NCBI RefSeq assembly: GCF_014274465.1
Contig: NZ_CP060394.1
Location: 5,518,001-5,582,000 of the forward strand
Length of the DNA stretch: 64,000 nt
Reading direction: 5' to 3'
Source: Alloacidobacterium dinghuense
GTDB lineage: Bacteria; Acidobacteriota; Terriglobia; Terriglobales; Acidobacteriaceae
Below the pieces are notes generated by a model. That model did not search any database, was not told the DNA's origin, and was given only the letters and a program-made list of their open reading frames with translations. Position 1 is the stretch's first letter, and the number at the start of each line of letters is the position of its first letter. The position numbers and the translations under genes were made by a program. Positions 1-64,000 of the stretch are shown in pieces.

Positions 1-112
1 GAAATCCGACTTCCACTGCAACGTACCGCGCCGTGCTGAATTCGCTCAGCGATCCATAGAGCGGCTCATACATCGAGCCGGCGATCAACGCAACCCGTAC
101 CCTTCGCGACAC
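1..112 (-). CDS. Start of a solute-binding-like protein (partial, runs off the window)
   Basis: The minus strand opens with a GTG codon at 112, preceded at normal distance by AGAGGT, and stays open to the window edge for 37 codons. The peptide begins VSRRVRVALIAGSMYEPLY and continues as a beta-alpha-like start. This resembles the N-terminus of family-1 extracellular solute-binding proteins for sugars, though without an obvious signal peptide. Divergence from the alpha-L-fucosidase would fit a sugar-utilisation locus. The fragment is too short for a firm family call, and a LacI-type or other periplasmic-binding-fold protein is equally possible. Confidence 0.45.
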   Translation of the reverse strand, partial: MSRRVRVALIAGSMYEPLYGSLSEFSTARYVAVEVGF

Positions 113-304
113 GAATCTACCTCTGCCCAGGAATCAAGGACAGGGGGATTATATGAATAAGCGCTCAAATGTTTCAACTGTGCGTCGAATCTGCGCTAGG
201 GGATTTTCGTTGTGGCGTCATAATCAATTCCATTAATACGCCGATTCTTGAGTGCGAGCATTAGCTTGACAAGAAAATCGACGGCACATTAGGGTGTACA
301 CGAC

Positions 305-1663
305 ATGAGCGCTCAAATCTGGAATCGCCGCCAGTTGCTAAAGACCGCGTTAGCTGCGTCCTCGCTTCCTTTGGTACCGAACTTTGCGTTTGCAGCAACC
401 GAGGAAGACGAGCGCACCGCCTGGTATCGCAATGCGAAATTCGGCATGTTCATCCATTGGGGACCGTACTCGCTCGCGAGCGTCGAGGCCTCATGGCCGA
501 TTATGCGGCCTACACCCGGCGGCATCAGCGAGGCCGATTACCGAGCCCTCCCGCAACGCTTTAGCCCGACAAAATTTGATCCGGACGCATTCGTTGACCT
601 CGCGCGGACTGCAGGCCAGGAGTACATGGTTTTTACGACCAAGCACCACGATGGCTTCTGCATGTTCGATTCGTCATACACGGACTACAAGATCACAAAC
701 GCGCCGTACGGCAAAGACATTGTGAAGATGCTCGCAGAGGCCGCAGACAAAAGGAACATGCACCTCGGTTTCTACTACTCTCCACCTGATATGCACCATC
801 CCGACTTCCGCGACACTTCAAAGCTTGCGCGTGACAATTGGAACGGCGAGCCGCAGCGTTCGGAGTGGCCCATTTATCTCAACTACATGCAGTTGCAGCT
901 ATCTGAGCTGCTGACCAGGTATGGTCCGGTTGCCTTGATCTGGTTCGATGGTTTGAATCACCAGGAAAAATACGATGGCGAGCGCTTTATCAAGCTGATT
1001 CGAAGCCTGCAGCCTGCAACGCTGGTCAATGACCGCATCGGCGTTCCCGGCGATTATGTAACCCCTGAGCAATTCATTCCCAAAGCGATTCCAACCAAAG
1101 ATGTCCACTTTTCTGCCGTGGATCAAAACGTCCAGAAGGAATTGAAGGCAGGCATTCCCAAGCCAGAAGACTTTCAATTATGGGAAACCTGTATGACCAT
1201 CAACAATACCTGGGCTTACAACATGCACGATCACGATTACAAATCGGCTCAGTTTCTCATTCGAGGCTTGGTGGAGGTCGCGAGCCGCGGCGGCAATTTC
1301 CTGCTCAACGTCGGCCCGCAGCCCGATGGAGTCATTCAACCCGAGTTTCAGGAACGGCTCCGCGCGATCGGCGACTGGCTTGCCATCAATGGAGAAGCCA
1401 TCTACGGAACGACATACGGGCCCATTCAGGGCAACCCTGCGATTCGCACGACAGTCAAGCGTGAGACCGTTTTTGTCCATATCTTCGATTGGCCAGCATC
1501 GACGTTAGAGCTAAAAGGGTTCGAGCCAAAGGTGATTTCGGCGCACATGCTCGCAACCGGGCAATCGTTGAAATTCAACCAGTCAGAGCAGAAGATCGAG
1601 ATCGAGGTGCCCTCAACTGCTCCCGATCCGAATGCGACGGTCGTGGCGCTAAGAACTTTGTAA
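305..1663 (+). CDS. Alpha-L-fucosidase, GH29 family, Tat-exported
   Basis: Predicted retaining glycosidase that removes alpha-L-fucose from the ends of oligosaccharides outside the cytoplasm. The 452-residue protein starts with a twin-arginine signal (NRRQLLK, then a hydrophobic stretch and an Ala-rich cleavage site near residue 30). The GH29 barrel follows: WYRNAKFGMFIHWG near residues 39-52, the KHHDGFCMFDS block, and WFDG near 213-216, whose Asp is the family nucleophile. The region after about residue 360 fits the C-terminal beta domain. The Gfo/Idh/MocA oxidoreductase downstream also carries a Tat signal, so both probably belong to periplasmic sugar processing. Family assignment is clear; specificity for fucose is inferred from the family. 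Confidence 0.93.
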   Translation: MSAQIWNRRQLLKTALAASSLPLVPNFAFAATEEDERTAWYRNAKFGMFIHWGPYSLASVEASWPIMRPTPGGISEADYRALPQRFSPTKFDPDAFVDLARTAGQEYMVFTTKHHDGFCMFDSSYTDYKITNAPYGKDIVKMLAEAADKRNMHLGFYYSPPDMHHPDFRDTSKLARDNWNGEPQRSEWPIYLNYMQLQLSELLTRYGPVALIWFDGLNHQEKYDGERFIKLIRSLQPATLVNDRIGVPGDYVTPEQFIPKAIPTKDVHFSAVDQNVQKELKAGIPKPEDFQLWETCMTINNTWAYNMHDHDYKSAQFLIRGLVEVASRGGNFLLNVGPQPDGVIQPEFQERLRAIGDWLAINGEAIYGTTYGPIQGNPAIRTTVKRETVFVHIFDWPASTLELKGFEPKVISAHMLATGQSLKFNQSEQKIEIEVPSTAPDPNATVVALRTL

Positions 1664-1863
1664 AGCATCCAAAAGTAACGGGAGCGCTCGGAGCGGTATC
1701 GGCTCTTTGTCTACTTCCGCATGCACTTTGCGACTCCTCGACAGCATCATTGCACCCTGAGCCTGTCCTATTCGTAACCGTGAGTTCCATTTTGGTACGT
1801 GCTTAATCTATGCTCCGTAACTATCTTTTATATAGTGATCTTCGGGTCCAGAAGAGGGTGTAG

Positions 1864-3183
1864 ATGACGGAGTTTTCGCGCAGGAAGTTTCTGCAGGTTG
1901 GAAGTGGGGCTGCGGTCGGGTCAATGGTTTCGGGGAAGCAAATGGCGCTTTCGCAGGAGCACGTAGCAAGGGGACAGGCTTCGAGTGACGGCGATCGTGT
2001 TCGCTTTGCCAGCATTGGCATTGGAATTCAAGGCTCGACGCTTCTGCGTAGCGCCGTGACTTTACCTCAAGCCGAATGTGTAGCCGCATGCGATCTCTAC
2101 GATGGACGACACACGCTGGCGCGCGAGATTGCTGGACCCGCTGTCAAGACGATGCGCCGCTATCAGGAGATTCTCGACGATAAAAATATCGAATGCGTCA
2201 TCGTCGCCGTCCCTGACCATTGGCACAAGAAGATCACGGTTGACGCTTTGAGCGCGGGAAAAGATGTCTATGTCGAGAAGCCCATGTCGCACTCGATTGC
2301 CGAGGGCGAGGAGATGATCCGCGCAGTAAAGCAGTCCAAAAATTTTGTGCAAGTCGGCTCGCAACGTGTCAGCTCGTTGCTTTTTGGCAAGGCCAAAGAA
2401 CTCTATGACGGCGGCGCAATTGGCCAGTTGACACAGGTGGAGCTGCAGCTGGGACGCAACTCACCGAGCGGAGCATGGCAGTACCCCTGGCCTTCCGATG
2501 TTTCTCCCCAGACTCTCGACTGGGACACGTGGCTCGATAGCGTGCCAAAGCGCCCATTTGATCCGGAGACGTTTGCGCGCTGGCGTCGTCTGCGCGAATT
2601 CGGAACAGGCATGGCTGGCGACTTGATGGTGCACCTGTTGAGTGGAACGCAGTTTACGGCCAGCATCAATGCGATTCCCGACAAGGCGTTGTCTGTGGGG
2701 GGCATCTTTCGCTGGAAGGATGGGCGCAACATGCCCGATCTGCAGGTGACTACGTTCACCTATGGACAGATCCCCGTTACAGTCCGCTTGACCCTGCAGA
2801 CGGAAACGCCTGAAGTCACCCGCTTGATGGGGCAGAAGGGCATTATTGAACTCTCAAACAGTTCGCTGACGTTTATTCCGCAGTCGGGCCTCGACACTTC
2901 ACCGAGTTATGGGCTGAATGGATTTCCTGCGGCAATGCGCGCAGCGTATGAGAAACAGTGGCACACCGAGCATGACGCAGAATTGGAAAAATACGCCCTG
3001 CCCGATATAACCATGTGGCGCGGTCCTTCATGGGATGATGTCAAGCCTCATCTCACGAACTTCTTTGACGCCGTGCGGACACGCAAACCTGTTGTAGAGG
3101 ATGTTGTCTTTGGACATCACGCCGCTGCAGCATGCCACATGGCCAATACTTCGTATTTCGAAGGAAAAGTGATTACTGCGTAG
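1864..3183 (+). CDS. Gfo/Idh/MocA family oxidoreductase, Tat-exported
   Basis: NAD(P)-dependent sugar or inositol dehydrogenase-type protein of 439 residues. The N-terminus carries a Tat signal (SRRKFLQVGSGAAVG). A Rossmann nucleotide-binding strand follows (FASIGIGIQG, about residues 42-51), then the family EKP motif near residues 138-140 in VEKPMSHSIAEG, and the C-terminal alpha/beta substrate domain. GAGGG lies just upstream of the ATG. Tat export is typical when the cofactor is bound before translocation. It lies 200 bp after the fucosidase on the same strand. The gap shows no terminator, so co-expression is plausible but unproven. The substrate cannot be read from the sequence. Confidence 0.9.
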   Translation: MTEFSRRKFLQVGSGAAVGSMVSGKQMALSQEHVARGQASSDGDRVRFASIGIGIQGSTLLRSAVTLPQAECVAACDLYDGRHTLAREIAGPAVKTMRRYQEILDDKNIECVIVAVPDHWHKKITVDALSAGKDVYVEKPMSHSIAEGEEMIRAVKQSKNFVQVGSQRVSSLLFGKAKELYDGGAIGQLTQVELQLGRNSPSGAWQYPWPSDVSPQTLDWDTWLDSVPKRPFDPETFARWRRLREFGTGMAGDLMVHLLSGTQFTASINAIPDKALSVGGIFRWKDGRNMPDLQVTTFTYGQIPVTVRLTLQTETPEVTRLMGQKGIIELSNSSLTFIPQSGLDTSPSYGLNGFPAAMRAAYEKQWHTEHDAELEKYALPDITMWRGPSWDDVKPHLTNFFDAVRTRKPVVEDVVFGHHAAAACHMANTSYFEGKVITA

Positions 3184-3478
3184 GGCCCGGAATCTCGATC
3201 GTAATTGCCAGGGCTGCTTGATACTGCGGATGGGTTCTGACGAAGTCCGCGACGAAAGAACACTGCGGGATCACTCTGAGGCCATGCTCGATCGCATATT
3301 CGAGGGCAACTCTAGCCAGGGCCGTACCAATTCCACGCCCATTCAGGGAAGATGGAACTTCGGTGTGGGTGAATGTAATGACATTTTCGCTGACACGATA
3401 GTTCAGGAACGCAGTTCTTGCGCTGACATCTACTTCGAAACGATGCTTAAGTGTGTTGTTGCGAATGGCTAGTTTCAT
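3173..3478 (-). CDS. Small GNAT-like N-acetyltransferase (YjdJ/NATD1 type)
   Basis: A single-domain 101-residue protein matching the short GNAT family (PF14542). It shows the strand pattern FEVDVSARTAFLNYRV, the acetyl-CoA loop in LNGRGIGTALARVALEYA, and the conserved Cys-Ser-Phe-Val segment followed by a Pro-Gln-Tyr near the end. The ATG at 3478 (MKLAIRNN) fits the family start better than the one four codons upstream. The last 11 bases overlap the end of the oxidoreductase on the other strand, so the two genes converge with no spacer. The substrate is unknown for this family in bacteria. Confidence 0.82.
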   Translation of the reverse strand: MKLAIRNNTLKHRFEVDVSARTAFLNYRVSENVITFTHTEVPSSLNGRGIGTALARVALEYAIEHGLRVIPQCSFVADFVRTHPQYQAALAITIEIPGPTQ

Positions 3479-3567
3479 ACTTCTGATCAAAGCATATCGT
3501 TACGTTGGCCCCATTTGCGATTCGAAACACACTAGCGAACGCAGAGGGAGGGCCATGAAGCTGCCTG

Positions 3568-4644
3568 CTACTGGCCCTGACTGTCCTCAGTCGAACCGAT
3601 GGCGTAATAGCCTTTGCGGGTCTGCACCTTCAGGCCATCGCCTTTGCAGGAAACATCCAGCTTGCGATAGCTGCCGTCGAGTTTGTTGTTGGTCGGCGTG
3701 TAGCTGGCGAGGTACTGTGTCCGCAGTTCGTCTTCAATCTGCTGAAAGGCCGCTTCCATTTTCTTGCCGTTGTTGCCGACGTCGATCATGCGTCCACCGG
3801 TTTCGTCGGCCATCTTTTTCATTGCCGATGCGCCGGTGTATCCGAGGCTCAGGCCGTATCCGTAGCCGGAGTAGAAGCCGCGGTCGGCGATGAGCAGAAC
3901 GTAGATGATCGCGTTGGCCTTTTGGGCAGCTTCAATGGCATCGGTGATTTTGTGCGTGCTTCCCTGGTCTTCACCGTCGGTTAGCAGGATGAAAGCCTTG
4001 CGCCCCGTCTCCGTGCGCATCTTGTCGTTCGAGGCTTCATAGACCGCGTCGTAAAGCAGTGTGCCCTTCGGCGCGCCCTGCACTGGCACTGGTCCCTGGC
4101 CGATTCCAGGCACACCTCCGCCACCGCCGCCAACGTTGATTTGCGCTTCATCCATGCCGCGCTCGATCAGTCGCGGGTTGCTGGTGAAATCCTGCAACAG
4201 GCTCACCTGCACGTCGAAAGAGACAAGGAAAGCCTCGTCTTTCGACCGCAGGATGCGCTTTACGAAGGCGCTTCCTGTCTGCTGTTCCATAGGCAAAACA
4301 TTCTGCTGGCTGCCGCTGGTATCGAGCATGATGCCAAGGGTCAGGGGCAGATCGGTTTCAGCGTTGAAGTTCTTGATCTTCTGCGGCTCTTTGTCTTCGA
4401 CGATGCTGCAATCATCTTTCGTCAGATTGGGAATGAGTGCACCACGCTTATCGTGGACTGTGAAGTAGAGACTGACGAGATTGACGTTGACCTTCAGAGT
4501 CGTAACCGGGTTGTTTTCTCGAGCAGTTGTGTCGGGCGCAGTGCTGACAGGGGAGGCGTCAGGAGATGGCGCTTCTTGGGCTGAAAGTGCAAGCGAAGTG
4601 ACGGCGATCAGCAGCAGAACGAGAAGTGATGGGTGAAGGCGCAT
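3568..4644 (-). CDS. Secreted VWFA-related domain protein
   Basis: A 358-residue exported protein: signal peptide to about residue 23, a Pro/Ala/Thr-rich spacer, a beta segment (LVSLYFTVHDKRG), then a von Willebrand A fold. The metal-binding MIDAS motif is intact, DTSGS at about residues 108-112, and the VWA strand LLTDGEDQGS follows. A Gly-rich loop (six consecutive Gly) sits inside the VWA domain. The arrangement matches the 'VWFA-related' proteins that are numerous in Acidobacteriota. It is divergent from a paralogue beginning at 4874, with a 229-bp shared upstream region. An alternative start lies six codons earlier at 4662; neither has a strong ribosome-binding site. Ligand unknown. Confidence 0.88.
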   Translation of the reverse strand: MRLHPSLLVLLLIAVTSLALSAQEAPSPDASPVSTAPDTTARENNPVTTLKVNVNLVSLYFTVHDKRGALIPNLTKDDCSIVEDKEPQKIKNFNAETDLPLTLGIMLDTSGSQQNVLPMEQQTGSAFVKRILRSKDEAFLVSFDVQVSLLQDFTSNPRLIERGMDEAQINVGGGGGGVPGIGQGPVPVQGAPKGTLLYDAVYEASNDKMRTETGRKAFILLTDGEDQGSTHKITDAIEAAQKANAIIYVLLIADRGFYSGYGYGLSLGYTGASAMKKMADETGGRMIDVGNNGKKMEAAFQQIEDELRTQYLASYTPTNNKLDGSYRKLDVSCKGDGLKVQTRKGYYAIGSTEDSQGQ

Positions 4645-4873
4645 GTCTGATGTTCCAGTCATTGGACGAAGAATCGATGCTAAATGTCAATCCGCGTAGC
4701 CCAGATATACCCTTGGTTTGTATCTGTTAGTCTTAGGGTAGCTCCGATTCATGTTCCGTGATCAATGAATCTGATTACGAAATGGGGGTTTGGAGCATCT
4801 AAATGCCGTGTATTCATACTGCCGCTCGCGCCAGACGGCAGGTTGACGTACTAAGTTGGCGGGGGTCTTTTAA

Positions 4874-6163
4874 GTGATGCAAGGTGCCTTGGCAGTAGCG
4901 CTGGCCTTTTTTATGCTGGGGGGATTCCAGCAGCAACAGCAGAGCATTCCGGATGCTCCAGCGCCGCAAGCTGCCGGTGATCTTTCCGGCCTGAGAAATC
5001 AAGTAGCGCCGGGCAAGGCAACTAGCCCGGATGCCGTTCAGGCAACGCCTCCACCTACCGCGCCGCCGCCGTCACAGACATCGTCTTCGTCGGATGCTCA
5101 GCCCACGCCGCAGCAGGACAATACGCCGCAGCAGGAGTCACCTGAGATTCCGAAGGCGGGTGATTCGGGGGCCTTCCTCATTCGTACGGGGATCACCTAT
5201 GTCGATGTGCCCGTGACCGTGCGTGATAAGAAGCATCAGCTTGTGGCTGGTCTGACCTGGCGGCAATTCAAGATATTTGAAGACGGTGTGCGGCAACGGA
5301 TTGCGTTTTTCTCTGTAGATCCGCGACCGATATCGACTGCTTTTGTCATCGACCAGAGCCTGCCTTCCGATGTGATGGCCAAGGTGAACCAGAGCCTGTC
5401 AGCGGTTACCGGAGCCTTCACTCCAGCCGACACGGTGGCAATTTTCGCCTACAACAGCGGGACAAGCATGGTGTCGGATTTCACTGGCGCACAGGGTGCC
5501 CGGCTGCCGGCAGCTTTCGAGAAGGCAAAATCCTCTGGACGGGATATGGGTGTGGTTTCACCGGGCGGTCCTCTGGATAACGGGATGACGATCAACGGTA
5601 AGCAAGTGGATCCGAATCTCTCTCCCCAGCGTGGCAACGCGGGCTTCATCGTGATTCCTAAGGAAATTCATCCGCTGAACGACGCGATTCTCGCCGCAGC
5701 CAAGGTACTGGCGCAACAGCCAAAAGAACGCCGCAAAGTGCTCTATGTCATCAGCGATGGCAAGGAGTCAGGCAGCAAAGCTTCCTACAAGGAAGTAGTT
5801 CGCTATCTGCTCACGAATAATATTTCGGTCTACGGTACGCTGGTAGGTGACTCGGCAATGTGGGGAGTCGGCTATCTGGACAAATGGCATATCCCGCTGT
5901 TGCCCACGATGCGTGACAACATCATGCCGAAATACGCGCTGGCCACCGGCGGCGCGCTGGAATCGCAATTCTCTGAGAACGGCATCCAGACGAGTTTCGC
6001 CAAGATTACCGATTCAGTGCGTTCTGCATATACGCTCGGCTATTACACACGGGCCGGCGTCATGAGCGATCGATTCCACAAAATCACAGTGAATGTCGAA
6101 GTCCCGAACCTTGAAGTGACGGCGAAAGACGGGTACTATCCGTCCGCCTCCATGCGGCAATGA
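4874..6163 (+). CDS. Secreted VWFA-related domain protein with degenerate MIDAS
   Basis: A 429-residue paralogue of the divergent neighbour. A short hydrophobic N-terminus (ALAVALAFFMLGG) serves as signal sequence, followed by a Pro/Gln/Ser-rich linker to about residue 95. The VWA region starts with ITYVDVPVTVRDKKHQ, and the strand VLYVISDGKES is near residue 292. The metal site reads DQSLP near residue 160 instead of DxSxS, so the last coordinating Ser is replaced by Pro. The C-terminus (YTLGYYTRAG, KDGYYP) matches the shared tail of this family. The stop overlaps the start of the transporter gene (ATGATGA), indicating translational coupling. Confidence 0.87.
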   Translation: MMQGALAVALAFFMLGGFQQQQQSIPDAPAPQAAGDLSGLRNQVAPGKATSPDAVQATPPPTAPPPSQTSSSSDAQPTPQQDNTPQQESPEIPKAGDSGAFLIRTGITYVDVPVTVRDKKHQLVAGLTWRQFKIFEDGVRQRIAFFSVDPRPISTAFVIDQSLPSDVMAKVNQSLSAVTGAFTPADTVAIFAYNSGTSMVSDFTGAQGARLPAAFEKAKSSGRDMGVVSPGGPLDNGMTINGKQVDPNLSPQRGNAGFIVIPKEIHPLNDAILAAAKVLAQQPKERRKVLYVISDGKESGSKASYKEVVRYLLTNNISVYGTLVGDSAMWGVGYLDKWHIPLLPTMRDNIMPKYALATGGALESQFSENGIQTSFAKITDSVRSAYTLGYYTRAGVMSDRFHKITVNVEVPNLEVTAKDGYYPSASMRQ

Positions 6164-7020
6164 TGACTGGGGGCGGAGAGGCTTCCGCCCTGGCATTGTT
6201 GGCAGCTGTCGTGTGGGGTACCTCGGACTTTTGCGGCGGTATCGTCACCCGTCGTACAACTCCTGCAATTGTCCTGATGATTGCCCACGGACTTGGCCTG
6301 CTGGCATTGCTGGCGGCCTTGGCTATACATCCCAGCGGTTTGCCCACACGGCATACTGTGGTTTTTGGATTAATCGCCGGTCTGGCTGGCGGCGTCGGTC
6401 TGCTGGCGCTCTACCGCGGACTTTCGCTCGGCTCAATGGGGCTGGTAGCGGCTCTGTCAGGCGTCTTGGCGGCTGCTGTTCCTGTTCTCGTGTCATTCTT
6501 TACCGAGGCCCGTCCTTCCCTGCTCAAACTGGCTGGATTCGCCGTGGCCGGGGTCGCCATCTGGCTGATTGCCTATGCGCCTGGAACCGAAGCACATCCT
6601 CACGGGTTGGGGCTGGGTGTGCTTGCTGGCGTTTGTTTTGGGTTATTACTTCTATTTCTTCACATAGCTGGAAGAGACAGCGCGCTGTGGGCGCTTACCT
6701 TCTCTCGCGTCGGATCGGTCGGTTGTGCCCTGGCTTTGGGGATATGGACGTTCTTGCGTCGCCGCCCAAAAGTTTCAGGGGTAAGATGGGCCGCCATTAT
6801 TCCGCTCGCTGCGACGGCTGGCCTTCTGGACACCTCGGGAAACCTGCTTTACACCGTGTCTTCGCTCATGGGGCGGCTCGATGTAGCCGCTGTGCTCTCG
6901 TCGCTATATCCGGCAGGCACAATCTTGCTGGCGGTGTGGCTGTTGCGAGAACGGGCTACACGGAGCCAGAGCTTTGGTATGGCGCTGGCAATAGTTGCAG
7001 TCGTAATGATTTCAGCTTAG
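6160..7020 (+). CDS. EamA/DMT-superfamily transporter
   Basis: A 286-residue inner-membrane protein with about ten hydrophobic helices in two repeated halves, the layout of the drug/metabolite transporter (EamA) family. The first half begins ASALALLAAVVWGTSDFCGG; the second ends with the typical YPAGTILLAVWLLRERATRSQ followed by a final helix. The ATG overlaps the stop of the upstream VWA gene, so the two are translated from one transcript. Substrates of this family range from metabolites to drugs and cannot be predicted here. No unusual residues were seen. Confidence 0.88.
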   Translation: MMTGGGEASALALLAAVVWGTSDFCGGIVTRRTTPAIVLMIAHGLGLLALLAALAIHPSGLPTRHTVVFGLIAGLAGGVGLLALYRGLSLGSMGLVAALSGVLAAAVPVLVSFFTEARPSLLKLAGFAVAGVAIWLIAYAPGTEAHPHGLGLGVLAGVCFGLLLLFLHIAGRDSALWALTFSRVGSVGCALALGIWTFLRRRPKVSGVRWAAIIPLAATAGLLDTSGNLLYTVSSLMGRLDVAAVLSSLYPAGTILLAVWLLRERATRSQSFGMALAIVAVVMISA

Positions 7021-7157
7021 GCTTGCACTACGGCGAGACTTCAGGCAACTGCAAAGTGTCAACGGGCGCTACTGCCGTATCCGAAGTGGGACAACGCAAT
7101 TCCTGGTTCCCAATTCGTAACAGGTTAGCGCATAATCGACCTTCCCCCGGGGTGACA

Positions 7158-7397
7158 ATGCGGCTCTCATATGGTTACCATTACATAATGCTAAACGCTC
7201 AGACCCCGGAGCGAAGTCAGGTACTTGCGGCTCTGGAAAGGGACCTGGCAACCAAGAAAGATCAGCTGAACTTGCTGATTACGATGTTTCACGAATTGCC
7301 GCGGATGTCCCGCTCCTACATTGTGCCGGTTTTTCGTAGCACCCGCCGCGAAATTGCCACGCTGCGCCGTCAGATACGCAGCCTACGACGGTATTAG
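7158..7397 (+). CDS. Small basic helical protein of unknown function
   Basis: A 79-codon frame starting at an ATG with GGGGTG five bases upstream; a shorter start lies at 7188. The product is rich in Leu, Arg and Glu, contains ERSQVLAALERDLATKKDQ and ends with Arg-rich helices (STRREIATLRRQ, RSLRRY), compatible with a coiled coil. It lies 138 bp after the DMT transporter, and its last four bases overlap the end of the convergent regulator gene. No family was recognised. A much longer upstream extension in the same frame crosses the transporter gene and is not credible. Existence as a gene is likely but not certain. Confidence 0.45.
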   Translation: MRLSYGYHYIMLNAQTPERSQVLAALERDLATKKDQLNLLITMFHELPRMSRSYIVPVFRSTRREIATLRRQIRSLRRY

Positions 7398-9139
7398 GCC
7401 AGCCGTGCAGGCTGGTATTCAGAAAATTTCTTCATCTGGCTGATAAGATTGCGTTCCACCGACTTGCGCTCGTCAGGCCGCAGGTTCTCGCTTAAATCCA
7501 GCGCACGCTTCAACAACTCGTGCGCAGCATTGTCTGCGTCCCGCGTGGCAGCAGTGTCCGCAGCGAGGCGGAGAGCTTCTATGGCCTCTTTCCAGGAACC
7601 GGCGGCTTCATAGTGTTGCGCGAGTTCTAGGGCGATGCTCGCCTCACTTCCTGCAAACAGAGACTTAAGCCGTTCTGCCACCCTGCGATGGCGTTCAGCA
7701 CGGCGCGCCGCTGGCTGCCGTGTGTAGAGCGCCTCGCGGAAAAGTCCGTGTGCGAAGACGTAGAACGTGGAGCGGGTCCCATCTGGAAGCTCGTCTTGTC
7801 CGGCGGCATTCAGCAGCCGTGTCCGGCGGGCGAGCGAAGCATATTCATCTTCCAGATCCAGAACATCTTCCTTGAGTGCGGCGGCTGCAGTCCAGGCAGG
7901 GAAAATAGCCCCGACGATGCTGCCCGCCTCGAGCAGGCGGCGCTCCCTGTCGTTGAGTCGTCCCAATTGCAAGTCAATCATTCCCAGGAGACCGTCGGGA
8001 ATTCCCAGCTCGATCTCGGACAGAGGTATGGCGAAGTGCCATTTACCCGCCTTTGAGAGCAAAAGGCTTTGACTTTGCAGATGCTCGAAGGTTGCCGTCA
8101 TGAACAGCGGATTCCCCTCGGAATGCTGATGAACAAAACTGGCCAGGCCTCCGGGAAGGGAATTGCTGTTGAGCTGTTGCTGCAGGTAGTCAGAAACGGC
8201 TTTACGATTCAGCGGGCCGAGGACAATCTCGCAGCAAAGACGCCGCGTTGAGAGATCTTCTTTCAATCCTGGTAGCGGATGCTGTCCATCAATCTCTGCC
8301 GGTCGATAGCTGGCTAGGATCATCAGTTGCTGGCTGCCGCGCCGGCGCGCAAGGGCGGAAAGCAGGTCGAGTGTGGACGCGTCGGCCCAGTGCAGATCTT
8401 CGAGCACCAGCAAAAGCGGCTCGCCCTGTGCGAGAGTCTCCACGACTTCACAGATCTCCCCGAGCGCCGGTATCTTTGCTCCGTTTTCCGCATTCTTTCC
8501 GAACCATCCCGGCAGCTTCCGGCTGAGAAACTCGCTTGTTTTTTCGTTCTCATTGAGTTGGCTGAGTGCCTCACGCACCGGATAGAAGGGCTCTTTGCCG
8601 CCAAATCCCTCCACGCTCTGGCCTCGGACCATGCGGGCTCCGTCGTCGCTGCACGCGCGGGCGCAGAACGCATCGATGAGCGCTGTTTTCCCGCAACCGG
8701 CATCTCCAGTCAGGAAGATCAGCTTCCGATTTCCGTTAGTCGCATGTTCAAGATCGACGTCGAGTCTGGCGAGTTCGGAATCGCGCCCCACAATTCGTTG
8801 AACCGAACCGGAAGATTCCGGAGCCTGCTGCTTGATCGCTGTGACTTTGGCGACAAAGCGGTAACCGCGTTTGGGAACAGTCTGAATGTACTGCGGTTCG
8901 TCCGGGTCGTCGCCCAGCAATTTGCGCAATTCAAGAACATAGGTGCGAAGAACCTGGGGCTGCACAAACGTCTCCGGCCACAACGCATCGAGTAATTCAT
9001 CATGCGTGACCAGGCGCTTCGGATTCTCCACCAGGTAACGCAACACGGCGAAAGGCTTGGGCGCGAGCGGGACCTGCTTTCCGTCGCACCACAGACACTC
9101 GTTTGCTGCGTCAAGCTGGAAGCAACCAAACCGCTTCAT
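7394..9139 (-). CDS. Winged-helix (OmpR-type) regulator fused to an AAA ATPase module
   Basis: A 581-residue transcriptional regulator. Residues 1-97 form a Trans_reg_C winged helix (LAPKPFAVLRYLVENPKR, ending VPKRGYRFVAKV), here at the N-terminus as in CadC-like and SARP-like proteins. An ATPase of the AAA_16/STAND type follows: Walker A GDAGCGKT at 145-152 and Walker B LLLVLEDLHWAD near 241-252. The C-terminal third is helical with TPR-like character (LAQHYEAAGSWKEAIEALRLA). This architecture is common in Acidobacteriota and is usually activated by ligand or protein binding to the ATPase part. Targets are unknown; about 570 bp upstream of its start is gene-free. Confidence 0.88.
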   Translation of the reverse strand: MKRFGCFQLDAANECLWCDGKQVPLAPKPFAVLRYLVENPKRLVTHDELLDALWPETFVQPQVLRTYVLELRKLLGDDPDEPQYIQTVPKRGYRFVAKVTAIKQQAPESSGSVQRIVGRDSELARLDVDLEHATNGNRKLIFLTGDAGCGKTALIDAFCARACSDDGARMVRGQSVEGFGGKEPFYPVREALSQLNENEKTSEFLSRKLPGWFGKNAENGAKIPALGEICEVVETLAQGEPLLLVLEDLHWADASTLDLLSALARRRGSQQLMILASYRPAEIDGQHPLPGLKEDLSTRRLCCEIVLGPLNRKAVSDYLQQQLNSNSLPGGLASFVHQHSEGNPLFMTATFEHLQSQSLLLSKAGKWHFAIPLSEIELGIPDGLLGMIDLQLGRLNDRERRLLEAGSIVGAIFPAWTAAAALKEDVLDLEDEYASLARRTRLLNAAGQDELPDGTRSTFYVFAHGLFREALYTRQPAARRAERHRRVAERLKSLFAGSEASIALELAQHYEAAGSWKEAIEALRLAADTAATRDADNAAHELLKRALDLSENLRPDERKSVERNLISQMKKFSEYQPARLA

Positions 9140-9710
9140 AGGAAAGGTGTAGCCTTTGTCACCTGTAGACTTGTTCTAGTCAACAACTGTTAGCAACCGA
9201 TGGGCCAGTGAGAAGCAGAAAAAGCAAATGATTCTGTTCGGCTTTCGCCAAAGAAAGTACGCGCAATTGTCCGGATTCGAACAACCATGTCCAAATCTGG
9301 ACTTCTTGATATCAGAGACTAAGCATACCCATCATTTCTGGCGAATACCACTAGCCGGAAAGCCGCATCCTTGGGCTGTGACGTTTAGCGCTGCCAGTTC
9401 TTCCTGTGTAAGTTCCAACCGCAGCTAGATTCCAGAAAATCTCTTGGCAGGAATCGCAATAGACGTCCCCCATCTGAGCCCAGTAACCGAAGCTGTTAGA
9501 CCCTGCATTTCCTAACCTAGGCATTTTCCATGTGCTGTTTCCTTGGTGTATCAGATTCGTTCGCGGCAGAGAGGATGCGAGGGATAAAGCGGCACAAAAT
9601 TTGGTTGAAGCATGCGTTTCCAGCGACGAACAGTGCATTTTGCGGCGTAGGAAAAGGCCGGAAGCGCGAAGCTGGTCCAGCCTTTTCTTACGCTTACTTA
9701 TGGATCTCGA
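9140..9710. other. Gene-free interval
   Basis: About 570 bp between the start of the regulator gene and the end of the outer-membrane protein gene. Short frames on both strands lack ribosome-binding sites and recognisable motifs. One minus-strand stretch near 9335-9425 reads as a plausible protein end (LELTQEELAALN) and could be a decayed gene tail, but this cannot be supported further. No tRNA, terminator hairpin with T-run, or repeat was seen. Confidence 0.5.
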
Positions 9711-10400
9711 TTACTTAAGACCTTTGCCCATCCGATAAACAAGGCCAACCGAGATGGCAAATTGATCCTTAAGACCCGCGCTGCCGAAGTCCGTGAACGT
9801 TGCATCCGGTGAAATACGGAAGACGAGGCGGGGCGAGCGGTTTAGATCGATCGATCCGCCAAAGGCGCTTCCAAAGGCGAATTGATTGCTGAACAAACCG
9901 AGTGCGCCTGGCGGCACGTTCCCAATCGCATGCTCGAAGTTCCCATAAGCGCCCCCAACGAGAGCGTGGAACAGCATGGAGGCATGCTCATTGCTGGGGC
10001 CACGAAATTCCGGACCGACCAGGAACATATGTTCACTTACGAAAGGTCCCTCGATGCCATAGGGATTGGGCACGACGCCGGAGGTTCCATAGTAGCCGCG
10101 CACATTCCCCGCTACAGCCCATCGCGGAGTCAGGAAGCGCGCGACTTGGGCATCAAATCCGCCTAGATTTGCGCCCTGCAAAAGATTTGGACCCGCGTTA
10201 AAGTGCGAATAAGCGAGGCCCCCGTAAAGCTCCCAGCGATAGTCGTATTTCACTCCCGCAAGCGCGCTGCTGGGAGCGGCAGGTGGCGGCGGCGTGCTCT
10301 GAGACTGGGCTTGGGCTTGAGACTGCGCGCGACAGCTGGCGCAAAAAAATAGAATGGCGACTGCAAAAAAGGCCAGACAGGAAAAACGCGTGCTTCTCAA
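9711..10400 (-). CDS. Outer-membrane beta-barrel protein
   Basis: A 229-residue exported protein. The signal peptide (about residues 1-25) has a Cys-Ala-Ser-Cys stretch before RAQSQ, then a Gln/Pro-rich linker. The rest shows alternating hydrophobic and aromatic residues typical of a small porin-like barrel, beginning WELYGGLAYSHFNAG and ending ISVGLVYRMGK. It is paralogous to the protein at 29906-30562: both share a YxGGxxYSHFN start, RGYYGT, SEHxxLVGP and a final GLVYRxG/GVVYKFG strand. Function is unknown; members are annotated as outer-membrane beta-barrel domain proteins. No operon partner is evident. Confidence 0.85.
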   Translation of the reverse strand: MRSTRFSCLAFFAVAILFFCASCRAQSQAQAQSQSTPPPPAAPSSALAGVKYDYRWELYGGLAYSHFNAGPNLLQGANLGGFDAQVARFLTPRWAVAGNVRGYYGTSGVVPNPYGIEGPFVSEHMFLVGPEFRGPSNEHASMLFHALVGGAYGNFEHAIGNVPPGALGLFSNQFAFGSAFGGSIDLNRSPRLVFRISPDATFTDFGSAGLKDQFAISVGLVYRMGKGLK

Positions 10401-10540
10401 CAGAAAAAGACCTCCACAAATCCGGGCAGCGGAACATTCCTTTAGACTTCCCGTAAAGTTTAAAGATACATGGCGAGGCGCTATTCTGTCAGATGGGAGG
10501 GCGCCATTTCATTCGGAAGGAACGCCGATTAAGAAGTGGA

Positions 10541-10978
10541 ATGACAGCAAGAGAACAACTCGCAAATACAAGCTTCGAGTCACTCGACGCCATGATGCAG
10601 GCATATGCAGCGGAAGCTGTACGAGTCGCTGCCACCGAATACGGCAAGAAACTGGATTACACCGCCGCCTCCGTCGATGCGTTGGATAGCATCCTGAGCG
10701 CGCTCCCTTCCGTGCCGGAAGCAGAGCTTGAATGGCTCACAAAGTTGTGGGGCAGCTACTTTGGCGAAGTTTTTCGTCGACGCTATTCCGCCGAGTGGAC
10801 GATGAGCGAGTATCCCGGAGCTAAGTTCGCGGTCCCGACATTGGAAATTGGCGGTTCGCGAATCTATCCGTTGCTGAAGGTGCATCGCCGGCTGACGATC
10901 GGCGCCTCCGAAAGCCTGGCGAATTTTGCCGAAATGGCACAGAAGCGCCTGGATGCTTCACATCCACTCGCAAATTAA
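10541..10978 (+). CDS. Hypothetical protein, DUF3806-like
   Basis: A 145-residue soluble protein. The ATG at 10541 (MTAREQLANTSFESL) is chosen because AGAAGTGG lies just before it; an upstream ATG at 10493 adds 16 basic residues that look non-native. The core reads WLTKLWGSYFGEVFRRRYSAEW followed by YPLLKVHRRLTIG, a pattern resembling DUF3806-type proteins (helix, then G-x-Y-x-GE-x-x-R-R, then a Trp). That domain call is from memory and tentative. It lies 99 bp upstream of tatA on the same strand. There are no membrane segments. Confidence 0.65.
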   Translation: MTAREQLANTSFESLDAMMQAYAAEAVRVAATEYGKKLDYTAASVDALDSILSALPSVPEAELEWLTKLWGSYFGEVFRRRYSAEWTMSEYPGAKFAVPTLEIGGSRIYPLLKVHRRLTIGASESLANFAEMAQKRLDASHPLAN

Positions 10979-11077
10979 TGATCTGCTGAACACAGAGTTT
11001 CGCGTCGGGAGGTTGCTCTGTGCGACAATAATTGAAACGGAGGAAATTCCCGCGCGCGTGCCGGGAGATATCCCACT

Positions 11078-11287
11078 ATGCTCGATAATCTGTTTACACC
11101 GACGCATTTACTCATCATTCTCGTCATCGCGCTGCTGATCTTCGGACCGCGCAAGCTCCCTGAGCTTGGCAAAGGTCTCGGTGAAGGACTGCGTGGCTTC
11201 AAGGATGGCATCAAGGGCGGCAGCAATACCGAAGCTCCGAAGCAGGAAACCGTAACGAAAAACGAAGTGACGCCGCAGACGAAATAG
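11078..11287 (+). CDS. tatA: Sec-independent translocase subunit TatA/TatE
   Basis: A 69-residue Tat translocase pore subunit. One N-terminal membrane helix (LLIILVIALLIFG) is followed by the FGPRKLPELGKGLGEGLRGFK hinge and amphipathic helix that define TatA/E, then a polar tail. GGGAGA lies upstream of the ATG. It would assemble with TatC, which is not in this window, to export folded proteins. Three clear Tat substrates occur here (the fucosidase, the Gfo/Idh/MocA protein and the phospholipase C-type protein). The next gene (PPK2) starts 60 bp downstream and may be co-transcribed. Confidence 0.95.
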   Translation: MLDNLFTPTHLLIILVIALLIFGPRKLPELGKGLGEGLRGFKDGIKGGSNTEAPKQETVTKNEVTPQTK

Positions 11288-11347
11288 TTGAGGAATTGCG
11301 CCGTTCAGACCACTCTTCTCCTCTGAGCAGCGATTCCGGGAGAAGGC

Positions 11348-12163
11348 ATGGCTGGACGGCTCGTCTCAAGCCCGTATTTGGTTAAGCCTCATCAAAAAGT
11401 AAAGCTCTCTCACTTTCCCACCGCAGATACCGGACGCTATCGAAACAAGGAAGAAGCTGCAGCCGATCTGGAGCAGCATCGTCAGAAGCTCGACGAGTTG
11501 CAGGAACTGCTCACGGCTGATTGCAAACATGCCGTGCTGATTGTCCTTCAGGGCATGGACACAGCAGGAAAAGACGGCACCATTCGCCACATCTTTACCG
11601 GCGTCAACCCGCAGGCGTGCAATGTAACTCCCTTCAAAGTTCCTACGCCTCTAGAACTGCGCCACGACTTTCTGTGGCGGGCACATCGCAATGTTCCGCA
11701 GTACGGAACCATCGGCATCTTTAACCGTTCGCATTACGAAGACGTTCTGGTAACACGCGTACACAAACAGGTTTCAGACAAGCTGGTGAAAGAACGCTTC
11801 CAGCAGATCGTCAATTTCGAAAAGACACTTGCAGAAAATAACGTTACCGTCCTGAAATTCTTTCTGCACATCAGCCGCGAAGAGCAGACGCGCCGTCTCG
11901 CCGAGCGCCTGGCTGACAAAGATAAGCAATGGAAAGTCAGCGAAGCAGATTTTGCAGAGCGTGGGTTCTGGCCGCAGTATGTGAAGGCGTATCAGGATGC
12001 AATTGAGAACACCAGCCGTAAGCATGCGCCGTGGTTCATCATTCCGGCCGATCACAAGTGGTATCGCAATGTAGCTATCTCAGAGATTCTTGTAAACGCG
12101 ATCGGCAAGCTGAAGATGAAATATCCCAAACCCAACTTCGATCCCAGCAAGATCAAGCTTTAG
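11348..12163 (+). CDS. Polyphosphate kinase 2 family protein
   Basis: A 271-residue polyphosphate:nucleotide phosphotransferase, which moves phosphate from polyphosphate to a nucleoside mono- or diphosphate in the cytoplasm. The Walker A-like GMDTAGKDG lies at 69-77, followed by the family sequence FKVPTPLELRHDFLWRAH, the lid/Walker B region IGIFNRSHYEDVL, and SREEQTRRLAERLADKDKQWK. Single-domain length fits class I-III PPK2; the class cannot be fixed by eye. GGGAGAAGG precedes the ATG. It follows tatA closely and converges on pyrC. Confidence 0.93.
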   Translation: MAGRLVSSPYLVKPHQKVKLSHFPTADTGRYRNKEEAAADLEQHRQKLDELQELLTADCKHAVLIVLQGMDTAGKDGTIRHIFTGVNPQACNVTPFKVPTPLELRHDFLWRAHRNVPQYGTIGIFNRSHYEDVLVTRVHKQVSDKLVKERFQQIVNFEKTLAENNVTVLKFFLHISREEQTRRLAERLADKDKQWKVSEADFAERGFWPQYVKAYQDAIENTSRKHAPWFIIPADHKWYRNVAISEILVNAIGKLKMKYPKPNFDPSKIKL

Positions 12164-12245
12164 CTGAGAAGAGAGGGTCAATGCGATCTAAGGATGTGGC
12201 TCGAAATCCACTTCAGCTGAAAGCGAGAATTATTAGAGACACATC

Positions 12246-13550
12246 TCAACCGCTATAGACGATGCGCCCCTCGCTGATCGTTACCGAGACCGCGCCCAGC
12301 ATCGTCCAGCCATCAAAGGGCGTATTTTTCGACTTCGATTTCGATGCCGAGGCATGGAAGGTCCATTGCTTCTTTGGATCGAAGATCACGACGTCCGCAA
12401 AAGAACCCACAGCAAGGCTGCCGCGCCCCTTTAGATTCAGTACGGCGGCAGGTTGTGTACTTAACAGAGAAATGATGCGGCTCAACGGCAGTTTATGTTT
12501 GCCATGCAACACAGCCATTGTCAGCCCAAGAGCGGTTTCAAGGCCCGTGATCCCATTCGGCGCACGCTCGAATTCCTGCTCTTTTTCGTGCGCGGCGTGA
12601 GGCGCGTGGTCTGTGGCGATCGAATCTACTGCGCCTTCGATAATGCCTTCCAGCATTGCCTCGCGGTCGGCTTCCGATCGCAGCGGGGGATTCATCTTGG
12701 CGTGCGTGTTATATTCCGCGACCGCCTCTTCATTGAGCACGAAATGATGCGGAGCGACTTCGCAGGTAACGTGCAGACCATTGCGACGTGCGCTCTTGAC
12801 CGCTTCCAACGCCTTTGCTGTAGACAAATGTGCCACGTGCAGATGCGCGCGACCGTTCTTCATCTCGGCAAGCAACCGGATATCGCGCTCGACGAGGCTC
12901 GACTCGGCCTCTACCGGCATACCGCGCAAACCGAGACGGAAGGCCAGTGCTCCTGCATTCATCGAGCAGCCTGCAGTCATGCGCGTATCTTCGGCGTGTT
13001 GGATCACAGGAAGACCGGCACGGGCTGCTGCCGCAAGCGTCTGGCGCATGATTGCTTCGCCGAGGATCGGCTTGCCGTCATCAGTGACTCCGACAGCGCC
13101 TGCTGCCTTAAGCGCGCCATACTCGGTCAGCGCCTCACCCATGCTGCCACGCGTGGCAGCAGCGATCGGAAAGACACGAATCTGCGCGCCCCGCTCCGGA
13201 GATTGCATCCAGCGCGTCGTCTCCGGAGAGTCATTTACGGGAACCGTATTTGGCATGGCGCAGACTGCAGTGAAACCGCCCGCCGCTGCCGCCGCTGTGC
13301 CAGATGTGATCGTCTCTTTGTAGCCTTGTCCCGGCTCGCGCAGATGCACATGAATATCAACCAGTCCCGGTGCAACGACGAGTCCCTGTGCGTCGACTAT
13401 TTCAGCAGCTTCTTGTTTCGTCGAGGCATTTAGCTTGCCCGGCGCATCCACCGCGGCGACCCGGCCATCCTTCAGCAGCACATCACGGTCAGCGTCGACG
13501 CCCGACGATGGATCAACAACGCGGCCTCCGCGAATGAGAATCGACTTCAT
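12246..13550 (-). CDS. pyrC: Dihydroorotase
   Basis: Zinc amidohydrolase that cyclises carbamoyl-aspartate to dihydroorotate in pyrimidine synthesis. The 434-residue length and motifs fit type I dihydroorotase: metal ligands in VDIHVHLREPGQGYKE (about 64-79), a later HAEDTRM and the C-terminal SIATDHAPHAAHEK. The start overlaps the end of pyrB by four bases (ATGA), so the genes are translationally coupled in the order pyrR, pyrB, pyrC. The gene converges on the PPK2 gene with 82 bp between. Type I enzymes may bind aspartate carbamoyltransferase, which the tight coupling supports. Confidence 0.96.
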   Translation of the reverse strand: MKSILIRGGRVVDPSSGVDADRDVLLKDGRVAAVDAPGKLNASTKQEAAEIVDAQGLVVAPGLVDIHVHLREPGQGYKETITSGTAAAAAGGFTAVCAMPNTVPVNDSPETTRWMQSPERGAQIRVFPIAAATRGSMGEALTEYGALKAAGAVGVTDDGKPILGEAIMRQTLAAAARAGLPVIQHAEDTRMTAGCSMNAGALAFRLGLRGMPVEAESSLVERDIRLLAEMKNGRAHLHVAHLSTAKALEAVKSARRNGLHVTCEVAPHHFVLNEEAVAEYNTHAKMNPPLRSEADREAMLEGIIEGAVDSIATDHAPHAAHEKEQEFERAPNGITGLETALGLTMAVLHGKHKLPLSRIISLLSTQPAAVLNLKGRGSLAVGSFADVVIFDPKKQWTFHASASKSKSKNTPFDGWTMLGAVSVTISEGRIVYSG

Positions 13551-14584
13551 TTGCGCTTTCCTTTCGTTGCCTGACCCGATGTTTTCGACGTGAGCGCGCG
13601 CACCAGCAGAGCCATACGAACCGAAACGCCGTGCCTCACCTGCTCGGCGATCGCCGATTGCGGGCCATCGGCAACCTCACTCGTTATTTCGAGGCCACGA
13701 ATCATCGGGCCGGGATGCAGGATCAAAGCATTTGGCGCATGCGCTGTAATGCGCTCTGAGTTTGCCTGATAGCGCAGCTTGTATTCATCAAGATCTACAT
13801 TCAATCCAGCCAGGCGCTCCGCCTGAATGCGGAGCATCATGACAATCTGAGATTGTTTCAGTGCTTTATCGAAATCACGCTCGATGGTGATGCCGGGGCC
13901 AGCAGAAGCAGACGCTTCGGGTAGCAAGGCCTGTGGTCCAGAGAGAAGCACGCGTGCGCCCAGGCGGGGCAGCATCAACATATTTGAACGAGCCACGCGG
14001 CTATGGAAGATATCACCGCAGATCGTGATAGTCACGCCCTTGAGCGTTATTTCAGAAACAGGCGTGGTCTTCGTCCCCCGTAGGCGACTCAGGATGGTGC
14101 GCAGATCTAGCAGCGCCTGCGATGGGTGCTCGTGCATGCCGTCGCCTGCATTCAGTACCGGAAGGCCTGTAGCTCGCGAAAGCATATATGGCGCTCCGGA
14201 CGAGGGATGGCGCAGAATGACGCACTCAGCGCCAAGCGCGCGCAGCGTGATGCCTGTGTCCTTGAGCGACTCGCCCTTTTCAATGCTGGATGAAAGGGCA
14301 CTCACCAGCACAGTGTCCGCGCCAAGCTGTTTGGCCGCCAATTCAAACGACGTTCTCGTACGCGTGCTCGATTCGTAGAAGAGCAACGACACGCGGCGCT
14401 TGAAGAGATGCTTCATGCGCTTTAAGGGATCTTCGCTCTCAAGCGTTGATGCAGCCTTAAGTATCGAAGAGACATCGTCCAGACTCAGATCAGCAACAGA
14501 AAGAACCGATCCTGGATGATGTGAAAGAGTTTGTGGCGTGCTGGTTGCGGTCGTTTGGCGCGGCTTAGCTGGCGATTTCGGCAT
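13547..14584 (-). CDS. pyrB: Aspartate carbamoyltransferase catalytic subunit
   Basis: Condenses carbamoyl phosphate with aspartate, the committed step of pyrimidine synthesis. The 345-residue protein has the carbamoyl-phosphate loop FYESSTRTRTSFELA (about residues 70-84), HPSQALLDL, and the aspartate-binding HPGPMIRGLEI near the C-terminus. The first 25 residues (Pro/Thr/Gln-rich) and the last 15 (basic) are extensions beyond the usual core. It sits between pyrR (87 bp upstream) and pyrC (4-bp overlap). No pyrI regulatory-chain gene is visible. Confidence 0.96.
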   Translation of the reverse strand: MPKSPAKPRQTTATSTPQTLSHHPGSVLSVADLSLDDVSSILKAASTLESEDPLKRMKHLFKRRVSLLFYESSTRTRTSFELAAKQLGADTVLVSALSSSIEKGESLKDTGITLRALGAECVILRHPSSGAPYMLSRATGLPVLNAGDGMHEHPSQALLDLRTILSRLRGTKTTPVSEITLKGVTITICGDIFHSRVARSNMLMLPRLGARVLLSGPQALLPEASASAGPGITIERDFDKALKQSQIVMMLRIQAERLAGLNVDLDEYKLRYQANSERITAHAPNALILHPGPMIRGLEITSEVADGPQSAIAEQVRHGVSVRMALLVRALTSKTSGQATKGKRK

Positions 14585-14671
14585 GCGGATCAGTTGGGAA
14601 CATGAGTCGTGCAGAAGTCTTGCTGTATTGCTGATAGTCAGTGTACGCGATTTGAAGCAACGCTCGCCTAT

Positions 14672-15247
14672 CTAATCCACACGTTCGACGATCAACACCT
14701 GCTCATCCTTATCAATTTCGCGCAGCTTAACCTCGATAATTTCGCCGCTGCTGGTCTGAACCGTTCTTCCCACAAAGGTGGCCTCGATAGGCAGCTCGCG
14801 ATGTCCACGATCGATCAACGCAAGGAGTTGCACGCGGCGCGGTCGGCCATGATCGAACAGTGCATCGAGCGCGGCGCGCACAGTGCGTCCGGTATAAAGA
14901 ACATCATCGACGAGGACGACGTCACGTCCATTGACATCAAAACCCAGATCGCCCGGATTCACCACCGGGCGAATATCTTTGGTCGAGAGATCGTCGCGGT
15001 AAAAGCTGATATCGAGAGTGCCAATATCGACAGGGTGCTTTTCGATGTTGCCGATCAAACTAGCCAGGCGTTGAGCGAGAGGGACACCGCGCCGCTGCAC
15101 TCCGACAAGGCCCAGATTTGCACTGCCATTGTTCTTCTCGATGATCTCGTGGGCGAGCCGGACCAGCGTCCGCTCAATCTCTGAGGCGGACATGATGCGG
15201 CCCTTCTCGCGAAGCACCGGTTTGGAGACTGTCTGTGTGTCTGTCAT
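14672..15247 (-). CDS. pyrR: Bifunctional pyr operon regulator / uracil phosphoribosyltransferase PyrR
   Basis: A 191-residue PyrR protein. In other bacteria it binds pyr mRNA in response to UMP and also has uracil phosphoribosyltransferase activity. The PRPP-binding motif VVLVDDVLYTGRTVRAA is intact; the N-terminal block LVRLAHEIIEKN and the QRRGVPLAQRLA loop also match. Start chosen at ATG 15247 (MTDTQTVSK); a GTG 13 codons upstream is possible. As the first gene of pyrR-pyrB-pyrC it suggests PyrR-controlled expression, but no clear anti-terminator/terminator pair was found upstream or in the 87-bp pyrR-pyrB gap. Confidence 0.95.
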   Translation of the reverse strand: MTDTQTVSKPVLREKGRIMSASEIERTLVRLAHEIIEKNNGSANLGLVGVQRRGVPLAQRLASLIGNIEKHPVDIGTLDISFYRDDLSTKDIRPVVNPGDLGFDVNGRDVVLVDDVLYTGRTVRAALDALFDHGRPRRVQLLALIDRGHRELPIEATFVGRTVQTSSGEIIEVKLREIDKDEQVLIVERVD

Positions 15248-15317
15248 AAGTAGAGGCTCTTGCGGGATGATACGAGGCGCCAGCACTGCGCGGCAAGCAG
15301 GGCTTTATGTTTGATCA

Positions 15318-15986
15318 TTACGAATGAAGGGAGACCCGCTTGCGCGCTCCCAGCACGCGGGCGCCAAGTACCCCGCCAATCGAGGAAAACGCGATCATCA
15401 TGATCGCCGCAAATGAAGACATGAACAGGACAACTGCTGCATGCCCGTCAGGTGAAAGCCAGAAGTGAATAAACCAGGGGATTTGCTGCGCTGCCTCGGG
15501 GTTCTGATGCACCATCTGGTCGGTCATCTGCTGTGTAAGTGCAATCAGCTTTTGATCGATGGACGCACCGTGATGCAGACCGTAGCGTTCGACTACCATG
15601 CTCAAACCATCCACAAGCGTGGATAGAAAAGCAGCCAGCATGCCTACCAGCATGCCGATGCGCCACCCGGCTCCCGGACTGAGGATGGGTGCCGCTTTAC
15701 GCTGATAGAGAGCAATGGCGCAAAATCCGCCAGCTAACACCCAGAGAATGCCGAAGTCAAACAGCGAACTAAGTATGCCTACCGGCAGCGCCACAATGAG
15801 AGCTGCCTGAACGGCAGGCCGCCACGCGATGAGCTGATTTCCCGCGCGCGTGCTCCCGTTTCCTTGGGCCTGATAGGGCTGCTGTTCGTCAGAAGGTTCG
15901 AAGCGTAGCTGCGGTGCTCCGCAATGCGGGCAAAAGATCTCGGGTGTAGCCAGAGTTGTGCCGCAGCGGTGGCAGGACAAGTCCAT
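15318..15986 (-). CDS. Zinc-ribbon membrane protein
   Basis: A 222-residue protein. The ATG at 15986 has AGGG upstream and puts a CxxC-x10-CxxC zinc ribbon at the very start (SCHRCGTTLATPEIFCPHCG). Three or four hydrophobic segments follow (AALIVALPVGILSSLFDFGILWVLAGGF, the region after GAGWRIG, and a C-terminal one at AAVVLFMSSFAAIMMIAF). Such zinc_ribbon_2 plus membrane proteins are frequent in Acidobacteriota and have no established function. It lies 70 bp upstream of pyrR on the same strand and may share its transcript. A longer upstream frame overlaps the preceding gene and is unlikely. Confidence 0.8.
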   Translation of the reverse strand: MDLSCHRCGTTLATPEIFCPHCGAPQLRFEPSDEQQPYQAQGNGSTRAGNQLIAWRPAVQAALIVALPVGILSSLFDFGILWVLAGGFCAIALYQRKAAPILSPGAGWRIGMLVGMLAAFLSTLVDGLSMVVERYGLHHGASIDQKLIALTQQMTDQMVHQNPEAAQQIPWFIHFWLSPDGHAAVVLFMSSFAAIMMIAFSSIGGVLGARVLGARKRVSLHS

Positions 15987-16035
15987 ATCTTTGACCCTAT
16001 CGCACCGGACAAGGGAACGCAACGCTACCGCAGTA

Positions 16036-16629
16036 CTACTGGCTATCGGCTGAGTCGTTCTCTTCGACGGCGTCAGGCAATTGCAACTCCACCAGCGCGA
16101 ACTTCGTATTGCCGCCGCCACCCTTCTTGAAGCCGACGAGGTGCTGATGATGTTTGGAACCGGCGCGCAGGCTCAAGTCGTCACCTTCGTCAACATGGAC
16201 GTTCTTATTTGTGTCTCCGCAGGTCAGGCCCTCTCGTGTAGATGTTGGTGTGCCAACTGGAGTGTTGTGGTCGCATTCAATTACATCGCCGTAGCGTCCG
16301 AGCGACTTGCGATAGAAGGTCAGCACCTGATCCTGCGAATCTGGTGTCTGGTAGTTGACGACCTTCACCCGTAACTGCCATTTCCCAAATCCCAAATGGA
16401 CATCGGCTGCCTTGTCATTGTCATGGTCCGGTACGATCTTTGCTCCCGGATACACCGGCAACCCAACATCGGCAGCGGTCATGTCGTTGGTCTTCACATG
16501 CAGTCCGCCCATCGGCGTGTCGATCTTGACGTTCTTGTCTTCACCATCTTTGGATTTATCGACTTGAATGCGGCAGCCCGAGGTAATCAGCAGAGCAAGC
16601 GCCAGGAAAGGCGAAACGCAGCGTTTCAT
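16036..16629 (-). CDS. Putative lipoprotein of unknown function
   Basis: A 197-residue exported protein. From the ATG at 16629 it begins with a basic n-region and hydrophobic core ending in a lipobox (LITSGC), predicting lipidation of that Cys. The mature part contains VGLPVYPGAKIVPDHD and a DKAADVHLGFGKWQLRVKVV strand followed by DQVLTFYRKSLGRYGDVIEC, a pattern seen in secreted Acidobacteriota proteins of unknown role. The upstream frame extension to 16731 would bury the signal peptide and is rejected. It ends 49 bp before the zinc-ribbon membrane protein gene on the same strand. Confidence 0.75.
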   Translation of the reverse strand: MKRCVSPFLALALLITSGCRIQVDKSKDGEDKNVKIDTPMGGLHVKTNDMTAADVGLPVYPGAKIVPDHDNDKAADVHLGFGKWQLRVKVVNYQTPDSQDQVLTFYRKSLGRYGDVIECDHNTPVGTPTSTREGLTCGDTNKNVHVDEGDDLSLRAGSKHHQHLVGFKKGGGGNTKFALVELQLPDAVEENDSADSQ

Positions 16630-16759
16630 TGATCTCTTTCTCCCTATGAAGGGATACGCTTCAGCAGAAGCATCCGTTCCCAACCATCGTAATCCTGCAG
16701 CGCCCAAAATCTTGTGCAATTTTCTTGACATATCTCCACGCCGGATACAACATATATGA

Positions 16760-16921
16760 CGGCTGCTTGATTTGCTTCTATCCGTAGGGCAAGTTAACGC
16801 ATTCTCTAGAGGAACCTACTTAGGGAGGGGTTCTTTGCGGAGGCAAAAAGATTGCGTTCATTGTTTGGCAGTCGCATTGGGATGTAATTAGGAGGCTTCC
16901 CACGCGCGGGAGCCTCTTTTT
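16760..16921 (+). ncRNA. Candidate small RNA ending in an intrinsic terminator
   Basis: The stretch has no credible reading frame yet is bounded by a TTGACA hexamer at 16725-16730 upstream and a strong hairpin with T-run at 16892-16921 downstream. The gene on the upstream side runs the opposite way, so this terminator cannot belong to it, and the next plus-strand gene starts only at 17028. A short independent transcript of roughly 160 nt is therefore likely. The -10 element is weak, and no known RNA family could be assigned by eye. Confidence 0.35.
16892..16921 (+). terminator. Rho-independent terminator
   Basis: GAGGCTTCCC pairs with GGGAGCCTC (one bulged T) around a six-base loop, followed directly by five T. 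This is the clearest intrinsic terminator in the window and ends the proposed small RNA. Confidence 0.8.
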
Positions 16922-17027
16922 GTTGTACTCTGCCGCCCCATCCATTTCATGCGCGTCACCCCATCCATCTTGGTGTTACAACGACTGGGAACATGCTGGA
17001 AGCTTGTGTTTCGGAGGAAAGATAACG

Positions 17028-18806
17028 ATGTCAGCCGGTAGAAATCTCCTCGCAGTGCTTGCCTGTGCGGTCTCGCTTGCCTGCAGCGCATCACCACTTC
17101 ATGCGGATGCGGATGATCCGCCTGCAGTCGTTGGGCGGCTGCATGCCATGCAGGGAAGCGTTTCCGTTCAGCCTGCCGACGTGGACCAATGGAGCCAGGT
17201 AGCAGAAAACTATCCCGTCGCGACAGGCGATCGCATTTACAGTGATCAGAATTCTCGCGCCGAAATACAGCTGGGCTCAATGGCAGTACGCATGTGGCAG
17301 ACGACCGACCTCACCTTCACGAATCTCGCCGATCAATTGACACAACTGGGCTTGGCACAAGGCAGCATACGGGTGCGCACGTTTTCCCTGAATCCCGGTG
17401 CGCAGGTTGAGGTCGACACACCGAACGGTTCGCTGACAGTTGTTCAGCCAGGCGATTTTCGCGTCGACTCCTACACCAGCGACGGCGGTACCGTGGTTAC
17501 TGTCAACAGTGGGCAGGTGCAGGTGACAGGTCCGGGCCTCTCGGAATACGTCAACGCCGGACAATCGATCCAGCTTCAAGGAACCAATCCAATTCAGATT
17601 GCCTCCATCCAGGTTCCTAATCCGGATGCGTTCGATAGCTGGTGCGTCGATCGAGACCGGCACATCCTGAATGCGCAGGCAGGACAATATGTGGGCCGCA
17701 ACGTAGTGGGTTACGACGATCTGGACGGATACGGCGCATGGTCAAACGATGCCGACTATGGTCCCGTATGGTACCCCGGTGGAGTCGCTGTTGACTGGGT
17801 TCCATACCGTTTCGGCCACTGGGTCTGGGTTGGGCCGTGGGGATGGACATGGGTAGAAGATGAGCCGTGGGGATATGCGCCGTTCCACTATGGCCGCTGG
17901 GCCTTCATTGGTTCGCGCTGGGGCTGGATACCCGGGCCGATCGTAGCTTATCCGGTGTGGTCACCTGCTTTTGTCGCCTTCGCAGGCGGTGGAGGATTTG
18001 CCGTAGGCGTGGGCGGCGTCGCAGCATGGTTTCCGTTGGGACCAGGCGAGCCGTTTTATCCCTGGTACCACTGCAGCACTACTTATATTCGCAATATCAA
18101 CGTGACGAATATCAACATCACGCGCATCCGCAATGTGACTGTAGTCAACAACTACAACACCTTTATCAATCATGTGAACAACCTGAACGATGTTCACATC
18201 AACTACGCCAACCGCACACGCGCATTCACAGCAGTAAACGGGAACGCATTTGCTTCCGCGCATCCGGTGCGCGAAAACATGGTGCGCGTCGACCCGTCGC
18301 AGATTGAGCACGCCCAGGTCATCCCGCATCCATCCATTTCGCCCACCATGGAAGCCAAGGTTCCGCATCCGGTAAATACTGTTCGAGTAGCAACAACGCG
18401 GCCAACGTTGCTGGTTCATGGCGGCCAGGAAGAGCAGGCAAGGCCTGGTGCTCCTTTACAGAATGTGCCACGAACCCCAACGCATCAGGAGGCAGGAAAT
18501 CTACAGCAACCGCGTCCCACGACTGGGAACCAGCCATCGAGGCCCGTTGTGCCTGAAGAAAACCTGAACCGTCAACAAACCGAGCCACGCCCGTTAGTCA
18601 CGCGCACTCAGCCACCGCCTCAGCAGCCGAAGTTCGAAGAAAAGCAGAAGGCGATGGATTCGCATCCCGGACGCCCACTCGAACCGCAGCAAATCGACAA
18701 TCTGCGCCAAGGCAAGCCTGCGGGTGTGCCGCAGGATCGGGAGTGGCCATCGCATACGGAGTCCGTACCTCATCAGGAGTCACCGCGTCCGTCACCGCAC
18801 CGCTAA
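17028..18806 (+). CDS. FecR-domain secreted protein with DUF6600-type Trp/Tyr-rich region
   Basis: A 592-residue exported protein. The ATG at 17028 follows CGGAGGAAAG. Domains in order: signal peptide to about residue 27; a FecR-like beta domain (VGRLHAMQGSVSVQP to about 190) with a DRIYSDQNSRAEIQLG repeat; a Trp/Gly/Pro-rich block (YGPVWYPGGVAVDWVPYRFG, about 245-330) typical of DUF6600; an Asn/Ile-rich stretch (INVTNINITRIRN); and a disordered Pro/Gln/Arg-rich C-terminal third. FecR domains elsewhere sense or bind at the envelope; here no partner sigma factor lies nearby. It is probably a surface or periplasmic structural protein, role unknown. Confidence 0.85.
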   Translation: MSAGRNLLAVLACAVSLACSASPLHADADDPPAVVGRLHAMQGSVSVQPADVDQWSQVAENYPVATGDRIYSDQNSRAEIQLGSMAVRMWQTTDLTFTNLADQLTQLGLAQGSIRVRTFSLNPGAQVEVDTPNGSLTVVQPGDFRVDSYTSDGGTVVTVNSGQVQVTGPGLSEYVNAGQSIQLQGTNPIQIASIQVPNPDAFDSWCVDRDRHILNAQAGQYVGRNVVGYDDLDGYGAWSNDADYGPVWYPGGVAVDWVPYRFGHWVWVGPWGWTWVEDEPWGYAPFHYGRWAFIGSRWGWIPGPIVAYPVWSPAFVAFAGGGGFAVGVGGVAAWFPLGPGEPFYPWYHCSTTYIRNINVTNINITRIRNVTVVNNYNTFINHVNNLNDVHINYANRTRAFTAVNGNAFASAHPVRENMVRVDPSQIEHAQVIPHPSISPTMEAKVPHPVNTVRVATTRPTLLVHGGQEEQARPGAPLQNVPRTPTHQEAGNLQQPRPTTGNQPSRPVVPEENLNRQQTEPRPLVTRTQPPPQQPKFEEKQKAMDSHPGRPLEPQQIDNLRQGKPAGVPQDREWPSHTESVPHQESPRPSPHR

Positions 18807-18817
18807 TACGTATTCGA

Positions 18818-18853
18818 GAGACAAGGCTGCGGTCGACACTGCGGCCTTGTCTC
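18818..18853. terminator. Terminator-like hairpin after the FecR-domain gene
   Basis: GAGACAAGGC at 18818-18827 pairs perfectly with GCCTTGTCTC at 18844-18853, with three further inner pairs. It lies 11 bp after the stop codon. It lacks a T-run, so efficiency on its own is uncertain. Confidence 0.5.
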
Positions 18854-18939
18854 TATCCTGCGACCAACTCCTCTTCGCTGCATCTTAACGGGATAACGTT
18901 CGGAAGATGAGATGCTTCCGCTTTGAGGAGATCATTGCC

Positions 18940-20082
18940 ATGGCCGCCGACAATGTAGCTAGTCTTTTTGCTCCGCTTGAAATTGGAAACATTACGCTGC
19001 CGAACCGGATCGTGGTATCTCCCATGTGTCAGTACTCGTCTGAAGATGGTTTCGCAAACGATTGGCATTTGGTACATCTCGGCAGCCGAGCGGCCGGCGG
19101 CGCCAGCCTGGTCATAACGGAGGCAACAGCCGTCACGGCAGAAGGCCGCATCAGCCCCCGTGATCTTGGCCTGTGGAAGGACGAGCATATCATTCCACTC
19201 AAGCGGATCGTTGATTTCCTGCATGGTCTTGGAGCCTTCGCCGGTGTCCAGCTTGCGCATGCGGGGCGCAAGGCAAGCATGAGCCCGCCATGGATGGGCG
19301 AGCGCATCATGGCCGTCGAAGAAGGTGGATGGGATGAAGTGGTAGCGCCCAGTCCGATTCCATTCGCACCACATTACAAGCAGCCGACACAGTTGGATGA
19401 AGCGGGAATCAAGCGCATCGTCGAAGCCTTTGCGCAGGCGGCTCGTCGTGCCGTGCTCGCCGGATTCGACGTCATCGAGATTCACGCAGCACACGGCTAT
19501 TTATTGCATGAGTTCCTCAGCCCATTAAGTAATCATCGCAGTGACACATACGGTAGCTCGCTGGAGAACCGCTTGCGCTTTCTCATGCAGGTAGTGGATG
19601 CCGTGCGCGATTGGTGGCCCGAAGAAAAGCCTCTTTTCGTCCGCATTTCGGCAACTGATTGGGCCGACGCAGGATGGAACGTGCAAAGCTCAATCGCACT
19701 CGCCGCGCAATTGCGGCTGCGCAAAGTGGATCTGATCGATGTTTCATCGGGGGGGCTGGTTCCGGGAGTGAAGATTCCCGTTGGCCCCGGATACCAGACT
19801 CATTTTTCCGAGCAGATTCGCAGGCATACCGGAGTTCTGACCGGCACCGTAGGTATGATTACCGAACCAGCGCAGGCCGATCACATTCTGCGCACCGGTC
19901 AGGCAGACCTGGTGCTGATGGCACGCGAATTCCTGCGCGATCCCTACTGGGCGTTGCACGCAGCCGATGATCTCGGACAGAGAATCGCCTGGCCTGTGCA
20001 GTACCTGCGTGCCGCCGGCGGCGCTGTTCCGTCACGCGAACCGATCACGGCTGACGAAGCTGAGTCATTGCGTCTCGCATAG
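18940..20082 (+). CDS. NADH:flavin oxidoreductase, YqjM-like Old Yellow Enzyme
   Basis: A 380-residue FMN-dependent ene-reductase. The ATG at 18940 follows GAGGAG at good distance; the frame extends 11 codons upstream without support. The FMN-sensing Cys is in SPMCQYSS near residue 26, as in YqjM-type (thermophilic-like) enzymes. The substrate-binding His pair is in IHAAHGYLLHEFLSPLSN near residues 168-185. HAGRKAS and the C-terminal LVLMAREFLRDP phosphate loop are also present. It reduces activated C=C bonds with NAD(P)H; the physiological substrate is unknown. The neighbours do not point to a pathway. Confidence 0.94.
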   Translation: MAADNVASLFAPLEIGNITLPNRIVVSPMCQYSSEDGFANDWHLVHLGSRAAGGASLVITEATAVTAEGRISPRDLGLWKDEHIIPLKRIVDFLHGLGAFAGVQLAHAGRKASMSPPWMGERIMAVEEGGWDEVVAPSPIPFAPHYKQPTQLDEAGIKRIVEAFAQAARRAVLAGFDVIEIHAAHGYLLHEFLSPLSNHRSDTYGSSLENRLRFLMQVVDAVRDWWPEEKPLFVRISATDWADAGWNVQSSIALAAQLRLRKVDLIDVSSGGLVPGVKIPVGPGYQTHFSEQIRRHTGVLTGTVGMITEPAQADHILRTGQADLVLMAREFLRDPYWALHAADDLGQRIAWPVQYLRAAGGAVPSREPITADEAESLRLA

Positions 20083-20163
20083 GCGATGGTTTCTATTGCA
20101 TAAGCATCGGTCGGGTGGCCTATACTTCTGGGAGCGGCAGCACTTGGGCCATCCGGGCTTTCC

Positions 20164-20664
20164 ATGCAGAAGCAAAAACACGCCACACAACGAGGAGCGG
20201 CATCCACCGCCATTCCAGACAAGCTGTACTTTCGCATCGGCGAAGTCGCCCGGCTTTGCAAAGTGCAGTCCTATGTTCTCCGCTTCTGGGAGTCGGAATT
20301 TCCTCAACTCAAGCCGAATAAGAGCGGAACTGGGCAGCGTCTCTATCGCAAGCGTGACGTGGAAATGGCGCTACAGATCAAGCATCTGCTGCACGAAGAA
20401 GGCTACACAATTGCGGGCGCACGCCAGTTGCTGCAATCCGAAGGGCGCGAAGCGCGCAAGGCACACAACTCGCAGTCAGAGCTTCCTTTGCGAGCAGAGT
20501 TGGCCGGGCTCAAGAAGGACAAGAGTGAAGTGCGGTTGCAACGTCTCCGGAAAGAATTAAAAGAGCTGCTGGGGATGCTTTCCGTTTCGCCGGCTCCGAT
20601 TCCGCACGACCGCAAATCGAGAAAAACAACACCCATCGAGCGCCCCAATCTCTTCGGAGAATAA
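20164..20664 (+). CDS. MerR family transcriptional regulator
   Basis: A 166-residue DNA-binding protein. The MerR winged helix spans about residues 20-90: [29 protein letters not shown], then [20 protein letters not shown] helix for dimerisation follows ([21 protein letters not shown]). There are no ligand Cys residues in the C-terminal part, so a metal-sensing role is unlikely. This short form with a Trp-Glu-Ser-Glu-Phe turn is common in Acidobacteriota and Deltaproteobacteria. Upstream, TTGCAT (20096) and TATACT (20121) are spaced by 19 bp, the stretched spacing typical of MerR-controlled promoters, so autoregulation is possible. Confidence 0.9.
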
Positions 20665-20667
20665 CCG

Positions 20668-20937
20668 TCAGCGGCGCGAGTGGGCTGCAAGCTCGGACTC
20701 AATCGAGCCATGCGTCATGAAGCGCTCCATGGCCGTCATGGCGCAACTCTGCCCGCACAGGTGATATATGTCAGGGTTACGACTCTCAGCCATGTTCCAC
20801 GGCAGCAACGTGAACCGATGAGAAGGCTGGCCTTGGTCGAAACAAGGCACATCACCCAGCATCACCATCCACCAATGATTGGCTTCACCCTTCTTCTTCC
20901 CACAGATATCGCACGTGAACGAGACGTCCCAGACCAT
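20668..20937 (-). CDS. Small Cys-rich protein of unknown function
   Basis: An 89-residue protein. The ATG at 20937 is preceded by GGAGTG; a longer upstream frame has no support. It starts MVWDVSFTCDICGKKKGE, giving a CxxC pair, and a second Cys pair lies in YHLCGQSCAMTAMERF, so one zinc ion could be bound. The segment between (NHWWMVMLGDVPCFDQ) is aromatic-rich. It has no signal peptide. No named family was recognised. It converges on the MerR gene with only 3 bp between the two stops. Confidence 0.7.
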   Translation of the reverse strand: MVWDVSFTCDICGKKKGEANHWWMVMLGDVPCFDQGQPSHRFTLLPWNMAESRNPDIYHLCGQSCAMTAMERFMTHGSIESELAAHSRR

Positions 20938-21069
20938 GGCAGCACTCCGGCGAAGCGATTGTAGAGATACAGTACCCCAGTTTCGGCGGGAACTCGTGTG
21001 AAAAGTTGCGCTGGGAATTTGTCCTATTACTGGGCAATAATAGACGCGAAGGCGGCATCTAAGGGTCTT

Positions 21070-21291
21070 ATGTCCTTTAGTAATCCTGTTATGCTTTGCC
21101 CTGATTGCTATTCCGATCGCTTTCGCCTCTCCAGGCTTCGTCTGCGGGATGTTCCTCTTCTCATGGCACTTAAATATCCCGTTCGCTGCAAGAATTGCCA
21201 GATGCGGATTCATACCACGCTGCCACAGGCGCTGGTTGCTGCGCGCAAGCGTGGGACATCTTCTCCGGAACCGACGTCACTTCAAAAGTAA
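21070..21291 (+). CDS. Small zinc-ribbon protein
   Basis: A 73-residue protein with two CxxC pairs, CPDC and CKNC, about 27 residues apart, and basic segments between (DRFRLSRLRLRDVPLL). This is a minimal zinc ribbon. The ATG at 21070 has AAGGG upstream; another ATG at 21091 is possible. It is divergent from the Cys-rich gene at 20668-20937, and both may share one regulatory interval. It ends in front of a bidirectional hairpin. Function unknown; it could be a nucleic-acid or protein adaptor. Confidence 0.65.
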   Translation: MSFSNPVMLCPDCYSDRFRLSRLRLRDVPLLMALKYPVRCKNCQMRIHTTLPQALVAARKRGTSSPEPTSLQK

Positions 21292-21293
21292 AA

Positions 21294-21314
21294 GGGTGCG
21301 ATGCGATCGCACCC
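21294..21314. terminator. Bidirectional hairpin between convergent genes
   Basis: GGGTGCGAT and ATCGCACCC form a perfect 9-bp stem with a 3-base loop, directly after the zinc-ribbon stop. On the minus strand it is followed by a T-rich run (CTTTTACTTTT), so it best serves as terminator for the CADD-like gene. Confidence 0.7.
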
Positions 21315-21339
21315 TCTAAGTTCAGTTTTGGAAGTCGCG

Positions 21340-22059
21340 TCAGGCGTTTGCCGTTGTGAGAGACCTGCGCGCCTGTCGATTCCGCTCCACGCCATCAAGG
21401 GCAAACCATAACGCAGCCGCAGTCTGCTCTGCCGCCGTGAGCGCCTCCGGAGCCGATTCCGGACTCTTGGCCAGTTCGCCGGCAATCAACGTGCGCCAGA
21501 CATCGGCATGCAATACATCCGCTGTCTGATGCAATGTGAAATAGCGCATCGTAGCCGCGTCTGCGCCATAGTGGTCCTTTAGCCCAGCGGCCTTCTCATG
21601 CGCAATCGCCGGAACACGCGATTCATACGCATAGAATGCGGCCAGAGCGGCTGCGGTACTCCCTTCGCTAGCAATGCTCCTGAATGAAGAGATCAACCGC
21701 TGAGTTTCCGGTCGTGGCGCACGTGTCTTCACCTCGACTTCGTTAGCCCCCATGCCTCTAGCGAAATCCATCCACAGATCGCTATGTGCCCGACCATCCG
21801 GCGCGCCGACGCCTTCTTCATCGGCAAGATTGGTGGCCACCATCCGCCGCGTCACACAGTCATCGAGCCGAGAATGCAGCGCGCTCAGATATGAGGGGAA
21901 AGCAGACACATGATGCCAGTATTCCGCGGCGTATTCCCTCAGATCTTCACGAGTTAACTCCCCTGCCGTCCAAGCCGTGTAAAAGGGATGCTTCAAAAGG
22001 TTATAGCGCTCGATGCGCTCTTCCGCCTGAACAAAAAACTCATTTCTGATGGCTTCCAC
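21340..22059 (-). CDS. CADD-like iron-dependent enzyme (self-sacrificing pABA synthase family)
   Basis: A 239-residue all-helical, heme-oxygenase-fold protein related to PqqC and to Chlamydia CADD. CADD makes para-aminobenzoate for folate from one of its own Tyr side chains using a metal pair and oxygen. The C-terminal metal motif reads HQTADVLH, matching the H-x3-D-x2-H pattern of CADD. Further candidate ligands are in EYWHHVSAF, LADEEG and YAYESR. The N-terminal Tyr in ERYNLLKHPFYTAW lies where CADD has its sacrificial Tyr. No pabA/B/C genes are present here. Assignment is to the family; the actual reaction is inferred. Confidence 0.8.
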   Translation of the reverse strand: MEAIRNEFFVQAEERIERYNLLKHPFYTAWTAGELTREDLREYAAEYWHHVSAFPSYLSALHSRLDDCVTRRMVATNLADEEGVGAPDGRAHSDLWMDFARGMGANEVEVKTRAPRPETQRLISSFRSIASEGSTAAALAAFYAYESRVPAIAHEKAAGLKDHYGADAATMRYFTLHQTADVLHADVWRTLIAGELAKSPESAPEALTAAEQTAAALWFALDGVERNRQARRSLTTANA

Positions 22060-22204
22060 TACTCGATCTCCTTAAAGCACCAGTCTAAGCCAGAATCGCT
22101 TGAAGAAAGTAACGAAAGCTGCGATAGGTGAAAGAAGGAGGAATGCTCACACGCGGATCGGATCTCATACAGTTACGCGAAGCCGCAGTACAAAGTACAA
22201 GCTG

Positions 22205-22663
22205 TCAGTCCTTGCGTTTCCAAAAATGACTGAACTGCGCCTTCGTGTGGCTCGTTCCCATCACGTTGAAGGAATGGTTTTGCTTCGAATATATGACCTG
22301 CTGAATGCCGCCATGGATCGAATTTGAATTGTTGTAATGGCCGGTGCCCGCTCCGGCGTATTCCCGGCTCATTTTGATGTAGCTATGCCATTCCGGGTGG
22401 CCGTTTGACTGGAACCCAGCCGCTTCGAGCAAGCCATCCTTGGCTTGCCATGTGATTTCAATGGTTCCACCAGTGGACTCGTGTGTCCCATCATCCTTCA
22501 CACGATAGGTCGCGTAGAGACCGGCCAGAGAAGCAAATTCTTTCGTCAGCGCCTGACGCTCTGACCATTTCCGCCATCTCGTGCCAATCTGCCAAAAACC
22601 AACAACCCCCAGTATCGCGCCCGATACCGATCCGATTGCCAGGCTAAGCCATTGGACTGTCAT
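22205..22663 (-). CDS. Single-TM protein of unknown function
   Basis: A 152-residue protein with one N-terminal membrane helix (LSLAIGSVSGAILGVVGFWQIG, about residues 6-27) followed by a basic stop-transfer (RWRKWSERQ). A soluble beta-rich domain contains GLYATYRV, GGTIEITWQAKDGLLEAAGF and a His/Asn-rich segment (GTGHYNNSNSIHGG). No family was recognised. Its ribosome-binding site is locked in a hairpin (see 22661-22706), suggesting control of translation. The last gene before tRNA-Pro; no operon partner. Confidence 0.7.
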   Translation of the reverse strand: MTVQWLSLAIGSVSGAILGVVGFWQIGTRWRKWSERQALTKEFASLAGLYATYRVKDDGTHESTGGTIEITWQAKDGLLEAAGFQSNGHPEWHSYIKMSREYAGAGTGHYNNSNSIHGGIQQVIYSKQNHSFNVMGTSHTKAQFSHFWKRKD

Positions 22664-22706
22664 GTGTCACACTCCTACGCAATAAAGACGAAAGTCTTCG
22701 TAGGAG
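22661..22706 (-). promoter_or_regulatory. Hairpin sequestering the ribosome-binding site of the 22205-22663 gene
   Basis: Read on the minus strand, CTCCTACG (22706-22699) pairs perfectly with CGTAGGAG (22679-22672), and inside it AAGAC pairs with GTCTT around a TTTC loop, leaving a 5-nt bulge. The right arm contains the Shine-Dalgarno AGGAG eight bases before the ATG at 22663. The ribosome would have to melt this 13-bp structure, as in RNA thermometers or ligand-gated leaders. A role is inferred only from the pairing. Confidence 0.6.
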
Positions 22707-22799
22707 GGTACGCTCAGTTAACGCGCTTAGTTCCCAAAATTCTTTCTGAAGAAAAACGAAAGGAAAACAACAGATGTTAAGGGGGATATAAGTGTGAAA

Positions 22800-22876
22800 T
22801 GGTCGGGACGGGCAGATTTGAACTGCCGACCCCTCGCACCCCAAGCGAGTGCTCTACCAGGCTGAGCCACGTCCCG
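22800..22876 (-). tRNA. tRNA-Pro (anticodon GGG)
   Basis: A complete 77-nt cloverleaf on the minus strand: acceptor CGGGACG/CGTCCCG, D arm GCTC/GAGC, anticodon stem CTCGC/GCGAG with loop TTGGGGT (anticodon GGG, reads CCC and CCT), T arm GGCAG/CTGCC with TTCAAAT, discriminator A, and an encoded CCA. All stems are intact. It lies 51 bp downstream of the Rsh gene. Confidence 0.95.
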
Positions 22877-22927
22877 ACACGGGGGTCTTCCTCAGTGTAC
22901 ACGAGCGGAGCGGCCTTTGGCGCGACC

Positions 22928-25177
22928 CTAAAGCTTTTGCGAACGTTGCACATCGCGCACACCGGGCACGCGGCGGAGCCCTTGAACCAGCCGATTCAGG
23001 TGCCGCACATCTTCGGCGTCAACGATAAATTCGACGGTGGCGTCATTATTTGTGCCGGGCTTTGAGTCAACCGAACGGATATTTGTATTGTCGTCGCTGA
23101 TCACAGCGGTCATTTCCTTCAGCATGCCGGCCCGGTCGTCGCAGTAGACAGTCAGCTTTACTGGGTAAGTCTGTGTGCGTCCGGGTGTGTCCTCGGTTGG
23201 GCGTGCCCACTCCACCGAGATGCGCCGGTCGGACTCATACAACAGGTTCTGAACATTCGGGCAACTGCGCGCATGCACGGCAACTCCCTTACCGCGCGTA
23301 ACGTAGCCGATGATCTCTTCGCCGCGTATGGGATTGCAACATCGCGCGCGATAGACCAGCAATTCATTCTGCCCTTCTACCTGCAGTGAATCGGCGCCGC
23401 TCGCCATTGAGACGCGCTTGACCGCATCGGCAACCCCTGAGACGGCGGCATCGGTCTCAGCCGTTTGCTGGCTGGTGACGCCGGGTGCAAGGCGGTTGAG
23501 CACCTGCCGCGCCGAATATTTGCCGAAGCCAACCGCAGCCAGAAGGTCATTCGGCGTCGCTACGCTGTATTCAGCGGCAATGCGCTCGTAATCCGAATCC
23601 TCGAATTTCGAAAGCGATATCTTGTACTTCCTCGCCTCGCGTTCCAGCAGCTTGCGGCCAATTTCAATAGCGCGCTCACGCTGGTGCTCATTGAGCCAGT
23701 GCTTGATTTTGTTACGCGCGCGCGAGCTCTTAACGAAGGTCAGCCAGTCACGGCTCGGCGTGTGGCCGTTCTGCGTGACGACTTCAACAATATCGCCATT
23801 GCGCAGCTTGGATCGCAGTGGAGCCATCCGCCCATTGACCTTCGCTCCGATGCACGAGTGCCCGACTTCGGTGTGAATGGCGTAGGCGAAATCAAGCGGG
23901 CTGGCATCTTTGGGAAGAACGACGACTTTGCCCTTCGGCGTGAAGGTGTAAACCTCTTCCGGATACAGATCGATCTTGAGCGTCGAAAGAAATTCATTCG
24001 GATCGCTCATCTCGCGCTGCCATTCGACCAGCTGACGAACCCACGCCAGCCGTTGCTCATCACGTGCGCTGATGGGCGAGCCGCTGGCCTTATACTTCCA
24101 ATGCGCTGCGATGCCTTCCTCGGCGATACGGTGCATCTCTTCGGTGCGAATCTGCACTTCGAATTGATGTCCGCCCTCGCCCATCACCGTTGTGTGCAGT
24201 GATTGATACAAATTAGGCCGCGGCATGGCGATGAAGTCTTTAATTCGTCCCGGTACAGGACGCCATATGCTGTGGATCAGCCCGAAGACGGCGTAACAGT
24301 CCTGCACGCTCGTCGTGATGACGCGCAGGGCAAGCAGATCGTAAACCTGATCGACCGTCGTGCGCGCCTTGATCAGCTTCTGGTTCACGCTGTAGAGACG
24401 CTTGATACGCCACTCGACGCGCGCCTTGATGTTGTGCTCGCGCAACTTCTCCTGCAGCAGCGCGTCTACTCCCGCAAGAAACTGCTCGCCTTCGCTGCGC
24501 CGTTCTTCGACGGCATCGTGCACCTGCTGGTAGGCATAGGGATCGACGAATCGGAAGGCAAGATCTTCCAACTCGCCGCGCACCTTGCCCATTCCCAGGC
24601 GATGCGCGAGCGGTGCGTAAATATCCAGCGTTTCGCGGGCAATACCCTGTTGCTTATCCGGAGGCAAATGCTCGAGCGTGCGCATGTTGTGCAGCCGGTC
24701 AGCAAGCTTGATCAGGACAACGCGCACATCGCTGACCATGGCCAGCAGCATTTTGCGGACGTTCTCCGCCTGGCGATCTTCTTTGTTCGCGAACTGGATT
24801 TTGTCGATCTTGGTGACGCCCTCCACAATGTGCGCCACCTGCTCGCCGAATTTAGCTGTGATGTCCGCAGTGGTAACCGGGGTGTCTTCGACGGCATCGT
24901 GCAATAGACCGGCGGCGATGGCCGTCGAATCCAGTTTCATCTCTGCGAGTACAAGAGCAACCTCAAGCGGATGAAGGACATACGGCTCACCGGAGGCCCG
25001 TAGTTGGCCCTTATGATGCTCCAGGCAAAATTCCCAGGCTTTGCGGATAATTTCTGTATCGTCGCTGGGGCGATTGGCGCGGACAGTCGCTATCAACTTC
25101 TCCACGCGGGGCGCAAAAGGATCGACTACCGGAACGGGCTTTGCGGGTTGCACTGACGCGCTTTGCGCAGTTGCCAT
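22928..25177 (-). CDS. rsh: Bifunctional (p)ppGpp synthetase/hydrolase Rsh (RelA/SpoT family)
   Basis: A 749-residue stringent-response enzyme. Domains in order: HD hydrolase (HPLEVALVLAEM, LLHDAVEDT with His-Asp at 93-94, intact); synthetase domain (ARVEWRIKRLYS, then RIKDFIAMPRPNLYQSLHTTV and EVQIRTEEMHRIAEEGIAAHWKYK); TGS domain (VYTFTPKGKVVVLPKDASPLDFAYAIH); helical and conserved-Cys regions with YRARCCNPIRGEEIIGYVTRG; and a C-terminal ACT domain (KLTVYCDDRAGMLKEMTAVIS). Both active sites appear complete, so it should make and degrade (p)ppGpp in response to uncharged tRNA and stress. The first 20 residues are low complexity. Confidence 0.96.
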   Translation of the reverse strand: MATAQSASVQPAKPVPVVDPFAPRVEKLIATVRANRPSDDTEIIRKAWEFCLEHHKGQLRASGEPYVLHPLEVALVLAEMKLDSTAIAAGLLHDAVEDTPVTTADITAKFGEQVAHIVEGVTKIDKIQFANKEDRQAENVRKMLLAMVSDVRVVLIKLADRLHNMRTLEHLPPDKQQGIARETLDIYAPLAHRLGMGKVRGELEDLAFRFVDPYAYQQVHDAVEERRSEGEQFLAGVDALLQEKLREHNIKARVEWRIKRLYSVNQKLIKARTTVDQVYDLLALRVITTSVQDCYAVFGLIHSIWRPVPGRIKDFIAMPRPNLYQSLHTTVMGEGGHQFEVQIRTEEMHRIAEEGIAAHWKYKASGSPISARDEQRLAWVRQLVEWQREMSDPNEFLSTLKIDLYPEEVYTFTPKGKVVVLPKDASPLDFAYAIHTEVGHSCIGAKVNGRMAPLRSKLRNGDIVEVVTQNGHTPSRDWLTFVKSSRARNKIKHWLNEHQRERAIEIGRKLLEREARKYKISLSKFEDSDYERIAAEYSVATPNDLLAAVGFGKYSARQVLNRLAPGVTSQQTAETDAAVSGVADAVKRVSMASGADSLQVEGQNELLVYRARCCNPIRGEEIIGYVTRGKGVAVHARSCPNVQNLLYESDRRISVEWARPTEDTPGRTQTYPVKLTVYCDDRAGMLKEMTAVISDDNTNIRSVDSKPGTNNDATVEFIVDAEDVRHLNRLVQGLRRVPGVRDVQRSQKL

Positions 25178-25299
25178 ACTTGATTATAGGCTTGGACTGC
25201 AATTACGGCATTACGGGAATCCGTTCCTGCCGCTGACTGTGCCAATTTAGGCAGCTTTCATTGGAGATCGTGCCATTTGCGCCGTGCGAAGATGAAACG

Positions 25300-26586
25300 A
25301 TGCCTGCACGTAAGACAGAGAAGCATACGAAACGCAATCAAGCGGCACGGTCGACGTCTGCAACTGCGCCTCCGGTCGAGTTCAACGGTTCGGTAGCAAT
25401 CATCTCCCGTCGTGCGGCGGATCGCATTCGCGCAGGTCATGTCTGGGTTTACCAATCGGACATGGAAAGCGTCGAGGGCGAGCCCTCGGGCCTGGTTGCA
25501 GTGGCCGATCATCGCGGCATTCCTCTTGGTACTGCGCTCTACAGCCCGGCCTCACAGATTACTTTGCGCCTGGTCTCGGCGAGCCTGATTGACTGGAAAC
25601 AGTGGCTTGACCTGGTACGTGCGCGCCTTCAGTCCGCCATCCGCTTGCGCCTTTCCATGCTCAGCGCTCAGACCAATGCCTGCCGTCTGGTTTTCAGCGA
25701 GGCTGACGCGCTGCCCGGCCTGATTGCCGACAAGTATGGCGAACTGGTGATTCTTCAACTGCTCACCAAGCCTCTGGACAACGATGAAATCCGCACGCTG
25801 GCAACGGATGTACTTCACGAGGAGCTTGCCCCGGCAACCATTGTGGAGCGGCCTGACCCGCGTATCCGTGAGTTGGAGCAACTAAGCGCTCCTTCCGCAA
25901 CGCCGCTTTACGCAGCGGAAGAGGAACATCCGCTTCTCAGCACGGATTTCCGGCTCAACGGACTGACCTTTCACTACGACGCAACTGCCGGGCAGAAAAC
26001 CGGAGCGTTTCTGGATCAGCGCGAGAATTACGCCGCTGCTGCGCGCTATGCCCACGGAGAAGCGCTTGATGTGTGCACCTATCAAGGCGGATTCGCATTG
26101 CACCTTGCTCGAAGCTGTCCTCGTGTAACCGGAGTCGACGTTTCCCGCACAGCGCTTGAAGTTGCCGAGAAAAATCTTGCCGCCAATGCCGCTCAGCTCC
26201 ATGCCTCGAACGTGGACTGGATGGAAGCGAACGCTTTCGATCTGCTCCGCGATTGGAGCGCTTCAGGTGCTGTTTATGACACCATTGTGCTCGACCCGCC
26301 CGCCTTCGCGAAATCAAAACGGGCCGTCGAGGGAGCGCTGCGTGGTTATAAGGAACTGAATCTGCGTGCGATGAAGATGCTGCGCCCCGGAGGCACGCTC
26401 GTGACGTGCTCTTGTTCGCACCATGTTTCCCTGGCTGATTTTCAACAGGTGGTAGCAACTGCGGCAGGAGACACTGGCCGCCGCGTGCGCCTTATCGAGC
26501 GACGCGGCGCCGCAGCGGACCATCCCGCTATCCTGACGATTCCGGAAACGGAATACCTGAAGTGCCTGATCTGCAGCGTGGAATAA
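25300..26586 (+). CDS. Class I SAM-dependent rRNA methyltransferase (RlmI-like)
   Basis: A 428-residue protein with an N-terminal PUA domain (IRAGHVWVYQSDMESVEGEPSG), a central EEHD-like region (RLVFSEADALPGLIADKYG) and a C-terminal Rossmann methyltransferase. GAFLDQRENY and the SAM motif LDVCTYQGGFALHLA (about residues 255-269) are followed by VTGVDVSRTALEVAEKN and the catalytic IVLDPPAFAKSK. This is the RlmI/YccW architecture, which methylates a cytosine of 23S rRNA. The ATG at 25300 is preferred over a TTG 13 codons earlier, but neither has a strong ribosome-binding site. It is divergent from Rsh. Confidence 0.92.
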   Translation: MPARKTEKHTKRNQAARSTSATAPPVEFNGSVAIISRRAADRIRAGHVWVYQSDMESVEGEPSGLVAVADHRGIPLGTALYSPASQITLRLVSASLIDWKQWLDLVRARLQSAIRLRLSMLSAQTNACRLVFSEADALPGLIADKYGELVILQLLTKPLDNDEIRTLATDVLHEELAPATIVERPDPRIRELEQLSAPSATPLYAAEEEHPLLSTDFRLNGLTFHYDATAGQKTGAFLDQRENYAAAARYAHGEALDVCTYQGGFALHLARSCPRVTGVDVSRTALEVAEKNLAANAAQLHASNVDWMEANAFDLLRDWSASGAVYDTIVLDPPAFAKSKRAVEGALRGYKELNLRAMKMLRPGGTLVTCSCSHHVSLADFQQVVATAAGDTGRRVRLIERRGAAADHPAILTIPETEYLKCLICSVE

Positions 26587-26613
26587 GAACGTTCCACGCT
26601 TTCGCTAGTCCTT

Positions 26614-26988
26614 CTAGTCCTTCAGGTGTAGATCAATAAAGAGCTGCTTTTTTGAGTTGAACGAGCTGATCGTCTTCTTGTCGCTCTTCTTCCCCTTGTA
26701 CTCAGCCCACAGCTGATAATCAACGTCGGGGGAAAGCTGACCGAAACGATAGCTGCCATCCTGGGTCGATATGAAGCTCTTGATGTTGTTCGTCTTCGAG
26801 TCCTGCAGATAGACGACCGCGCTGCTCTGCGGGACACTTTGCGCTCCGTATACTTTACCTTCGACCGACCGGGCTGCATCACTTTGGGCAAAACCAGCCA
26901 AGGGAACCAGCAGGCAAACTATAAATAACACCGTCACCGCTGCCCGCAGATAGCTCTGCCGCGCGGCAGTTTGAAAAAACTGCTTCAT
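26614..26988 (-). CDS. Secreted carboxypeptidase-regulatory-like domain protein
   Basis: A 124-residue exported protein: signal peptide (AAVTVLFIVCLLVPLAGFAQS) and one beta-sandwich domain of the carboxypeptidase-regulatory type (VEGKVYGAQSVPQSSAVVYLQDSKTN, then GSYRFGQLSPDVDYQLWAEYKGKKS). Such domains sit at the N-terminus of Acidobacteriota TonB-dependent receptors; here the domain stands alone. Its start overlaps the LysW-like gene's stop by four bases (ATGA), so the two are co-translated. A periplasmic binding or scaffold role is inferred only from the fold. Confidence 0.85.
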   Translation of the reverse strand: MKQFFQTAARQSYLRAAVTVLFIVCLLVPLAGFAQSDAARSVEGKVYGAQSVPQSSAVVYLQDSKTNNIKSFISTQDGSYRFGQLSPDVDYQLWAEYKGKKSDKKTISSFNSKKQLFIDLHLKD

Positions 26989-27176
26989 TCCTCGTCCTCT
27001 TCTTCGACTTCTTCGTCTTCGTCTTCGTAGTCTTCTTCTACTTTGGAAAGTTCAAGAGGATCCGTAGCTACGATTTCAAACTCCGTCCCGCATTCATCGC
27101 AGACGACCACGTCGCCTTCTTCGACTTCTTCTTCATCGAAGTCCAGCGCGCTCTCACATTCAGGGCAAATGGGCAT
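26985..27176 (-). CDS. LysW-like small zinc-ribbon acidic protein
   Basis: A 63-residue protein. Residues 4-31 form a zinc ribbon (CPEC...CDEC) followed by GTEFEIVATDPLELSKVEED, closely matching LysW/ArgW amino-group carrier proteins, including the DPLEL segment. LysW proteins end in EDWGE, whose C-terminal Glu carries the lysine or arginine precursor. Here that end is replaced by about 15 almost purely acidic residues, although the last residue is still Glu. No lysine or arginine biosynthesis genes lie nearby. The partner is instead a secreted protein gene, coupled by ATGA. Function as a carrier is therefore doubtful. Confidence 0.75.
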   Translation of the reverse strand: MPICPECESALDFDEEEVEEGDVVVCDECGTEFEIVATDPLELSKVEEDYEDEDEEVEEEDEE

Positions 27177-27327
27177 AGTTCCTCCAAATTCAAAGTGGAG
27201 TATTAGGATGATTAGAACAAATTTCAGGATGCAACATCGTTAGTTTTTAACGAGAAGCAGGCAGCACGTCAAGCCGTTTACTTGAAATTCAACCATTCCT
27301 CGTCTAGAACCCTCTCTGGAGAAACTG

Positions 27328-28797
27328 ATGAAAGTTCGCCTCAAACGACTCACGATGGCAGTAGCCATCGCAGCGGTGATTTCCGTACCCGGCGCCCATG
27401 CTTCCTCTGACAATACAACACGCGATCTGGATGCCGTTGGATCGCCGATTCGTCCTGCGCCCGCCGACCCTGCAATTGCACAGGCTTTGCAGCAAATCTC
27501 TCCACAGCAGATGCAACGCACGATTGAAACATTAGTTGGTTTCCACACGCGCAACACGCTTTCCAGCATGACCAAAGACCTCCCCGCAGGACAGGGAGCC
27601 AACGCCGCCGCCGACTGGATTGAGTCGGAATTCAAGCGCTACTCCGAAGCCTGTGGTGGATGCCTTGAGGTAAGACGGGACACCTTCACCGAAAGTCCAC
27701 AAAGCCGTATTCCACAGCCCACCACCATTTCGAATGTCTACGCCATCCTGCGCGGATCGGACTCTGTCCAGGCCAAGCGCATGGTACTGGTCACCGGACA
27801 CTACGATTCGCGCAACTCCGATGTTCTGGATACACACGGCGAAGCCCCCGGCGCGAATGATGACGCTTCCGGCGTTGCCGTGAGCCTCGAATGCGCGCGC
27901 GTCCTCTCGAAAATCAAGCCTCCGGCGACTATCGTCTTCGTAGCTGTCGCAGGTGAGGAGCAGGGTTTGAACGGCAGCCGTCACCTGGCCAAACTTGCCA
28001 AATCCGAAGGATGGCAACTGGAAGCCGTGCTGAACAATGACATCGTGGGCGGAAATACCACTCCCGGCGACACTCTGCAGAACAAATCGCTGGTGCGTGT
28101 CTTCTCCGAAGGCGTCCCGGCATCGGCAACGCCCGAGCAGGCCCGCCTCATCCAGTCCCTGGGCTATGAAAGCGATTCGCCCTCGCGTGAGCTGGCGCGC
28201 ATGATCCTTGGCGTGAGCGAAACCTATCACGGCAATACGGGAAAATCGGGCACCGCCGGTTCTCTTGAGCCAGTCCTCGAATTCCGCCGTGACCGTTTTT
28301 TACGCGGTGGCGACCATACGTCGTTCAACGGCGAGGGCTTCGCCGCCGTGCGCTTTACCGAGTGGCGCGAGGACTTTAACCACCAGCATCAAAACGTGCG
28401 CACGGAAAACGGCGTCGAATACGGCGATCTGCTCAAATTTGTCGATTTCCAGTATGTGACTCACGTGGCTGCACTCAACGCTGCCACGCTGGCAACGCTG
28501 GCCTCCGCACCTCCTGCTCCGTCGAATGTTCGTATCGTGACAAAAAACCTCGACAACAACACCACACTCGAATGGAACAGCGCAGATGCTCCGTCCGGCA
28601 CAAAGTACGAGGTGGTCTGGAGAGAAATGACATCTCCAACCTGGCAGTTTTCCAGCGATAAAGGGATTTCTTCAGCCGGCACTTCAGATTTTTCGAGCAC
28701 GCTGCCGATTTCCAAGGACAATGTCATTTTCGGCGTGCGCTCCGTGGATGCGCAGGGTCACCGCAGCCCCGCCGTCGCGCCCTTGCCGGAACGATAG
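27328..28797 (+). CDS. M28 family zinc peptidase, secreted
   Basis: A 489-residue exported aminopeptidase-type enzyme. Signal peptide to about residue 27. The M28 catalytic core shows the zinc ligands in VTGHYDSR (near 154-161) and GANDDASGVA, and the catalytic/metal Glu pair in FVAVAGEEQGLNGSR. A downstream HTSFNGEG carries another His. The final 100 residues form a fibronectin type III-like domain (PSNVRIVTKNLDNNTTLEWN). It probably cleaves N-terminal residues of peptides in the periplasm or outside. It is followed after 39 bp by the rhomboid-like gene. Confidence 0.92.
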   Translation: MKVRLKRLTMAVAIAAVISVPGAHASSDNTTRDLDAVGSPIRPAPADPAIAQALQQISPQQMQRTIETLVGFHTRNTLSSMTKDLPAGQGANAAADWIESEFKRYSEACGGCLEVRRDTFTESPQSRIPQPTTISNVYAILRGSDSVQAKRMVLVTGHYDSRNSDVLDTHGEAPGANDDASGVAVSLECARVLSKIKPPATIVFVAVAGEEQGLNGSRHLAKLAKSEGWQLEAVLNNDIVGGNTTPGDTLQNKSLVRVFSEGVPASATPEQARLIQSLGYESDSPSRELARMILGVSETYHGNTGKSGTAGSLEPVLEFRRDRFLRGGDHTSFNGEGFAAVRFTEWREDFNHQHQNVRTENGVEYGDLLKFVDFQYVTHVAALNAATLATLASAPPAPSNVRIVTKNLDNNTTLEWNSADAPSGTKYEVVWREMTSPTWQFSSDKGISSAGTSDFSSTLPISKDNVIFGVRSVDAQGHRSPAVAPLPER

Positions 28798-28836
28798 GCG
28801 AGGGTCGGGGGATTCTGAGAGAATAAGACAGCCTGT

Positions 28837-29652
28837 ATGCCACGTTCTGCCGGAATCCTCAACTTCCCCGACTTCCGCGGTTTTACGCGCCGTCTCATTC
28901 TCTGGAACGTCGGCGCTTATTTCCTGCTGCTGATCCTGGGGCTGGTCGCTGCGCCGTTGGCCGCTGATGTCGTACGCTTCGGCGCGCTCATTCCCCCGCT
29001 GTTCCTGCATGGATATCTCTGGCAGCTCATCACCTATTCATTCCTCCATCAGGGGATTCTCGGGACAGCCCTCGAAATGCTGTCACTTTGGTTCCTCGGC
29101 AGCTTTCTCGAATCGAACCACGGCCCGCGCTGGCTGGCTGAACTATTCTTCACCAGCGTGGTAGGAGCTGGATTGACCGCCGTTGGCCTGAGCCTGGTCA
29201 TGCGTGCGGATGCCTTCTCGGCCTTCGCCATCATGGGTTGCTTCGGCGGCATCTTCGGATTGCTGGTCGCCTTCGGCGTGCTCTACGGCAATATGGAATT
29301 CATGCTCTTCCCGCTGCCGATGACGATGAAGGCAAAATATCTGGTCATCGTGTACATGTTGATCGCCGTAGCCATGGTCTTCTCCGCGAGCCGGGTATAT
29401 GCACTGGGTCAGTTGGGCGGAGCGCTCGCCGGCTACCTGTACATCAAGGCCGCGCCGCGTCGCGGGTATGCCATCGCCACAAGCGAACGCTACTTCGGCC
29501 TGCGCAACAACTTCTACCGCTGGAAACGCCGCCGTGCAGCGAAAAAATTTGAAGTCTACATGCGCAAGCAGAACCGCGATGTGCACTTTGATAAAGAGGG
29601 CCGCTACACGGGCTCAGAAAAAGACCCGAACGACCGCCGCTGGATGAATTGA
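28837..29652 (+). CDS. Rhomboid-like membrane protein lacking the catalytic dyad
   Basis: A 271-residue protein with six hydrophobic segments in the rhomboid layout and a basic cytoplasmic tail from about residue 220. The second helix reads YLWQLITYSFLHQGILG, as in rhomboids. The catalytic GxSG loop before GIFGLL reads GCFG, so the Ser is Phe, and the catalytic His before LGG reads QLGGALAG. Both active-site residues are missing, so this should be a rhomboid pseudoprotease, comparable in principle to eukaryotic iRhoms and Derlins, which bind membrane clients. It is 39 bp after the M28 peptidase on the same strand, so they may be co-expressed. Confidence 0.82.
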   Translation: MPRSAGILNFPDFRGFTRRLILWNVGAYFLLLILGLVAAPLAADVVRFGALIPPLFLHGYLWQLITYSFLHQGILGTALEMLSLWFLGSFLESNHGPRWLAELFFTSVVGAGLTAVGLSLVMRADAFSAFAIMGCFGGIFGLLVAFGVLYGNMEFMLFPLPMTMKAKYLVIVYMLIAVAMVFSASRVYALGQLGGALAGYLYIKAAPRRGYAIATSERYFGLRNNFYRWKRRRAAKKFEVYMRKQNRDVHFDKEGRYTGSEKDPNDRRWMN

Positions 29653-29681
29653 AATGCCTAGAAGCAATCCCAGCGAAAGTC

Positions 29682-29704
29682 CTGTTAGCTGAGAAGCGGT
29701 CAGC
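29682..29704 (-). repeat. 15-bp-period repeat block 1 (two units, minus orientation)
   Basis: Two units of the GCTGACCG-type repeat in inverted orientation, ending at 29689 (degenerate) and 29704 (CGGTCAGC). It is the inverted partner of the block beginning at 29775, 70 bp away. Confidence 0.6.
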
Positions 29705-29774
29705 AGATGAGCAGCAATGAAACAGTTGGTACCCAGAAAACACAAAATCTCATGTTGGCTAACCAGTTCCTTTC

Positions 29775-29843
29775 GCTGACCGTCTCTTAGCTGACCGGAC
29801 CTTCGCTGACCGTCTTACCAGCTGACCGCTTCTTAGCTGAATC
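29775..29843 (+). repeat. 15-bp-period repeat block 2 (five units, plus orientation)
   Basis: GCTGACCG or GCTGA begins at 29775, 29790, 29805, 29821 and 29836, so the spacing is 15, 15, 16 and 15 bp. The seven bases between copies vary but favour CTTCTTA-like sequence. Confidence 0.75.
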
Positions 29844-29905
29844 GTGTATCGTGAATATTTGCCGCTCTTTGCGACGCTTTAGAAATTGAGGTTTGAAGAA
29901 CTAGC

Positions 29906-30562
29906 GTGATTTTGAGAATTCGCCCCGTTTTCGCAGCTCTGGCGCTTTTTGCATTCTCTTTTGTTTCCACGACACTTCGAGCGCAGGTGCAGGCCACCGC
30001 TCCTGTCACCACCCTGCCGCAGTATCAGCAGCGCTTCGACGTTTACGGCGGCTATTCCTATTCCCACTTCAATCCGGGGACGGGAAGAGGGGTTCCGGCC
30101 ATTAACCTGAACGGCTGGAATGGCGATCTCAACGCCTGGTTCAAGCAGCTTTTTGGATTGGAATTTTCCATACGCGGCTATTACGGCACGATCATCGTGC
30201 CGCCGAACGCCTATAACGTAACCACATCCAACATGTCGGAGCATCTCTACCTGGTTGGACCAAATTTCCGGCTCATCCGCAAAGAGAACTATGCTGCCGG
30301 CTTCCACGTGCTTATTGGTGCCGCAGACGGCAATTTCGATCAAGGGTTCAAGAACTCCGGCGCCCAGCCCTTTCAGGTGGGAATCTACAACAACAAAGTC
30401 GCATTCGGCGCAGCTGCCGGAGCGTGGGCGGATTACAACCTCAACCAGAAGTGGTCGGTCCGCTTTACCGCCGACTGGCAGCCTACACACTACGGCTTCT
30501 CCACGCAGAACGAATTCGCAGGAACAGCCGGCGTCGTCTACAAATTTGGCTACCTGAAGTAA
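29906..30562 (+). CDS. Outer-membrane beta-barrel protein (paralogue of 9711-10400)
   Basis: A 218-residue exported barrel protein. Signal peptide about residues 1-26 (ALFAFSFVSTTLRAQ). The mature part shows the alternating pattern of a small barrel, with VYGGYSYSHFNPG, IRGYYGT, SEHLYLVGPNFR and the closing strand AGVVYKFGYLK. All of these landmarks recur in the paralogue at 9.7-10.4 kb, so the two belong to one family with about 20 kb between them. The gene is bracketed by 15-bp repeat blocks on both sides. Function unknown. The start codon is GTG with GAAGAACTAG upstream. Confidence 0.85.
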   Translation: MILRIRPVFAALALFAFSFVSTTLRAQVQATAPVTTLPQYQQRFDVYGGYSYSHFNPGTGRGVPAINLNGWNGDLNAWFKQLFGLEFSIRGYYGTIIVPPNAYNVTTSNMSEHLYLVGPNFRLIRKENYAAGFHVLIGAADGNFDQGFKNSGAQPFQVGIYNNKVAFGAAAGAWADYNLNQKWSVRFTADWQPTHYGFSTQNEFAGTAGVVYKFGYLK

Positions 30563-30571
30563 GCTAAGAGC

Positions 30572-30624
30572 CTGTCAGCTAAAAAGCGGTCAGCGATACG
30601 ACGGTCAGCCAAGGTTCGGTCAGC
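30572..30624 (-). repeat. 15-bp-period repeat block 3 (four units, minus orientation)
   Basis: GTCAGC (first unit) and CGGTCAGC (later units) end at 30579, 30594, 30609 and 30624, exactly 15 bp apart. This is the reverse complement of the GCTGACCG unit. It lies just downstream (minus-strand sense) of the four-helix-bundle gene. Confidence 0.75.
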
Positions 30625-30639
30625 ATATTTTAAGAGCAG

Positions 30640-31002
30640 TTACTTCGTGCTGAGTGTGGTCAAAAGCCCATTGAGCATCCGAGCAATTTCTGTGCACTCT
30701 TGCAACAGTAGGTCCAGCTCTTCATTGCGAATAAAGCCGAGCTTAAAGGCAAGCTCGATCTGCGTCTCCATTTCAAAGAGAGAACCGCGTGCGTGTCCAA
30801 GAAATACCGCGAATGCCTTGTCCGAAAGACGACCATGTCCTTCGGCAATGTTGCTTGGCACTGATACGGCCGACCGCCTAAGTTGACTGGTAAGCCCGAA
30901 CATTTCAGTCTTAGGAAAATTTTGGGTAATGCCGTAAATCTCCTGAGCCAACTTCATGGAACGTTGCCAGACCAGGAGGTCACGAAAATGCTTGGTTTTC
31001 AT
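30640..31002 (-). CDS. Four-helix bundle protein (TIGR02436, 23S rRNA intervening-sequence type)
   Basis: A 120-residue helical protein with the family signature FRDLLVWQRSMKLAQEIY at the start, then FGLTSQLRRSAVSVPSNIAEGHGR and a last helix with LLLQECTEIARMLNGLL. Members were first found inside intervening sequences of bacterial 23S rRNA and are related to the Avd accessory proteins of diversity-generating retroelements. They form pentamers and may bind nucleic acid. Here the gene is not in rRNA but sits between two inverted blocks of 15-bp repeats. No reverse transcriptase or template repeat is nearby. Confidence 0.9.
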   Translation of the reverse strand: MKTKHFRDLLVWQRSMKLAQEIYGITQNFPKTEMFGLTSQLRRSAVSVPSNIAEGHGRLSDKAFAVFLGHARGSLFEMETQIELAFKLGFIRNEELDLLLQECTEIARMLNGLLTTLSTK

Positions 31003-31026
31003 TATTTTTTAGCTTGCCGTTTTATC

Positions 31027-31078
31027 GCTGACCGCTTCTTAGCTGACCGGACTTCAGCTGACCGCTTTTCCGCTAGCT
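31027..31078 (+). repeat. 15-bp-period repeat block 4 (four units, plus orientation)
   Basis: GCTGACCG starts at 31027, 31042 and 31057, with a degenerate unit (GCTAGCTC) at 31072: exact 15-bp spacing. The block overlaps the last six bases of aspS. Read as codons the units would give repeats of Ala-Asp-Arg-x-x, but no gene uses that frame. Confidence 0.75.
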
Positions 31079-32944
31079 CTTGAGCACTGTTTTAATATGT
31101 AACTCTTTCAGTTGCGCATCACTGACAGGAGTTGGAGCATCGACCATCAGATCGATGGCCTTTGCGGTTTTGGGGAAGGCAATCACTTCGCGCAGACTTG
31201 AAGCCCCAGCCAAAATCATCACCAGGCGATCGAGCCCAAGCGCAATCCCGCCATGCGGAGGCGTACCGTACTGCAACGCCTCAAGGAAGAAGCCAAAGCG
31301 CGACTTCGCCTCTTCATCCGACATCCCCAACGCACGGAAGATCTGCTGCTGCACATCCTGCCGGTGAATACGAATCGACCCTGAGCCCAGCTCCAGCCCA
31401 TTCATCGCGAGATCGTAGTACCGCGCACGCACGGCTGCCGGATCGGAAACCAGCCGGTCCATGTCTTCTTCGTGCGGCGACGTGAAGGGATGATGCGCCG
31501 GCATCCACTTGCCTGTCTCCGGATCGTGCTCGAACATCGGAAAATCCGTAACCCAAATCGGACGAAACGCAGCCGAGCCATCCGCCAGACCAGAGTTGCG
31601 CTCCGGCGAAGCCACCACCTGCTCCGTAACCGCAAACGCCCCATGCCGATCGGCATACTTCTTCGCCAGCTCAACTCTGAAATTTCCAGCAGCTGAATAA
31701 ACAGCGATCTCGCGCTCGGAAAGCCGTCCCGCGCTCTTCGTATCGCTCGCCTGGATATGCGAAGCAGCATCTCCAGCGATGATGATCAAGAGGTCGCCAT
31801 CTTCCGCCTTGGCCAGCTTACGCAGCTTCACAACTGCGTCCGGAAAAGACTTCTCCAGCCGCTTCAAATCGTCGATATACTTCGCGCCCTTGCGCGTATC
31901 GAAGAGCGGCTTGTTATCATCGCGTTCTTTGCGCGATAGCTCGCCTACTTTAGGAATGCGCAGAGCAACAACCGGCAGCGCCGGATCAATCGCGAGCGTC
32001 GCAAGATCGCCATCTGCAAACGCTGCCTTCACATCCGTCAGCCCAGGCAGGCGTAGATCAGGCTTGTCTATACCGAACTGCCGCATCGCCTCGTCATAGG
32101 TAATCTGCGGGAAGGGCACAGGCAGCGAAATACCCACAGCAGTAAACGCCGCTGACAAAAATCCTTCAACAATGCGGAAGATCGTCTTCTGCTGCGGAAA
32201 CGTCATCTCGAGGTCGATCTGCGTAAACTCCGCCTGGCGATCCGCGCGAAAATCCTCATCGCGGAAGCAGCGCGCAATTTGAAAATAGCGGTCGAATCCC
32301 GAGATCATCAGGATCTGCTTAAACAACTGCGGCGACTGCGGCAGCGCATAGAAGCTCCCCGGATGCACGCGGCTCGGCACAAGATAATCGCGCGCGCCCT
32401 CAGGCGTCGACCGCGTCATCAGCGGCGTCTCGACTTCAAAAAAGTTTTGATCCGAAAGATATTGCCGCACCGCGAACGAGACTTTATGGCGCACCTCGAA
32501 ATTGCGCTGCATCTCCGCGCGGCGCAGGTCGAGATAGCGATACTTTAGCCGCACCTCTTCGTTGCCAATGGCATCTTCGGCAGGAGAAAACGGCGGCACC
32601 TTCGTATCGTTCAGGATGCGAATCTCATCGGCAACAATTTCAATCTCGCCCGTCGCCATCTTGGGATTGATCGCATCCTTCCCACGCACGCGCACCTTGC
32701 CAATCGCCGCGACAACATACTCAGACCGCGCTTGCTCCGCCTTCGCGTGCCCCGCCGGACTCAGGTCCTTATCCAGCACCACCTGCGAAATGCCATAGCG
32801 GTCCCGCAGATCGAGAAAGATCAAATTGCCATGATCCCGGCGACGGTTCACCCATCCAAGCAGAACAACAGATTTCCCGGCGTCTTCCGCGCGAAGCTCG
32901 CCACAAGTATGCGTACGTTCGAGATTTCCTAAAAAGTCCAGCAA
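31073..32944 (-). CDS. aspS: Aspartyl-tRNA synthetase
   Basis: A 623-residue class II synthetase that charges tRNA-Asp. Order: N-terminal OB-fold anticodon-binding domain (GWVNRRRDHGNLIFLDLRDR), motif 1 and motif 2 region (VETPLMTRSTPEGARDYLVPSR, FRDEDFRADRQAEFTQIDLEM), the bacterial GAD insertion (about residues 310-430), and motif 3 (GGIALGLDRLVMIL). Length and GAD domain fit the bacterial type. Whether it also charges tRNA-Asn cannot be told by eye. The stop overlaps repeat block 4. A small unknown gene and hisS lie upstream in the same direction. Confidence 0.97.
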   Translation of the reverse strand: MLDFLGNLERTHTCGELRAEDAGKSVVLLGWVNRRRDHGNLIFLDLRDRYGISQVVLDKDLSPAGHAKAEQARSEYVVAAIGKVRVRGKDAINPKMATGEIEIVADEIRILNDTKVPPFSPAEDAIGNEEVRLKYRYLDLRRAEMQRNFEVRHKVSFAVRQYLSDQNFFEVETPLMTRSTPEGARDYLVPSRVHPGSFYALPQSPQLFKQILMISGFDRYFQIARCFRDEDFRADRQAEFTQIDLEMTFPQQKTIFRIVEGFLSAAFTAVGISLPVPFPQITYDEAMRQFGIDKPDLRLPGLTDVKAAFADGDLATLAIDPALPVVALRIPKVGELSRKERDDNKPLFDTRKGAKYIDDLKRLEKSFPDAVVKLRKLAKAEDGDLLIIIAGDAASHIQASDTKSAGRLSEREIAVYSAAGNFRVELAKKYADRHGAFAVTEQVVASPERNSGLADGSAAFRPIWVTDFPMFEHDPETGKWMPAHHPFTSPHEEDMDRLVSDPAAVRARYYDLAMNGLELGSGSIRIHRQDVQQQIFRALGMSDEEAKSRFGFFLEALQYGTPPHGGIALGLDRLVMILAGASSLREVIAFPKTAKAIDLMVDAPTPVSDAQLKELHIKTVLKS

Positions 32945-32975
32945 GATGGTTCCTTTAATTTAGTTAAGCGGATAG

Positions 32976-33263
32976 CTAGTTGCACGTAAGCCGTCTGTTA
33001 CGCTGCGCATATAATTCCCCTACATTCGCCGTTTTAAAGAATGCGTGTTGGTTCTGAGGAGCCCTAAATTTCGGGCGCCCGAATACATCCTCCCAGATCA
33101 ACACCACATTTCCGCGCAGTCCAGCTTGGGCTGAGCAAGCCTGAAGTGCCTGGTGTATTTGTGTCTGCTCGGATTCGCCCTTATGATCGAACTCTCGTGC
33201 AAGAAAGATAATGACGACATCTACACCCTGAATTTGCAAGTGAGACACATCGAAATCTGCCAT
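32976..33263 (-). CDS. Small protein of unknown function between hisS and aspS
   Basis: A 95-residue soluble protein. The ATG at 33263 (MADFDVSH) is preceded by a strong GAGGGAGAACC ribosome-binding site; an ATG six codons upstream would discard it. It has a hydrophobic strand VDVVIIFLAREF followed by an acidic/Gln helix (SEQTQIHQALQACSAQ), a second strand NVVLIWEDVFG, and a polar tail with FFKTANVGELYAQRNRR. The alternating strand-helix-strand pattern suggests a small alpha/beta fold. No family was recognised. It is 75 bp after hisS and 31 bp before aspS, so the three are probably co-transcribed. Confidence 0.7.
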   Translation of the reverse strand: MADFDVSHLQIQGVDVVIIFLAREFDHKGESEQTQIHQALQACSAQAGLRGNVVLIWEDVFGRPKFRAPQNQHAFFKTANVGELYAQRNRRLTCN

Positions 33264-33338
33264 AGGTTCTCCCTCATCCAAATACTTACTGATTATGTAC
33301 GTCCGGTATCCTGTTTATTTGCCGTTCGTAGAGTTCCT

Positions 33339-34691
33339 TTAAGGTCCAGATACTAGATTGCGATTTGTTCCGCGAAGTGCGCTGACAAATTTGGAGAAAT
33401 CGGTGAAGTTCCACACAATGTTGGCTCTGGAGCCTAATGGCTTCATGCTGTATGTTTTGCCAAACACCTCATTTTCTCCAACAAACACAATTGATTTCGC
33501 ATGAAGCTTCTCTGCAAACTCGAAATGCCTCCTGATCTTCAAGCCAGGCTCGCCTACCTCGATTCGGAACTCTTCGCCCCGTAACTTCTGAGCAAGCTCC
33601 AAGGCGTTCGGAGCGACTTCTAAGGACATAGGGGCAATGTAAGCGTGTGGACCTTTCGCTACGGTGTTTGCTGCCTCATCTGCAATCTGTTGCCCCCATG
33701 ATGCCTGTGATTGAAGCGTCAGAATCAGCCTGTCCTCGCCCATGGCGAAGCCAATCCCCGGAGCCTTCGGCCCGCCAATTGCTTCCGACAACCCGTCATA
33801 ACGCCCGCCGCCAAGTAATGCGTTCTGCGCGCCCAGCCCGCCATGCGTGAATTCAAAGGTCGTGCGCGTATAGTAATCGAGACCACGCACCAATCGCGGA
33901 TTCACTTCATACTTCACTCCGCACGCATCGAGCGCAGCCAGAACAGCAGCAAAATGAGCCTTCGAGGCGTCATCGAGATAATCGGCAATCTTCGGCAGCT
34001 TCTCGATGATCTCCTGATCGTTCGCGTCCTTTGAATCGAGCACGCGCAAAGGATTCGTCTCTGCGCGCCGCTGGTTGTCCTCACACATCAGGTGCTTCAT
34101 TGGAGCCAGCGCCTCGCGTAAAGCAGCCACGTAGCGCGGCCGATCCGTGGCCGACCCGACAGAATTAATCTCCAGCCGCCAGCCCGTAATCCCCAACTCA
34201 TTGAGAAAGGTAGCCAGCATCTCCAACACTTCGGCATCGCGCAGCGGCGACTCCGAACCCGCGCTCGGCGGCCCAATCGCTTCCGCGCCAATCTGCCAAA
34301 ACTGCCGGTAGCGTCCCTTCTGCGGACGCTCGCGCCGGAACTGCGGCCCAATGTAATAGAGCTTCTGCAGCAGCCCCGTTTCGCCCAGCTTGTGTTCGAT
34401 ATAAGCCCGCACCACGCCTGCCGTATTCTCTGGCCGTAAGGTCAGCGACTGCGCCTTTTCAGACTGCGCCCGTGCGCGATCCTCCCACGTATACATCTCT
34501 TTCGAGACGATATCCGTCTCTTCGCCCACACCGCGCGCAAACAACTGCGTGTCTTCAAAAATAGGTGTACGAATCTCGCCGAAGTTATAGCGCGCAAAGA
34601 CGCGCCGCGCAGTCTCCTCGACAAAATTCCAGAGTTCGGTTTCCGGCGGCAGTAAATCCCGTGTGCCGCGAACGGCCTTCAATGTGCTCAT
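33339..34691 (-). CDS. hisS: Histidyl-tRNA synthetase
   Basis: A 450-residue class II synthetase for tRNA-His. N-terminal signature AVRGTRDLLPPE, motif 2 region LRPENTAGVVRAYIEH and FRRERPQKGRYRQFWQIGAE, histidine-specific LVRGLDYYTRTTFEF and GGGRYDGLSEAIGG, then the C-terminal Rossmann anticodon-binding domain (AYIAPMSLEVAPNALELAQ). Complete and normal in length. It is the first of an apparent hisS - small gene - aspS run on the minus strand. Confidence 0.97.
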   Translation of the reverse strand: MSTLKAVRGTRDLLPPETELWNFVEETARRVFARYNFGEIRTPIFEDTQLFARGVGEETDIVSKEMYTWEDRARAQSEKAQSLTLRPENTAGVVRAYIEHKLGETGLLQKLYYIGPQFRRERPQKGRYRQFWQIGAEAIGPPSAGSESPLRDAEVLEMLATFLNELGITGWRLEINSVGSATDRPRYVAALREALAPMKHLMCEDNQRRAETNPLRVLDSKDANDQEIIEKLPKIADYLDDASKAHFAAVLAALDACGVKYEVNPRLVRGLDYYTRTTFEFTHGGLGAQNALLGGGRYDGLSEAIGGPKAPGIGFAMGEDRLILTLQSQASWGQQIADEAANTVAKGPHAYIAPMSLEVAPNALELAQKLRGEEFRIEVGEPGLKIRRHFEFAEKLHAKSIVFVGENEVFGKTYSMKPLGSRANIVWNFTDFSKFVSALRGTNRNLVSGP

Positions 34692-34733
34692 TTCAGTGGG
34701 TAAGCCTTATTTTCCAGCTTATCAGGGAGACGG

Positions 34734-35258
34734 CTATTTCCAGTTCTTCTGCTCTTCGAGATAAATCTTGGTGTAGTCCAGATAATTGCGCGCGTATTTC
34801 AAAATCTCATCGCGATCGTCCGATGTCAGATCGCGCCGCACTTTGCCCGGGACGCCTGCCACCAGCGAACGCGGCGGAATTTTTGCACCCTCAGGAATCA
34901 CCGCGCCGGCCGCAATAATCGAGCCCTCGCCAATATGCGCATTATTCAAAATCACGGCGCCGATGCCGATCAGGCAGCAGTCCTCAATCACGCATCCATG
35001 CACCGTGGCATTGTGGCCGATCGTCACCCAGTCGCCAATCATCACCGGATAGAGATTGCGCATCCCATGCAGCACAGCGCAATCCTGAACATTCGAATGC
35101 GCACCAATGCGAATCGAGTGCACGTCGCCGCGCACCACCGCATTCATCCAGATACTGGAATGCTCATCAAGAACCACATCGCCCAACACCTGGGCAGAAA
35201 CATCCACGTAGCAGCTCTCGGGAATCACAGGCGTATGGCCCTGATAGGAACGGATCAT
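34734..35258 (-). CDS. Gamma-class carbonic anhydrase-like protein (left-handed beta-helix)
   Basis: A 174-residue hexapeptide-repeat protein. The ATG at 35258 (MIRSYQGHTP) has GAGGTG at good distance. Repeats run from VDVSAQVLGDVVLDEHSSIWM to the C-terminal helix. The three metal His of the gamma-carbonic-anhydrase family are present in GAHSNVQDCAVLHG and GDWVTIGHNATVHGC. The protein probably binds zinc or iron and may hydrate CO2, though many YrdA/PaaY-like relatives are weak enzymes or thioesterases. It lies 42 bp upstream of hisS and may share its transcript. Confidence 0.9.
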   Translation of the reverse strand: MIRSYQGHTPVIPESCYVDVSAQVLGDVVLDEHSSIWMNAVVRGDVHSIRIGAHSNVQDCAVLHGMRNLYPVMIGDWVTIGHNATVHGCVIEDCCLIGIGAVILNNAHIGEGSIIAAGAVIPEGAKIPPRSLVAGVPGKVRRDLTSDDRDEILKYARNYLDYTKIYLEEQKNWK

Positions 35259-35307
35259 GACGTACACCTCGGCATACATCAGTGTAGCCATTCCCGCCGG
35301 TTCGGGG

Positions 35308-36768
35308 CTAGGTGCTGCGCGCCATCTCCTGTGGATGGAAGATCGATTTCCATGAGGCATCGAGATACAGCCACCGCTGCGTGCTGAACCAGCTCGTCGG
35401 CAGCTCCGGAACATGCAGGAAGCCATGCCCAACCACGCAGATCAACTCCGTCCCGTTCCACCCCAGGAAATTCTGGGACGCCTGCCCCACATGCACAGGG
35501 TTCCGCAGCAACTGCAGGCAAACCGGGCAACGGCAGCGCTGGTCGCGCAGCATCCAGCGAAACCCCGCCAAAGCCGAGGCAAAGGTAAGAATCAGCTGCG
35601 CGGATTGCGTATCTTGAAATGCCTGTGCCAGGTCGAGCGATGCAAAACATATAGCCGGGACAATCAATATCAGTTTTGCCGTAAAGAAGAGCCAGCGTCG
35701 CAGCCGTAACGCCAGCGATTGCTGCCGCGGATTGTACGGATATTCTCCCAGCGGCAGCGATGTCGTCGCAGGAAGCGCCAGCAAAGCCAGGAGCGCCGCG
35801 AAGGCAAAAAAGACAAACGGCTCGCGCGCATAGTGCTTCACCGATACGCAGGCAAAACCGGCAACGCTCCCGTCATTCTGCGGCACCACCATGTGCCAGC
35901 TTTCCTCCGTTGCCGACCGAACGAGCGCCGGCTGAATACGCGCCACTACAAATCCGAGTGACTGAGCCGCAAGCGTCTCTACGCGGCTTTGATCTTCGAG
36001 CAGCCACGCATCGACCCGTCCGGGAAGCCGCCAGGCGTCTCGTTTCGCAACGCCGATAATCATTGCCTTCTCACCCATCAAAAAAACAACGCGGCCAAGG
36101 ATGTGAGGATCGGCATGAAAAGCTCTGCGCCACAACGCATCGCTGAGAACAAGTTGCGGGCCGGCGGTCGCCAGATGATCAGCAACCGGAAAACTCGCAG
36201 TTTCCAGCAAGGAAAGAAGGTTGCCTGAGCTGCGGGCGACGGAAAGCTCCAATTCTGCTCCATGTCCCGTGTGAAGCTGCCTGCGCACAATCTGGTAAAA
36301 AGCCAGATCGGAAAACACTCCTTGCGTTGCGCGTTGCCAGTAGCGAAATTCTCCAAGCGAGATACTTGCAGACGGCGTGTGCGAAGAGCCATTCCTGGCG
36401 ACAACCACCAACGTGCGTGCATCGCGATACGGCGAGGGTAGCAATGTCCCCCGCGTCCCCGGCAGAACATACGCCAATCCAAGGCTTACTAACGCCGTCA
36501 TGAGCAGCGACAAAAGGCACAGCACGGGAGATGACCTGACTGCATGCGAGCTTCGCGAACCTGCGCGGCGAAGGTCAGCCCGCAACAAATAAGCATCCCG
36601 AAACGCCCCGCCTGCAAATGCAGTTGCTTCTTCCGCTGCGCGCAATTGCGCAACGTGCCAAAGTTCAGCTTTCCACTCCCTAAGCCATTCTCTACGGTCT
36701 TCCGAAGGCACGATCCAGGAGGCAAAGCGCAGGACGGCCATGCAGGCGTGCAGCGGAAGAGGCCTCAT
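35308..36768 (-). CDS. ADOP/MacB-like membrane protein, lacking most permease helices
   Basis: A 486-residue protein. Residues 1-75 resemble the cytoplasmic N-terminal segment of acidobacterial duplicated orphan permeases (SEDRREWLREWKAELWH). One helix follows (LCLLSLLMTALVSLGLAYVL), then a MacB-type periplasmic domain (SISLGEFRYWQRATQGVFSDLAFYQ). The usual permease blocks are missing; instead there are two or three helices and a C-terminal segment with Cys pairs (RCRCPVCLQLL). Full ADOPs are about 800 residues, so this is a reduced or remodelled member. Its start overlaps the end of padR (4 bp), as is common for PadR-ADOP pairs. Confidence 0.7.
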   Translation of the reverse strand: MRPLPLHACMAVLRFASWIVPSEDRREWLREWKAELWHVAQLRAAEEATAFAGGAFRDAYLLRADLRRAGSRSSHAVRSSPVLCLLSLLMTALVSLGLAYVLPGTRGTLLPSPYRDARTLVVVARNGSSHTPSASISLGEFRYWQRATQGVFSDLAFYQIVRRQLHTGHGAELELSVARSSGNLLSLLETASFPVADHLATAGPQLVLSDALWRRAFHADPHILGRVVFLMGEKAMIIGVAKRDAWRLPGRVDAWLLEDQSRVETLAAQSLGFVVARIQPALVRSATEESWHMVVPQNDGSVAGFACVSVKHYAREPFVFFAFAALLALLALPATTSLPLGEYPYNPRQQSLALRLRRWLFFTAKLILIVPAICFASLDLAQAFQDTQSAQLILTFASALAGFRWMLRDQRCRCPVCLQLLRNPVHVGQASQNFLGWNGTELICVVGHGFLHVPELPTSWFSTQRWLYLDASWKSIFHPQEMARST

Positions 36769-37082
36769 ACGCGCTCAGCCTCCGTCTGCGGGATCAGTTT
36801 TTCCAGCAGGGGATAGCGTTTAAGCGAAGCCTCCAGCGTCGCCTTTCCCGCTCGCGTCACCTTGTAGTATTTGCGCGGCGGACGCTGCTCCGAAGTGGCA
36901 ATCGTCTCCGCCTCCCACTTCGACTGAATCAGCCCGTCGCGCTCGAGTCTGCGCATCGCCGGATAGACAGTACCGCTTGGCAGCCCCGTCATCTCCATCA
37001 CGCTGAAGCCGTAGATATAACCGGCGCTGATGGCCCTCAGTATCAGCGCGGCGGTATGCGATAGTTTCGGCTCTGCGCCCAT
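36765..37082 (-). CDS. PadR family transcriptional regulator
   Basis: A 105-residue winged-helix repressor: LSHTAALILRAISAGYIYGFSVMEMTGLPSGTVYPAMRRLERDGLIQSKWE is the PadR fold, with PPRKYYKVTRAGKATLE forming the wing. It is translationally coupled to the ADOP-like gene. A near-perfect 18-bp inverted repeat covers the divergent promoters just upstream (37098-37144), so it very likely represses itself and the divergent ABC exporter. TATAAT ends only nine bases before the ATG, which implies a leaderless or almost leaderless mRNA. Confidence 0.93.
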   Translation of the reverse strand: MGAEPKLSHTAALILRAISAGYIYGFSVMEMTGLPSGTVYPAMRRLERDGLIQSKWEAETIATSEQRPPRKYYKVTRAGKATLEASLKRYPLLEKLIPQTEAERV

Positions 37083-37091
37083 GCCCGGCCA

Positions 37092-37097
37092 TTATAC
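37092..37097 (-). promoter_or_regulatory. -10 element of padR
   Basis: A consensus TATAAT on the minus strand, nine bases before the padR start codon. The -35 region (CGTCAA-like, 17 bp upstream) is weak and lies between the arms of the PadR inverted repeat. Confidence 0.6.
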
Positions 37098-37144
37098 CTA
37101 TGTAGCATGCTACTTGACGAGCCTGTAAGTAGTTTGCTACATAG
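37098..37144. promoter_or_regulatory. Probable PadR operator (18-bp inverted repeat)
   Basis: The arm at 37098-37115 (CTATGTAGCATGCTACTT) is repeated inverted at 37127-37144 with two mismatches, separated by 11 bp. The left arm itself contains the palindrome GTAGCATGCTAC. ATGT-N-ACAT-type inverted repeats are typical PadR sites. The site covers promoter elements of both divergent genes. Confidence 0.75.
37114..37143 (+). promoter_or_regulatory. Promoter of the ABC exporter genes
   Basis: TTGACG (37114-37119) and TACATA (37138-37143) are separated by 18 bp. The predicted start of transcription falls on or next to the ATG at 37150, so the message would be leaderless unless the weak AGGAT before the ATG is transcribed from further upstream. 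Confidence 0.5.
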
Positions 37145-37149
37145 GATAC

Positions 37150-37938
37150 ATGGAAACGCCTCCCATCCTTGCCCTCGAGAACATCACCAAGCGCTATCGC
37201 GGCATCGCCGCCGTTGAAAATGTAAGCTTCCAACTCGATGCAGGCGAGATCGCCGGTTATCTCGGCCCCAACGGCTCCGGCAAATCGACCACGGTAAAAA
37301 TCATCACCGGGATGCTGCAGCCGAACACGGGGAAAGTGCTCTTTCGCGGCAAGCCGATTCACGACAATCTTGTCGCCTACCGCTCGGTATTGGGCTACGT
37401 CCCGGAAGAAGCCCACGTGTACACGCATCTATCCGGACTTGAATATCTTCAACTCGTCGGGCGTCTGCGCGGAATGACCGAAAAACTTATCGCGCTCAAG
37501 GCGCACACGCTGCTCAAGCTGCTGGCGCTCGAATCCTGGCGCTATTCGCCGATTTCGCTCTATTCCAAGGGCATGAAGCAGCGCGTCCTCATCGCCGCCG
37601 CATTGATGCACAATCCACAGTTACTGATCTTCGACGAGCCGCTCTCCGGCCTCGATGTTGTTTCCGCACGTCTCTTCAAGGATCTGCTCACTGCCCTCGC
37701 CGCCGAGGGAAAAGCGATTCTCTACATCTCGCACGTGCTCGAAGTCGTCGAGCAGATTTGCGGCCGCGTCATTGTCATTGCGCAGGGAAAGATCTGTGCA
37801 AACGCAGCCCCGTCGGAGCTGACCCAACTGATGCAACTGCCAAGCCTTGAAAGCGTCTTCGCGCAGCTCGTACAGCAGCAGGACACAAAAACCGCAGCCA
37901 GCGAAATGGTTGAAGTGATGAGGGCGACCCGTGCATAG
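37150..37938 (+). CDS. ABC transporter ATP-binding protein
   Basis: A 262-residue ATPase subunit. Walker A GPNGSGKST near residues 39-47, Q-loop region VLGYVPEEAHVYTHLSG, signature SPISLYSKGMKQRV, Walker B LLIFDEPLSGLD and the switch His in ILYISHVLEVVE. It resembles exporters of the ABC-2/bacitracin-daunorubicin type (about 260 residues). It overlaps the following membrane gene by eight bases. Expression is expected to be controlled by the divergent PadR regulator via the shared operator. Substrate unknown; antibiotic or lipid export is typical for PadR-linked systems. Confidence 0.93.
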   Translation: METPPILALENITKRYRGIAAVENVSFQLDAGEIAGYLGPNGSGKSTTVKIITGMLQPNTGKVLFRGKPIHDNLVAYRSVLGYVPEEAHVYTHLSGLEYLQLVGRLRGMTEKLIALKAHTLLKLLALESWRYSPISLYSKGMKQRVLIAAALMHNPQLLIFDEPLSGLDVVSARLFKDLLTALAAEGKAILYISHVLEVVEQICGRVIVIAQGKICANAAPSELTQLMQLPSLESVFAQLVQQQDTKTAASEMVEVMRATRA

Positions 37939-39721
37939 CGCATTTCAGATCTTTACTCCGCCGGAAAACCCCGTGCTCTCACTCGAAGTGCAGGCCCGGA
38001 TGACCAGCAAAGAAATCGTTCGCATGAACAGATTCGTCGTTCTCGCACGACATTTCTTTGATCGCTTCTTCGATAACCCTCTGACTTCGCTCGACGGCGA
38101 AAATGGCGTGCGCGCCATTCAAATCCTCTGCTTCATTGCCGTCCCCGGATTGATGGTCGCACTCTCGCTCATTCCGTCGTACTTCATCTTTCCTCCGAAT
38201 ACAGCGCCGCGTGCCTACTGGGCGCGCGTCAGCGACCATTACTTTTACGTCATGTACTCAAGCGTGGCAATGGGGGCGGCCACTGTTTTTGAATGGAACC
38301 TGCTCTTCCCCGACCTGATCGATGTTCAGGTGCTTACACCGCTGCCTGTTCCGGCACGGAAGCTCTTCGCCGCCAGGATCGCATCGCTTGCAGCATTCGT
38401 AAGCCTCTCCCTGCTCGCTACCGGCCTCTTCGGTGCCGTTTTGCTGCCTCTCATCGCGGAAGAGCCGAGCGTGCTGCGCCACTTCATCGCACACGTGATT
38501 GCAGTAGCCGCAGGCGGGTTCTTCACCGCCGGATTCTTCGTCGCCCTGCAGGGATTCCTGCTCAACATTTTCGGCGATCGATTCTTTCGTTGGATATCCG
38601 CAGCCCTGCAAGGGCTTTCGCTCGCAGTGCTTCTCATCGTGCTGTTTCTTTTTCCACTGCTCTCGGAAAATCTGCGGCTCCTGCTCACTTCAGGCAACCA
38701 TGCTGCTCTCTGGTTCCCGCCCTTCTGGTTTCTCGGAATTTACCAGGTATTGCTTGAAGGCGGGCGTGCCTTGCCCGTCTTCTTCCAGCTTGCAGCAAAA
38801 GGAGGTTGGGCATTGCTTCTCGTCTTGTCGCTTGCCTGCCTCACCTACCCTCTGGCCTATCGAAGAAAGATGCGCAGCACAATCGAGGGCACGGTCGCGA
38901 AGAGTTCTCGTAACCGGCTGGCCGAGGCAAAGGTTGCTCTTCTGCACAGCGTCTTGATCTTCAAACCCGCTCAGAGGGCCGTGTATCACTTCACCACGCG
39001 AACCCTGAAGCGCGCCCCGCATCATCGGGTGTTTCTCTCCATGTATGCTGGGGCTGCATTCGCCCTGCTGATTGCCGTCACTGTTGAACTCCGCCAGGAC
39101 AACACCCATCTCGCGCTCGTCTTTTCGCGGCACGGCTTGCTTGCCGCTGTTCCCATCGTGGCGCTGCTCGCGGTCGTCGGGCTCAAAGGCGCATTCCTGT
39201 CTCCGGTCGAACTGCAGGCAAACTGGGCCTTCCACGTCGTTGGCCGGCGACCGAACGAAGATCACCTTGTCTCGACCCAGCGCTGGACTCTCCTGCGTTC
39301 TCTAAGTATCACAGCGACAGTTCTCTTATTGGTGCAGATCATCGGAGGCGCCGCGTTCGCGCATATCCGGCTTATGATGGCGCAGTTGCTCGTAGCCCAG
39401 GGGTTATGTGTCTTGCTCATCGACATCCTCTTCCTGCGCTTCCTGTCGGTGCCATTCACCGTGCCCCTCGCCTATTCGAAGCGCAATATAGCGGTGACCG
39501 TAACGCTCTTCCTCTTGTTGTTTCCTGGCTACATTCAGCTAACCGTGGATACGGCACTATGGACGGAGCACAGCCTCTGGCACTTCATCCCTATTGCAGC
39601 CTTCTTCCTGGTAACCCATATTCTGCTCCAGCGGAAACAGCGCGAACTCATCCGCGAACGCGCAGACTGGCCTGAAGATGGGTATATCGACGAATTCCCA
39701 CAACGCCTGGGTCTTTCCTGA
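37931..39721 (+). CDS. Large ABC-type membrane permease of unknown substrate
   Basis: A 596-residue integral membrane protein with about 10-12 hydrophobic helices (for example ILCFIAVPGLMVALSLIPSYF, VFLSMYAGAAFALLIAVTV). It is translationally coupled to the ATPase gene, so it is almost certainly the membrane partner of that exporter. The C-terminal half carries cytosolic charged loops (HVVGRRPNEDHLVSTQRW). No standard ABC-2 domain signature was evident; similar proteins are Acidobacteriota-typical orphans. The first 40 residues contain a second Met start (MTSKEIVRMNRF) that could be used instead. Confidence 0.75.
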   Translation: MHSAFQIFTPPENPVLSLEVQARMTSKEIVRMNRFVVLARHFFDRFFDNPLTSLDGENGVRAIQILCFIAVPGLMVALSLIPSYFIFPPNTAPRAYWARVSDHYFYVMYSSVAMGAATVFEWNLLFPDLIDVQVLTPLPVPARKLFAARIASLAAFVSLSLLATGLFGAVLLPLIAEEPSVLRHFIAHVIAVAAGGFFTAGFFVALQGFLLNIFGDRFFRWISAALQGLSLAVLLIVLFLFPLLSENLRLLLTSGNHAALWFPPFWFLGIYQVLLEGGRALPVFFQLAAKGGWALLLVLSLACLTYPLAYRRKMRSTIEGTVAKSSRNRLAEAKVALLHSVLIFKPAQRAVYHFTTRTLKRAPHHRVFLSMYAGAAFALLIAVTVELRQDNTHLALVFSRHGLLAAVPIVALLAVVGLKGAFLSPVELQANWAFHVVGRRPNEDHLVSTQRWTLLRSLSITATVLLLVQIIGGAAFAHIRLMMAQLLVAQGLCVLLIDILFLRFLSVPFTVPLAYSKRNIAVTVTLFLLLFPGYIQLTVDTALWTEHSLWHFIPIAAFFLVTHILLQRKQRELIRERADWPEDGYIDEFPQRLGLS

Positions 39722-39858
39722 GAAAGACAGCGAACTAATCCCTTTGTATAACTCGAATAACTAGCTAGATATCAGCGACTTAATTCATTTCTCGCTCAGA
39801 GCGCGAATCCTGATATTCTATTTAAGCCCTAGTGGGTCGGTTTGGAGGTGTAGTTCAG

Positions 39859-40056
39859 TTGGCAGAGGTTCGTGTGCAGGAAGGCGAGCCGCTGGAAAAT
39901 GCGTTGCGCCGGTTTAAGCGGAAGGTACAGCAGGAAGACATCATCAAGGAAGTGAAGCGTCATTCCTTTTACCTGAAGCCCGGTGAAAAGCGCCGTGTGA
40001 AAGAGGCGTTGGCACGCAAGCGGAATCGCAAAAAGGCTCGTAAAGAGCAGGATTAA
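39859..40056 (+). CDS. rpsU: 30S ribosomal protein S21
   Basis: A 65-residue basic protein of the small ribosomal subunit: AEVRVQEGEPLENALRRFKRKVQ, KRHSFYLKPGEKRR and the Arg/Lys-rich tail are diagnostic of S21. The start is a TTG at 39859, nine bases after GGAGGTG; longer frames starting at GTG 39832 would bury this site. TTG initiation may lower translation. It is monocistronic, followed after about 25 bp by a hairpin. Confidence 0.92.
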   Translation: MAEVRVQEGEPLENALRRFKRKVQQEDIIKEVKRHSFYLKPGEKRRVKEALARKRNRKKARKEQD

Positions 40057-40080
40057 CTTAGCTCCAGACCATGTGTTGAC

Positions 40081-40106
40081 AGCCCCGTGGCGATTGCGAC
40101 GGGGCT
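40081..40106. terminator. Hairpin downstream of rpsU
   Basis: AGCCCCGT (40081-40088) pairs perfectly with ACGGGGCT (40099-40106) around a 10-base loop. There is no T-run. It lies 25 bp after the rpsU stop. Confidence 0.55.
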
Positions 40107-40344
40107 GAGTTACAAGAAAGCTGTCGCAGTCCCCTCGGCGTGCCTCTCGGCATGTCATACCGGTTCAATTAAGTGACCGGTAGTCGCCGCCCTTCACCGC
40201 GGCCGGGCCCCTCGCAATAGTTGTCTTTTAGAAGTTCACCGAAAAGAAGTTCGCTACGATCAGCAGCTTTCATTCACTATGTCTGTGAATTAGGGCTCTG
40301 AGCCGGCGCTGTAGTATCTCGGCAGTCCGGCTGGGGAACGCGAG

Positions 40345-40656
40345 ATGGAGTTCGTCGACAAGATTCTCAAATGTGTGGATTGCGGGAATGAATTTGTATT
40401 CACCGCGGGGGAACAGCTTTTCTTTCACGACAAGCAATTCCGGAACGATCCCAAACGGTGCAAGCTGTGCAAAGCAAAGCGTGCATCCGGGGGATCCGCC
40501 GTACGCGCCGAAACCCGTACAACTTGCTCGGAGTGCGGTCACGAAACGACCGTACCGTTCAAGCCAACGCAGGGGCGCCCGGTATTGTGCCGTGAATGCT
40601 TTCAGCGAAAAAGGATTGTGCCGGTTGCCGCGCAGCAACCGCCGGCTACTCTCTAA
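40345..40656 (+). CDS. Double zinc-ribbon protein (zf-trcl type)
   Basis: A 103-residue protein with four CxxC pairs. The first half is the PF13451-type ribbon: KILKCVDCGNEFVFTAGEQLFFHDKQF, then CKLCKAKR. The second half repeats a ribbon, TTCSECGHETTVPFKPTQGRPVLCRECFQRK. Such CxxC proteins are widespread in Acidobacteriota, Chloroflexi and Firmicutes; their role is unknown but RNA or protein binding is likely. GGGGAACGCGAG precedes the ATG. It converges on the response regulator gene. Confidence 0.85.
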   Translation: MEFVDKILKCVDCGNEFVFTAGEQLFFHDKQFRNDPKRCKLCKAKRASGGSAVRAETRTTCSECGHETTVPFKPTQGRPVLCRECFQRKRIVPVAAQQPPATL

Positions 40657-40698
40657 CTTCGAGAGACTTCCGGCTTCTTTGGCTTTCAAATAGGGAAA

Positions 40699-41169
40699 TC
40701 AGCTCGTTGCTATGGCTTTGCGCGTTGAAGCACGAGCCTTTCCTGTGGACGGTGTGTCCGCAGTCACCAGTTCGGGCTGTTTCTTAGCCGAGCCTCGCTT
40801 ATTGTCCTCATGCGTTACCAGCAGGGCTTCGATCTGCACCAGGAGATCCTGCGTGTTCATCGGCTTCACCAGCATCTCATCGGCGCCCTCTGCCTGCCAG
40901 TCCTCGCCTGGAATGGGAAACGCGGTCAGCATGGCTACCGCCGGCTGATAAGCCGCCTTCTTGGCCGTCTGGACGACCTCTAGACCCGCACTTTCGCTTT
41001 CCATGCGCATGTCCGTGATCACCATGTGATACTGGGCGTTTTTGATTTTCGATTTGGCTTCACGGGCAGAAGCAGCCGTTTCCACTTCGAACCCATTGAT
41101 TTCCAGCACCGCCTTCAGCGTAAGCAGAACTGCCAGTTCATCGTCCACAAGTAAAATGCGCCGCTTCAT
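40699..41169 (-). CDS. Stand-alone response regulator (CheY-like receiver)
   Basis: A 156-residue protein with one receiver domain. The ATG at 41169 follows AGGGAG. Acidic pocket DDE near residues 9-11, phospho-acceptor Asp in MVITDMRME (near 53), the conserved Thr in AMLTAFP and Lys in MLVKPMN are all present. A 35-residue basic Ser/Thr/Lys-rich tail follows, with no output domain. No histidine kinase is adjacent. It is divergent from mtaB; the frame extension to 41523 overlaps mtaB and is not real. Confidence 0.9.
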   Translation of the reverse strand: MKRRILLVDDELAVLLTLKAVLEINGFEVETAASAREAKSKIKNAQYHMVITDMRMESESAGLEVVQTAKKAAYQPAVAMLTAFPIPGEDWQAEGADEMLVKPMNTQDLLVQIEALLVTHEDNKRGSAKKQPELVTADTPSTGKARASTRKAIATS

Positions 41170-41296
41170 ATAAACTCCCTGATTTTCAACCCGTCTTGAA
41201 AAGAATGATGCTGGTTCAAACTCACCCTGTGAGCATGTGCGCAGCGGTGTGCAGGGTGTCCCCGGACTACGAATTTCCATTGTTACACTAAACAAC

Positions 41297-42628
41297 GTGG
41301 CAGAATACCATGTCGAGAACTTTGGATGCCGTTCCAGCCGCTCGGATGGCGAAGCGATAGCGGCAGAATTGCGCCACCGTGGTCTCAAGCCTGCGACGGA
41401 TTTTGCCGGTGCAAGCGTCGTTGTCGTGAATACCTGCAGTGTCACCGCCGACGCCGACAGCGGCGCCCGCGCCTTCATTCGCCGCGTCCATCGCAAGAAT
41501 CCGGATGCAAAGATTGTCGTCACTGGATGCTACGCTCAGCGCGCCCCTGAAGAACTTGCGACGTTAAGTGGCGTAACCTCTGTCATTGGCAATAGTCACA
41601 AGTCGCTGGTCGCGTCCATCATTGTCGAGCCGACAGCCTTCGTTCCTTTGGCAACTGTTGTCAATCGCGTCCCGGTTTTTGTGGACGAAAGTTTCGCGCA
41701 CACCGATCTTGCAACCTTGCCCTTCGCCGACGACGCAGACCAGACACGCCCAAATCTCAAAGTACAGGATGGCTGCGCCAATTGCTGCTCCTTCTGCATC
41801 ATTCCGGAAACGCGCGGCCCCAGCCGGTCTATCACGCTCGAAAAAGCGCTCGAATCCGTCGAGCGCTTCGTTCAGAATGGCGGGCAGGAGCTGGTTCTCT
41901 CCGGCATCAACCTCGGCCGTTGGGGACGCGACCTGAAACCGGCAAAACGATTTGCCGACCTGGTCAGCGCAATTCTCGAAAGGACTGTCCTTCCACGCCT
42001 CCGCCTCAGCTCCATTGAGCCAATGGACTGGACGGAAGATCTGCTAGCGCTCTTTGCAACTCACACGTCAAGACTCGCCCGCCACGCGCATCTCCCGCTG
42101 CAATCGGGATCGGATACCATCCTTCGCCGCATGTACCGCCGCTACCGCCCCTGGCACTACGCGGAAAAGCTCAGCCAGATCCGCAGTCTCATGCCGGATG
42201 CCGCCATCGGCGCAGACGTAATGGTCGGTTTCCCCGGTGAAACCGACGCGCTCTTTCAGGAGAGCTACGACTTCATCGCCGCGCAACCTCTCACGTATCT
42301 GCACCTTTTCCCCTTTTCACCGCGCCTCGGAACGCCGGCTGCCGAGCTGCAGCGATACCAGCCCGTCCACAAAGAAGTAATGAACCAGCGCATGGATGCT
42401 TTGCGCGCTTTGGCAGAGGGGAAAAACACAGCCTTCCGAAAGAGCTTCCTTGGCCGCGAACTAAGCGTTGTTACCCTCAGGGGAAATCGCTCGGCAACCA
42501 CCCCCGCGCTCTCCGACAACTTCATCAAGGTAGAAGTTGCAATGACTTACCCACCGAACCGGTCGATACAAGTACGAGCCACGCGCCTGACGGAGTCCGG
42601 TCTCCACGCGGTGCCATTAGCCGAATAA
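41297..42628 (+). CDS. mtaB: tRNA (N6-threonylcarbamoyladenosine-37) methylthiotransferase MtaB
   Basis: A 443-residue radical-SAM enzyme that adds a methylthio group to t6A37 of ANN-decoding tRNAs. Domains: UPF0004 N-terminus (VENFGCRSSRSDGEAI, NTCSVTADAD and VTGCYAQRAPEEL, the three Cys binding the auxiliary cluster), radical-SAM motif CANCCSFC with CxxxCxxC spacing near residues 161-168, and the TRAM-like C-terminus. The GTG at 41297 (VAEYHVENFGC) matches family starts; no ribosome-binding site precedes it, and a longer GTG start at 41237 is less likely. Confidence 0.92.
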   Translation: MAEYHVENFGCRSSRSDGEAIAAELRHRGLKPATDFAGASVVVVNTCSVTADADSGARAFIRRVHRKNPDAKIVVTGCYAQRAPEELATLSGVTSVIGNSHKSLVASIIVEPTAFVPLATVVNRVPVFVDESFAHTDLATLPFADDADQTRPNLKVQDGCANCCSFCIIPETRGPSRSITLEKALESVERFVQNGGQELVLSGINLGRWGRDLKPAKRFADLVSAILERTVLPRLRLSSIEPMDWTEDLLALFATHTSRLARHAHLPLQSGSDTILRRMYRRYRPWHYAEKLSQIRSLMPDAAIGADVMVGFPGETDALFQESYDFIAAQPLTYLHLFPFSPRLGTPAAELQRYQPVHKEVMNQRMDALRALAEGKNTAFRKSFLGRELSVVTLRGNRSATTPALSDNFIKVEVAMTYPPNRSIQVRATRLTESGLHAVPLAE

Positions 42629-42730
42629 AAAGAGCGCGCCTGATTCCAGGCAATTCGCATCACAAGAAATGTAGGCCTGCTTGTTATACTGAGTAGGTAC
42701 GTGGCGCTGCCACAATTTTGGAGGGAACCC

Positions 42731-43342
42731 ATCGCACAGTTAGACAAGCGTTCAGCAAAGCAGTTTATCCGCATTAATGAAAGAATCCGCGCGCGTGAAG
42801 TGCGCGTGATCGATGACAAAGGCGAGCAGCTCGGCATCATGGCGCCTTTCGACGCACTGAAGATCGCCCGTGAACGCGGCCTCGATCTCGTGGAAGTATC
42901 GCCCACTGCGGTTCCTCCGGTTTGCCGCATTCAGGATTACGGCAAGTTCCTCTACGAAAAAGACAAGAGCGAACGCGCTGCCCGCAAGAAGCAGAAGGTC
43001 ATTGTCGTTAAGGAAGTCAAGTTCTCCGTCACCGTCGACGAGCACGACTACCAGACCAAGAAGAATCAGGCTGTCCGCTTTCTGACTGAAGGTGACAAGG
43101 TGAAGGCTTCTCTGCGCTTCAAAGGCCGCCAGATGGCGCACCGCGAGCTCGGCTACGCGATCATCAACCGCCTCATTCTGGACATCGGCGAAGCCGGCAC
43201 AGTCGAGTTTATGCCGCGCATGGAAGGCACCACGCTGCACGCCATCCTCGCCCCCGGCAAGAAGGAAATGCCCAGGAAGCCCGCTGCCAGCAAACCGGCA
43301 GCACCACAGGCGCAGCCGGCCCAGACCTCAGCACAATCTTAA
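42731..43342 (+). CDS. infC: Translation initiation factor IF-3, ATC start codon
   Basis: A 203-residue IF-3. The N-domain (RINERIRAREVRVIDDKGEQLGIM), linker (CRIQDYGKFLYEKDKSERAARKKQK) and C-domain (KFSVTVDEHDYQTK, KVKASLRFKGRQMAHRELG) are complete, with an added 25-residue Pro/Ala/Gln tail. GGAGGG at 42720-42725 sits five bases before an ATC at 42731, and the peptide from there (IAQLDKRSAKQF) is the natural N-terminus. In E. coli and others infC uses AUU/AUC so that IF-3 represses its own translation; the same is inferred here. rpmI and rplT, its usual partners, do not follow. Confidence 0.93.
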   Translation: MAQLDKRSAKQFIRINERIRAREVRVIDDKGEQLGIMAPFDALKIARERGLDLVEVSPTAVPPVCRIQDYGKFLYEKDKSERAARKKQKVIVVKEVKFSVTVDEHDYQTKKNQAVRFLTEGDKVKASLRFKGRQMAHRELGYAIINRLILDIGEAGTVEFMPRMEGTTLHAILAPGKKEMPRKPAASKPAAPQAQPAQTSAQS

Positions 43343-43345
43343 GCA

Positions 43346-43383
43346 TCCCATCCTGATCGTTTTCCTCGCGATCCAGGATGGGA
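43346..43383. terminator. Bidirectional terminator between infC and the pseudokinase gene
   Basis: TCCCATCCTGATCG pairs with CGATCCAGGATGGGA, one base bulged, around a T-rich loop (TTTTCCTCG). It starts three bases after the infC stop and lies nine bases from the end of the convergent gene. Confidence 0.75.
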
Positions 43384-43392
43384 ATCACAAGC

Positions 43393-44811
43393 TCAGTGCG
43401 AGTAGTTCTGCGCGTATGTATCCCTGGGCAGTCCTTCCCCCACTGCCTTGTCGCGCAAGCGAAATGCGGAAGCCCGATCCGTCGCCGAGCCCAGCGTCAC
43501 CAGGTAAGGAGCGCCCGAGCCTTTGGGTGAAAAGACGCTCGCCTCGAGGTCGGGATGCTTTTCATTGATCGTGTGAGCTTTGTGCTCTGCCTGGCCCTGA
43601 AAGTTATAGGTAAAGGCAACCACACGCCACGTGCCCGCGAGAGAAGTAGACGGTGCGGCAGCAGGAGTTGCAGCCGACACGACTGGATTCGGAGCGGCAG
43701 CCCTTGGCTTCGCCGCAACCGGCGGAACAGCTGGCGGCGGCTTGCGAGGAGTCGTCGTTTCCGGAGACACCACCACAACCGGATTCTGCGCATCCTGCGC
43801 GCGACCAGAATGCAGCATGGCGCGTACGACAATCCCAACCAGCAAAAGCAGCACTACGACACCGCCGACGATCAGGCCTGTTCTTTTGGGCGAAGGCTCT
43901 TCTATCTCCGGCAAAAGCTTCTTCATGATCTCGTCCGAACGCACAGCCGTCTTGACCGGTTCAGCTTTCGGGACTGGCGTCGGCACAGCCTTAGGTTGCG
44001 CCGGCGGAGACGCCGGACCAGATGTTGGAACAGGTGCCGAGACAGCCGCCGGAGCAGACATTGGTGCAGGCGCCGGAGCCGCACCCGTCCGCAGAATCGT
44101 GGCAATCTCATCCACTGTCGCCTGCCCGGACAGCGTGCGCCGCACAATCAGCACAAACGGAGCAGGCAGCAACTGCAAGGAAGGATCGTTCGCATCCGTT
44201 GCCCGCTTCAGCGGCTTTTGCGTCAGGCACTGGTGCAGAAGGCTTCCCAAATCGCGCACGTCCTTGGCCGCATTTGGCTCGAACGCAGTATCCTTCGGAA
44301 CCAGTTGCAGGTAGTCGCTCCGCAGCTTGATCGTGTCGCCGGCGGCCAGTACACTCGCCGCTTCCAGACGCCCGCATATAAGCCGTTCTTTGTGGATCGC
44401 TTTCAGTGCCTTCAGCAGGCCATCGGCAACTTCCTTGGTCTCGTCGGCAGAAAGCGCGCGCCCGCGTAGCACGTCTTCAAGATTCTCTTCCGTGTACTCC
44501 ATCACGGCATAGACCAGAGGCGTATCGCGCACTTTGGTCGCGCCTGCTTCGTAAATGGCGGCTACATTCTTGTCGCTCACCTTCTCCACTGCGCGCAGCC
44601 GTTCCAGCAGCGTCGGTTCATCGTTCAATGATTCAAACAGGCTGATGATTGCCGGCTTGTCATTGAACTTTGTCTCAAACCATCCGCATCTTCCCTCGGA
44701 GCGCACCAGCTTATCCAGGGGATAGCGGCCTTCTACAACGTCAGACTCAATATCACTCCACAAGACGGCAATCTCTCTCTGCGTAATATATGTCGAGGCA
44801 GAACCGTGCAT
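43393..44811 (-). CDS. Membrane pseudokinase with C-terminal SPOR-like domain
   Basis: A 472-residue protein. Residues about 25-250 have the outline of a protein kinase (VVEGRYPLDKLVRSEG, YAVMEYTEENLEDVLRGRALS, the helix LLKALKAIHKERLICGRL), but the catalytic loop lacks the HRD Asp and the DFG Asp is absent (DTIKLRSDYLQ), so it should be inactive. Then come a long Pro/Ala-rich linker, one membrane helix (TGLIVGGVVVLLLLVGIVV), another Pro-rich linker and a terminal domain (PYLVTLGSATDRASAFRLRDKAV) resembling a SPOR repeat, which binds denuded peptidoglycan. The layout recalls MviN-type and PASTA-kinase scaffolds. ATG 44811 or GTG 44817 could start it. Confidence 0.75.
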   Translation of the reverse strand: MHGSASTYITQREIAVLWSDIESDVVEGRYPLDKLVRSEGRCGWFETKFNDKPAIISLFESLNDEPTLLERLRAVEKVSDKNVAAIYEAGATKVRDTPLVYAVMEYTEENLEDVLRGRALSADETKEVADGLLKALKAIHKERLICGRLEAASVLAAGDTIKLRSDYLQLVPKDTAFEPNAAKDVRDLGSLLHQCLTQKPLKRATDANDPSLQLLPAPFVLIVRRTLSGQATVDEIATILRTGAAPAPAPMSAPAAVSAPVPTSGPASPPAQPKAVPTPVPKAEPVKTAVRSDEIMKKLLPEIEEPSPKRTGLIVGGVVVLLLLVGIVVRAMLHSGRAQDAQNPVVVVSPETTTPRKPPPAVPPVAAKPRAAAPNPVVSAATPAAAPSTSLAGTWRVVAFTYNFQGQAEHKAHTINEKHPDLEASVFSPKGSGAPYLVTLGSATDRASAFRLRDKAVGEGLPRDTYAQNYSH

Positions 44812-44879
44812 GGGCACGCTTCGGCACCCTCACGCAAACGGCTGATTCAGGCAGGAAAACAGGAAGAGAAAAAATTGAA

Positions 44880-45200
44880 CTATGCGACAGAGCTTTCCGG
44901 AGTCGCCGTAGTCAGTCTCGGAGCGGCGCTCGCTCTTGCCAAAAGCATCATACCCTCCTGGGCAAGTTCGCGCGCCATCTTGCGCAGTTCATGCGGACGC
45001 TCGTTGTGAATATTGGTGAGCTGGAAGAGCGCCACTGCTGCCTTCAACTTGGCTATGCCTTCGAATGCCGTAGATCCAGATCCTTTGGCAGCCTGAACAA
45101 CATTATCTACAGTGATTTTGAAAACGTCATCACCTTCGATGACGAAGGCTACAAGATATTTTTCCGCTCCTTGTGGGTACGTAGTAGGTAGAGTCGCCAT
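44880..45200 (-). CDS. Hypothetical helical protein
   Basis: A 106-residue protein. The ATG at 45200 follows AGAAGGAT; the frame upstream has no such site. It reads AEKYLVAFVIEGDDVFKITVDNVVQAAKGSGSTAFEGIAKLKAAVALFQLT, then a basic helix (RPHELRKMARELAQEGMMLLARAS). There is no signal or membrane segment. Its stop lies 63-69 bp before the pseudokinase start on the same strand, so the two may form an operon. No family was recognised. Confidence 0.65.
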   Translation of the reverse strand: MATLPTTYPQGAEKYLVAFVIEGDDVFKITVDNVVQAAKGSGSTAFEGIAKLKAAVALFQLTNIHNERPHELRKMARELAQEGMMLLARASAAPRLTTATPESSVA

Positions 45201-45246
45201 GTCACAGATCCTTCTGGTAGGGAAGTAATAGGTACTACGATGCAAA

Positions 45247-45260
45247 ACTGCTTAAGCAGT
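45247..45260. promoter_or_regulatory. Perfect 14-bp palindrome in a divergent intergenic region
   Basis: ACTGCTTAAGCAGT is perfectly self-complementary and lies 47 bp upstream of the gene at 44880-45200. It is compatible with an operator for a dimeric regulator. The remaining 225 bp to the lysozyme gene also hold GCAACA-N5-TGTTGC near 45359-45375 but no convincing promoter. Confidence 0.4.
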
Positions 45261-45485
45261 ATGGATCGCTAGTACCTTTCATCGTTAGTAAAGAACAGAT
45301 ATTGAGCAAAATGCTAACGCGCTACGCAATTTTCCTGTGTCAGTCTTGATTCCCCCTCGCAACAGCAATTGTTGCAGGGCGCGCGGCCGCCCGCAAAAAA
45401 TAAGCATGAGGCTCATCGAGACGACATGCTATGCTGACTCCCGCACGCGTCACAGGCTCGCGCGAGCGATCGAGGAGAACGAAAC

Positions 45486-45959
45486 ATGGGAGTCAACAGC
45501 TTTACCTACAGCAATGACGGCCTTGCGCTCACCAAGCAATTCGAAGGATGCGAACTCACTGCCTATCAGGACCAGGTCGGCGTCTGGACCATCGGATATG
45601 GGCACACAGGCGCTGGCGTTGCCTCCGGTCTCACCATCACCCAGGATCAGGCCGACGCGCTGCTCCTGAGCGATATCGCTGCGGCTGTAACGTTTGTCAA
45701 TCAGGTGGTCAGCGTTCCATTGCAGCAGAACCATTTCGACGCTCTCGTGGATTTTGCTTTCAATCTGGGCCGCGCCTCCCTGAGCGGCTCAACTCTGCTT
45801 AGGCTTCTGAATGCTGGAAATTTTGACGGAGCGGCGGGACAATTCCCCCTTTGGGATCACGCTGGAGGCAAAGTCGTAGCCGGGCTGCTGCGCCGCCGCC
45901 AGGCCGAGCAGACCATGTTCCAGGGGCAGCCAGCTCAAGGAAACAGCTCCAATGCCTGA
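45486..45959 (+). CDS. GH24 lysozyme (phage T4-type muramidase) without signal peptide
   Basis: A 157-residue muramidase. The catalytic pattern of T4-type lysozymes is intact: Glu in LTKQFEGCEL, Asp in AYQDQVG and Thr in WTIGYGHTG; the core FDALVDFAFNLGRASL also matches. There is no signal peptide or membrane anchor, so the enzyme would collect in the cytoplasm and need a pore to reach peptidoglycan, as phage endolysins need holins. Its last eight bases overlap the start of the SLATT-type gene. GAGGAG precedes the ATG. No other phage genes occur nearby, so this is not simply a prophage remnant. Confidence 0.9.
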   Translation: MGVNSFTYSNDGLALTKQFEGCELTAYQDQVGVWTIGYGHTGAGVASGLTITQDQADALLLSDIAAAVTFVNQVVSVPLQQNHFDALVDFAFNLGRASLSGSTLLRLLNAGNFDGAAGQFPLWDHAGGKVVAGLLRRRQAEQTMFQGQPAQGNSSNA

Positions 45960-46419
45960 CGATTCCGATCTGCCCGATGGCCCAACGTTTAAGCGCCTGA
46001 AGGAGCAGATTGACTACTACAGTACGAAGAGCCGCAGTTCGCAGCGAGCTTTCAAGCGAATTAAGGTCGCGGAGATTGTCGCCGCAGCATTCATCCCCTT
46101 CCTCGGCAGCCTGTCGTTCGCATGGCTGACGCCGCATCGTCTGGTTCTGGTAACCGGAGCACTCGGCGTGCTCATCACCATTCTTGAAGGCATTCTGCAC
46201 CTGAACAACTATCACGAGAATTGGACGAACTACCGCGCAACATCAGAAGCGCTCAAGCATGAAAAGTACCTGTATTTAGGCCATGCCGGACCATACGCAG
46301 GCGCGCCTGCTGCCGATTCCTTGCTGGCCGAGCGCGTCGAGTCCCTCGTGTCACAGGAGAGCGCGCAATGGACTGCACGGCAACAGCAATCCGGCAAAAC
46401 GCAAGCCGCAACGCACTGA
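45952..46419 (+). CDS. SLATT/DUF4231-type two-TM protein (putative pore effector)
   Basis: A 155-residue protein with two membrane helices (VAEIVAAAFIPFLGSLSFAWL, about 38-58, and LVLVTGALGVLITILEGILHL, about 63-84) between a helical N-terminus (LKEQIDYYSTKSRSSQRAF) and a C-terminal helix (NWTNYRATSEALKHEKYLY). This is the SLATT/DUF4231 pattern. SLATT proteins are predicted membrane effectors in bacterial conflict systems, thought to open or disturb the membrane. Translational coupling to the lysozyme suggests a holin-like job. The TIR-like gene follows 18 bp later. Confidence 0.82.
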   Translation: MPDDSDLPDGPTFKRLKEQIDYYSTKSRSSQRAFKRIKVAEIVAAAFIPFLGSLSFAWLTPHRLVLVTGALGVLITILEGILHLNNYHENWTNYRATSEALKHEKYLYLGHAGPYAGAPAADSLLAERVESLVSQESAQWTARQQQSGKTQAATH

Positions 46420-46437
46420 TCGCGAGAGGATGAGCCT

Positions 46438-47085
46438 ATGTCCCTGCCAATCTTTCTCAGCATTGGTAAGACCTTCACCCCGCAGCAGGAAGCCTTTGTC
46501 TCTGCAGTCGAAAACTATCTCCGGGCGCAGGGATTGGAGCCGCGCACCATCGGCCGAAACTATTTCCGCAACGACCAGCCCCTGAAGACCGTCACCGAGT
46601 GCATGAAGGAATGCGTCGGCGCGATTGTCATCGCCTTTGAGCGAATCCACGTCGACAAGGGTTCCGAGAAGCGGGGCAGCCCCGACGCCAGCGTACTCAA
46701 TGAAATCAATTTCCCCACTGTCTGGAACCAGATCGAAGCGGCTCTCGCCTACGCCACCCACCGCCCGCTGCTCGTCCTCGTTGAGAATGGCCTCAAGCTG
46801 GAGGGCCTGCTGCAGACCGGCTATGACTGGTGGGTTCAGCATGTCACCCTGGACCAGTCGTCGCTGCTCTCCACTGAGTTCGCGCAGATTTTCAGCGACT
46901 GGAAGGCACGCTGCGCAGAAGCTCAAAAAACATCCACAGCGCCTGCCGTCTCCGCCGCCGAACTCTCCATCAAGGATCTCCTCGGCAGCCTCAAAGTCGC
47001 GCAGCTCTGGGGATTGCTCGCTGCCCTCTTTGGCGTTCTGGCCGCAGTAGCCGCCACAGCCTTCAAACTCGGGCAGTCACACTGA
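46438..47085 (+). CDS. Divergent TIR-like protein with C-terminal membrane anchor
   Basis: A 215-residue protein. Residues 1-160 show a Rossmannoid alternation: FLSIGKTFTPQQEAFVSAVENYLRAQGLEPR, then ECMKECVGAIVIAFER, then WNQIEAALAYATHRPLLVLVENG. The last block aligns with the TIR helix that holds the catalytic Glu (compare RLEIASALRRNIAVIPVLV of the next gene). The protein ends with one membrane helix (LWGLLAALFGVLAAVAATAF) and a short tail. I infer a TIR or related nucleotide-hydrolysing domain held at the membrane. AGAGGATGAGCCT precedes the ATG. Third gene of the lysozyme-SLATT run. Confidence 0.65.
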   Translation: MSLPIFLSIGKTFTPQQEAFVSAVENYLRAQGLEPRTIGRNYFRNDQPLKTVTECMKECVGAIVIAFERIHVDKGSEKRGSPDASVLNEINFPTVWNQIEAALAYATHRPLLVLVENGLKLEGLLQTGYDWWVQHVTLDQSSLLSTEFAQIFSDWKARCAEAQKTSTAPAVSAAELSIKDLLGSLKVAQLWGLLAALFGVLAAVAATAFKLGQSH

Positions 47086-47095
47086 GCAAAATAAC

Positions 47096-48085
47096 CTACT
47101 GCGCTCGCACAAATTCAGACTGATGCGTATTGCCGGCGTGTCCTGTGTAGGTATTGGCCACCTCCACTTCAAGCTTGTCGCTCCCGCTTTTGGAGATCGT
47201 CAGCGTAGCCGCGCGCCCTTTTTCCTCCCCACTCGCGTCATTCATCAAACTCCAGGTAGCTTGTGCCTTCTGCCCGTCAAAGCTCGCCGTCTGCATACCC
47301 CAGTCACAGTTGGCAGGCGGGCACAACCCCCAGGCGTGGATCGCAAGTTGATTGCCACTGCCCGAAATCTCCAATTGCACCAGCGAATTCCGCCCCTGTG
47401 CCGATGGATTCGTCCACCGTCCGTCGAGCGCGCTCGTTGTGGGCCTGTGCAATACAAAGAACACCGCCAGCGCAATGCCAAGCGCCACCAGCACCGCAAT
47501 TCCTACCATCAAAGGCGTGTTCGACTTCGTCCGCACCGGAGCCGCCTCCGGTGCCGCATGCAGTGGGGGCAATTGCACAGGCACAGCAGCATGTACAGGC
47601 TCAGTCTCCGTCTCCTTCGTTGCATTTACATACTGTCCCAGCGCCTGAATCAGCAGCTGCACATCCGAGTTCCAGCGCGCATGCGTAATCTCCACGCTGT
47701 TGCGATACGCCAAGTCCTTCAAGTTATCAGGAAGCTGGTCCGCGTGCGGCATGTGCGCGTCATGCACCAGCACGGGAATGACGGCAATATTCCGCCTCAG
47801 CGCTGAAGCAATTTCCAGCCGAACATAATCGTTTTCGTTGTCCAGCCGCCGCTGCCCGTCTGACCCCGCAATCGTCGCCCACGTCGGTCCGATCATGGCC
47901 AGCAGAACGCCGCAGCAGGCTACGTTGTCATCGATAGCCTTGCGAAAATCCGTCCCCGGTTCAATCCCCGATACATCCATGAAGACGGCATCATTGCCAA
48001 ACGCCCGATTCAGATCGTCAAAGAGCCGTCCAGCCTCGCCCTCCGTGTCGTCCCGGCGATAACTGATGAAGATGGCATGCGCCAC
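47096..48085 (-). CDS. TIR-domain membrane receptor-like protein
   Basis: A 329-residue protein starting at GTG 48085, four bases after a GGGAGGGG site. TIR domain at residues 1-145: AIFISYRRDDTEGEAGRL, FMDVSGIEPGTDFRKAI, and the helix RLEIASALRRN with the probable catalytic Glu. A Pro-rich linker follows, then one membrane helix (PLMVGIAVLVALGIALAVFFVL, about 210-231) and an outer beta domain (DGRWTNP, AWGLCPPANCDWG, ATLTISKSG). Bacterial TIR domains cleave NAD+ or make signalling nucleotides. It converges on the TIR-like gene with 10 bp between, so it may be part of the same module. Confidence 0.9.
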   Translation of the reverse strand: MAHAIFISYRRDDTEGEAGRLFDDLNRAFGNDAVFMDVSGIEPGTDFRKAIDDNVACCGVLLAMIGPTWATIAGSDGQRRLDNENDYVRLEIASALRRNIAVIPVLVHDAHMPHADQLPDNLKDLAYRNSVEITHARWNSDVQLLIQALGQYVNATKETETEPVHAAVPVQLPPLHAAPEAAPVRTKSNTPLMVGIAVLVALGIALAVFFVLHRPTTSALDGRWTNPSAQGRNSLVQLEISGSGNQLAIHAWGLCPPANCDWGMQTASFDGQKAQATWSLMNDASGEEKGRAATLTISKSGSDKLEVEVANTYTGHAGNTHQSEFVRAQ

Positions 48086-48207
48086 AGGTCCCCTCCCTTT
48101 ATTCCGCCGCACCAGAATAGGGGCTGGTCGATGTGAGAGCAAGGACGATATGCTCCCGTGTATCGTTATCACCAACCGCGCGTCACAGCTTCGCTGGAGA
48201 TCAAGCA

Positions 48208-48987
48208 ATGACCGAATGGAATGCAGCCGGGTACGCCCGAATCTCCATGTTGCAGGCCACAATGGCTGAAGAAGTCCTCGCGCTGCTCAATCTCAGAGGT
48301 GACGAGCACATCCTCGACGTCGGTTGCGGCAACGGCAAGACCACCACCGAAATCGCCGTGCGCGTTCCTCAAGGCAAAGTCGTCGGCGTCGACGCCTCCG
48401 CTGCTATGGTCGCCTTCGCAACTTCAAACAACCAGCATGCGAATCTCGAATTCACCGTAGCCGACGCGCGTCACCTGCCCTTCACGCAGGAATTCGATCT
48501 CGTCGTCTCCTTTAACGCGCTGCACTGGATCCCGGAGCAGGCCCTCGCGCTCCAATCCATCCACTCCTCCCTCAAACCCGGCGGTCGCGCCCAACTCCGC
48601 CTCGTCCCAAAAGGCGAACGCAAAAGTCTCGAAAACGTGATCGAAGAAACGCGCCTTTCGCCCCAATGGAGCGACTACTTCAACTCTTTCCATGATCCGT
48701 ACCTCCATCTCACGCCTGAAGAGTACGCAGGGCTCGCTGAACAACAGGGCTTCCGCGTTCTCAGCAAGCACACCGCAGCCAAGGCCTGGGATTTCCAATC
48801 CCGCGCCGCCTTCGAAGCCTTCGGCTCAGTCACCTTTATCGAGTGGACGCAGCACTTGCCCGAGCCACAGCGTCCCAACTTTGTAAAAGACGTGCTCGAC
48901 CGCTACCGGCCCGTCGCTTGCGACTCTGCCGGCGAGGAATATTTCTTCCGCTTCTACCAGATGGACATTATGCTCTCAGCTAAGTAA
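48208..48987 (+). CDS. Class I SAM-dependent methyltransferase (trans-aconitate methyltransferase-like)
   Basis: A 259-residue soluble enzyme. The ATG at 48208 follows CTGGAGA. SAM motif I ILDVGCGNGKTTTEIA near residues 33-48, motif II VVGVDASAAMVAFA, and LVVSFNALHWIPEQALALQSI, ending in an all-helical substrate domain. The Ala-Leu-His-Trp sequence after the acidic strand is shared with trans-aconitate 2-methyltransferase and related small-acid methyltransferases; the actual substrate is unknown. It is divergent from the TIR gene, with 122 bp between the starts. Confidence 0.88.
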   Translation: MTEWNAAGYARISMLQATMAEEVLALLNLRGDEHILDVGCGNGKTTTEIAVRVPQGKVVGVDASAAMVAFATSNNQHANLEFTVADARHLPFTQEFDLVVSFNALHWIPEQALALQSIHSSLKPGGRAQLRLVPKGERKSLENVIEETRLSPQWSDYFNSFHDPYLHLTPEEYAGLAEQQGFRVLSKHTAAKAWDFQSRAAFEAFGSVTFIEWTQHLPEPQRPNFVKDVLDRYRPVACDSAGEEYFFRFYQMDIMLSAK

Positions 48988-49022
48988 CAGGCTCCGCTGC
49001 ATCGCGCGATCTGGAGGCAAAA

Positions 49023-49787
49023 TTGGACAGTATGTTCCACTTTCCGTTTGAAGTCTTCTTCGTTTCTCTCATCGTCCTGTGGCTTTCAGTACAGCTGGGC
49101 TCTTTTTTCGGCAAGCTGCGCCCCATAAAAGAGGAGGACGATAGAAGCGACCTCGACCTCGTAATTAGCGCCAGCCTGACCATGCTCGCTCTCATCATCG
49201 GCTTCACCTTCTCCATGGCTGTCAGCCGCTACGACCAGCGCAAAAACTACGAGGAGGAAGAAGCCAACGCTATCGGAACAGAATACGTCCGCGCCGATCT
49301 GTTGCCTGCCGCCGACGGCGCGAAAGTTCGTCAGCTTTTGACGCAATATCTCGATCAGCGTCTGCTCTTCTATACCACCCGTGATCAAGAGCAGCTCCAG
49401 ACCATCGACAACCAGACAGCAAAGCTGCAGAACGAGATGTGGTCGGCCGTCCAGACCGCCGCTACAACACAACCAAACCCAGTCACGGCTCTCGCCGTCG
49501 CAGGCATGAACGATGTCCTTAACCGCCAGGGATACACGCAAGCCGCCTGGTGGAACCGCATCCCCGTCGGTGCCTGGAGCCTTATGACGGCGCTGGCGAT
49601 CTGCTGCAGCATTCTGATCGGCTATGGTGCGCATCGCAGGAAAGCCACGCTGTTTGGGGTCCTGCCATTTCTCGTAGCAATCGCATTCTTTCTCATCTCC
49701 GACATCGACAGCCCGGGCCGGGGAATCATCCAGGTAGCCCCGCAAAACCTGATCAGCCTTTCGCAATCGCTCCACAGTACCCAATGA
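49023..49787 (+). CDS. DUF4239 bestrophin-like membrane protein
   Basis: A 254-residue protein with two N-terminal and two C-terminal helices (EVFFVSLIVLWLSVQLGSFFG, ASLTMLALIIGFTFSMAVSRY, MTALAICCSILIGYG, FLVAIAFFLISDIDSPGRGIIQV) and a central helical cytosolic part (RKNYEEEEANAIGTEYVRADLLP). This is the DUF4239/bestrophin-like family, in which an ion-channel function is suspected. The start is TTG at 49023, five bases after GGAGG; ATG 49032 lies too far from it. It follows the methyltransferase gene by 35 bp. Confidence 0.82.
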   Translation: MDSMFHFPFEVFFVSLIVLWLSVQLGSFFGKLRPIKEEDDRSDLDLVISASLTMLALIIGFTFSMAVSRYDQRKNYEEEEANAIGTEYVRADLLPAADGAKVRQLLTQYLDQRLLFYTTRDQEQLQTIDNQTAKLQNEMWSAVQTAATTQPNPVTALAVAGMNDVLNRQGYTQAAWWNRIPVGAWSLMTALAICCSILIGYGAHRRKATLFGVLPFLVAIAFFLISDIDSPGRGIIQVAPQNLISLSQSLHSTQ

Positions 49788-49911
49788 GATAGCAGGCTTT
49801 TTACTGCCCTGAGCCTGTCAAGCAGCCCCTTAAGCCAAAGAAATCTTCCGACCCGCACATTCCAAAGCCAAAAGACCCCCTGCGATTTGGCGTACTATTT
49901 CGCCCAAACTG

Positions 49912-50130
49912 CTAAATTAGGGACTCAGGCATTCGCCGAAACCCGAACATGGAATGCTGCTTGCTGTGCTTCATCGAGCTTAGGAGGCGCGGTAGTATGC
50001 GTGGCCACCGGAACTTCAACTTCTTGGGAGAATTCCTCCTGTTCTGCTGGCGAGCCGTCCGTCCGTTCTCCAGCCGCGTGCGCACCGTAAACTGCGTCCG
50101 GTGGAGATCCACTCCCCGGTATCGCTTCAT
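49912..50130 (-). pseudogene. IS110-like transposase, N-terminal remnant
   Basis: From an ATG at 50130, preceded by GAGGAGG, the minus strand reads MKRYRGVDLHRTQFTV, the DEDD-type N-terminus of IS110-family transposases (first catalytic Asp in GVDLH). After about 25 residues the similarity is lost, and no other transposase part is present. The remnant lies directly next to a truncated hydrolase. It is based on a short match only. Confidence 0.45.
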
Positions 50131-50202
50131 CTCGCCTCCTCGCGCTGTGGAGTAGACGCGCTCTGCGGCGATCACACTCTCCCATCCAAGGTCCTTGCGG
50201 CC

Positions 50203-50382
50203 TTATGCAATGCATCGGAAATCTGCCGAAAGCCGTTCTGGTACGCCGTTCCATGTGCGGGCTGAACCGCCCCAATAATGCAAGAACAGCAGTGGTGGCT
50301 CTCCACTGCCAGAATCCAACACATTGAATGTCAACTTTCCTGCGTGCAGTTTCACTCGCTTTGGAGCCTCTAGGTTGTTCAT
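50203..50382 (-). pseudogene. Alpha/beta hydrolase, truncated after the N-terminal strand pair
   Basis: The ATG at 50382 (MNNLEAPKRVKL) opens an alpha/beta hydrolase start: KLTFNVLDSGSGEPPLLFLHYWGGSARTW, with the oxyanion HYWGG block. It reaches DFRCIA and stops at 50203, about 60 residues in, where a full protein would need some 270. The nucleophile, acid and His are missing. The following bases hold the IS110-like remnant, so insertion followed by deletion probably removed the rest. Confidence 0.6.
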
Positions 50383-50509
50383 GTGATTTTCCGCTGGGGT
50401 TCGGCGCTTAATCAATCGCAAGCTGGGCACCCGCATCTCCTCACAATCTGACCCATCTTTGTTCTCCTTGCGCCTGTGTGAGATTTCTTTCCTTGAATGG
50501 AGTCATCAG

Positions 50510-51141
50510 TCAGACGAGGCTATCTGAGTATCTGAAGTGGAAGCCCGGTTCCGCATTCACGACTGCATCGACGAGCACTTGAGCAATTTTTGGAGCGGGA
50601 TTGACACGGAGTCGTTTGGGAAGGACGGGCACAAGGAAATGTGAAAGTTTCAGCACGAGGCTTTCGGCAAAACGAACCTCATCGCGTTCTCCTCCGATGA
50701 TGCTGGGCCGCACGATGGTGAGCGACCTGAAGCGATCTCGCGAATATCTCGTTCGAGTTCACCTTTTACCCTTGCGTAAAAGAAGGACGAATCGACCGAT
50801 GCTCCTATGGCCGAGACAAGTGCGAAGTTCTCTGTGCCTGCTTGGTGAGCGAATCGCGCGAACGATAAAGGCAGATCGTGATCGACCGAACGGAAGGCTT
50901 CTTTCGATCCTGCCTTCTTGATCGTTGTGCCGGTGGCGCAGATTATAGCGTCGGGTCCCCACCCTGCCGCTTCCGGTAGCAGCAGCTCCAACTTTGGGGC
51001 CACCGGGTTCATCAGCTTGTCCTGCTTTGTCAGTGGTCTCCGGGTTGGCGCTATGACCTGTGTGATTGCCGGCTGTGCAAGAGCCTGTGCCAATGCATTC
51101 CGACCCACCAACCCCGTTGCTCCGAGAATCAGGACCTTCAT
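50510..51141 (-). pseudogene. NAD(P)-binding short epimerase/reductase, frameshifted
   Basis: The ATG at 51141 starts MKVLILGATGLVGRNALAQAL, an atypical short-chain reductase NAD(P) motif, with FALVSAIGASVDSSFFYARVKGELERDI in the middle. Near 50725-50733 the frame is lost: the correct continuation (FRSLTIVRPSIIGGERDEV and on to about 50510) lies in the next frame and would be restored by one extra base. A 1-nt deletion or sequencing error is inferred. Read through, the protein would be about 210 residues, close to YwnB/HTATIP2-like oxidoreductases. Confidence 0.75.
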
Positions 51142-51154
51142 AGCGAACACCCTG

Positions 51155-51706
51155 TTAGAGTGCAAACTGTCTCAGGTGATAATCCACATGAATCTGCAAG
51201 AGCTTGCCCCATTCCTTTGCCGTCATTTTGCCGAACATAGGGTGTGGCTTCCAGGCATCGGCAGTTCTTGCGTTCCAGTTAGCCTCTAAGATTTTTAGCA
51301 GCTGTGCCTTTTCGTACGCGAACTCAAATCGCTGCGAATGCGGGATTTTGAAGCCTGCTGGAAGCCGTAGTCCGACTGGCTGCTCCGGAAACCAATCGAC
51401 GAGAATCCACTTGAAGAACGTCCGCGAAGTCAGGTAACTCTCGTCGGGGAGATTGTAGAAACCCAGTGAGCCTCCGCACGCCAGGTTGAGGTGGTGAAGC
51501 ATCTGGTCAACCTCCATGGTCCCCCACTGACGCGGCGATTGAGACGTCACACTCTCTACACGACGGCGATATTCATGCCGCTTCTCCTCCGTGAAAAAGA
51601 GATTCCCATCCACTTGCTTCACCCGGAAGGCCCGAGGAATATAGCGGACAATTGCTACTCCTGACATCAAGAGATTCCGGGTAAAGAGGGCGCACAACAA
51701 GTTCAT
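51155..51706 (-). CDS. DUF1569 family protein (DinB-like)
   Basis: A 183-residue protein. It contains RRVESVTSQSPRQWGTMEVDQMLHHLNLACGGSLG, then FPEQPVGLRLPAGFKIPHSQRF and the C-terminal HPMFGKMTAKEWGKLLQIHVDYHLRQF. The three His in HHL, HP and HVDYH suggest a metal-bound four-helix bundle of the DinB superfamily, matching DUF1569. A hydrophobic N-terminus (about 20 residues) precedes it. Role unknown; DinB relatives act in thiol or stress metabolism. It is 13 bp before the frameshifted reductase and 63 bp after the aldehyde dehydrogenase, on the same strand. Confidence 0.82.
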   Translation of the reverse strand: MNLLCALFTRNLLMSGVAIVRYIPRAFRVKQVDGNLFFTEEKRHEYRRRVESVTSQSPRQWGTMEVDQMLHHLNLACGGSLGFYNLPDESYLTSRTFFKWILVDWFPEQPVGLRLPAGFKIPHSQRFEFAYEKAQLLKILEANWNARTADAWKPHPMFGKMTAKEWGKLLQIHVDYHLRQFAL

Positions 51707-51769
51707 GGACTGTTCCCTATCGAGCTTCCTAGATCGCGGCGCTTAGTGTTTGCTGCACAACATTGGCTT

Positions 51770-53170
51770 CTAGTACTCGAACCATTGATCGAGTTCCTGT
51801 ACCTTTTCGGGCGTGTAGGGCGGGAAAAGGTGCTCAATGGCTATGTCCGGCGGAGATATCAGGACTGACTTGGCGTGCGTAAGGGAATCGTAACCGTACT
51901 TCCCGTAGTAATTCCCGATGCCCGACGTTCCCACTCCTCCGTACGGCATGGACTCAATGAACAAGGAAACATTGGTCTGATTTACCGCGCCTCCCCCGAA
52001 TGAAAGGGATTGCAACACGCGATCGATCGCCTGCTGATTTCGGCTGAACACGTAGCCGGCGAGTGGCTTTGGCAACGACTTGATCTTAGCGAGTAACGAC
52101 CCTAGGTTGGAATAAGTGAGGATTGGCAAAATCGGCCCAAAAATTTCGCCTTCCATGATTTTGTCAGACCAGGAAATCGGGTAGAGGATGGTCGGGTCGA
52201 GATAACGGGCTGCAGCGTCCGATTTCCCGCCGTAAACGACCTTCTTAGGATCGATCAGGGACGCGAGCCTTTCGACAGCGGCGGAGCTTATGACACGCGA
52301 GTAATCGGAAGTGCTCTTGGGATCTGTCCCGTAGAGTTCGACGACAGCTTTTTTGCATTCCGCCACGAACTCTTCTGCCATGGACTCATGAACGACTGCA
52401 TAGCCGGGCGATGTGCACCACTGTCCTCCCCATGCCGTTGCGCCCCAGACAATTTTCTTGGCTGCATCTGGAATGTTCGCTGTCTCATCAACAATAGCCG
52501 GGTTCTGTCCGCCCAGTTCGAGCAATACTGGAGTGAGGTTCTCAGCAGCCGCTCGCATCACTACCTTGCCCACACCCACGCTTCCTGTGAGAAACATGAA
52601 ATCAAATGGAAGCTTCAAGAGATTCGTCACTACTTCTCGGCCACCGACCACGGCGCTCAGAGCTTCCGGCTCGAAATACTTGGGTATCAACTCCAGTAGC
52701 AACTCGTCCGTTGCCAGCAGCGCTTCAGAGAGCTTCAAGATGCAGGGGTTGCCGGCCGACAGGGCGCCAACCGCGGGACGCAACGACAACAAAAGGGGTC
52801 CATTGAATGGACAGATGATCAGCGTAACCCCGTAAGGCTCGCGGTACACCATTCCCTTATGTCCGGATGCAGCGAGGAATTTCGGAAGGGGAGCCTCGAC
52901 AGGCTTCATCCATTCTTTAAGCTGGGACTTTGCGAATTCGCTGGTTGCGATCGAAGCTGAAACCTCGAAGGCGTTCTCTTGGGACGCCGTCTTGAAGTCC
53001 CTGCGCGAGGCGTCAGCGAAACGCTCATAGTTGTCCTTGAGCATGTGAATTAACCGGTTCAGCTGGTCGACTCTCCACTCATAAGTCTTGGTTGCATCTG
53101 TGGCAAAATGTTCCTTCTGTTTGTCGAACAAATCCTGAACGGAAACCGTTTCGATTACTAAATCGCCCAT
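51770..53170 (-). CDS. Aldehyde dehydrogenase family protein
   Basis: A 466-residue NAD(P)-dependent dehydrogenase oxidising aldehydes to acids. Cofactor site LIICPFNGPLLLSLRP and FMFLTGSVGVGKVVM, general base Glu in LLELGGQNPAIVD (near residue 215) and the nucleophilic Cys in WGGQWCTSPGYAVV (near 249) are present, as is the C-terminal FGGGAVNQTNVSLF. It is closest to the fatty-aldehyde/coniferyl-aldehyde class, judged by length and the GGQxC block. It lies 46 bp after the alcohol dehydrogenase gene, so the pair could convert an alcohol to its acid. Confidence 0.94.
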   Translation of the reverse strand: MGDLVIETVSVQDLFDKQKEHFATDATKTYEWRVDQLNRLIHMLKDNYERFADASRRDFKTASQENAFEVSASIATSEFAKSQLKEWMKPVEAPLPKFLAASGHKGMVYREPYGVTLIICPFNGPLLLSLRPAVGALSAGNPCILKLSEALLATDELLLELIPKYFEPEALSAVVGGREVVTNLLKLPFDFMFLTGSVGVGKVVMRAAAENLTPVLLELGGQNPAIVDETANIPDAAKKIVWGATAWGGQWCTSPGYAVVHESMAEEFVAECKKAVVELYGTDPKSTSDYSRVISSAAVERLASLIDPKKVVYGGKSDAAARYLDPTILYPISWSDKIMEGEIFGPILPILTYSNLGSLLAKIKSLPKPLAGYVFSRNQQAIDRVLQSLSFGGGAVNQTNVSLFIESMPYGGVGTSGIGNYYGKYGYDSLTHAKSVLISPPDIAIEHLFPPYTPEKVQELDQWFEY

Positions 53171-53216
53171 CGCATTTTCCTTTCCTCTTCGCCGTCGTGG
53201 AATGTTATGACTGACT

Positions 53217-54257
53217 TCACACTGCGCTCACCTCTGCGCCGTTTTTCATGACCAACACCATCCGAAAACGCGCCTTTCCATCCATCATGCGAGCGAAAGC
53301 CTCGGGCGCCTTGTCAAGCGGAAGCGTCTCGATCATGGGCCGCACCTCCTGCAGGACGCTGAACGCCAGCGTGTCCTGAGTGTCGATGGCGCTGCCCGTC
53401 AAGCTGCCATAAATTGAACGCTGTCCGAACACCAGGGATGGGGAGGAGACCTCGATAGCGTCGGGCGCGACTCCAACCACGATCAACTTGCCGCAAACTG
53501 CGAGGGCCGGGACCAGTGCGGCGATCGCCTTACCGCTTGGAGCGGTCGCCAGGATCGCTTTGGCGCCGCCCATCCGTTGTAGCGCAGCAGCAACATCTTC
53601 TGCCGCAGCATCCACATAGAAGTGCGCGCCCAACTTCTTGGCCAGGTCCGACTTTTCCGGTCCGTTATTGATGGCGACGATGCGGAATCCCATGCGCCTG
53701 GCAAACTGAACTCCCAAGTGTCCAAGCCCGCCGATTCCCTGAATGCCAACCAGATCGCCCGCGCGCAAGCCCGCGTTACGCAATGCATTGAAGGTCGTTA
53801 TGCCAGCACAGAGAAGAGGGGCGGCATCTGCGGAAGTGAGCTCATCAGGAATTGAAGCGAGAGCTCGTGCTTCGGCAATCATCACCTCGGCATAACCACC
53901 GTCGGTTGTGATTCCTGATATGACGGGATTGAGGCAGTTCGCAAAATCTCCGCGTAGGCACGGCTCACATTCGCCGTCTTGGCCGCCCAAAAAACCGACA
54001 CCTACGCGTTGCCCGATCTTCCATTTAGAGACATTCGGGCCAATCTCCTCGATTCGGCCTACGACCTCATGCCCGGGCACTCGCGGCAATTTCAGGCCCG
54101 GATAATCGCCCTGTACCGTCGCTAAATCGGAATGACAAACGCCACATGCTTCGACGCGTAGGCGAACTTGACCAGCCGCCGGCTTCGAAATCGGCCGTTC
54201 GACAACACGGAGTACGCCAGGTGTTGATACTTCGACCGCCCTATATGTGCTTCCCAT
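53217..54257 (-). CDS. Zinc-dependent alcohol dehydrogenase
   Basis: A 346-residue medium-chain dehydrogenase. Catalytic zinc ligands: Cys in ACGVCHSDLAT (near 38), His in PGHEVVG, Cys in LLCAGITTFNAL (near 150). The NAD motif is GIQGIGGLGHLGVQFA. The structural-zinc loop reads GGQDGECEPCLRGDFANC: the first of the usual four Cys is replaced by Asp, leaving three. It is otherwise of the AdhP/AdhA type oxidising primary alcohols. It follows the small STAS-like gene by 18 bp and precedes the aldehyde dehydrogenase; all three lie downstream of a sigma-54-type promoter. Confidence 0.94.
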   Translation of the reverse strand: MGSTYRAVEVSTPGVLRVVERPISKPAAGQVRLRVEACGVCHSDLATVQGDYPGLKLPRVPGHEVVGRIEEIGPNVSKWKIGQRVGVGFLGGQDGECEPCLRGDFANCLNPVISGITTDGGYAEVMIAEARALASIPDELTSADAAPLLCAGITTFNALRNAGLRAGDLVGIQGIGGLGHLGVQFARRMGFRIVAINNGPEKSDLAKKLGAHFYVDAAAEDVAAALQRMGGAKAILATAPSGKAIAALVPALAVCGKLIVVGVAPDAIEVSSPSLVFGQRSIYGSLTGSAIDTQDTLAFSVLQEVRPMIETLPLDKAPEAFARMMDGKARFRMVLVMKNGAEVSAV

Positions 54258-54275
54258 TTCATTCTCCTAAGGAGC

Positions 54276-54566
54276 CTATCCCTTCTTACGCTTCTTAGTG
54301 GATACTTTGGACCGGCCTTGTTCCCGGAGCATCCACTCCTGGATATAAGGCGAACAATGCAGCAGCGGTATGCCCTCCGCCTTACACGTATTAAGAAAGC
54401 GAATGCCTTCGACACCCACGAGATCCACTTCTTCCAAATCCAAACCCGATGGCCCGCTTCGCTCAATCTCGGCTCTCACCTGATCAATGTTCTCCGATCG
54501 AAGCTCTCCACTCAGCCGAATTTGCGTTCCATGCTCACCGGAAAGCTGTTCGATCTTGAGCGTCAT
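54276..54566 (-). CDS. Small STAS-like domain protein
   Basis: A 96-residue protein. LKIEQLSGEHGTQIRLSGELRSENIDQVRAEI and LDLEEVDLVGVEGIRFLNTCKAEGIPLLHCSPYIQEWM follow the STAS (anti-sigma antagonist) fold, although the phosphorylatable Ser of SpoIIAA is replaced (DLVGVEG). It ends in a Lys/Arg-rich tail. It is the first gene behind the sigma-54-type promoter and is 18 bp from the alcohol dehydrogenase. A protein-protein regulatory role is inferred. Confidence 0.75.
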   Translation of the reverse strand: MTLKIEQLSGEHGTQIRLSGELRSENIDQVRAEIERSGPSGLDLEEVDLVGVEGIRFLNTCKAEGIPLLHCSPYIQEWMLREQGRSKVSTKKRKKG

Positions 54567-54601
54567 GGAATTCTCTGGTTTCGAAATGTGGCTATCTAAA
54601 A

Positions 54602-54617
54602 TGCAGGAACAGGGCCA
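54602..54617 (-). promoter_or_regulatory. Sigma-54 (-24/-12) promoter of the STAS-ADH-ALDH operon
   Basis: On the minus strand TGGCCCTGTTCCTGCA matches TGGCACG-N4-TTGCA, with GG and GC at exactly the right spacing. Transcription would begin near 54591, 25 bp before the first gene. The activator gene at 54734-56710 is a sigma-54-dependent type, which makes the site credible. Confidence 0.7.
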
Positions 54618-54660
54618 ATCTCAACTCATTGAGGAGGTGCGGCTTAGCATTGCCGGTTAG

Positions 54661-54694
54661 TCCTGAATTTTGAGGAATTCCTGTATGGAGAGGA
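54661..54694. promoter_or_regulatory. Paired TCCT-N8-AGGA sites, candidate upstream activating sequence
   Basis: TCCT-N8-AGGA occurs at 54661-54676 and again at 54679-54694, 18 bp apart, about 70-105 bp upstream of the predicted start. Between them lies the palindrome AGGAATTCCT. Position and symmetry fit binding sites for a sigma-54 activator dimer. Confidence 0.5.
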
Positions 54695-54733
54695 AATTTT
54701 AGGTAAGTTGTCCGAGTCGGATCAGGCAGATCA

Positions 54734-56710
54734 CTATGGCTTGAACCGAAATTTATTGATCCCCAAGCGCTTGATTTTTGAGTCGAGAGTGCGCGTTGGA
54801 AGTCCTAGCCTTATTGCGGCGCCCGATGGCCCTGCGATTTGGCCGTGGCTGGCCGCTAACGCGGCTTCAATCATTTCCTTTTCTTGCTTATGCAGCGCGC
54901 CATTAAGAGCGATGGTTGGACGAACGATTTGGGGCGGCTCCCGCTTAAGCCATGTCTCATCGACAGAGAACGTATCACCGTCGCTCAGGATCACAGACCG
55001 CTCAATGACATTTTGGAGCTCACGAACGTTGCCCGGCCAGCTGTACGCTTGGAGCAGCTTGAGAGTTCTCTTATCGATTGTTCTGTACTTCTTTCCAGCC
55101 TTCTTCCCAAAGCGGTCAATGAAGTACTTGACGAGCAAGGGAATGTCAGCCGTGCGCTCGCGCAACGAGGGCATCTCAATGGGCACGATATTCAGTCTGT
55201 ACAGGAGATCTTGGCGAAACTTGCCTTCGGCCACTATCGCGTTCAAATCACGATGAGTTGCGGCCAGCACTCTTACGTCGATGGAAATTGATTTGCTACT
55301 GCCGACACGCTCGATTTCACGCTCTTGCAGCACTCGTAGCAGTGCGATTTGGGCCTCTGAGGGCAAATCGCCTACTTCGTCCAGGAAAATCGTCCCGCCA
55401 TTGGCCGACTCAAAACGCCCAAGTCGCCGTTTTGTCGCACCTGTGAATGCTCCCTTCTCATGTCCGAAGAGCTCGGAAGAAATTAGCGACGGTGGAATTG
55501 CGGCACAATTGACCCCGATAAATGCCTGTTCCGCGCGGCTTGATCGCTTGTGGATAGCGCGCGCAATCAACTCCTTCCCCGTGCCGGTTTCTCCCAGAAT
55601 CAGAACTGTGGAATCTGAAAGGGCCACCCTGCGGACCTGGCGAAGTACTTTACTCAGCGCTTCCGAAGTTCCGATTATGTCCTCAAACATCGAGTCACGA
55701 TCGATTTGCTCCCGCAACACCAGGTTTTCGTTGCGTGTCCTTTCTTCAGCTTGGACGCGGTCATCAATGTCAGTTCCCGTTGCATACCAGCGAATCACCC
55801 GTCCCTGGTCGTCAAGCAATGGGTTGTAATGGATGAGAAACCACCGGTAGTGCCCATCTTTGCGCAAGACTCGTTTTTCGTTTTGAAATGGCACACCCCG
55901 CGAGAGCGCTTCCAGACGTTCGCCTCGGAATCGCGCTACATCCTCCGGATTAAAGGCTCGATCGCGAACATCCTTCGCCATGACCTCTTCGACCGTAAGG
56001 CCCGTGTAATCGAGCATGGTCTGATTCATATAAAGAACAGCGCCATCCGGATTCAGGACCGCGATCATCTGGGGTATGGCATCAACAATGTGTCGAAGTT
56101 GAGCTTCTGATTTCTCTATCTGTTTGACTGCCCTTGTCAGCGCCGTCTGCGATCGATCGCGCTCAATGGCGATTCCGGCAATGCGGCTGGCGTAATCGAT
56201 CAACTGAATTTCGGCCGGCCCCGGATGCCGAACTTCGCGGTAGTACATGCCGAATGTCCCCAGCACTTTGCCGTCGCGCGACATGATGGGTGTTGACCAA
56301 GCGGCGCGTAGTCCACTCTGTAGAGCAAAATCTCTAAACTTCACCCATCTCGGGTCGGAAGCGATGTCAGAGACGAAGACAGGCTGACGAAGGTAGGCGG
56401 CTGTGCCACATGATCCGGCATTAGGGCCAACGCACAATCCATCGGTCGCTGCCCGGTACGCTTCTGGCAGACTTGCGGCGACGCCATACCGCAGGTGCAA
56501 CCCGTCTTCGTCTAGCAGGAAAATCGAGCACAGCATTCCCGCGCTGTGAGCTTCGATCAGGCAGGTGATAGTCGTCAGAACTTCGTTCAGGGGTGCGCCG
56601 AGAAGGATCATCCTCAACGCATCGAGCACCGCATCGCTGGGCAGCGTTTGTGCGAGGGGTGGCGATGTTGAAGCTGCCCTAACGTTCGCCGATGTCGCTG
56701 GGCCTGCCAT
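54734..56710 (-). CDS. Sigma-54-dependent Fis-family activator with GAF and PAS domains
   Basis: A 658-residue enhancer-binding protein. Order: GAF domain (about 25-195, [22 protein letters not shown]), PAS/PAC (about 205-325, [22 protein letters not shown]), AAA+ domain (about 345-580) with Walker [16 protein letters not shown], the sigma-54 contact loop GAFTGA and Walker [13 protein letters not shown], and a C-terminal Fis helix-turn-helix ([21 protein letters not shown]). The sensory ligand is unknown. Its gene ends 117 bp upstream of a sigma-54 promoter with paired candidate sites, so it probably activates the dehydrogenase operon, perhaps in response to the alcohol or aldehyde. Confidence 0.94.
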
Positions 56711-56720
56711 CAGTAAACAG

Positions 56721-56740
56721 CCTATAGCAGACGCTATAGG
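56721..56740. promoter_or_regulatory. Perfect inverted repeat upstream of the activator gene
   Basis: CCTATAGC-AGAC-GCTATAGG: 8-bp perfect arms starting 10 bp before the activator's start codon. Possible operator for autoregulation, or a leader hairpin. A further half site (GGTATAGC) follows at once. Confidence 0.5.
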
Positions 56741-56976
56741 TATAGCACTAGCAGACCAACAGTCGGTCTAAACAGCTCGAATATCAACTGTTGACTTAAG
56801 CCAAAAGCTCATGCGGTTCAAGGGCCTGGAGAAAGCTGTAGTTTCGTCTTGAACATTTTTGTTTCCAGACTTGCTGGCCGATCGAAAGCTCTCGTTCGCC
56901 TGACGAAAACTAGCTGAGAAGTAGGTGCAGGTGCTTATCGCTCTTGAATGATTTGGCGATGTACTGCCCGCCTACC

Positions 56977-57021
56977 TTTATATAGGGGTGAACCTGATTT
57001 TATATAGGGGTGAACCTGATT
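56977..57021. repeat. 22-bp tandem duplication
   Basis: TTTATATAGGGGTGAACCTGA occurs twice in direct succession with a 22-bp period and no mismatch over the full repeat. It abuts the 3' end of the decayed tRNA gene. Upstream (56741-56976) no gene or motif was seen. Confidence 0.85.
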
Positions 57022-57023
57022 TC

Positions 57024-57100
57024 TGGTGGGCCCACTAGGACTCGAAACTGGAACCAAAGCATTATGAGTGCTCTGCTCTAACCCATTGAGCAATGGGCCC
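57024..57100 (-). tRNA. tRNA-Met-like gene (anticodon CAT), T arm damaged
   Basis: A 77-nt cloverleaf on the minus strand: acceptor GGGCCCA/TGGGCCC, D arm GCTC/GAGC, anticodon stem GAGCA/TGCTT with loop CTCATAA, encoded CCA. The T stem is CCAGT/CCTAG with two mismatches, including loss of the nearly invariant G53-C61 pair. It looks like a tRNA-Met that has started to decay, or a remnant left by integration at a tRNA gene. Whether it is functional is doubtful. Confidence 0.7.
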
Positions 57101-57134
57101 TTATTTCACTCCGGCGCCGCGTTGCCGAAGTCTA

Positions 57135-57260
57135 GTGTAATGGACCGTAGTCAACCGTAATTGAGCGTAATCTAGAGAGTATGAGTTTCCGGTCATCTCT
57201 GTAAGACTATGATAATAAAGGAAATGTGGGCGTAATTAAGCGTAACCCTACGTAGTTGAG
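57135..57260. repeat. 10-bp iterons in two arrays
   Basis: CGTA (TGTA in the first unit) recurs every 10 bp at 57136, 57146, 57156 and 57166, and again at 57231, 57241 and 57251. Unit consensus is roughly CGTAATTNAG. One unit per helical turn would place all copies on one DNA face. No replication or integrase gene is adjacent. Confidence 0.6.
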
Positions 57261-57314
57261 CGACCGTAATTTAGAGCAACTTTCTGAAGTCTGTCTAAGC
57301 TGAAGGGTGTACCA

Positions 57315-57641
57315 TCACTGTACCTTCATACACCTTTCTCCGCCCTTCCTCGATAGCAGGACCTCTAGCTTCACTGTCGGGTTGGTAAAGTAATCGATGA
57401 ACGAGTCGACCCATGCGCGGTTGCACCTTCGAGTCAAGATGCATTTTCCGAATCGGAGGCGAAGCAGTTCAGGAATTTGACTTATGAAACGATCGCTTGA
57501 TGAGGTCGCGGTAGGATATTCAATTGCCTGATGCCCGGCACAGATCCGCACGAGCGCTTCGGGATCAATTGCAACATCTGGGAGAGCTTGCATCAGTCGG
57601 GAATTCTCTGTCAATCGATTGAGGCCGCCTTTTCGAGCCAT
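57315..57641 (-). CDS. Hypothetical protein of doubtful status
   Basis: A 108-codon frame from ATG 57641 (MARKGGLNRLTEN), directly behind the desaturase gene; extending to 57695 would overlap that gene. It contains DPEALVRICAGHQAIEYPTATSS and LRLRFGKCILTRRCNR with several Cys. No ribosome-binding site, family or membrane segment was recognised. It may be a small real gene or a chance frame in an accessory region. Confidence 0.3.
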   Translation of the reverse strand: MARKGGLNRLTENSRLMQALPDVAIDPEALVRICAGHQAIEYPTATSSSDRFISQIPELLRLRFGKCILTRRCNRAWVDSFIDYFTNPTVKLEVLLSRKGGERCMKVQ

Positions 57642-57648
57642 TCGTGAA

Positions 57649-58527
57649 TTAGGCAGCAATGCCTCCCAATACTGCTCCTTCCTTTTCCTTATCAACTTCG
57701 AGGTTCCGTGCCTTCACGTCCCACGCAAGACTTAACATCCTTAGGGCATTAATCGTGTACCAATTAAAATCGAATTCGTACCAGGCCAAGCCATGACGGG
57801 ATGATTGTGGATGCGCGTGATGGTTATTGTGCCAGCCCTCGCCGAACGTTAATAGAGCGACCCAGAAGCTGTTTCTGGAGGTGTCGCCGGTGGGAAATCG
57901 CCGCGATCCCCACATATGGGTGGCCGAGTTCACTAGCCATGTGGAGTGAAGACCGAGGACCGTACGAAAGAAGATGCCCCACAATAAGAACTTCCATCCC
58001 CCGACAACTGGAAGAAGTATGCCCAATATGGTGATCGGTACCCAATGCCAGCGGCTGATCCAAACATGGAATCGGTCCTTGCGAAGATCAGGAACATAGG
58101 GCAGCAGAGTTGCCGAATCGTCGTGCATGGTTTGGCCGGTCAAGAGCCAACCGACGTGGGACCAGAAGCCGCCCTCGCGCGGGGAATGCGGGTCCCCTTC
58201 CTTATCGGTGTTCTGGTGATGTTGACGATGTGTCGCAACCCAGAAAATCGGCCCGCCTTCCAGAGCCAGCGTGCCGCATACGGTCAAAAAATATTCCATC
58301 CATTTGGGGGTTTTGTAACCTCGATGTGTAAGAAGCCGATGATATCCGACTCCTATGCCAAAACCTCCGGCGACCCACCATAACACCATCGCACACAAGA
58401 ATGCCTGCCAGCTGAAAAAGAACAGGGCAGCAACCGCACCAATGTGGAACGCAATCATGATGAGCGTTGTACCCCAAACAACTGGCTGCGTAAATGTTCT
58501 GTCGCGCTTGAAAAGTCTCTGCACCAT
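57649..58527 (-). CDS. Acyl-CoA/fatty-acid desaturase (delta-9 type)
   Basis: A 292-residue di-iron membrane enzyme that introduces a cis double bond in acyl chains. The three His boxes are present: HRLLTHRGY, HRQHHQNTDKEGDPHS and the final GEGWHNNHHAHP. Hydrophobic pairs lie between them (LIMIAFHIGAVAALFFFSWQAFLCAMVLWW). The ATG at 58527 has AGAGG only two bases upstream; the frame extends to a GTG at 58626, so the start is uncertain. It follows a histidine kinase remnant. It may adjust membrane fluidity together with the phospholipid methyltransferase nearby. Confidence 0.9.
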   Translation of the reverse strand: MVQRLFKRDRTFTQPVVWGTTLIMIAFHIGAVAALFFFSWQAFLCAMVLWWVAGGFGIGVGYHRLLTHRGYKTPKWMEYFLTVCGTLALEGGPIFWVATHRQHHQNTDKEGDPHSPREGGFWSHVGWLLTGQTMHDDSATLLPYVPDLRKDRFHVWISRWHWVPITILGILLPVVGGWKFLLWGIFFRTVLGLHSTWLVNSATHMWGSRRFPTGDTSRNSFWVALLTFGEGWHNNHHAHPQSSRHGLAWYEFDFNWYTINALRMLSLAWDVKARNLEVDKEKEGAVLGGIAA

Positions 58528-58643
58528 CACCTCTACATAATTTGATGGGATGGTTAGCGCGTGAGGCTCTGGGGTGGGGTAATAGTTGTGTAAGATCACT
58601 TCGCGACATTCGACCCGGAGTTGCACCTAGGTGGGTAGGAGGT

Positions 58644-58853
58644 TCATGGCCTCAGGGCAAATGTCTCGTCACGACGGGCTATACTCTGCCAGGCAGTTGC
58701 GTAGGAAGAAAAAATCGAAAAGCAAGTTCCACTCTTGGCAGTGCGCACGCTGCTGCGCACACGAATTGAGCCAGCCAGCCGACTGATGATCCCGGTCGCC
58801 ACCCATAGACCGAGCCCTGTACCCTGACGCTCGGAACGCGGTAGGCAGCGCAG
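58644..58853 (-). pseudogene. Histidine kinase, C-terminal ATPase remnant
   Basis: The minus strand reads ERQGTGLGLWVATGIISRLAGSIRVRSS and SGTCFSIF, the G2 box and last strand of a HATPase domain. Nothing before it matches a kinase: the H, N and F boxes and dimerisation helices are missing, and the next gene on that side ends at 58859. A kinase gene has been cut here, leaving about 55 recognisable residues. Confidence 0.65.
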
Positions 58854-58858
58854 TGTAC

Positions 58859-59530
58859 TTAAAGAGCGTAGCTGGCCCGTGTGAACTTCCATACGACAGC
58901 AGGCGGAATGTTCATCCAGACGCGACCAACACGTTCGGCGTGCAATCCGAGCCGTTTCGCTGGAAAAGGGCAATTTGCTGTGTAAGTAAACTGGATCAGC
59001 TGACCATCTACAGCCAGCGCATTCATCATTCCCTCCAGAATCGCAATCCGGTTGTCGCCGTTCAAATTGCTAATGGGCAGACTCGAAATGAGAGTCTGTA
59101 CCTCTGATATCCCCTCCTCACAAAGGATGGCTGCGGCGTGCTCTGCATCGCCGCAGCGGACTTGGATATTCGGAAACCGTTTATACAGGTGGGCGACAAG
59201 CGACGGATCACGCTCTATCACGAATAAGCGGTTGGCTGGGAGGCCGAGGTTGAGCAGGGCTTCCGTAATTGATCCCGTCCCCGCTCCTACTTCGAGAACA
59301 TGAGAGTTTCCGCAACACACCTGCGAGGCGATCAGTCTCGAAAGTTGGGGAGAACTAGGAACAAGAGCTCCCACCGCCAATGGACTCTTGAGAAGAGACC
59401 GGATGAATAGGAACATGCCCCGAGCGCCCGTTGTGAATCTCACGAGATGGAGCAACAGCCAATTGACTGCAGCCTCATGGTGAATGAGAGCATCACCGAA
59501 TCCGTCCTGGGTTTTGGGGCTTGATCGCAT
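58859..59530 (-). CDS. Phospholipid N-methyltransferase-like protein (PmtA type)
   Basis: A 223-residue SAM-dependent enzyme. FIRSLLKSPLAVGALVPSSPQLSRLIA at the start, motif I VLEVGAGTGSITEALL (about 80-95), RLFVIERDPSLVAHLYKRFP and the catalytic-loop region TLISSLPISNLN are typical of rhizobial-type PmtA, which methylates phosphatidylethanolamine toward phosphatidylcholine at the inner membrane. rRNA adenine methylases share the fold but have a different start. The ATG at 59530 lacks a good ribosome-binding site, and MFLFIRS at 59416 or a longer form is possible. Confidence 0.8.
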   Translation of the reverse strand: MRSSPKTQDGFGDALIHHEAAVNWLLLHLVRFTTGARGMFLFIRSLLKSPLAVGALVPSSPQLSRLIASQVCCGNSHVLEVGAGTGSITEALLNLGLPANRLFVIERDPSLVAHLYKRFPNIQVRCGDAEHAAAILCEEGISEVQTLISSLPISNLNGDNRIAILEGMMNALAVDGQLIQFTYTANCPFPAKRLGLHAERVGRVWMNIPPAVVWKFTRASYAL

Positions 59531-59970
59531 GGTGAGGAACTTACAAATGACGCCTTTCCCGAGCAGCGCAACTATACTGTTCTTTCTGTTGAGAGGCGCG
59601 GTTGAGCGCCTTGGTTGCAGCCCAATCAATTCCGTACGTGTCACTGTCTGGGCGAAGCACAGTGTCGCTTTTCAGGCGTTGAGAGTGGCTGGTACCTCGA
59701 AGTGTCCTTAGGAGGAATCGATTGCGCCCTCGCGTTGCCACCGCTGCGACCACTTGGTGTATTCGAGTTGCTGGTCACGATTCTCCCAACCTGATCTGCG
59801 GTGGGTGAGTCGGCAACTCAAACTGTAGGTAGCGCGATCTCGATCCTCAGATCGAATGGTGGTCGTTGATCAGCTTCCCGCACCAACTGGTGAAGATGTG
59901 CAGCTCGTTCTCTTGAACTGAGCATTCAGATGAGAACCGGCCGGATGCCAGGTTTTTGCATAATCGTGAC
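59531..59970. other. Gene-free interval before the MITE-like repeat
   Basis: About 440 bp with only short unsupported frames on both strands. No tRNA, promoter with two good hexamers or inverted repeat was seen; it ends where the inverted-repeat element starts. Confidence 0.45.
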
Positions 59971-60240
59971 TAGGGCCTGTTAACACTAATAGGACGACAG
60001 CGAGAGGAGCGGATTTTTCTGAGTGCGAGAAGCGAGGAGTGACAAATACCCGGGGTATTTTAGCGACGAGGGACGAAGCAATCGGGAAAATCCACCCTCT
60101 CCCTTCGGGTTGCGGCAAAAATCAGGCCATACTTCGTTGTCGTCCTCGACGGTGGTCCCGCCACAGCCTTCGGACTCCGCCTCGTCTGGACTGATTTTTG
60201 CTCGCAACGCTGCTCGCCCTAATAGTGTTAACAGGCCCTA
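59971..60240. repeat. MITE-like element with 23-bp terminal inverted repeats
   Basis: TAGGGCCTGTTAACACTAATAGG at 59971-59993 is repeated inverted at 60218-60240 with a single mismatch. The 270-bp interior has no convincing gene but shows further near-terminal symmetry (ATTTTT and AAAAAT blocks, CAGCG). CTAG occurs at both outer boundaries, overlapping the ends. This is the form of a non-autonomous transposable repeat. Its right end supplies the TAG stop codon of the neighbouring phospholipase gene. Confidence 0.75.
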
Positions 60241-61752
60241 GCACACTCCGCTGGGATGAGTCGCGGTTCCGGATTCCTGAGTCGGAAAGGTCTGCGTGCT
60301 TGGTACTGTGTAGGGTGTCGTTCCAGCCAGGGTCGCTGCACATTGCTGGATCGCCTGCGCAGCGCCAGGAAGTGTGGACGGTAGATTCGGAATCGACTGG
60401 TCAGTTTTTTTGAAATTTAGCGCGCTGGTTAGGTCTCCGACCGTTGCGCGGCGCCATGCGCTCAAGTTGGGCACCTCAACACCGAACAGAGTCTCGAGGA
60501 ATCGCAACACAGAAGTGTGATCGAATAGGTCCGATGACACGAGCCCGCCTCGACTGAACGGCGAGATGATCAGCATCGGGACGCGAAAACCCAATCCAAT
60601 CGGTCCGGCAATCATTGGACTGCCGATTACGGTCGGGTCTGGTATCGCGGGCGCGGTTACATATTCGCCTGCGGTGCCGAGAGGCGCCGTCACCGGCGCG
60701 ACGTGATCAAAAAATCCGCCGTTCTCATCGTAGGTGACAAGCAAAACGGTCTTTGCCCACAGTGTTGGGTTCGCTGTTAGAGCACTGACGATGAGGGAAA
60801 GAAGATTCTCGCCAAATATCGAAGGCGAAGGCGGGTGATCCGAAGTTAGAACCGACCCGACCAGCCAGGAGACCTGAGGCAAATTCCCACTTGCTACATC
60901 GGCCAGGAAGTCAACCGGAAACTGTGGTCCGAATGCATTCTGATGAAGTACCGACGCAGGATCCTGAAAATTCTTGAAGTAGGAGAGAACATTGTCCGAG
61001 AGAATTCCGCCAAGAACATTCTCATCAGGCGATGAGTAAACCTTCCAGGAAATTCCCCGGGCCTGGAGCTGCTCGGGCATTGTCGTGTATGTCAGACGAC
61101 CATAAATGCCTGCTCGATTTGTGACGATGGTCTGCAAAATCGGTCCGCCGTTTTTTCCATCTGGGTCGAGGGAGGCCGCCATCGTGTAGAGTCGATTCGG
61201 GTCGGTCGGGCCCATCACCGAGCAAAAATAGTTGTCGCAAATCGTGAAGGCATCGGCTAGAGCGTAGTAGTAGGGAAGGTCTGCGCGATTGTAGTAACCC
61301 ATACTTAATACGGCATCGTTGGAATCGATCGGAAGACGTGAGCTGACAAAACCGTCCATTGCACCGTTGTTCCAACTCTGATGCTGTGGCACCCAGTCGT
61401 GGGTGATGTCGTGCGTGCAGGCTGCATTCGTTTTGGAGGTGTCCAAGTGGAATGGCAAAAGTACCCCGACGGACGAGCCGCTGGTGTTCGCTGGATCAGG
61501 TTGCTGGAATGCCATACTTTTATCCGAAAATCCACGAACTCCCCGATAGCTTCCAAAGTAGTGATCGAATGACCGGTTTTCCTGAATCAGGATCACCACA
61601 TGTTCGATGTCAGTTAACTTGGAACAAGCGGGCGAAGGGGAAGGAGAGGTGATAGAACCGCCACCGCAACCATCCAAACCCAGAGATGCCAACTCGGCAA
61701 CAACAGTGGCAGCTCCAAGTCTAAGTAGTTCTCGGCGAGTAAAATTATGCAT
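60238..61752 (-). CDS. Phospholipase C-type phosphoesterase, Tat lipoprotein
   Basis: A 504-residue enzyme of the bacterial phospholipase C/acid phosphatase (AcpA) family in the alkaline-phosphatase superfamily. Tat signal (TRRELLRLGAATVV) ending in a lipobox (LDGC near residue 29), so it should be an envelope lipoprotein. The family signature is IEHVVILIQENRSFDHYFGSYRGVRG. Later landmarks include YYNRADLPYYYALADAFTICDNYFCSVMGPTDPNR and LVTYDENGGFFDHVAP, whose Asp/His bind metal. It releases phosphate or head groups from lipids or phosphoesters. The last residues are read into the boundary of the MITE-like repeat. Confidence 0.93.
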   Translation of the reverse strand: MHNFTRRELLRLGAATVVAELASLGLDGCGGGSITSPSPSPACSKLTDIEHVVILIQENRSFDHYFGSYRGVRGFSDKSMAFQQPDPANTSGSSVGVLLPFHLDTSKTNAACTHDITHDWVPQHQSWNNGAMDGFVSSRLPIDSNDAVLSMGYYNRADLPYYYALADAFTICDNYFCSVMGPTDPNRLYTMAASLDPDGKNGGPILQTIVTNRAGIYGRLTYTTMPEQLQARGISWKVYSSPDENVLGGILSDNVLSYFKNFQDPASVLHQNAFGPQFPVDFLADVASGNLPQVSWLVGSVLTSDHPPSPSIFGENLLSLIVSALTANPTLWAKTVLLVTYDENGGFFDHVAPVTAPLGTAGEYVTAPAIPDPTVIGSPMIAGPIGLGFRVPMLIISPFSRGGLVSSDLFDHTSVLRFLETLFGVEVPNLSAWRRATVGDLTSALNFKKTDQSIPNLPSTLPGAAQAIQQCAATLAGTTPYTVPSTQTFPTQESGTATHPSGVC

Positions 61753-62140
61753 AGGGCCCTAAATTTCAGATGCTCTCTCCAGAGCAAAAGGTAGGATCGG
61801 TTAGCAAACCCTGATTGGCACCCGCGCAAACAGGGCTACCGGACGCGGCGGGAGGCGCTGAGAATGCCGCCAAGATGCTTACAAGGACGCCCTGGATAAA
61901 GAACTACGACTCCTTCCCGATTGATCAGCCTTCGTCAAGAAAGTAGGCGATGATTGTGGGGTTATGGGTTGTTTGTCAGCCCGAACAACGATACCTTCAA
62001 TGCGCGTACGTTCTCTTCGAATCAAATTATTTCTGTGATTCCACTTGTGATCCCATGTATGTTTTGGCATCGAAATGAAATGTATTCTCTGCCTCCTCGC
62101 TAGTTCGTTCGTGCGATAAGGAAGTGAAGGGTGGCCTTTC
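61753..62140. other. Intergenic region between divergent genes
   Basis: About 390 bp between the phospholipase start and the AI-2E transporter start, both reading outward. It should carry both promoters, but no convincing hexamer pair, operator palindrome or RNA gene was recognised by eye. Confidence 0.4.
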
Positions 62141-64000
62141 GTGCTGAGTGAAGCCCGCGAGCGGCTAAGGGGAACAGACAGTGCCCTGATGACGGCCATT
62201 CTTGTCGCTGGGGTGTTGTATTTTGCTCGGGATATCTTCATTCCTCTCGCATTGGCTGGCCTTCTCTCGTTCCTGCTAGCACCCGCGGCAAATTGGCTGG
62301 AGCGATGGAAAGTGAAGAGGCTTCCGGCTGCATTGATGGTGATTCTGCTTTGCGTCGGCGCGTTGGGAGCCTCGGTTGGGCGTTGCTGGGGCAGGTCTAC
62401 AATCTGGCGGTCGAGCATCCACAGTATCAGCAGAATGTCACCGAAAAAATCAACTCTCTTCATCTGCACTCGAACGGTCGTCTCAGCGAGACGCTGGCAA
62501 TGCTAGCCAATGATCGCAAGCAACTTATGAATGGGGATGGGGTCCGCACACCGGTTTCAGACCCGTTACAGCGAAATAGGGTTAGGACGACTCCCGGGCA
62601 AGCATTACCGTCCAGCAAATCGACCCAGCCTATTTCGGTGAAAATCGACCAACCGGATGAGTCGATTGCAACGATGGCTGGCCACACCCTTACGCCTCTC
62701 CTACATCCGCTCACAACAATATTCGTCGTTCTGATCTTTCTTGTCTTCATGCTGTTGGCGAGGGACGATCTTCGCGATCGAGGGCTTCGCATTGCGGGGA
62801 AAGGCCGGATGCATGTAACGACTAAAGCTATCGAAGATGCCAGCCGGCGCGTTAGTCGATATCTCCGGATGCAACTGATCGTCAATCTCTGCTATGGTGC
62901 AGTCGTCGGTCTCTTGCTTTGGGCTATCGGAGTTCCGAATCCGCTGTTGTGGGCCGTACTCACTTGTCTGCTGCGCTTCGTTCCATACATCGGAATTCTA
63001 TTGGCAGCGGCAGGGCCGTTGTTGCTCTCTATCGCTGTTTCGCCGCACTGGAGCCTCCTGATCTGGACTGCGTTCATGTATATAGTTCTCGAATTAGTAG
63101 CAGCGAATTTTGTCGAGCCAATGTTATACGGTGCATCAACCGGGATTTCTCCGATCGGTGTCCTGATTGCGGCAATATTCTGGACGCTTCTGTGGGGATT
63201 GCCAGGACTATTATTGTCAACTCCGCTCACCGTGTGCCTCGTCGTAATCGGACGTCAAGTTTCGCACCTGCAGTACCTTGACCTGCTCTTTGGGGATAAC
63301 GAAGCACTGGCGCCTCCTGATCGGTTTTATCAACGCATGCTAGCCTCGAATGCACGAGACGCGACGACGCTCCTTGAAGAGACATTAAAGACCAAATCAG
63401 TCGAACAGGCCTATGACGGCATAGTGGTTCCCGCGATAACGTTGATTGAAGAAGCGCGGCATTCCGAGGAAATGACAGGCGCTCATGCCGAAGAGCTGTT
63501 GCAAAATGTTGAAGAAATCACGGAGGACGTCTTTGGCAAATGCAACGAGACTGCTGCCGTCCAGCTTGAATCAAAGTTGCCGCGCCAGGTAGTGTGCGTG
63601 CCAGCGCGAGATTTCGCCGATGAAGTCGCCTGCCAGTTGGCGGCACAGGTGCTCAGCCAGGTTTCCTTCGCAACTGCGTTGTCGGCGGATACGTCTACGG
63701 CGGAGGTGCTCCAATCCCTGGAGAGTTCCCGACCGGATGCGATTTGTGTGGTGGGGATTCCGCCTCATGCAATTCGACATCTGAGAATGCGATGTCACCA
63801 GATTCGCGCAAAATTTCCTACCATCCCCCTGGTTGCTTGTATTCTCAGCGAGCAATGTGATCTGTCGAAGCTGAAGGTTCGCATACCGTCAGAAGACGCG
63901 CAGCATGTGGTTTGTTCTCTCCAACTGATGAAGGACTATCTATTGCCACTCCTGGGGCCTGTGTCGATAGATGCTCCGGCAGACTCGGCTGTGTCTCAAG
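62141..64000 (+). pseudogene. AI-2E family transporter with C-terminal cytosolic domain, frameshifted, runs off the window
   Basis: The GTG at 62141 follows AAGGGTGG. The first 75 residues (ILVAGVLYFARDIFIPLALAGLLSFLL) are an AI-2E/PerM exporter start. Near 62376 the frame is lost; adding one base restores it, and the next frame is open without interruption to the window end. It contains LLARDDLRDRGLR, RFVPYIGILLAAAGPLLLS and EPMLYGASTGISPIGVLIAAIFWTLLWG, all family landmarks. After the last helix, at least 220 residues form a soluble domain (VVCVPARDFADEVACQLAAQ) that recalls B12-binding-like folds. Either a pseudogene or a sequencing error. Confidence 0.8.

Follow-up and report, generated by a model that had tools for sequence, protein, structure and literature searches.

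Two putative PadR boxes and predicted near-leaderless starts between padR and a divergent ABC exporter operon in an acidobacterial genome

The window analysed here is a 64-kb stretch of a genome of 6.27 Mb, which is assembled as one contig and is acidobacterial judging from matches of its PadR and ADOP-type proteins, both of them under the family cut-offs. Within it, padR and an ABC ATPase gene diverge from an intergenic region of 67 nt. The former (36765–37082, minus strand) encodes a 105-aa PadR-family regulator and has a predicted leader of about 2 nt; the latter (37150–37938, plus strand) encodes a 262-aa ABC transporter ATP-binding subunit and is predicted to be leaderless. A membrane subunit (permease) gene (37931–39721, plus strand; 596 aa) follows the ATPase gene, with which it overlaps by 8 nt. 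Downstream of padR, with a 4-nt overlap, lies an ADOP-like half permease gene (35308–36768, minus strand), the product of which matches TIGR03434 partially and below the cut-off (70.5 vs. 622.3 bits). The two minus-strand genes are probably transcribed together, and a PadR switch at this locus would therefore probably control two membrane systems, given that the ADOP-like gene both overlaps and follows padR. An ADOP-like half permease, 29–69% identical, is also found behind padR in 6/6 relatives examined. On the far side of the permease gene, GGAGGTGTAGTTCAGTTGGCAGAG (39844–39867, plus strand) stands directly before a reading frame; ARAGORN called no tRNA at these positions, and we take the stretch to resemble the 5′ half of a tRNA and the adjoining frame to be S21-like.

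The padR product matches the PadR winged-helix family (PF03551; 1e-12; 48.3 bits vs. a cut-off of 27) and the ATPase matches PF00005 (1.7e-30), in agreement with an earlier, sequence-only reading of this DNA, which had placed a PadR-family regulator beside a divergent ABC transporter. By sequence, the closest solved chains to the padR product are PadR regulators (e.g. 6abq, 6abt, 9g51, and 3f8b), the last of which we take to be LmrR. The product is related to the model of an acidobacterial PadR paralog family (TIGR03433) and lies outside that family, scoring 46.1 bits against a cut-off of 101.8. Judged by inspection rather than by structural alignment, its sole tryptophan is W56 (of 105 residues), and the last-helix tryptophan of LmrR (W96) seems to have no counterpart.

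The exporter proteins are less readily assigned. The best NCBIfam match of the ATPase, TIGR01188 (DrrA), stays below its cut-off (199.8 vs. 312.45 bits), the 596-aa permease has no Pfam or NCBIfam match, and a Pfam search of 21 permease orthologs yielded scattered weak matches only. Compared with PDB entries by Foldseek, the AlphaFold model of the permease (mean pLDDT 79.1) comes closest to a mycobacterial efflux pump (E 0.013; TM 0.45/0.50), followed by NosFY; all matches have E >0.01, and none reaches E ≤0.001. An ABC-2-like export role for the ATPase and permease is likely. The earlier term ‘resistance-type’ is unproven, the permease having no family match and weak fold matches.

The predicted padR promoter consists of a −35 element TCGTCA (37115–37120, minus strand) and, 18 nt away, a −10 element TATAAT (37091–37096, minus strand), and is the sole sigma-70-like site reported by a scan of 36700–37300. 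The −10 element stands just before the padR ATG at 37082, as had been noted, although the gap is 8 nt (37090–37083) and not nine. On the exporter side, TTGACG (37114–37119, plus strand) and TACATA (37138–37143, plus strand) are separated by 18 nt, and the latter ends six bases before the ATG at 37150, exactly as previously described; TACATA is preceded by TGC and in this respect is like an extended −10 element. Five base pairs are common to the two −35 elements. The promoters accordingly stand back to back on one −35 region and, because that region is shared, would compete. The strict consensus scan of 36700–37300 reports no exporter promoter, nor any plus-strand candidate further upstream; it passes over TACATA because this hexamer is weak, agreeing with the consensus at 3/6 positions and having no T at position 6.

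Transcription is predicted to start at 37084 for padR, leaving a leader of 2 nt, and at 37150, the A of the ATG, for the exporter. Both sides have the geometry of leaderless genes, with hexamer-to-ATG gaps of 8 nt (padR) and 6 nt (exporter). An in-frame TAA at 37126–37128, with no start codon between it and the ATG at 37150, rules out a start codon further upstream for the exporter, and a script found no alternative in-frame ATG, GTG, or TTG through residue 8. There is no well-placed Shine–Dalgarno motif before 37150, where an AGGA ends 3 nt from the ATG.

Between the two genes lies an inverted repeat with arms at 37097–37115 (CCTATGTAGCATGCTACTT) and 37127–37145 (AAGTAGTTTGCTACATAGG). The two mismatches and the 11-bp spacer reported earlier are correct, but the arms are 19 nt long rather than 18 (17/19 paired). 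By this standard (arms of 19 nt with 17 or more pairs, spacer of at most 30), the repeat is the only one in the 64-kb window, while 264 kb of the genome contain two, and 0/20,000 Markov-simulated 67-nt intergenic regions matched this one. The consensus PadR box is ATGT-N8-ACAT (PMC5050560). The left arm, in the spacer between the padR −35 and −10 elements, holds a left box, ATGT-AGCATGCT-ACTT (37100–37115), and the right arm holds a right box, AAGT-AGTTTGCT-ACAT (37127–37142), which lies over the exporter −10 element. Each box departs from the consensus at 1/8 positions, its outer half being perfect and its inner half imperfect. Each repeat arm is itself, in terms of sequence, a whole putative PadR-type box, and the two boxes flank the overlapping −35 elements. 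The pattern TATGTAG-N4-CTAC has two exact matches in the 6.27-Mb genome, both in the padR/exporter intergenic region. A wider regulon was sought by allowing one mismatch in this pattern and was rejected; the 33 matches obtained fall below the 79 of a reversed control pattern, and only the two exact matches are therefore meaningful.

Comparison of the interval in related species, which had been suggested as a check, reveals that the inverted repeat is conserved. A permease search matched 74/200 genomes of the order at E ≤0.001, distant ones included, and among the loci listed a divergent padR ortholog lies beside the permease in 26/30 (window included; absent at L040, L041, L047, and L049). A padR search matched 97/397 genomes of the order at E ≤1e-20, and 113 distinct padR start regions formed the comparison set. 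Both outer half-sites are present in 84/113 of these padR loci. The left box pattern occurs in 81/90 loci with a divergent ATPase gene and in 20/23 without. Among loci that have the left box, the right box is found in 78/81 with a divergent ATPase gene vs. 6/20 without a detected one (Fisher p ~4e-10, each locus being counted as independent though the loci are related). Over all loci, the corresponding figures are 78/90 and 6/23, which are undercounts because the right half-site was sought only where the left one had been found. The left box thus accompanies padR and the right box accompanies the exporter, a pattern that suggests one putative box per gene.

The exceptions are few. Nine of the 90 ATPase loci have no left pattern, some of them carrying one-base variants and some being truly different, and three ATPase loci have a left box without a right one. 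Conversely, six loci have a right box without a detected ATPase gene (L116, L148, L163, L170, L178, and L183); these may have another target gene, or the ATPase gene may be further off. The stretch covered on the exporter side of padR was ~300 or ~450 nt per locus, beyond which an ATPase gene would be missed, as it also would be at L116, which is near a contig end. In seven further loci without a detected ATPase gene (L101, L107, L120, L121, L122, L125, and L126), the left box lies near the start codon, either intact or altered at one base, and the right half-site is missing. Among distant padR loci, L153, L192, and L198 have the left box repeated beside padR, and L189 and L197 have no left box and a CTACATAGGG box further off.

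The predicted near-leaderlessness of padR is conserved. A TATAAT-like hexamer stands 5–8 nt before the padR start in 58/73 two-box loci with a spacing of at least 36, vs. ~4% in shuffles, and a strict −10 element occurs at that distance in 63/113 of all padR loci. In a more distant padR group, the box abuts the padR start.

The exporter is different in this respect. Its leader was assessed in 77 loci that have both boxes, an ATPase gene, and a start candidate; TTGAC or a near variant is found at the −35 place in 63/77, and the remaining 14, without a recognisable −35 element, were set aside. Six of the 63 scorable loci are predicted to be leaderless (≤2 nt), 54 are led (including L115, the 5-nt leader of which was counted as such), and three are ambiguous; start candidates of both kinds occur at L048, L111, and L167. 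The predicted leaderless exporters are those of L031, L032, and L072, all from the window's genus, and of L113, L124, and L059. A Shine–Dalgarno-like motif, taken from a loose pattern list, precedes 37/57 exporters with a longer candidate leader; its absence from the six leaderless loci is partly built in, because the search room there was at most 5 nt. On a tree of 88 loci, built from PadR and part of the ATPase and rooted at the midpoint, with several weakly supported nodes, leaderless exporters fall into three clades, the root state is led, and three Fitch changes are counted. In the window's genus, the locus is present in 3/4 genomes, the fourth being 59% complete, and all three exporters are predicted to be leaderless. 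There, the usual exporter start position is occupied by ATC or GTC, and the ATG, which coincides with the predicted transcription start, is found about five codons before it. The predicted leader-free exporter start is lineage-specific, not conserved. The proposal that both genes are near-leaderless consequently stands for the geometry in the window and, for padR, across most orthologs with two boxes, but for the exporter it extends to only 6/63 scorable loci.

Leaderless control of such an exporter had been supposed to be unusual, but leaderless genes are common in Acidobacteria. They have been reported in 3/3 Acidobacteria genomes, at a mean of 13.3% (Zheng et al. 2011, PMC3160421), and an exporter precedent is described for lysE (PMC5648196). 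Additionally, 9/29 other PadR paralogs of the present genome have a predicted leader of 0–5 nt, with starts chosen by hand. A genome-wide rate was sought from the TANNNT profile before first starts (207 genes called, 204 scored), which has no clear peak; a full promoter score gave five in-frame matches with +1 within 1 nt of a start, where out-of-frame starts lead one to expect 0.5. The difference points in the right direction, but the numbers are too small to yield a rate.

The spacing between the two boxes is not fixed. In the 84 two-box loci it is 29–30 (10 loci), 34 (1), 36–43 (48), 46–51 (20), 57–58 (4), or 66 (1), falling mostly in steps of ~10 bp, with 34, 36, 43, and 46 fitting poorly. 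The phase concentration R is 0.75 at period 10 (n = 84 loci, related to one another). When nine spacing changes, counted by hand on the tree, are considered instead, 33/20,000 random sets reach the observed concentration; for the six clade-founding changes alone, 1,010/20,000 do so. As control distances, padR start to box gives R ~0.64 and is also narrow, and box to exporter start gives 0.32 and is not. A helical phase of the box pair is, therefore, suggestive and not proven, few independent events being behind it. Where the spacing is larger by ~10, TACATA is no longer at promoter distance; in some such loci (L044 and L058, TTGACA-16-TATGCT), another −10-like hexamer stands 16–17 nt from TTGAC, and in others the alternative is weak. 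What the box pair seems to hold constant is its rotational register, not its position relative to the promoter.

From the boxes, the promoter geometry, their conservation, and the start-codon shift, all of which are read from the letters, we infer an autoregulated divergent switch with two PadR boxes, a leader-free padR, and a lineage-specific leader-free exporter, to which we assign a probability of about 0.74. One PadR dimer would bind the left box (37100–37115), in the padR −35/−10 spacer, and repress padR together with the ADOP-like gene, and a second would bind the right box (37127–37142), over the exporter −10 element, and repress the ATPase–permease operon. The two promoters, having one −35 region between them, would be rivals for RNA polymerase. 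Both operons would be derepressed when a ligand or stress loosened PadR, the exporter proteins then presumably acting in export. In the window, as in most orthologs with two boxes, the padR transcript would begin ~0–2 nt before the ATG. The exporter transcript would start at the ATG itself in the window's genus, because the start codon, compared with that of led relatives, is shifted upstream by about five codons to the predicted transcription start and a start led by a Shine–Dalgarno motif is no longer present.

Other explanations were considered. According to the sequence-only reading, a single PadR operator, formed by one 18-bp repeat, shuts two leaderless promoters at once, and leaderlessness is the key control device of the exporter. 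The repeat is indeed symmetrical and covers both promoters, and both predicted starts are within 2 nt of their ATGs. Nevertheless, either arm alone makes up a PadR-type dyad, the two boxes change spacing and come apart in evolution, and 54/63 scorable exporter loci are led, with three more ambiguous. We consider this explanation quite unlikely and prefer one box per gene to one operator blocking both, because the exporter-side box tracks the exporter. It is also unlikely that the exporter has a normal leader, transcribed from a more distant promoter that lies within padR on the strand opposite to that gene, and that only padR is leaderless. In favour of this arrangement are the weak exporter −10 element and the padR promoter being the only consensus promoter found in 36700–37300, but the scan found no plus-strand candidate upstream and no well-placed Shine–Dalgarno motif precedes 37150. 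The combination of a TTGAC-like element, 17–19 nt, and TACATA furthermore recurs in 41/63 scorable loci, a conservation that alone does not prove an exporter promoter because the same elements are also parts of the boxes and of the padR −35 region.

That the repeat works as RNA, forming a regulatory hairpin, or as a bidirectional terminator, rather than as a protein site, is scarcely credible. An inverted repeat of 19 nt could form a stem; however, the scan found no terminator-like site, and the arms correspond to PadR boxes, the exact form of which is confined to a single locus in the genome. Neither mRNA would contain the repeat, because both predicted starts lie outside it.

Among known systems, LmrR of Lactococcus lactis is a PadR repressor of the ABC multidrug exporter lmrCD and of itself, and the likeness extends to the small size of the regulator and to the control regions, those of lmrCD and of lmrR each having PadR motifs (PMC4534193). 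In contrast, the window has both boxes in one divergent intergenic region of 67 nt, with a shared −35 region and near-leaderless predicted starts, and W96, the ligand-stacking tryptophan of LmrR, seems to be absent from its PadR. For cdPadR1 of Clostridioides difficile, the promoter of its own gene contains two inverted-repeat boxes, which would fit autoregulation, but the protein belongs to the PadR-s2 subfamily and has a box, TACT(N11–12)AGTA, with ~200 genome matches (PMC5050560), whereas the exact box of the window occurs at a single locus. In Mycobacterium tuberculosis, lysG and lysE likewise form a divergent regulator/exporter promoter pair with a leaderless exporter transcript from P2-lysE, although the regulator is a lysine-dependent LysR-type activator and the proteins are unrelated (PMC5648196). 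In crtR–crtE of Corynebacterium glutamicum, the divergent repressor is reported to have a leaderless transcript and the operator overlaps target promoter elements, but the repressor is of the MarR family and transcription of the target operon begins 114 nt before the start codon (PMC5401885). The same arrangement as in the window was not found in the titles and abstract beginnings of the open PMC papers listed.

The switch would thus be an ordinary autoregulated PadR–exporter divergon in a tidy and widely conserved version, the value of which is comparative: 84/113 loci have the two boxes in common but differ in spacing and leaders, which makes the pairing of box and gene, the need for phasing, and the route from led to leaderless testable. 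A more far-reaching and tentative reading, which we rate as possible yet somewhat doubtful, is that a phased twin-PadR operator holds its rotational register, stepping by ~10 bp, while promoters and start codons move, and that in three or more lineages the transcription start has captured the start codon of the exporter, which thereby passed from led to leaderless with its repressor unchanged. If this is true, loci with a phased twin operator form a natural series for how leaderless genes arise. The locus also provides a well-defined candidate site for the binding of one acidobacterial PadR among the 31 PadR-family matches in this genome, several of which, by eye, have inverted repeats around the −10 element and start codon.
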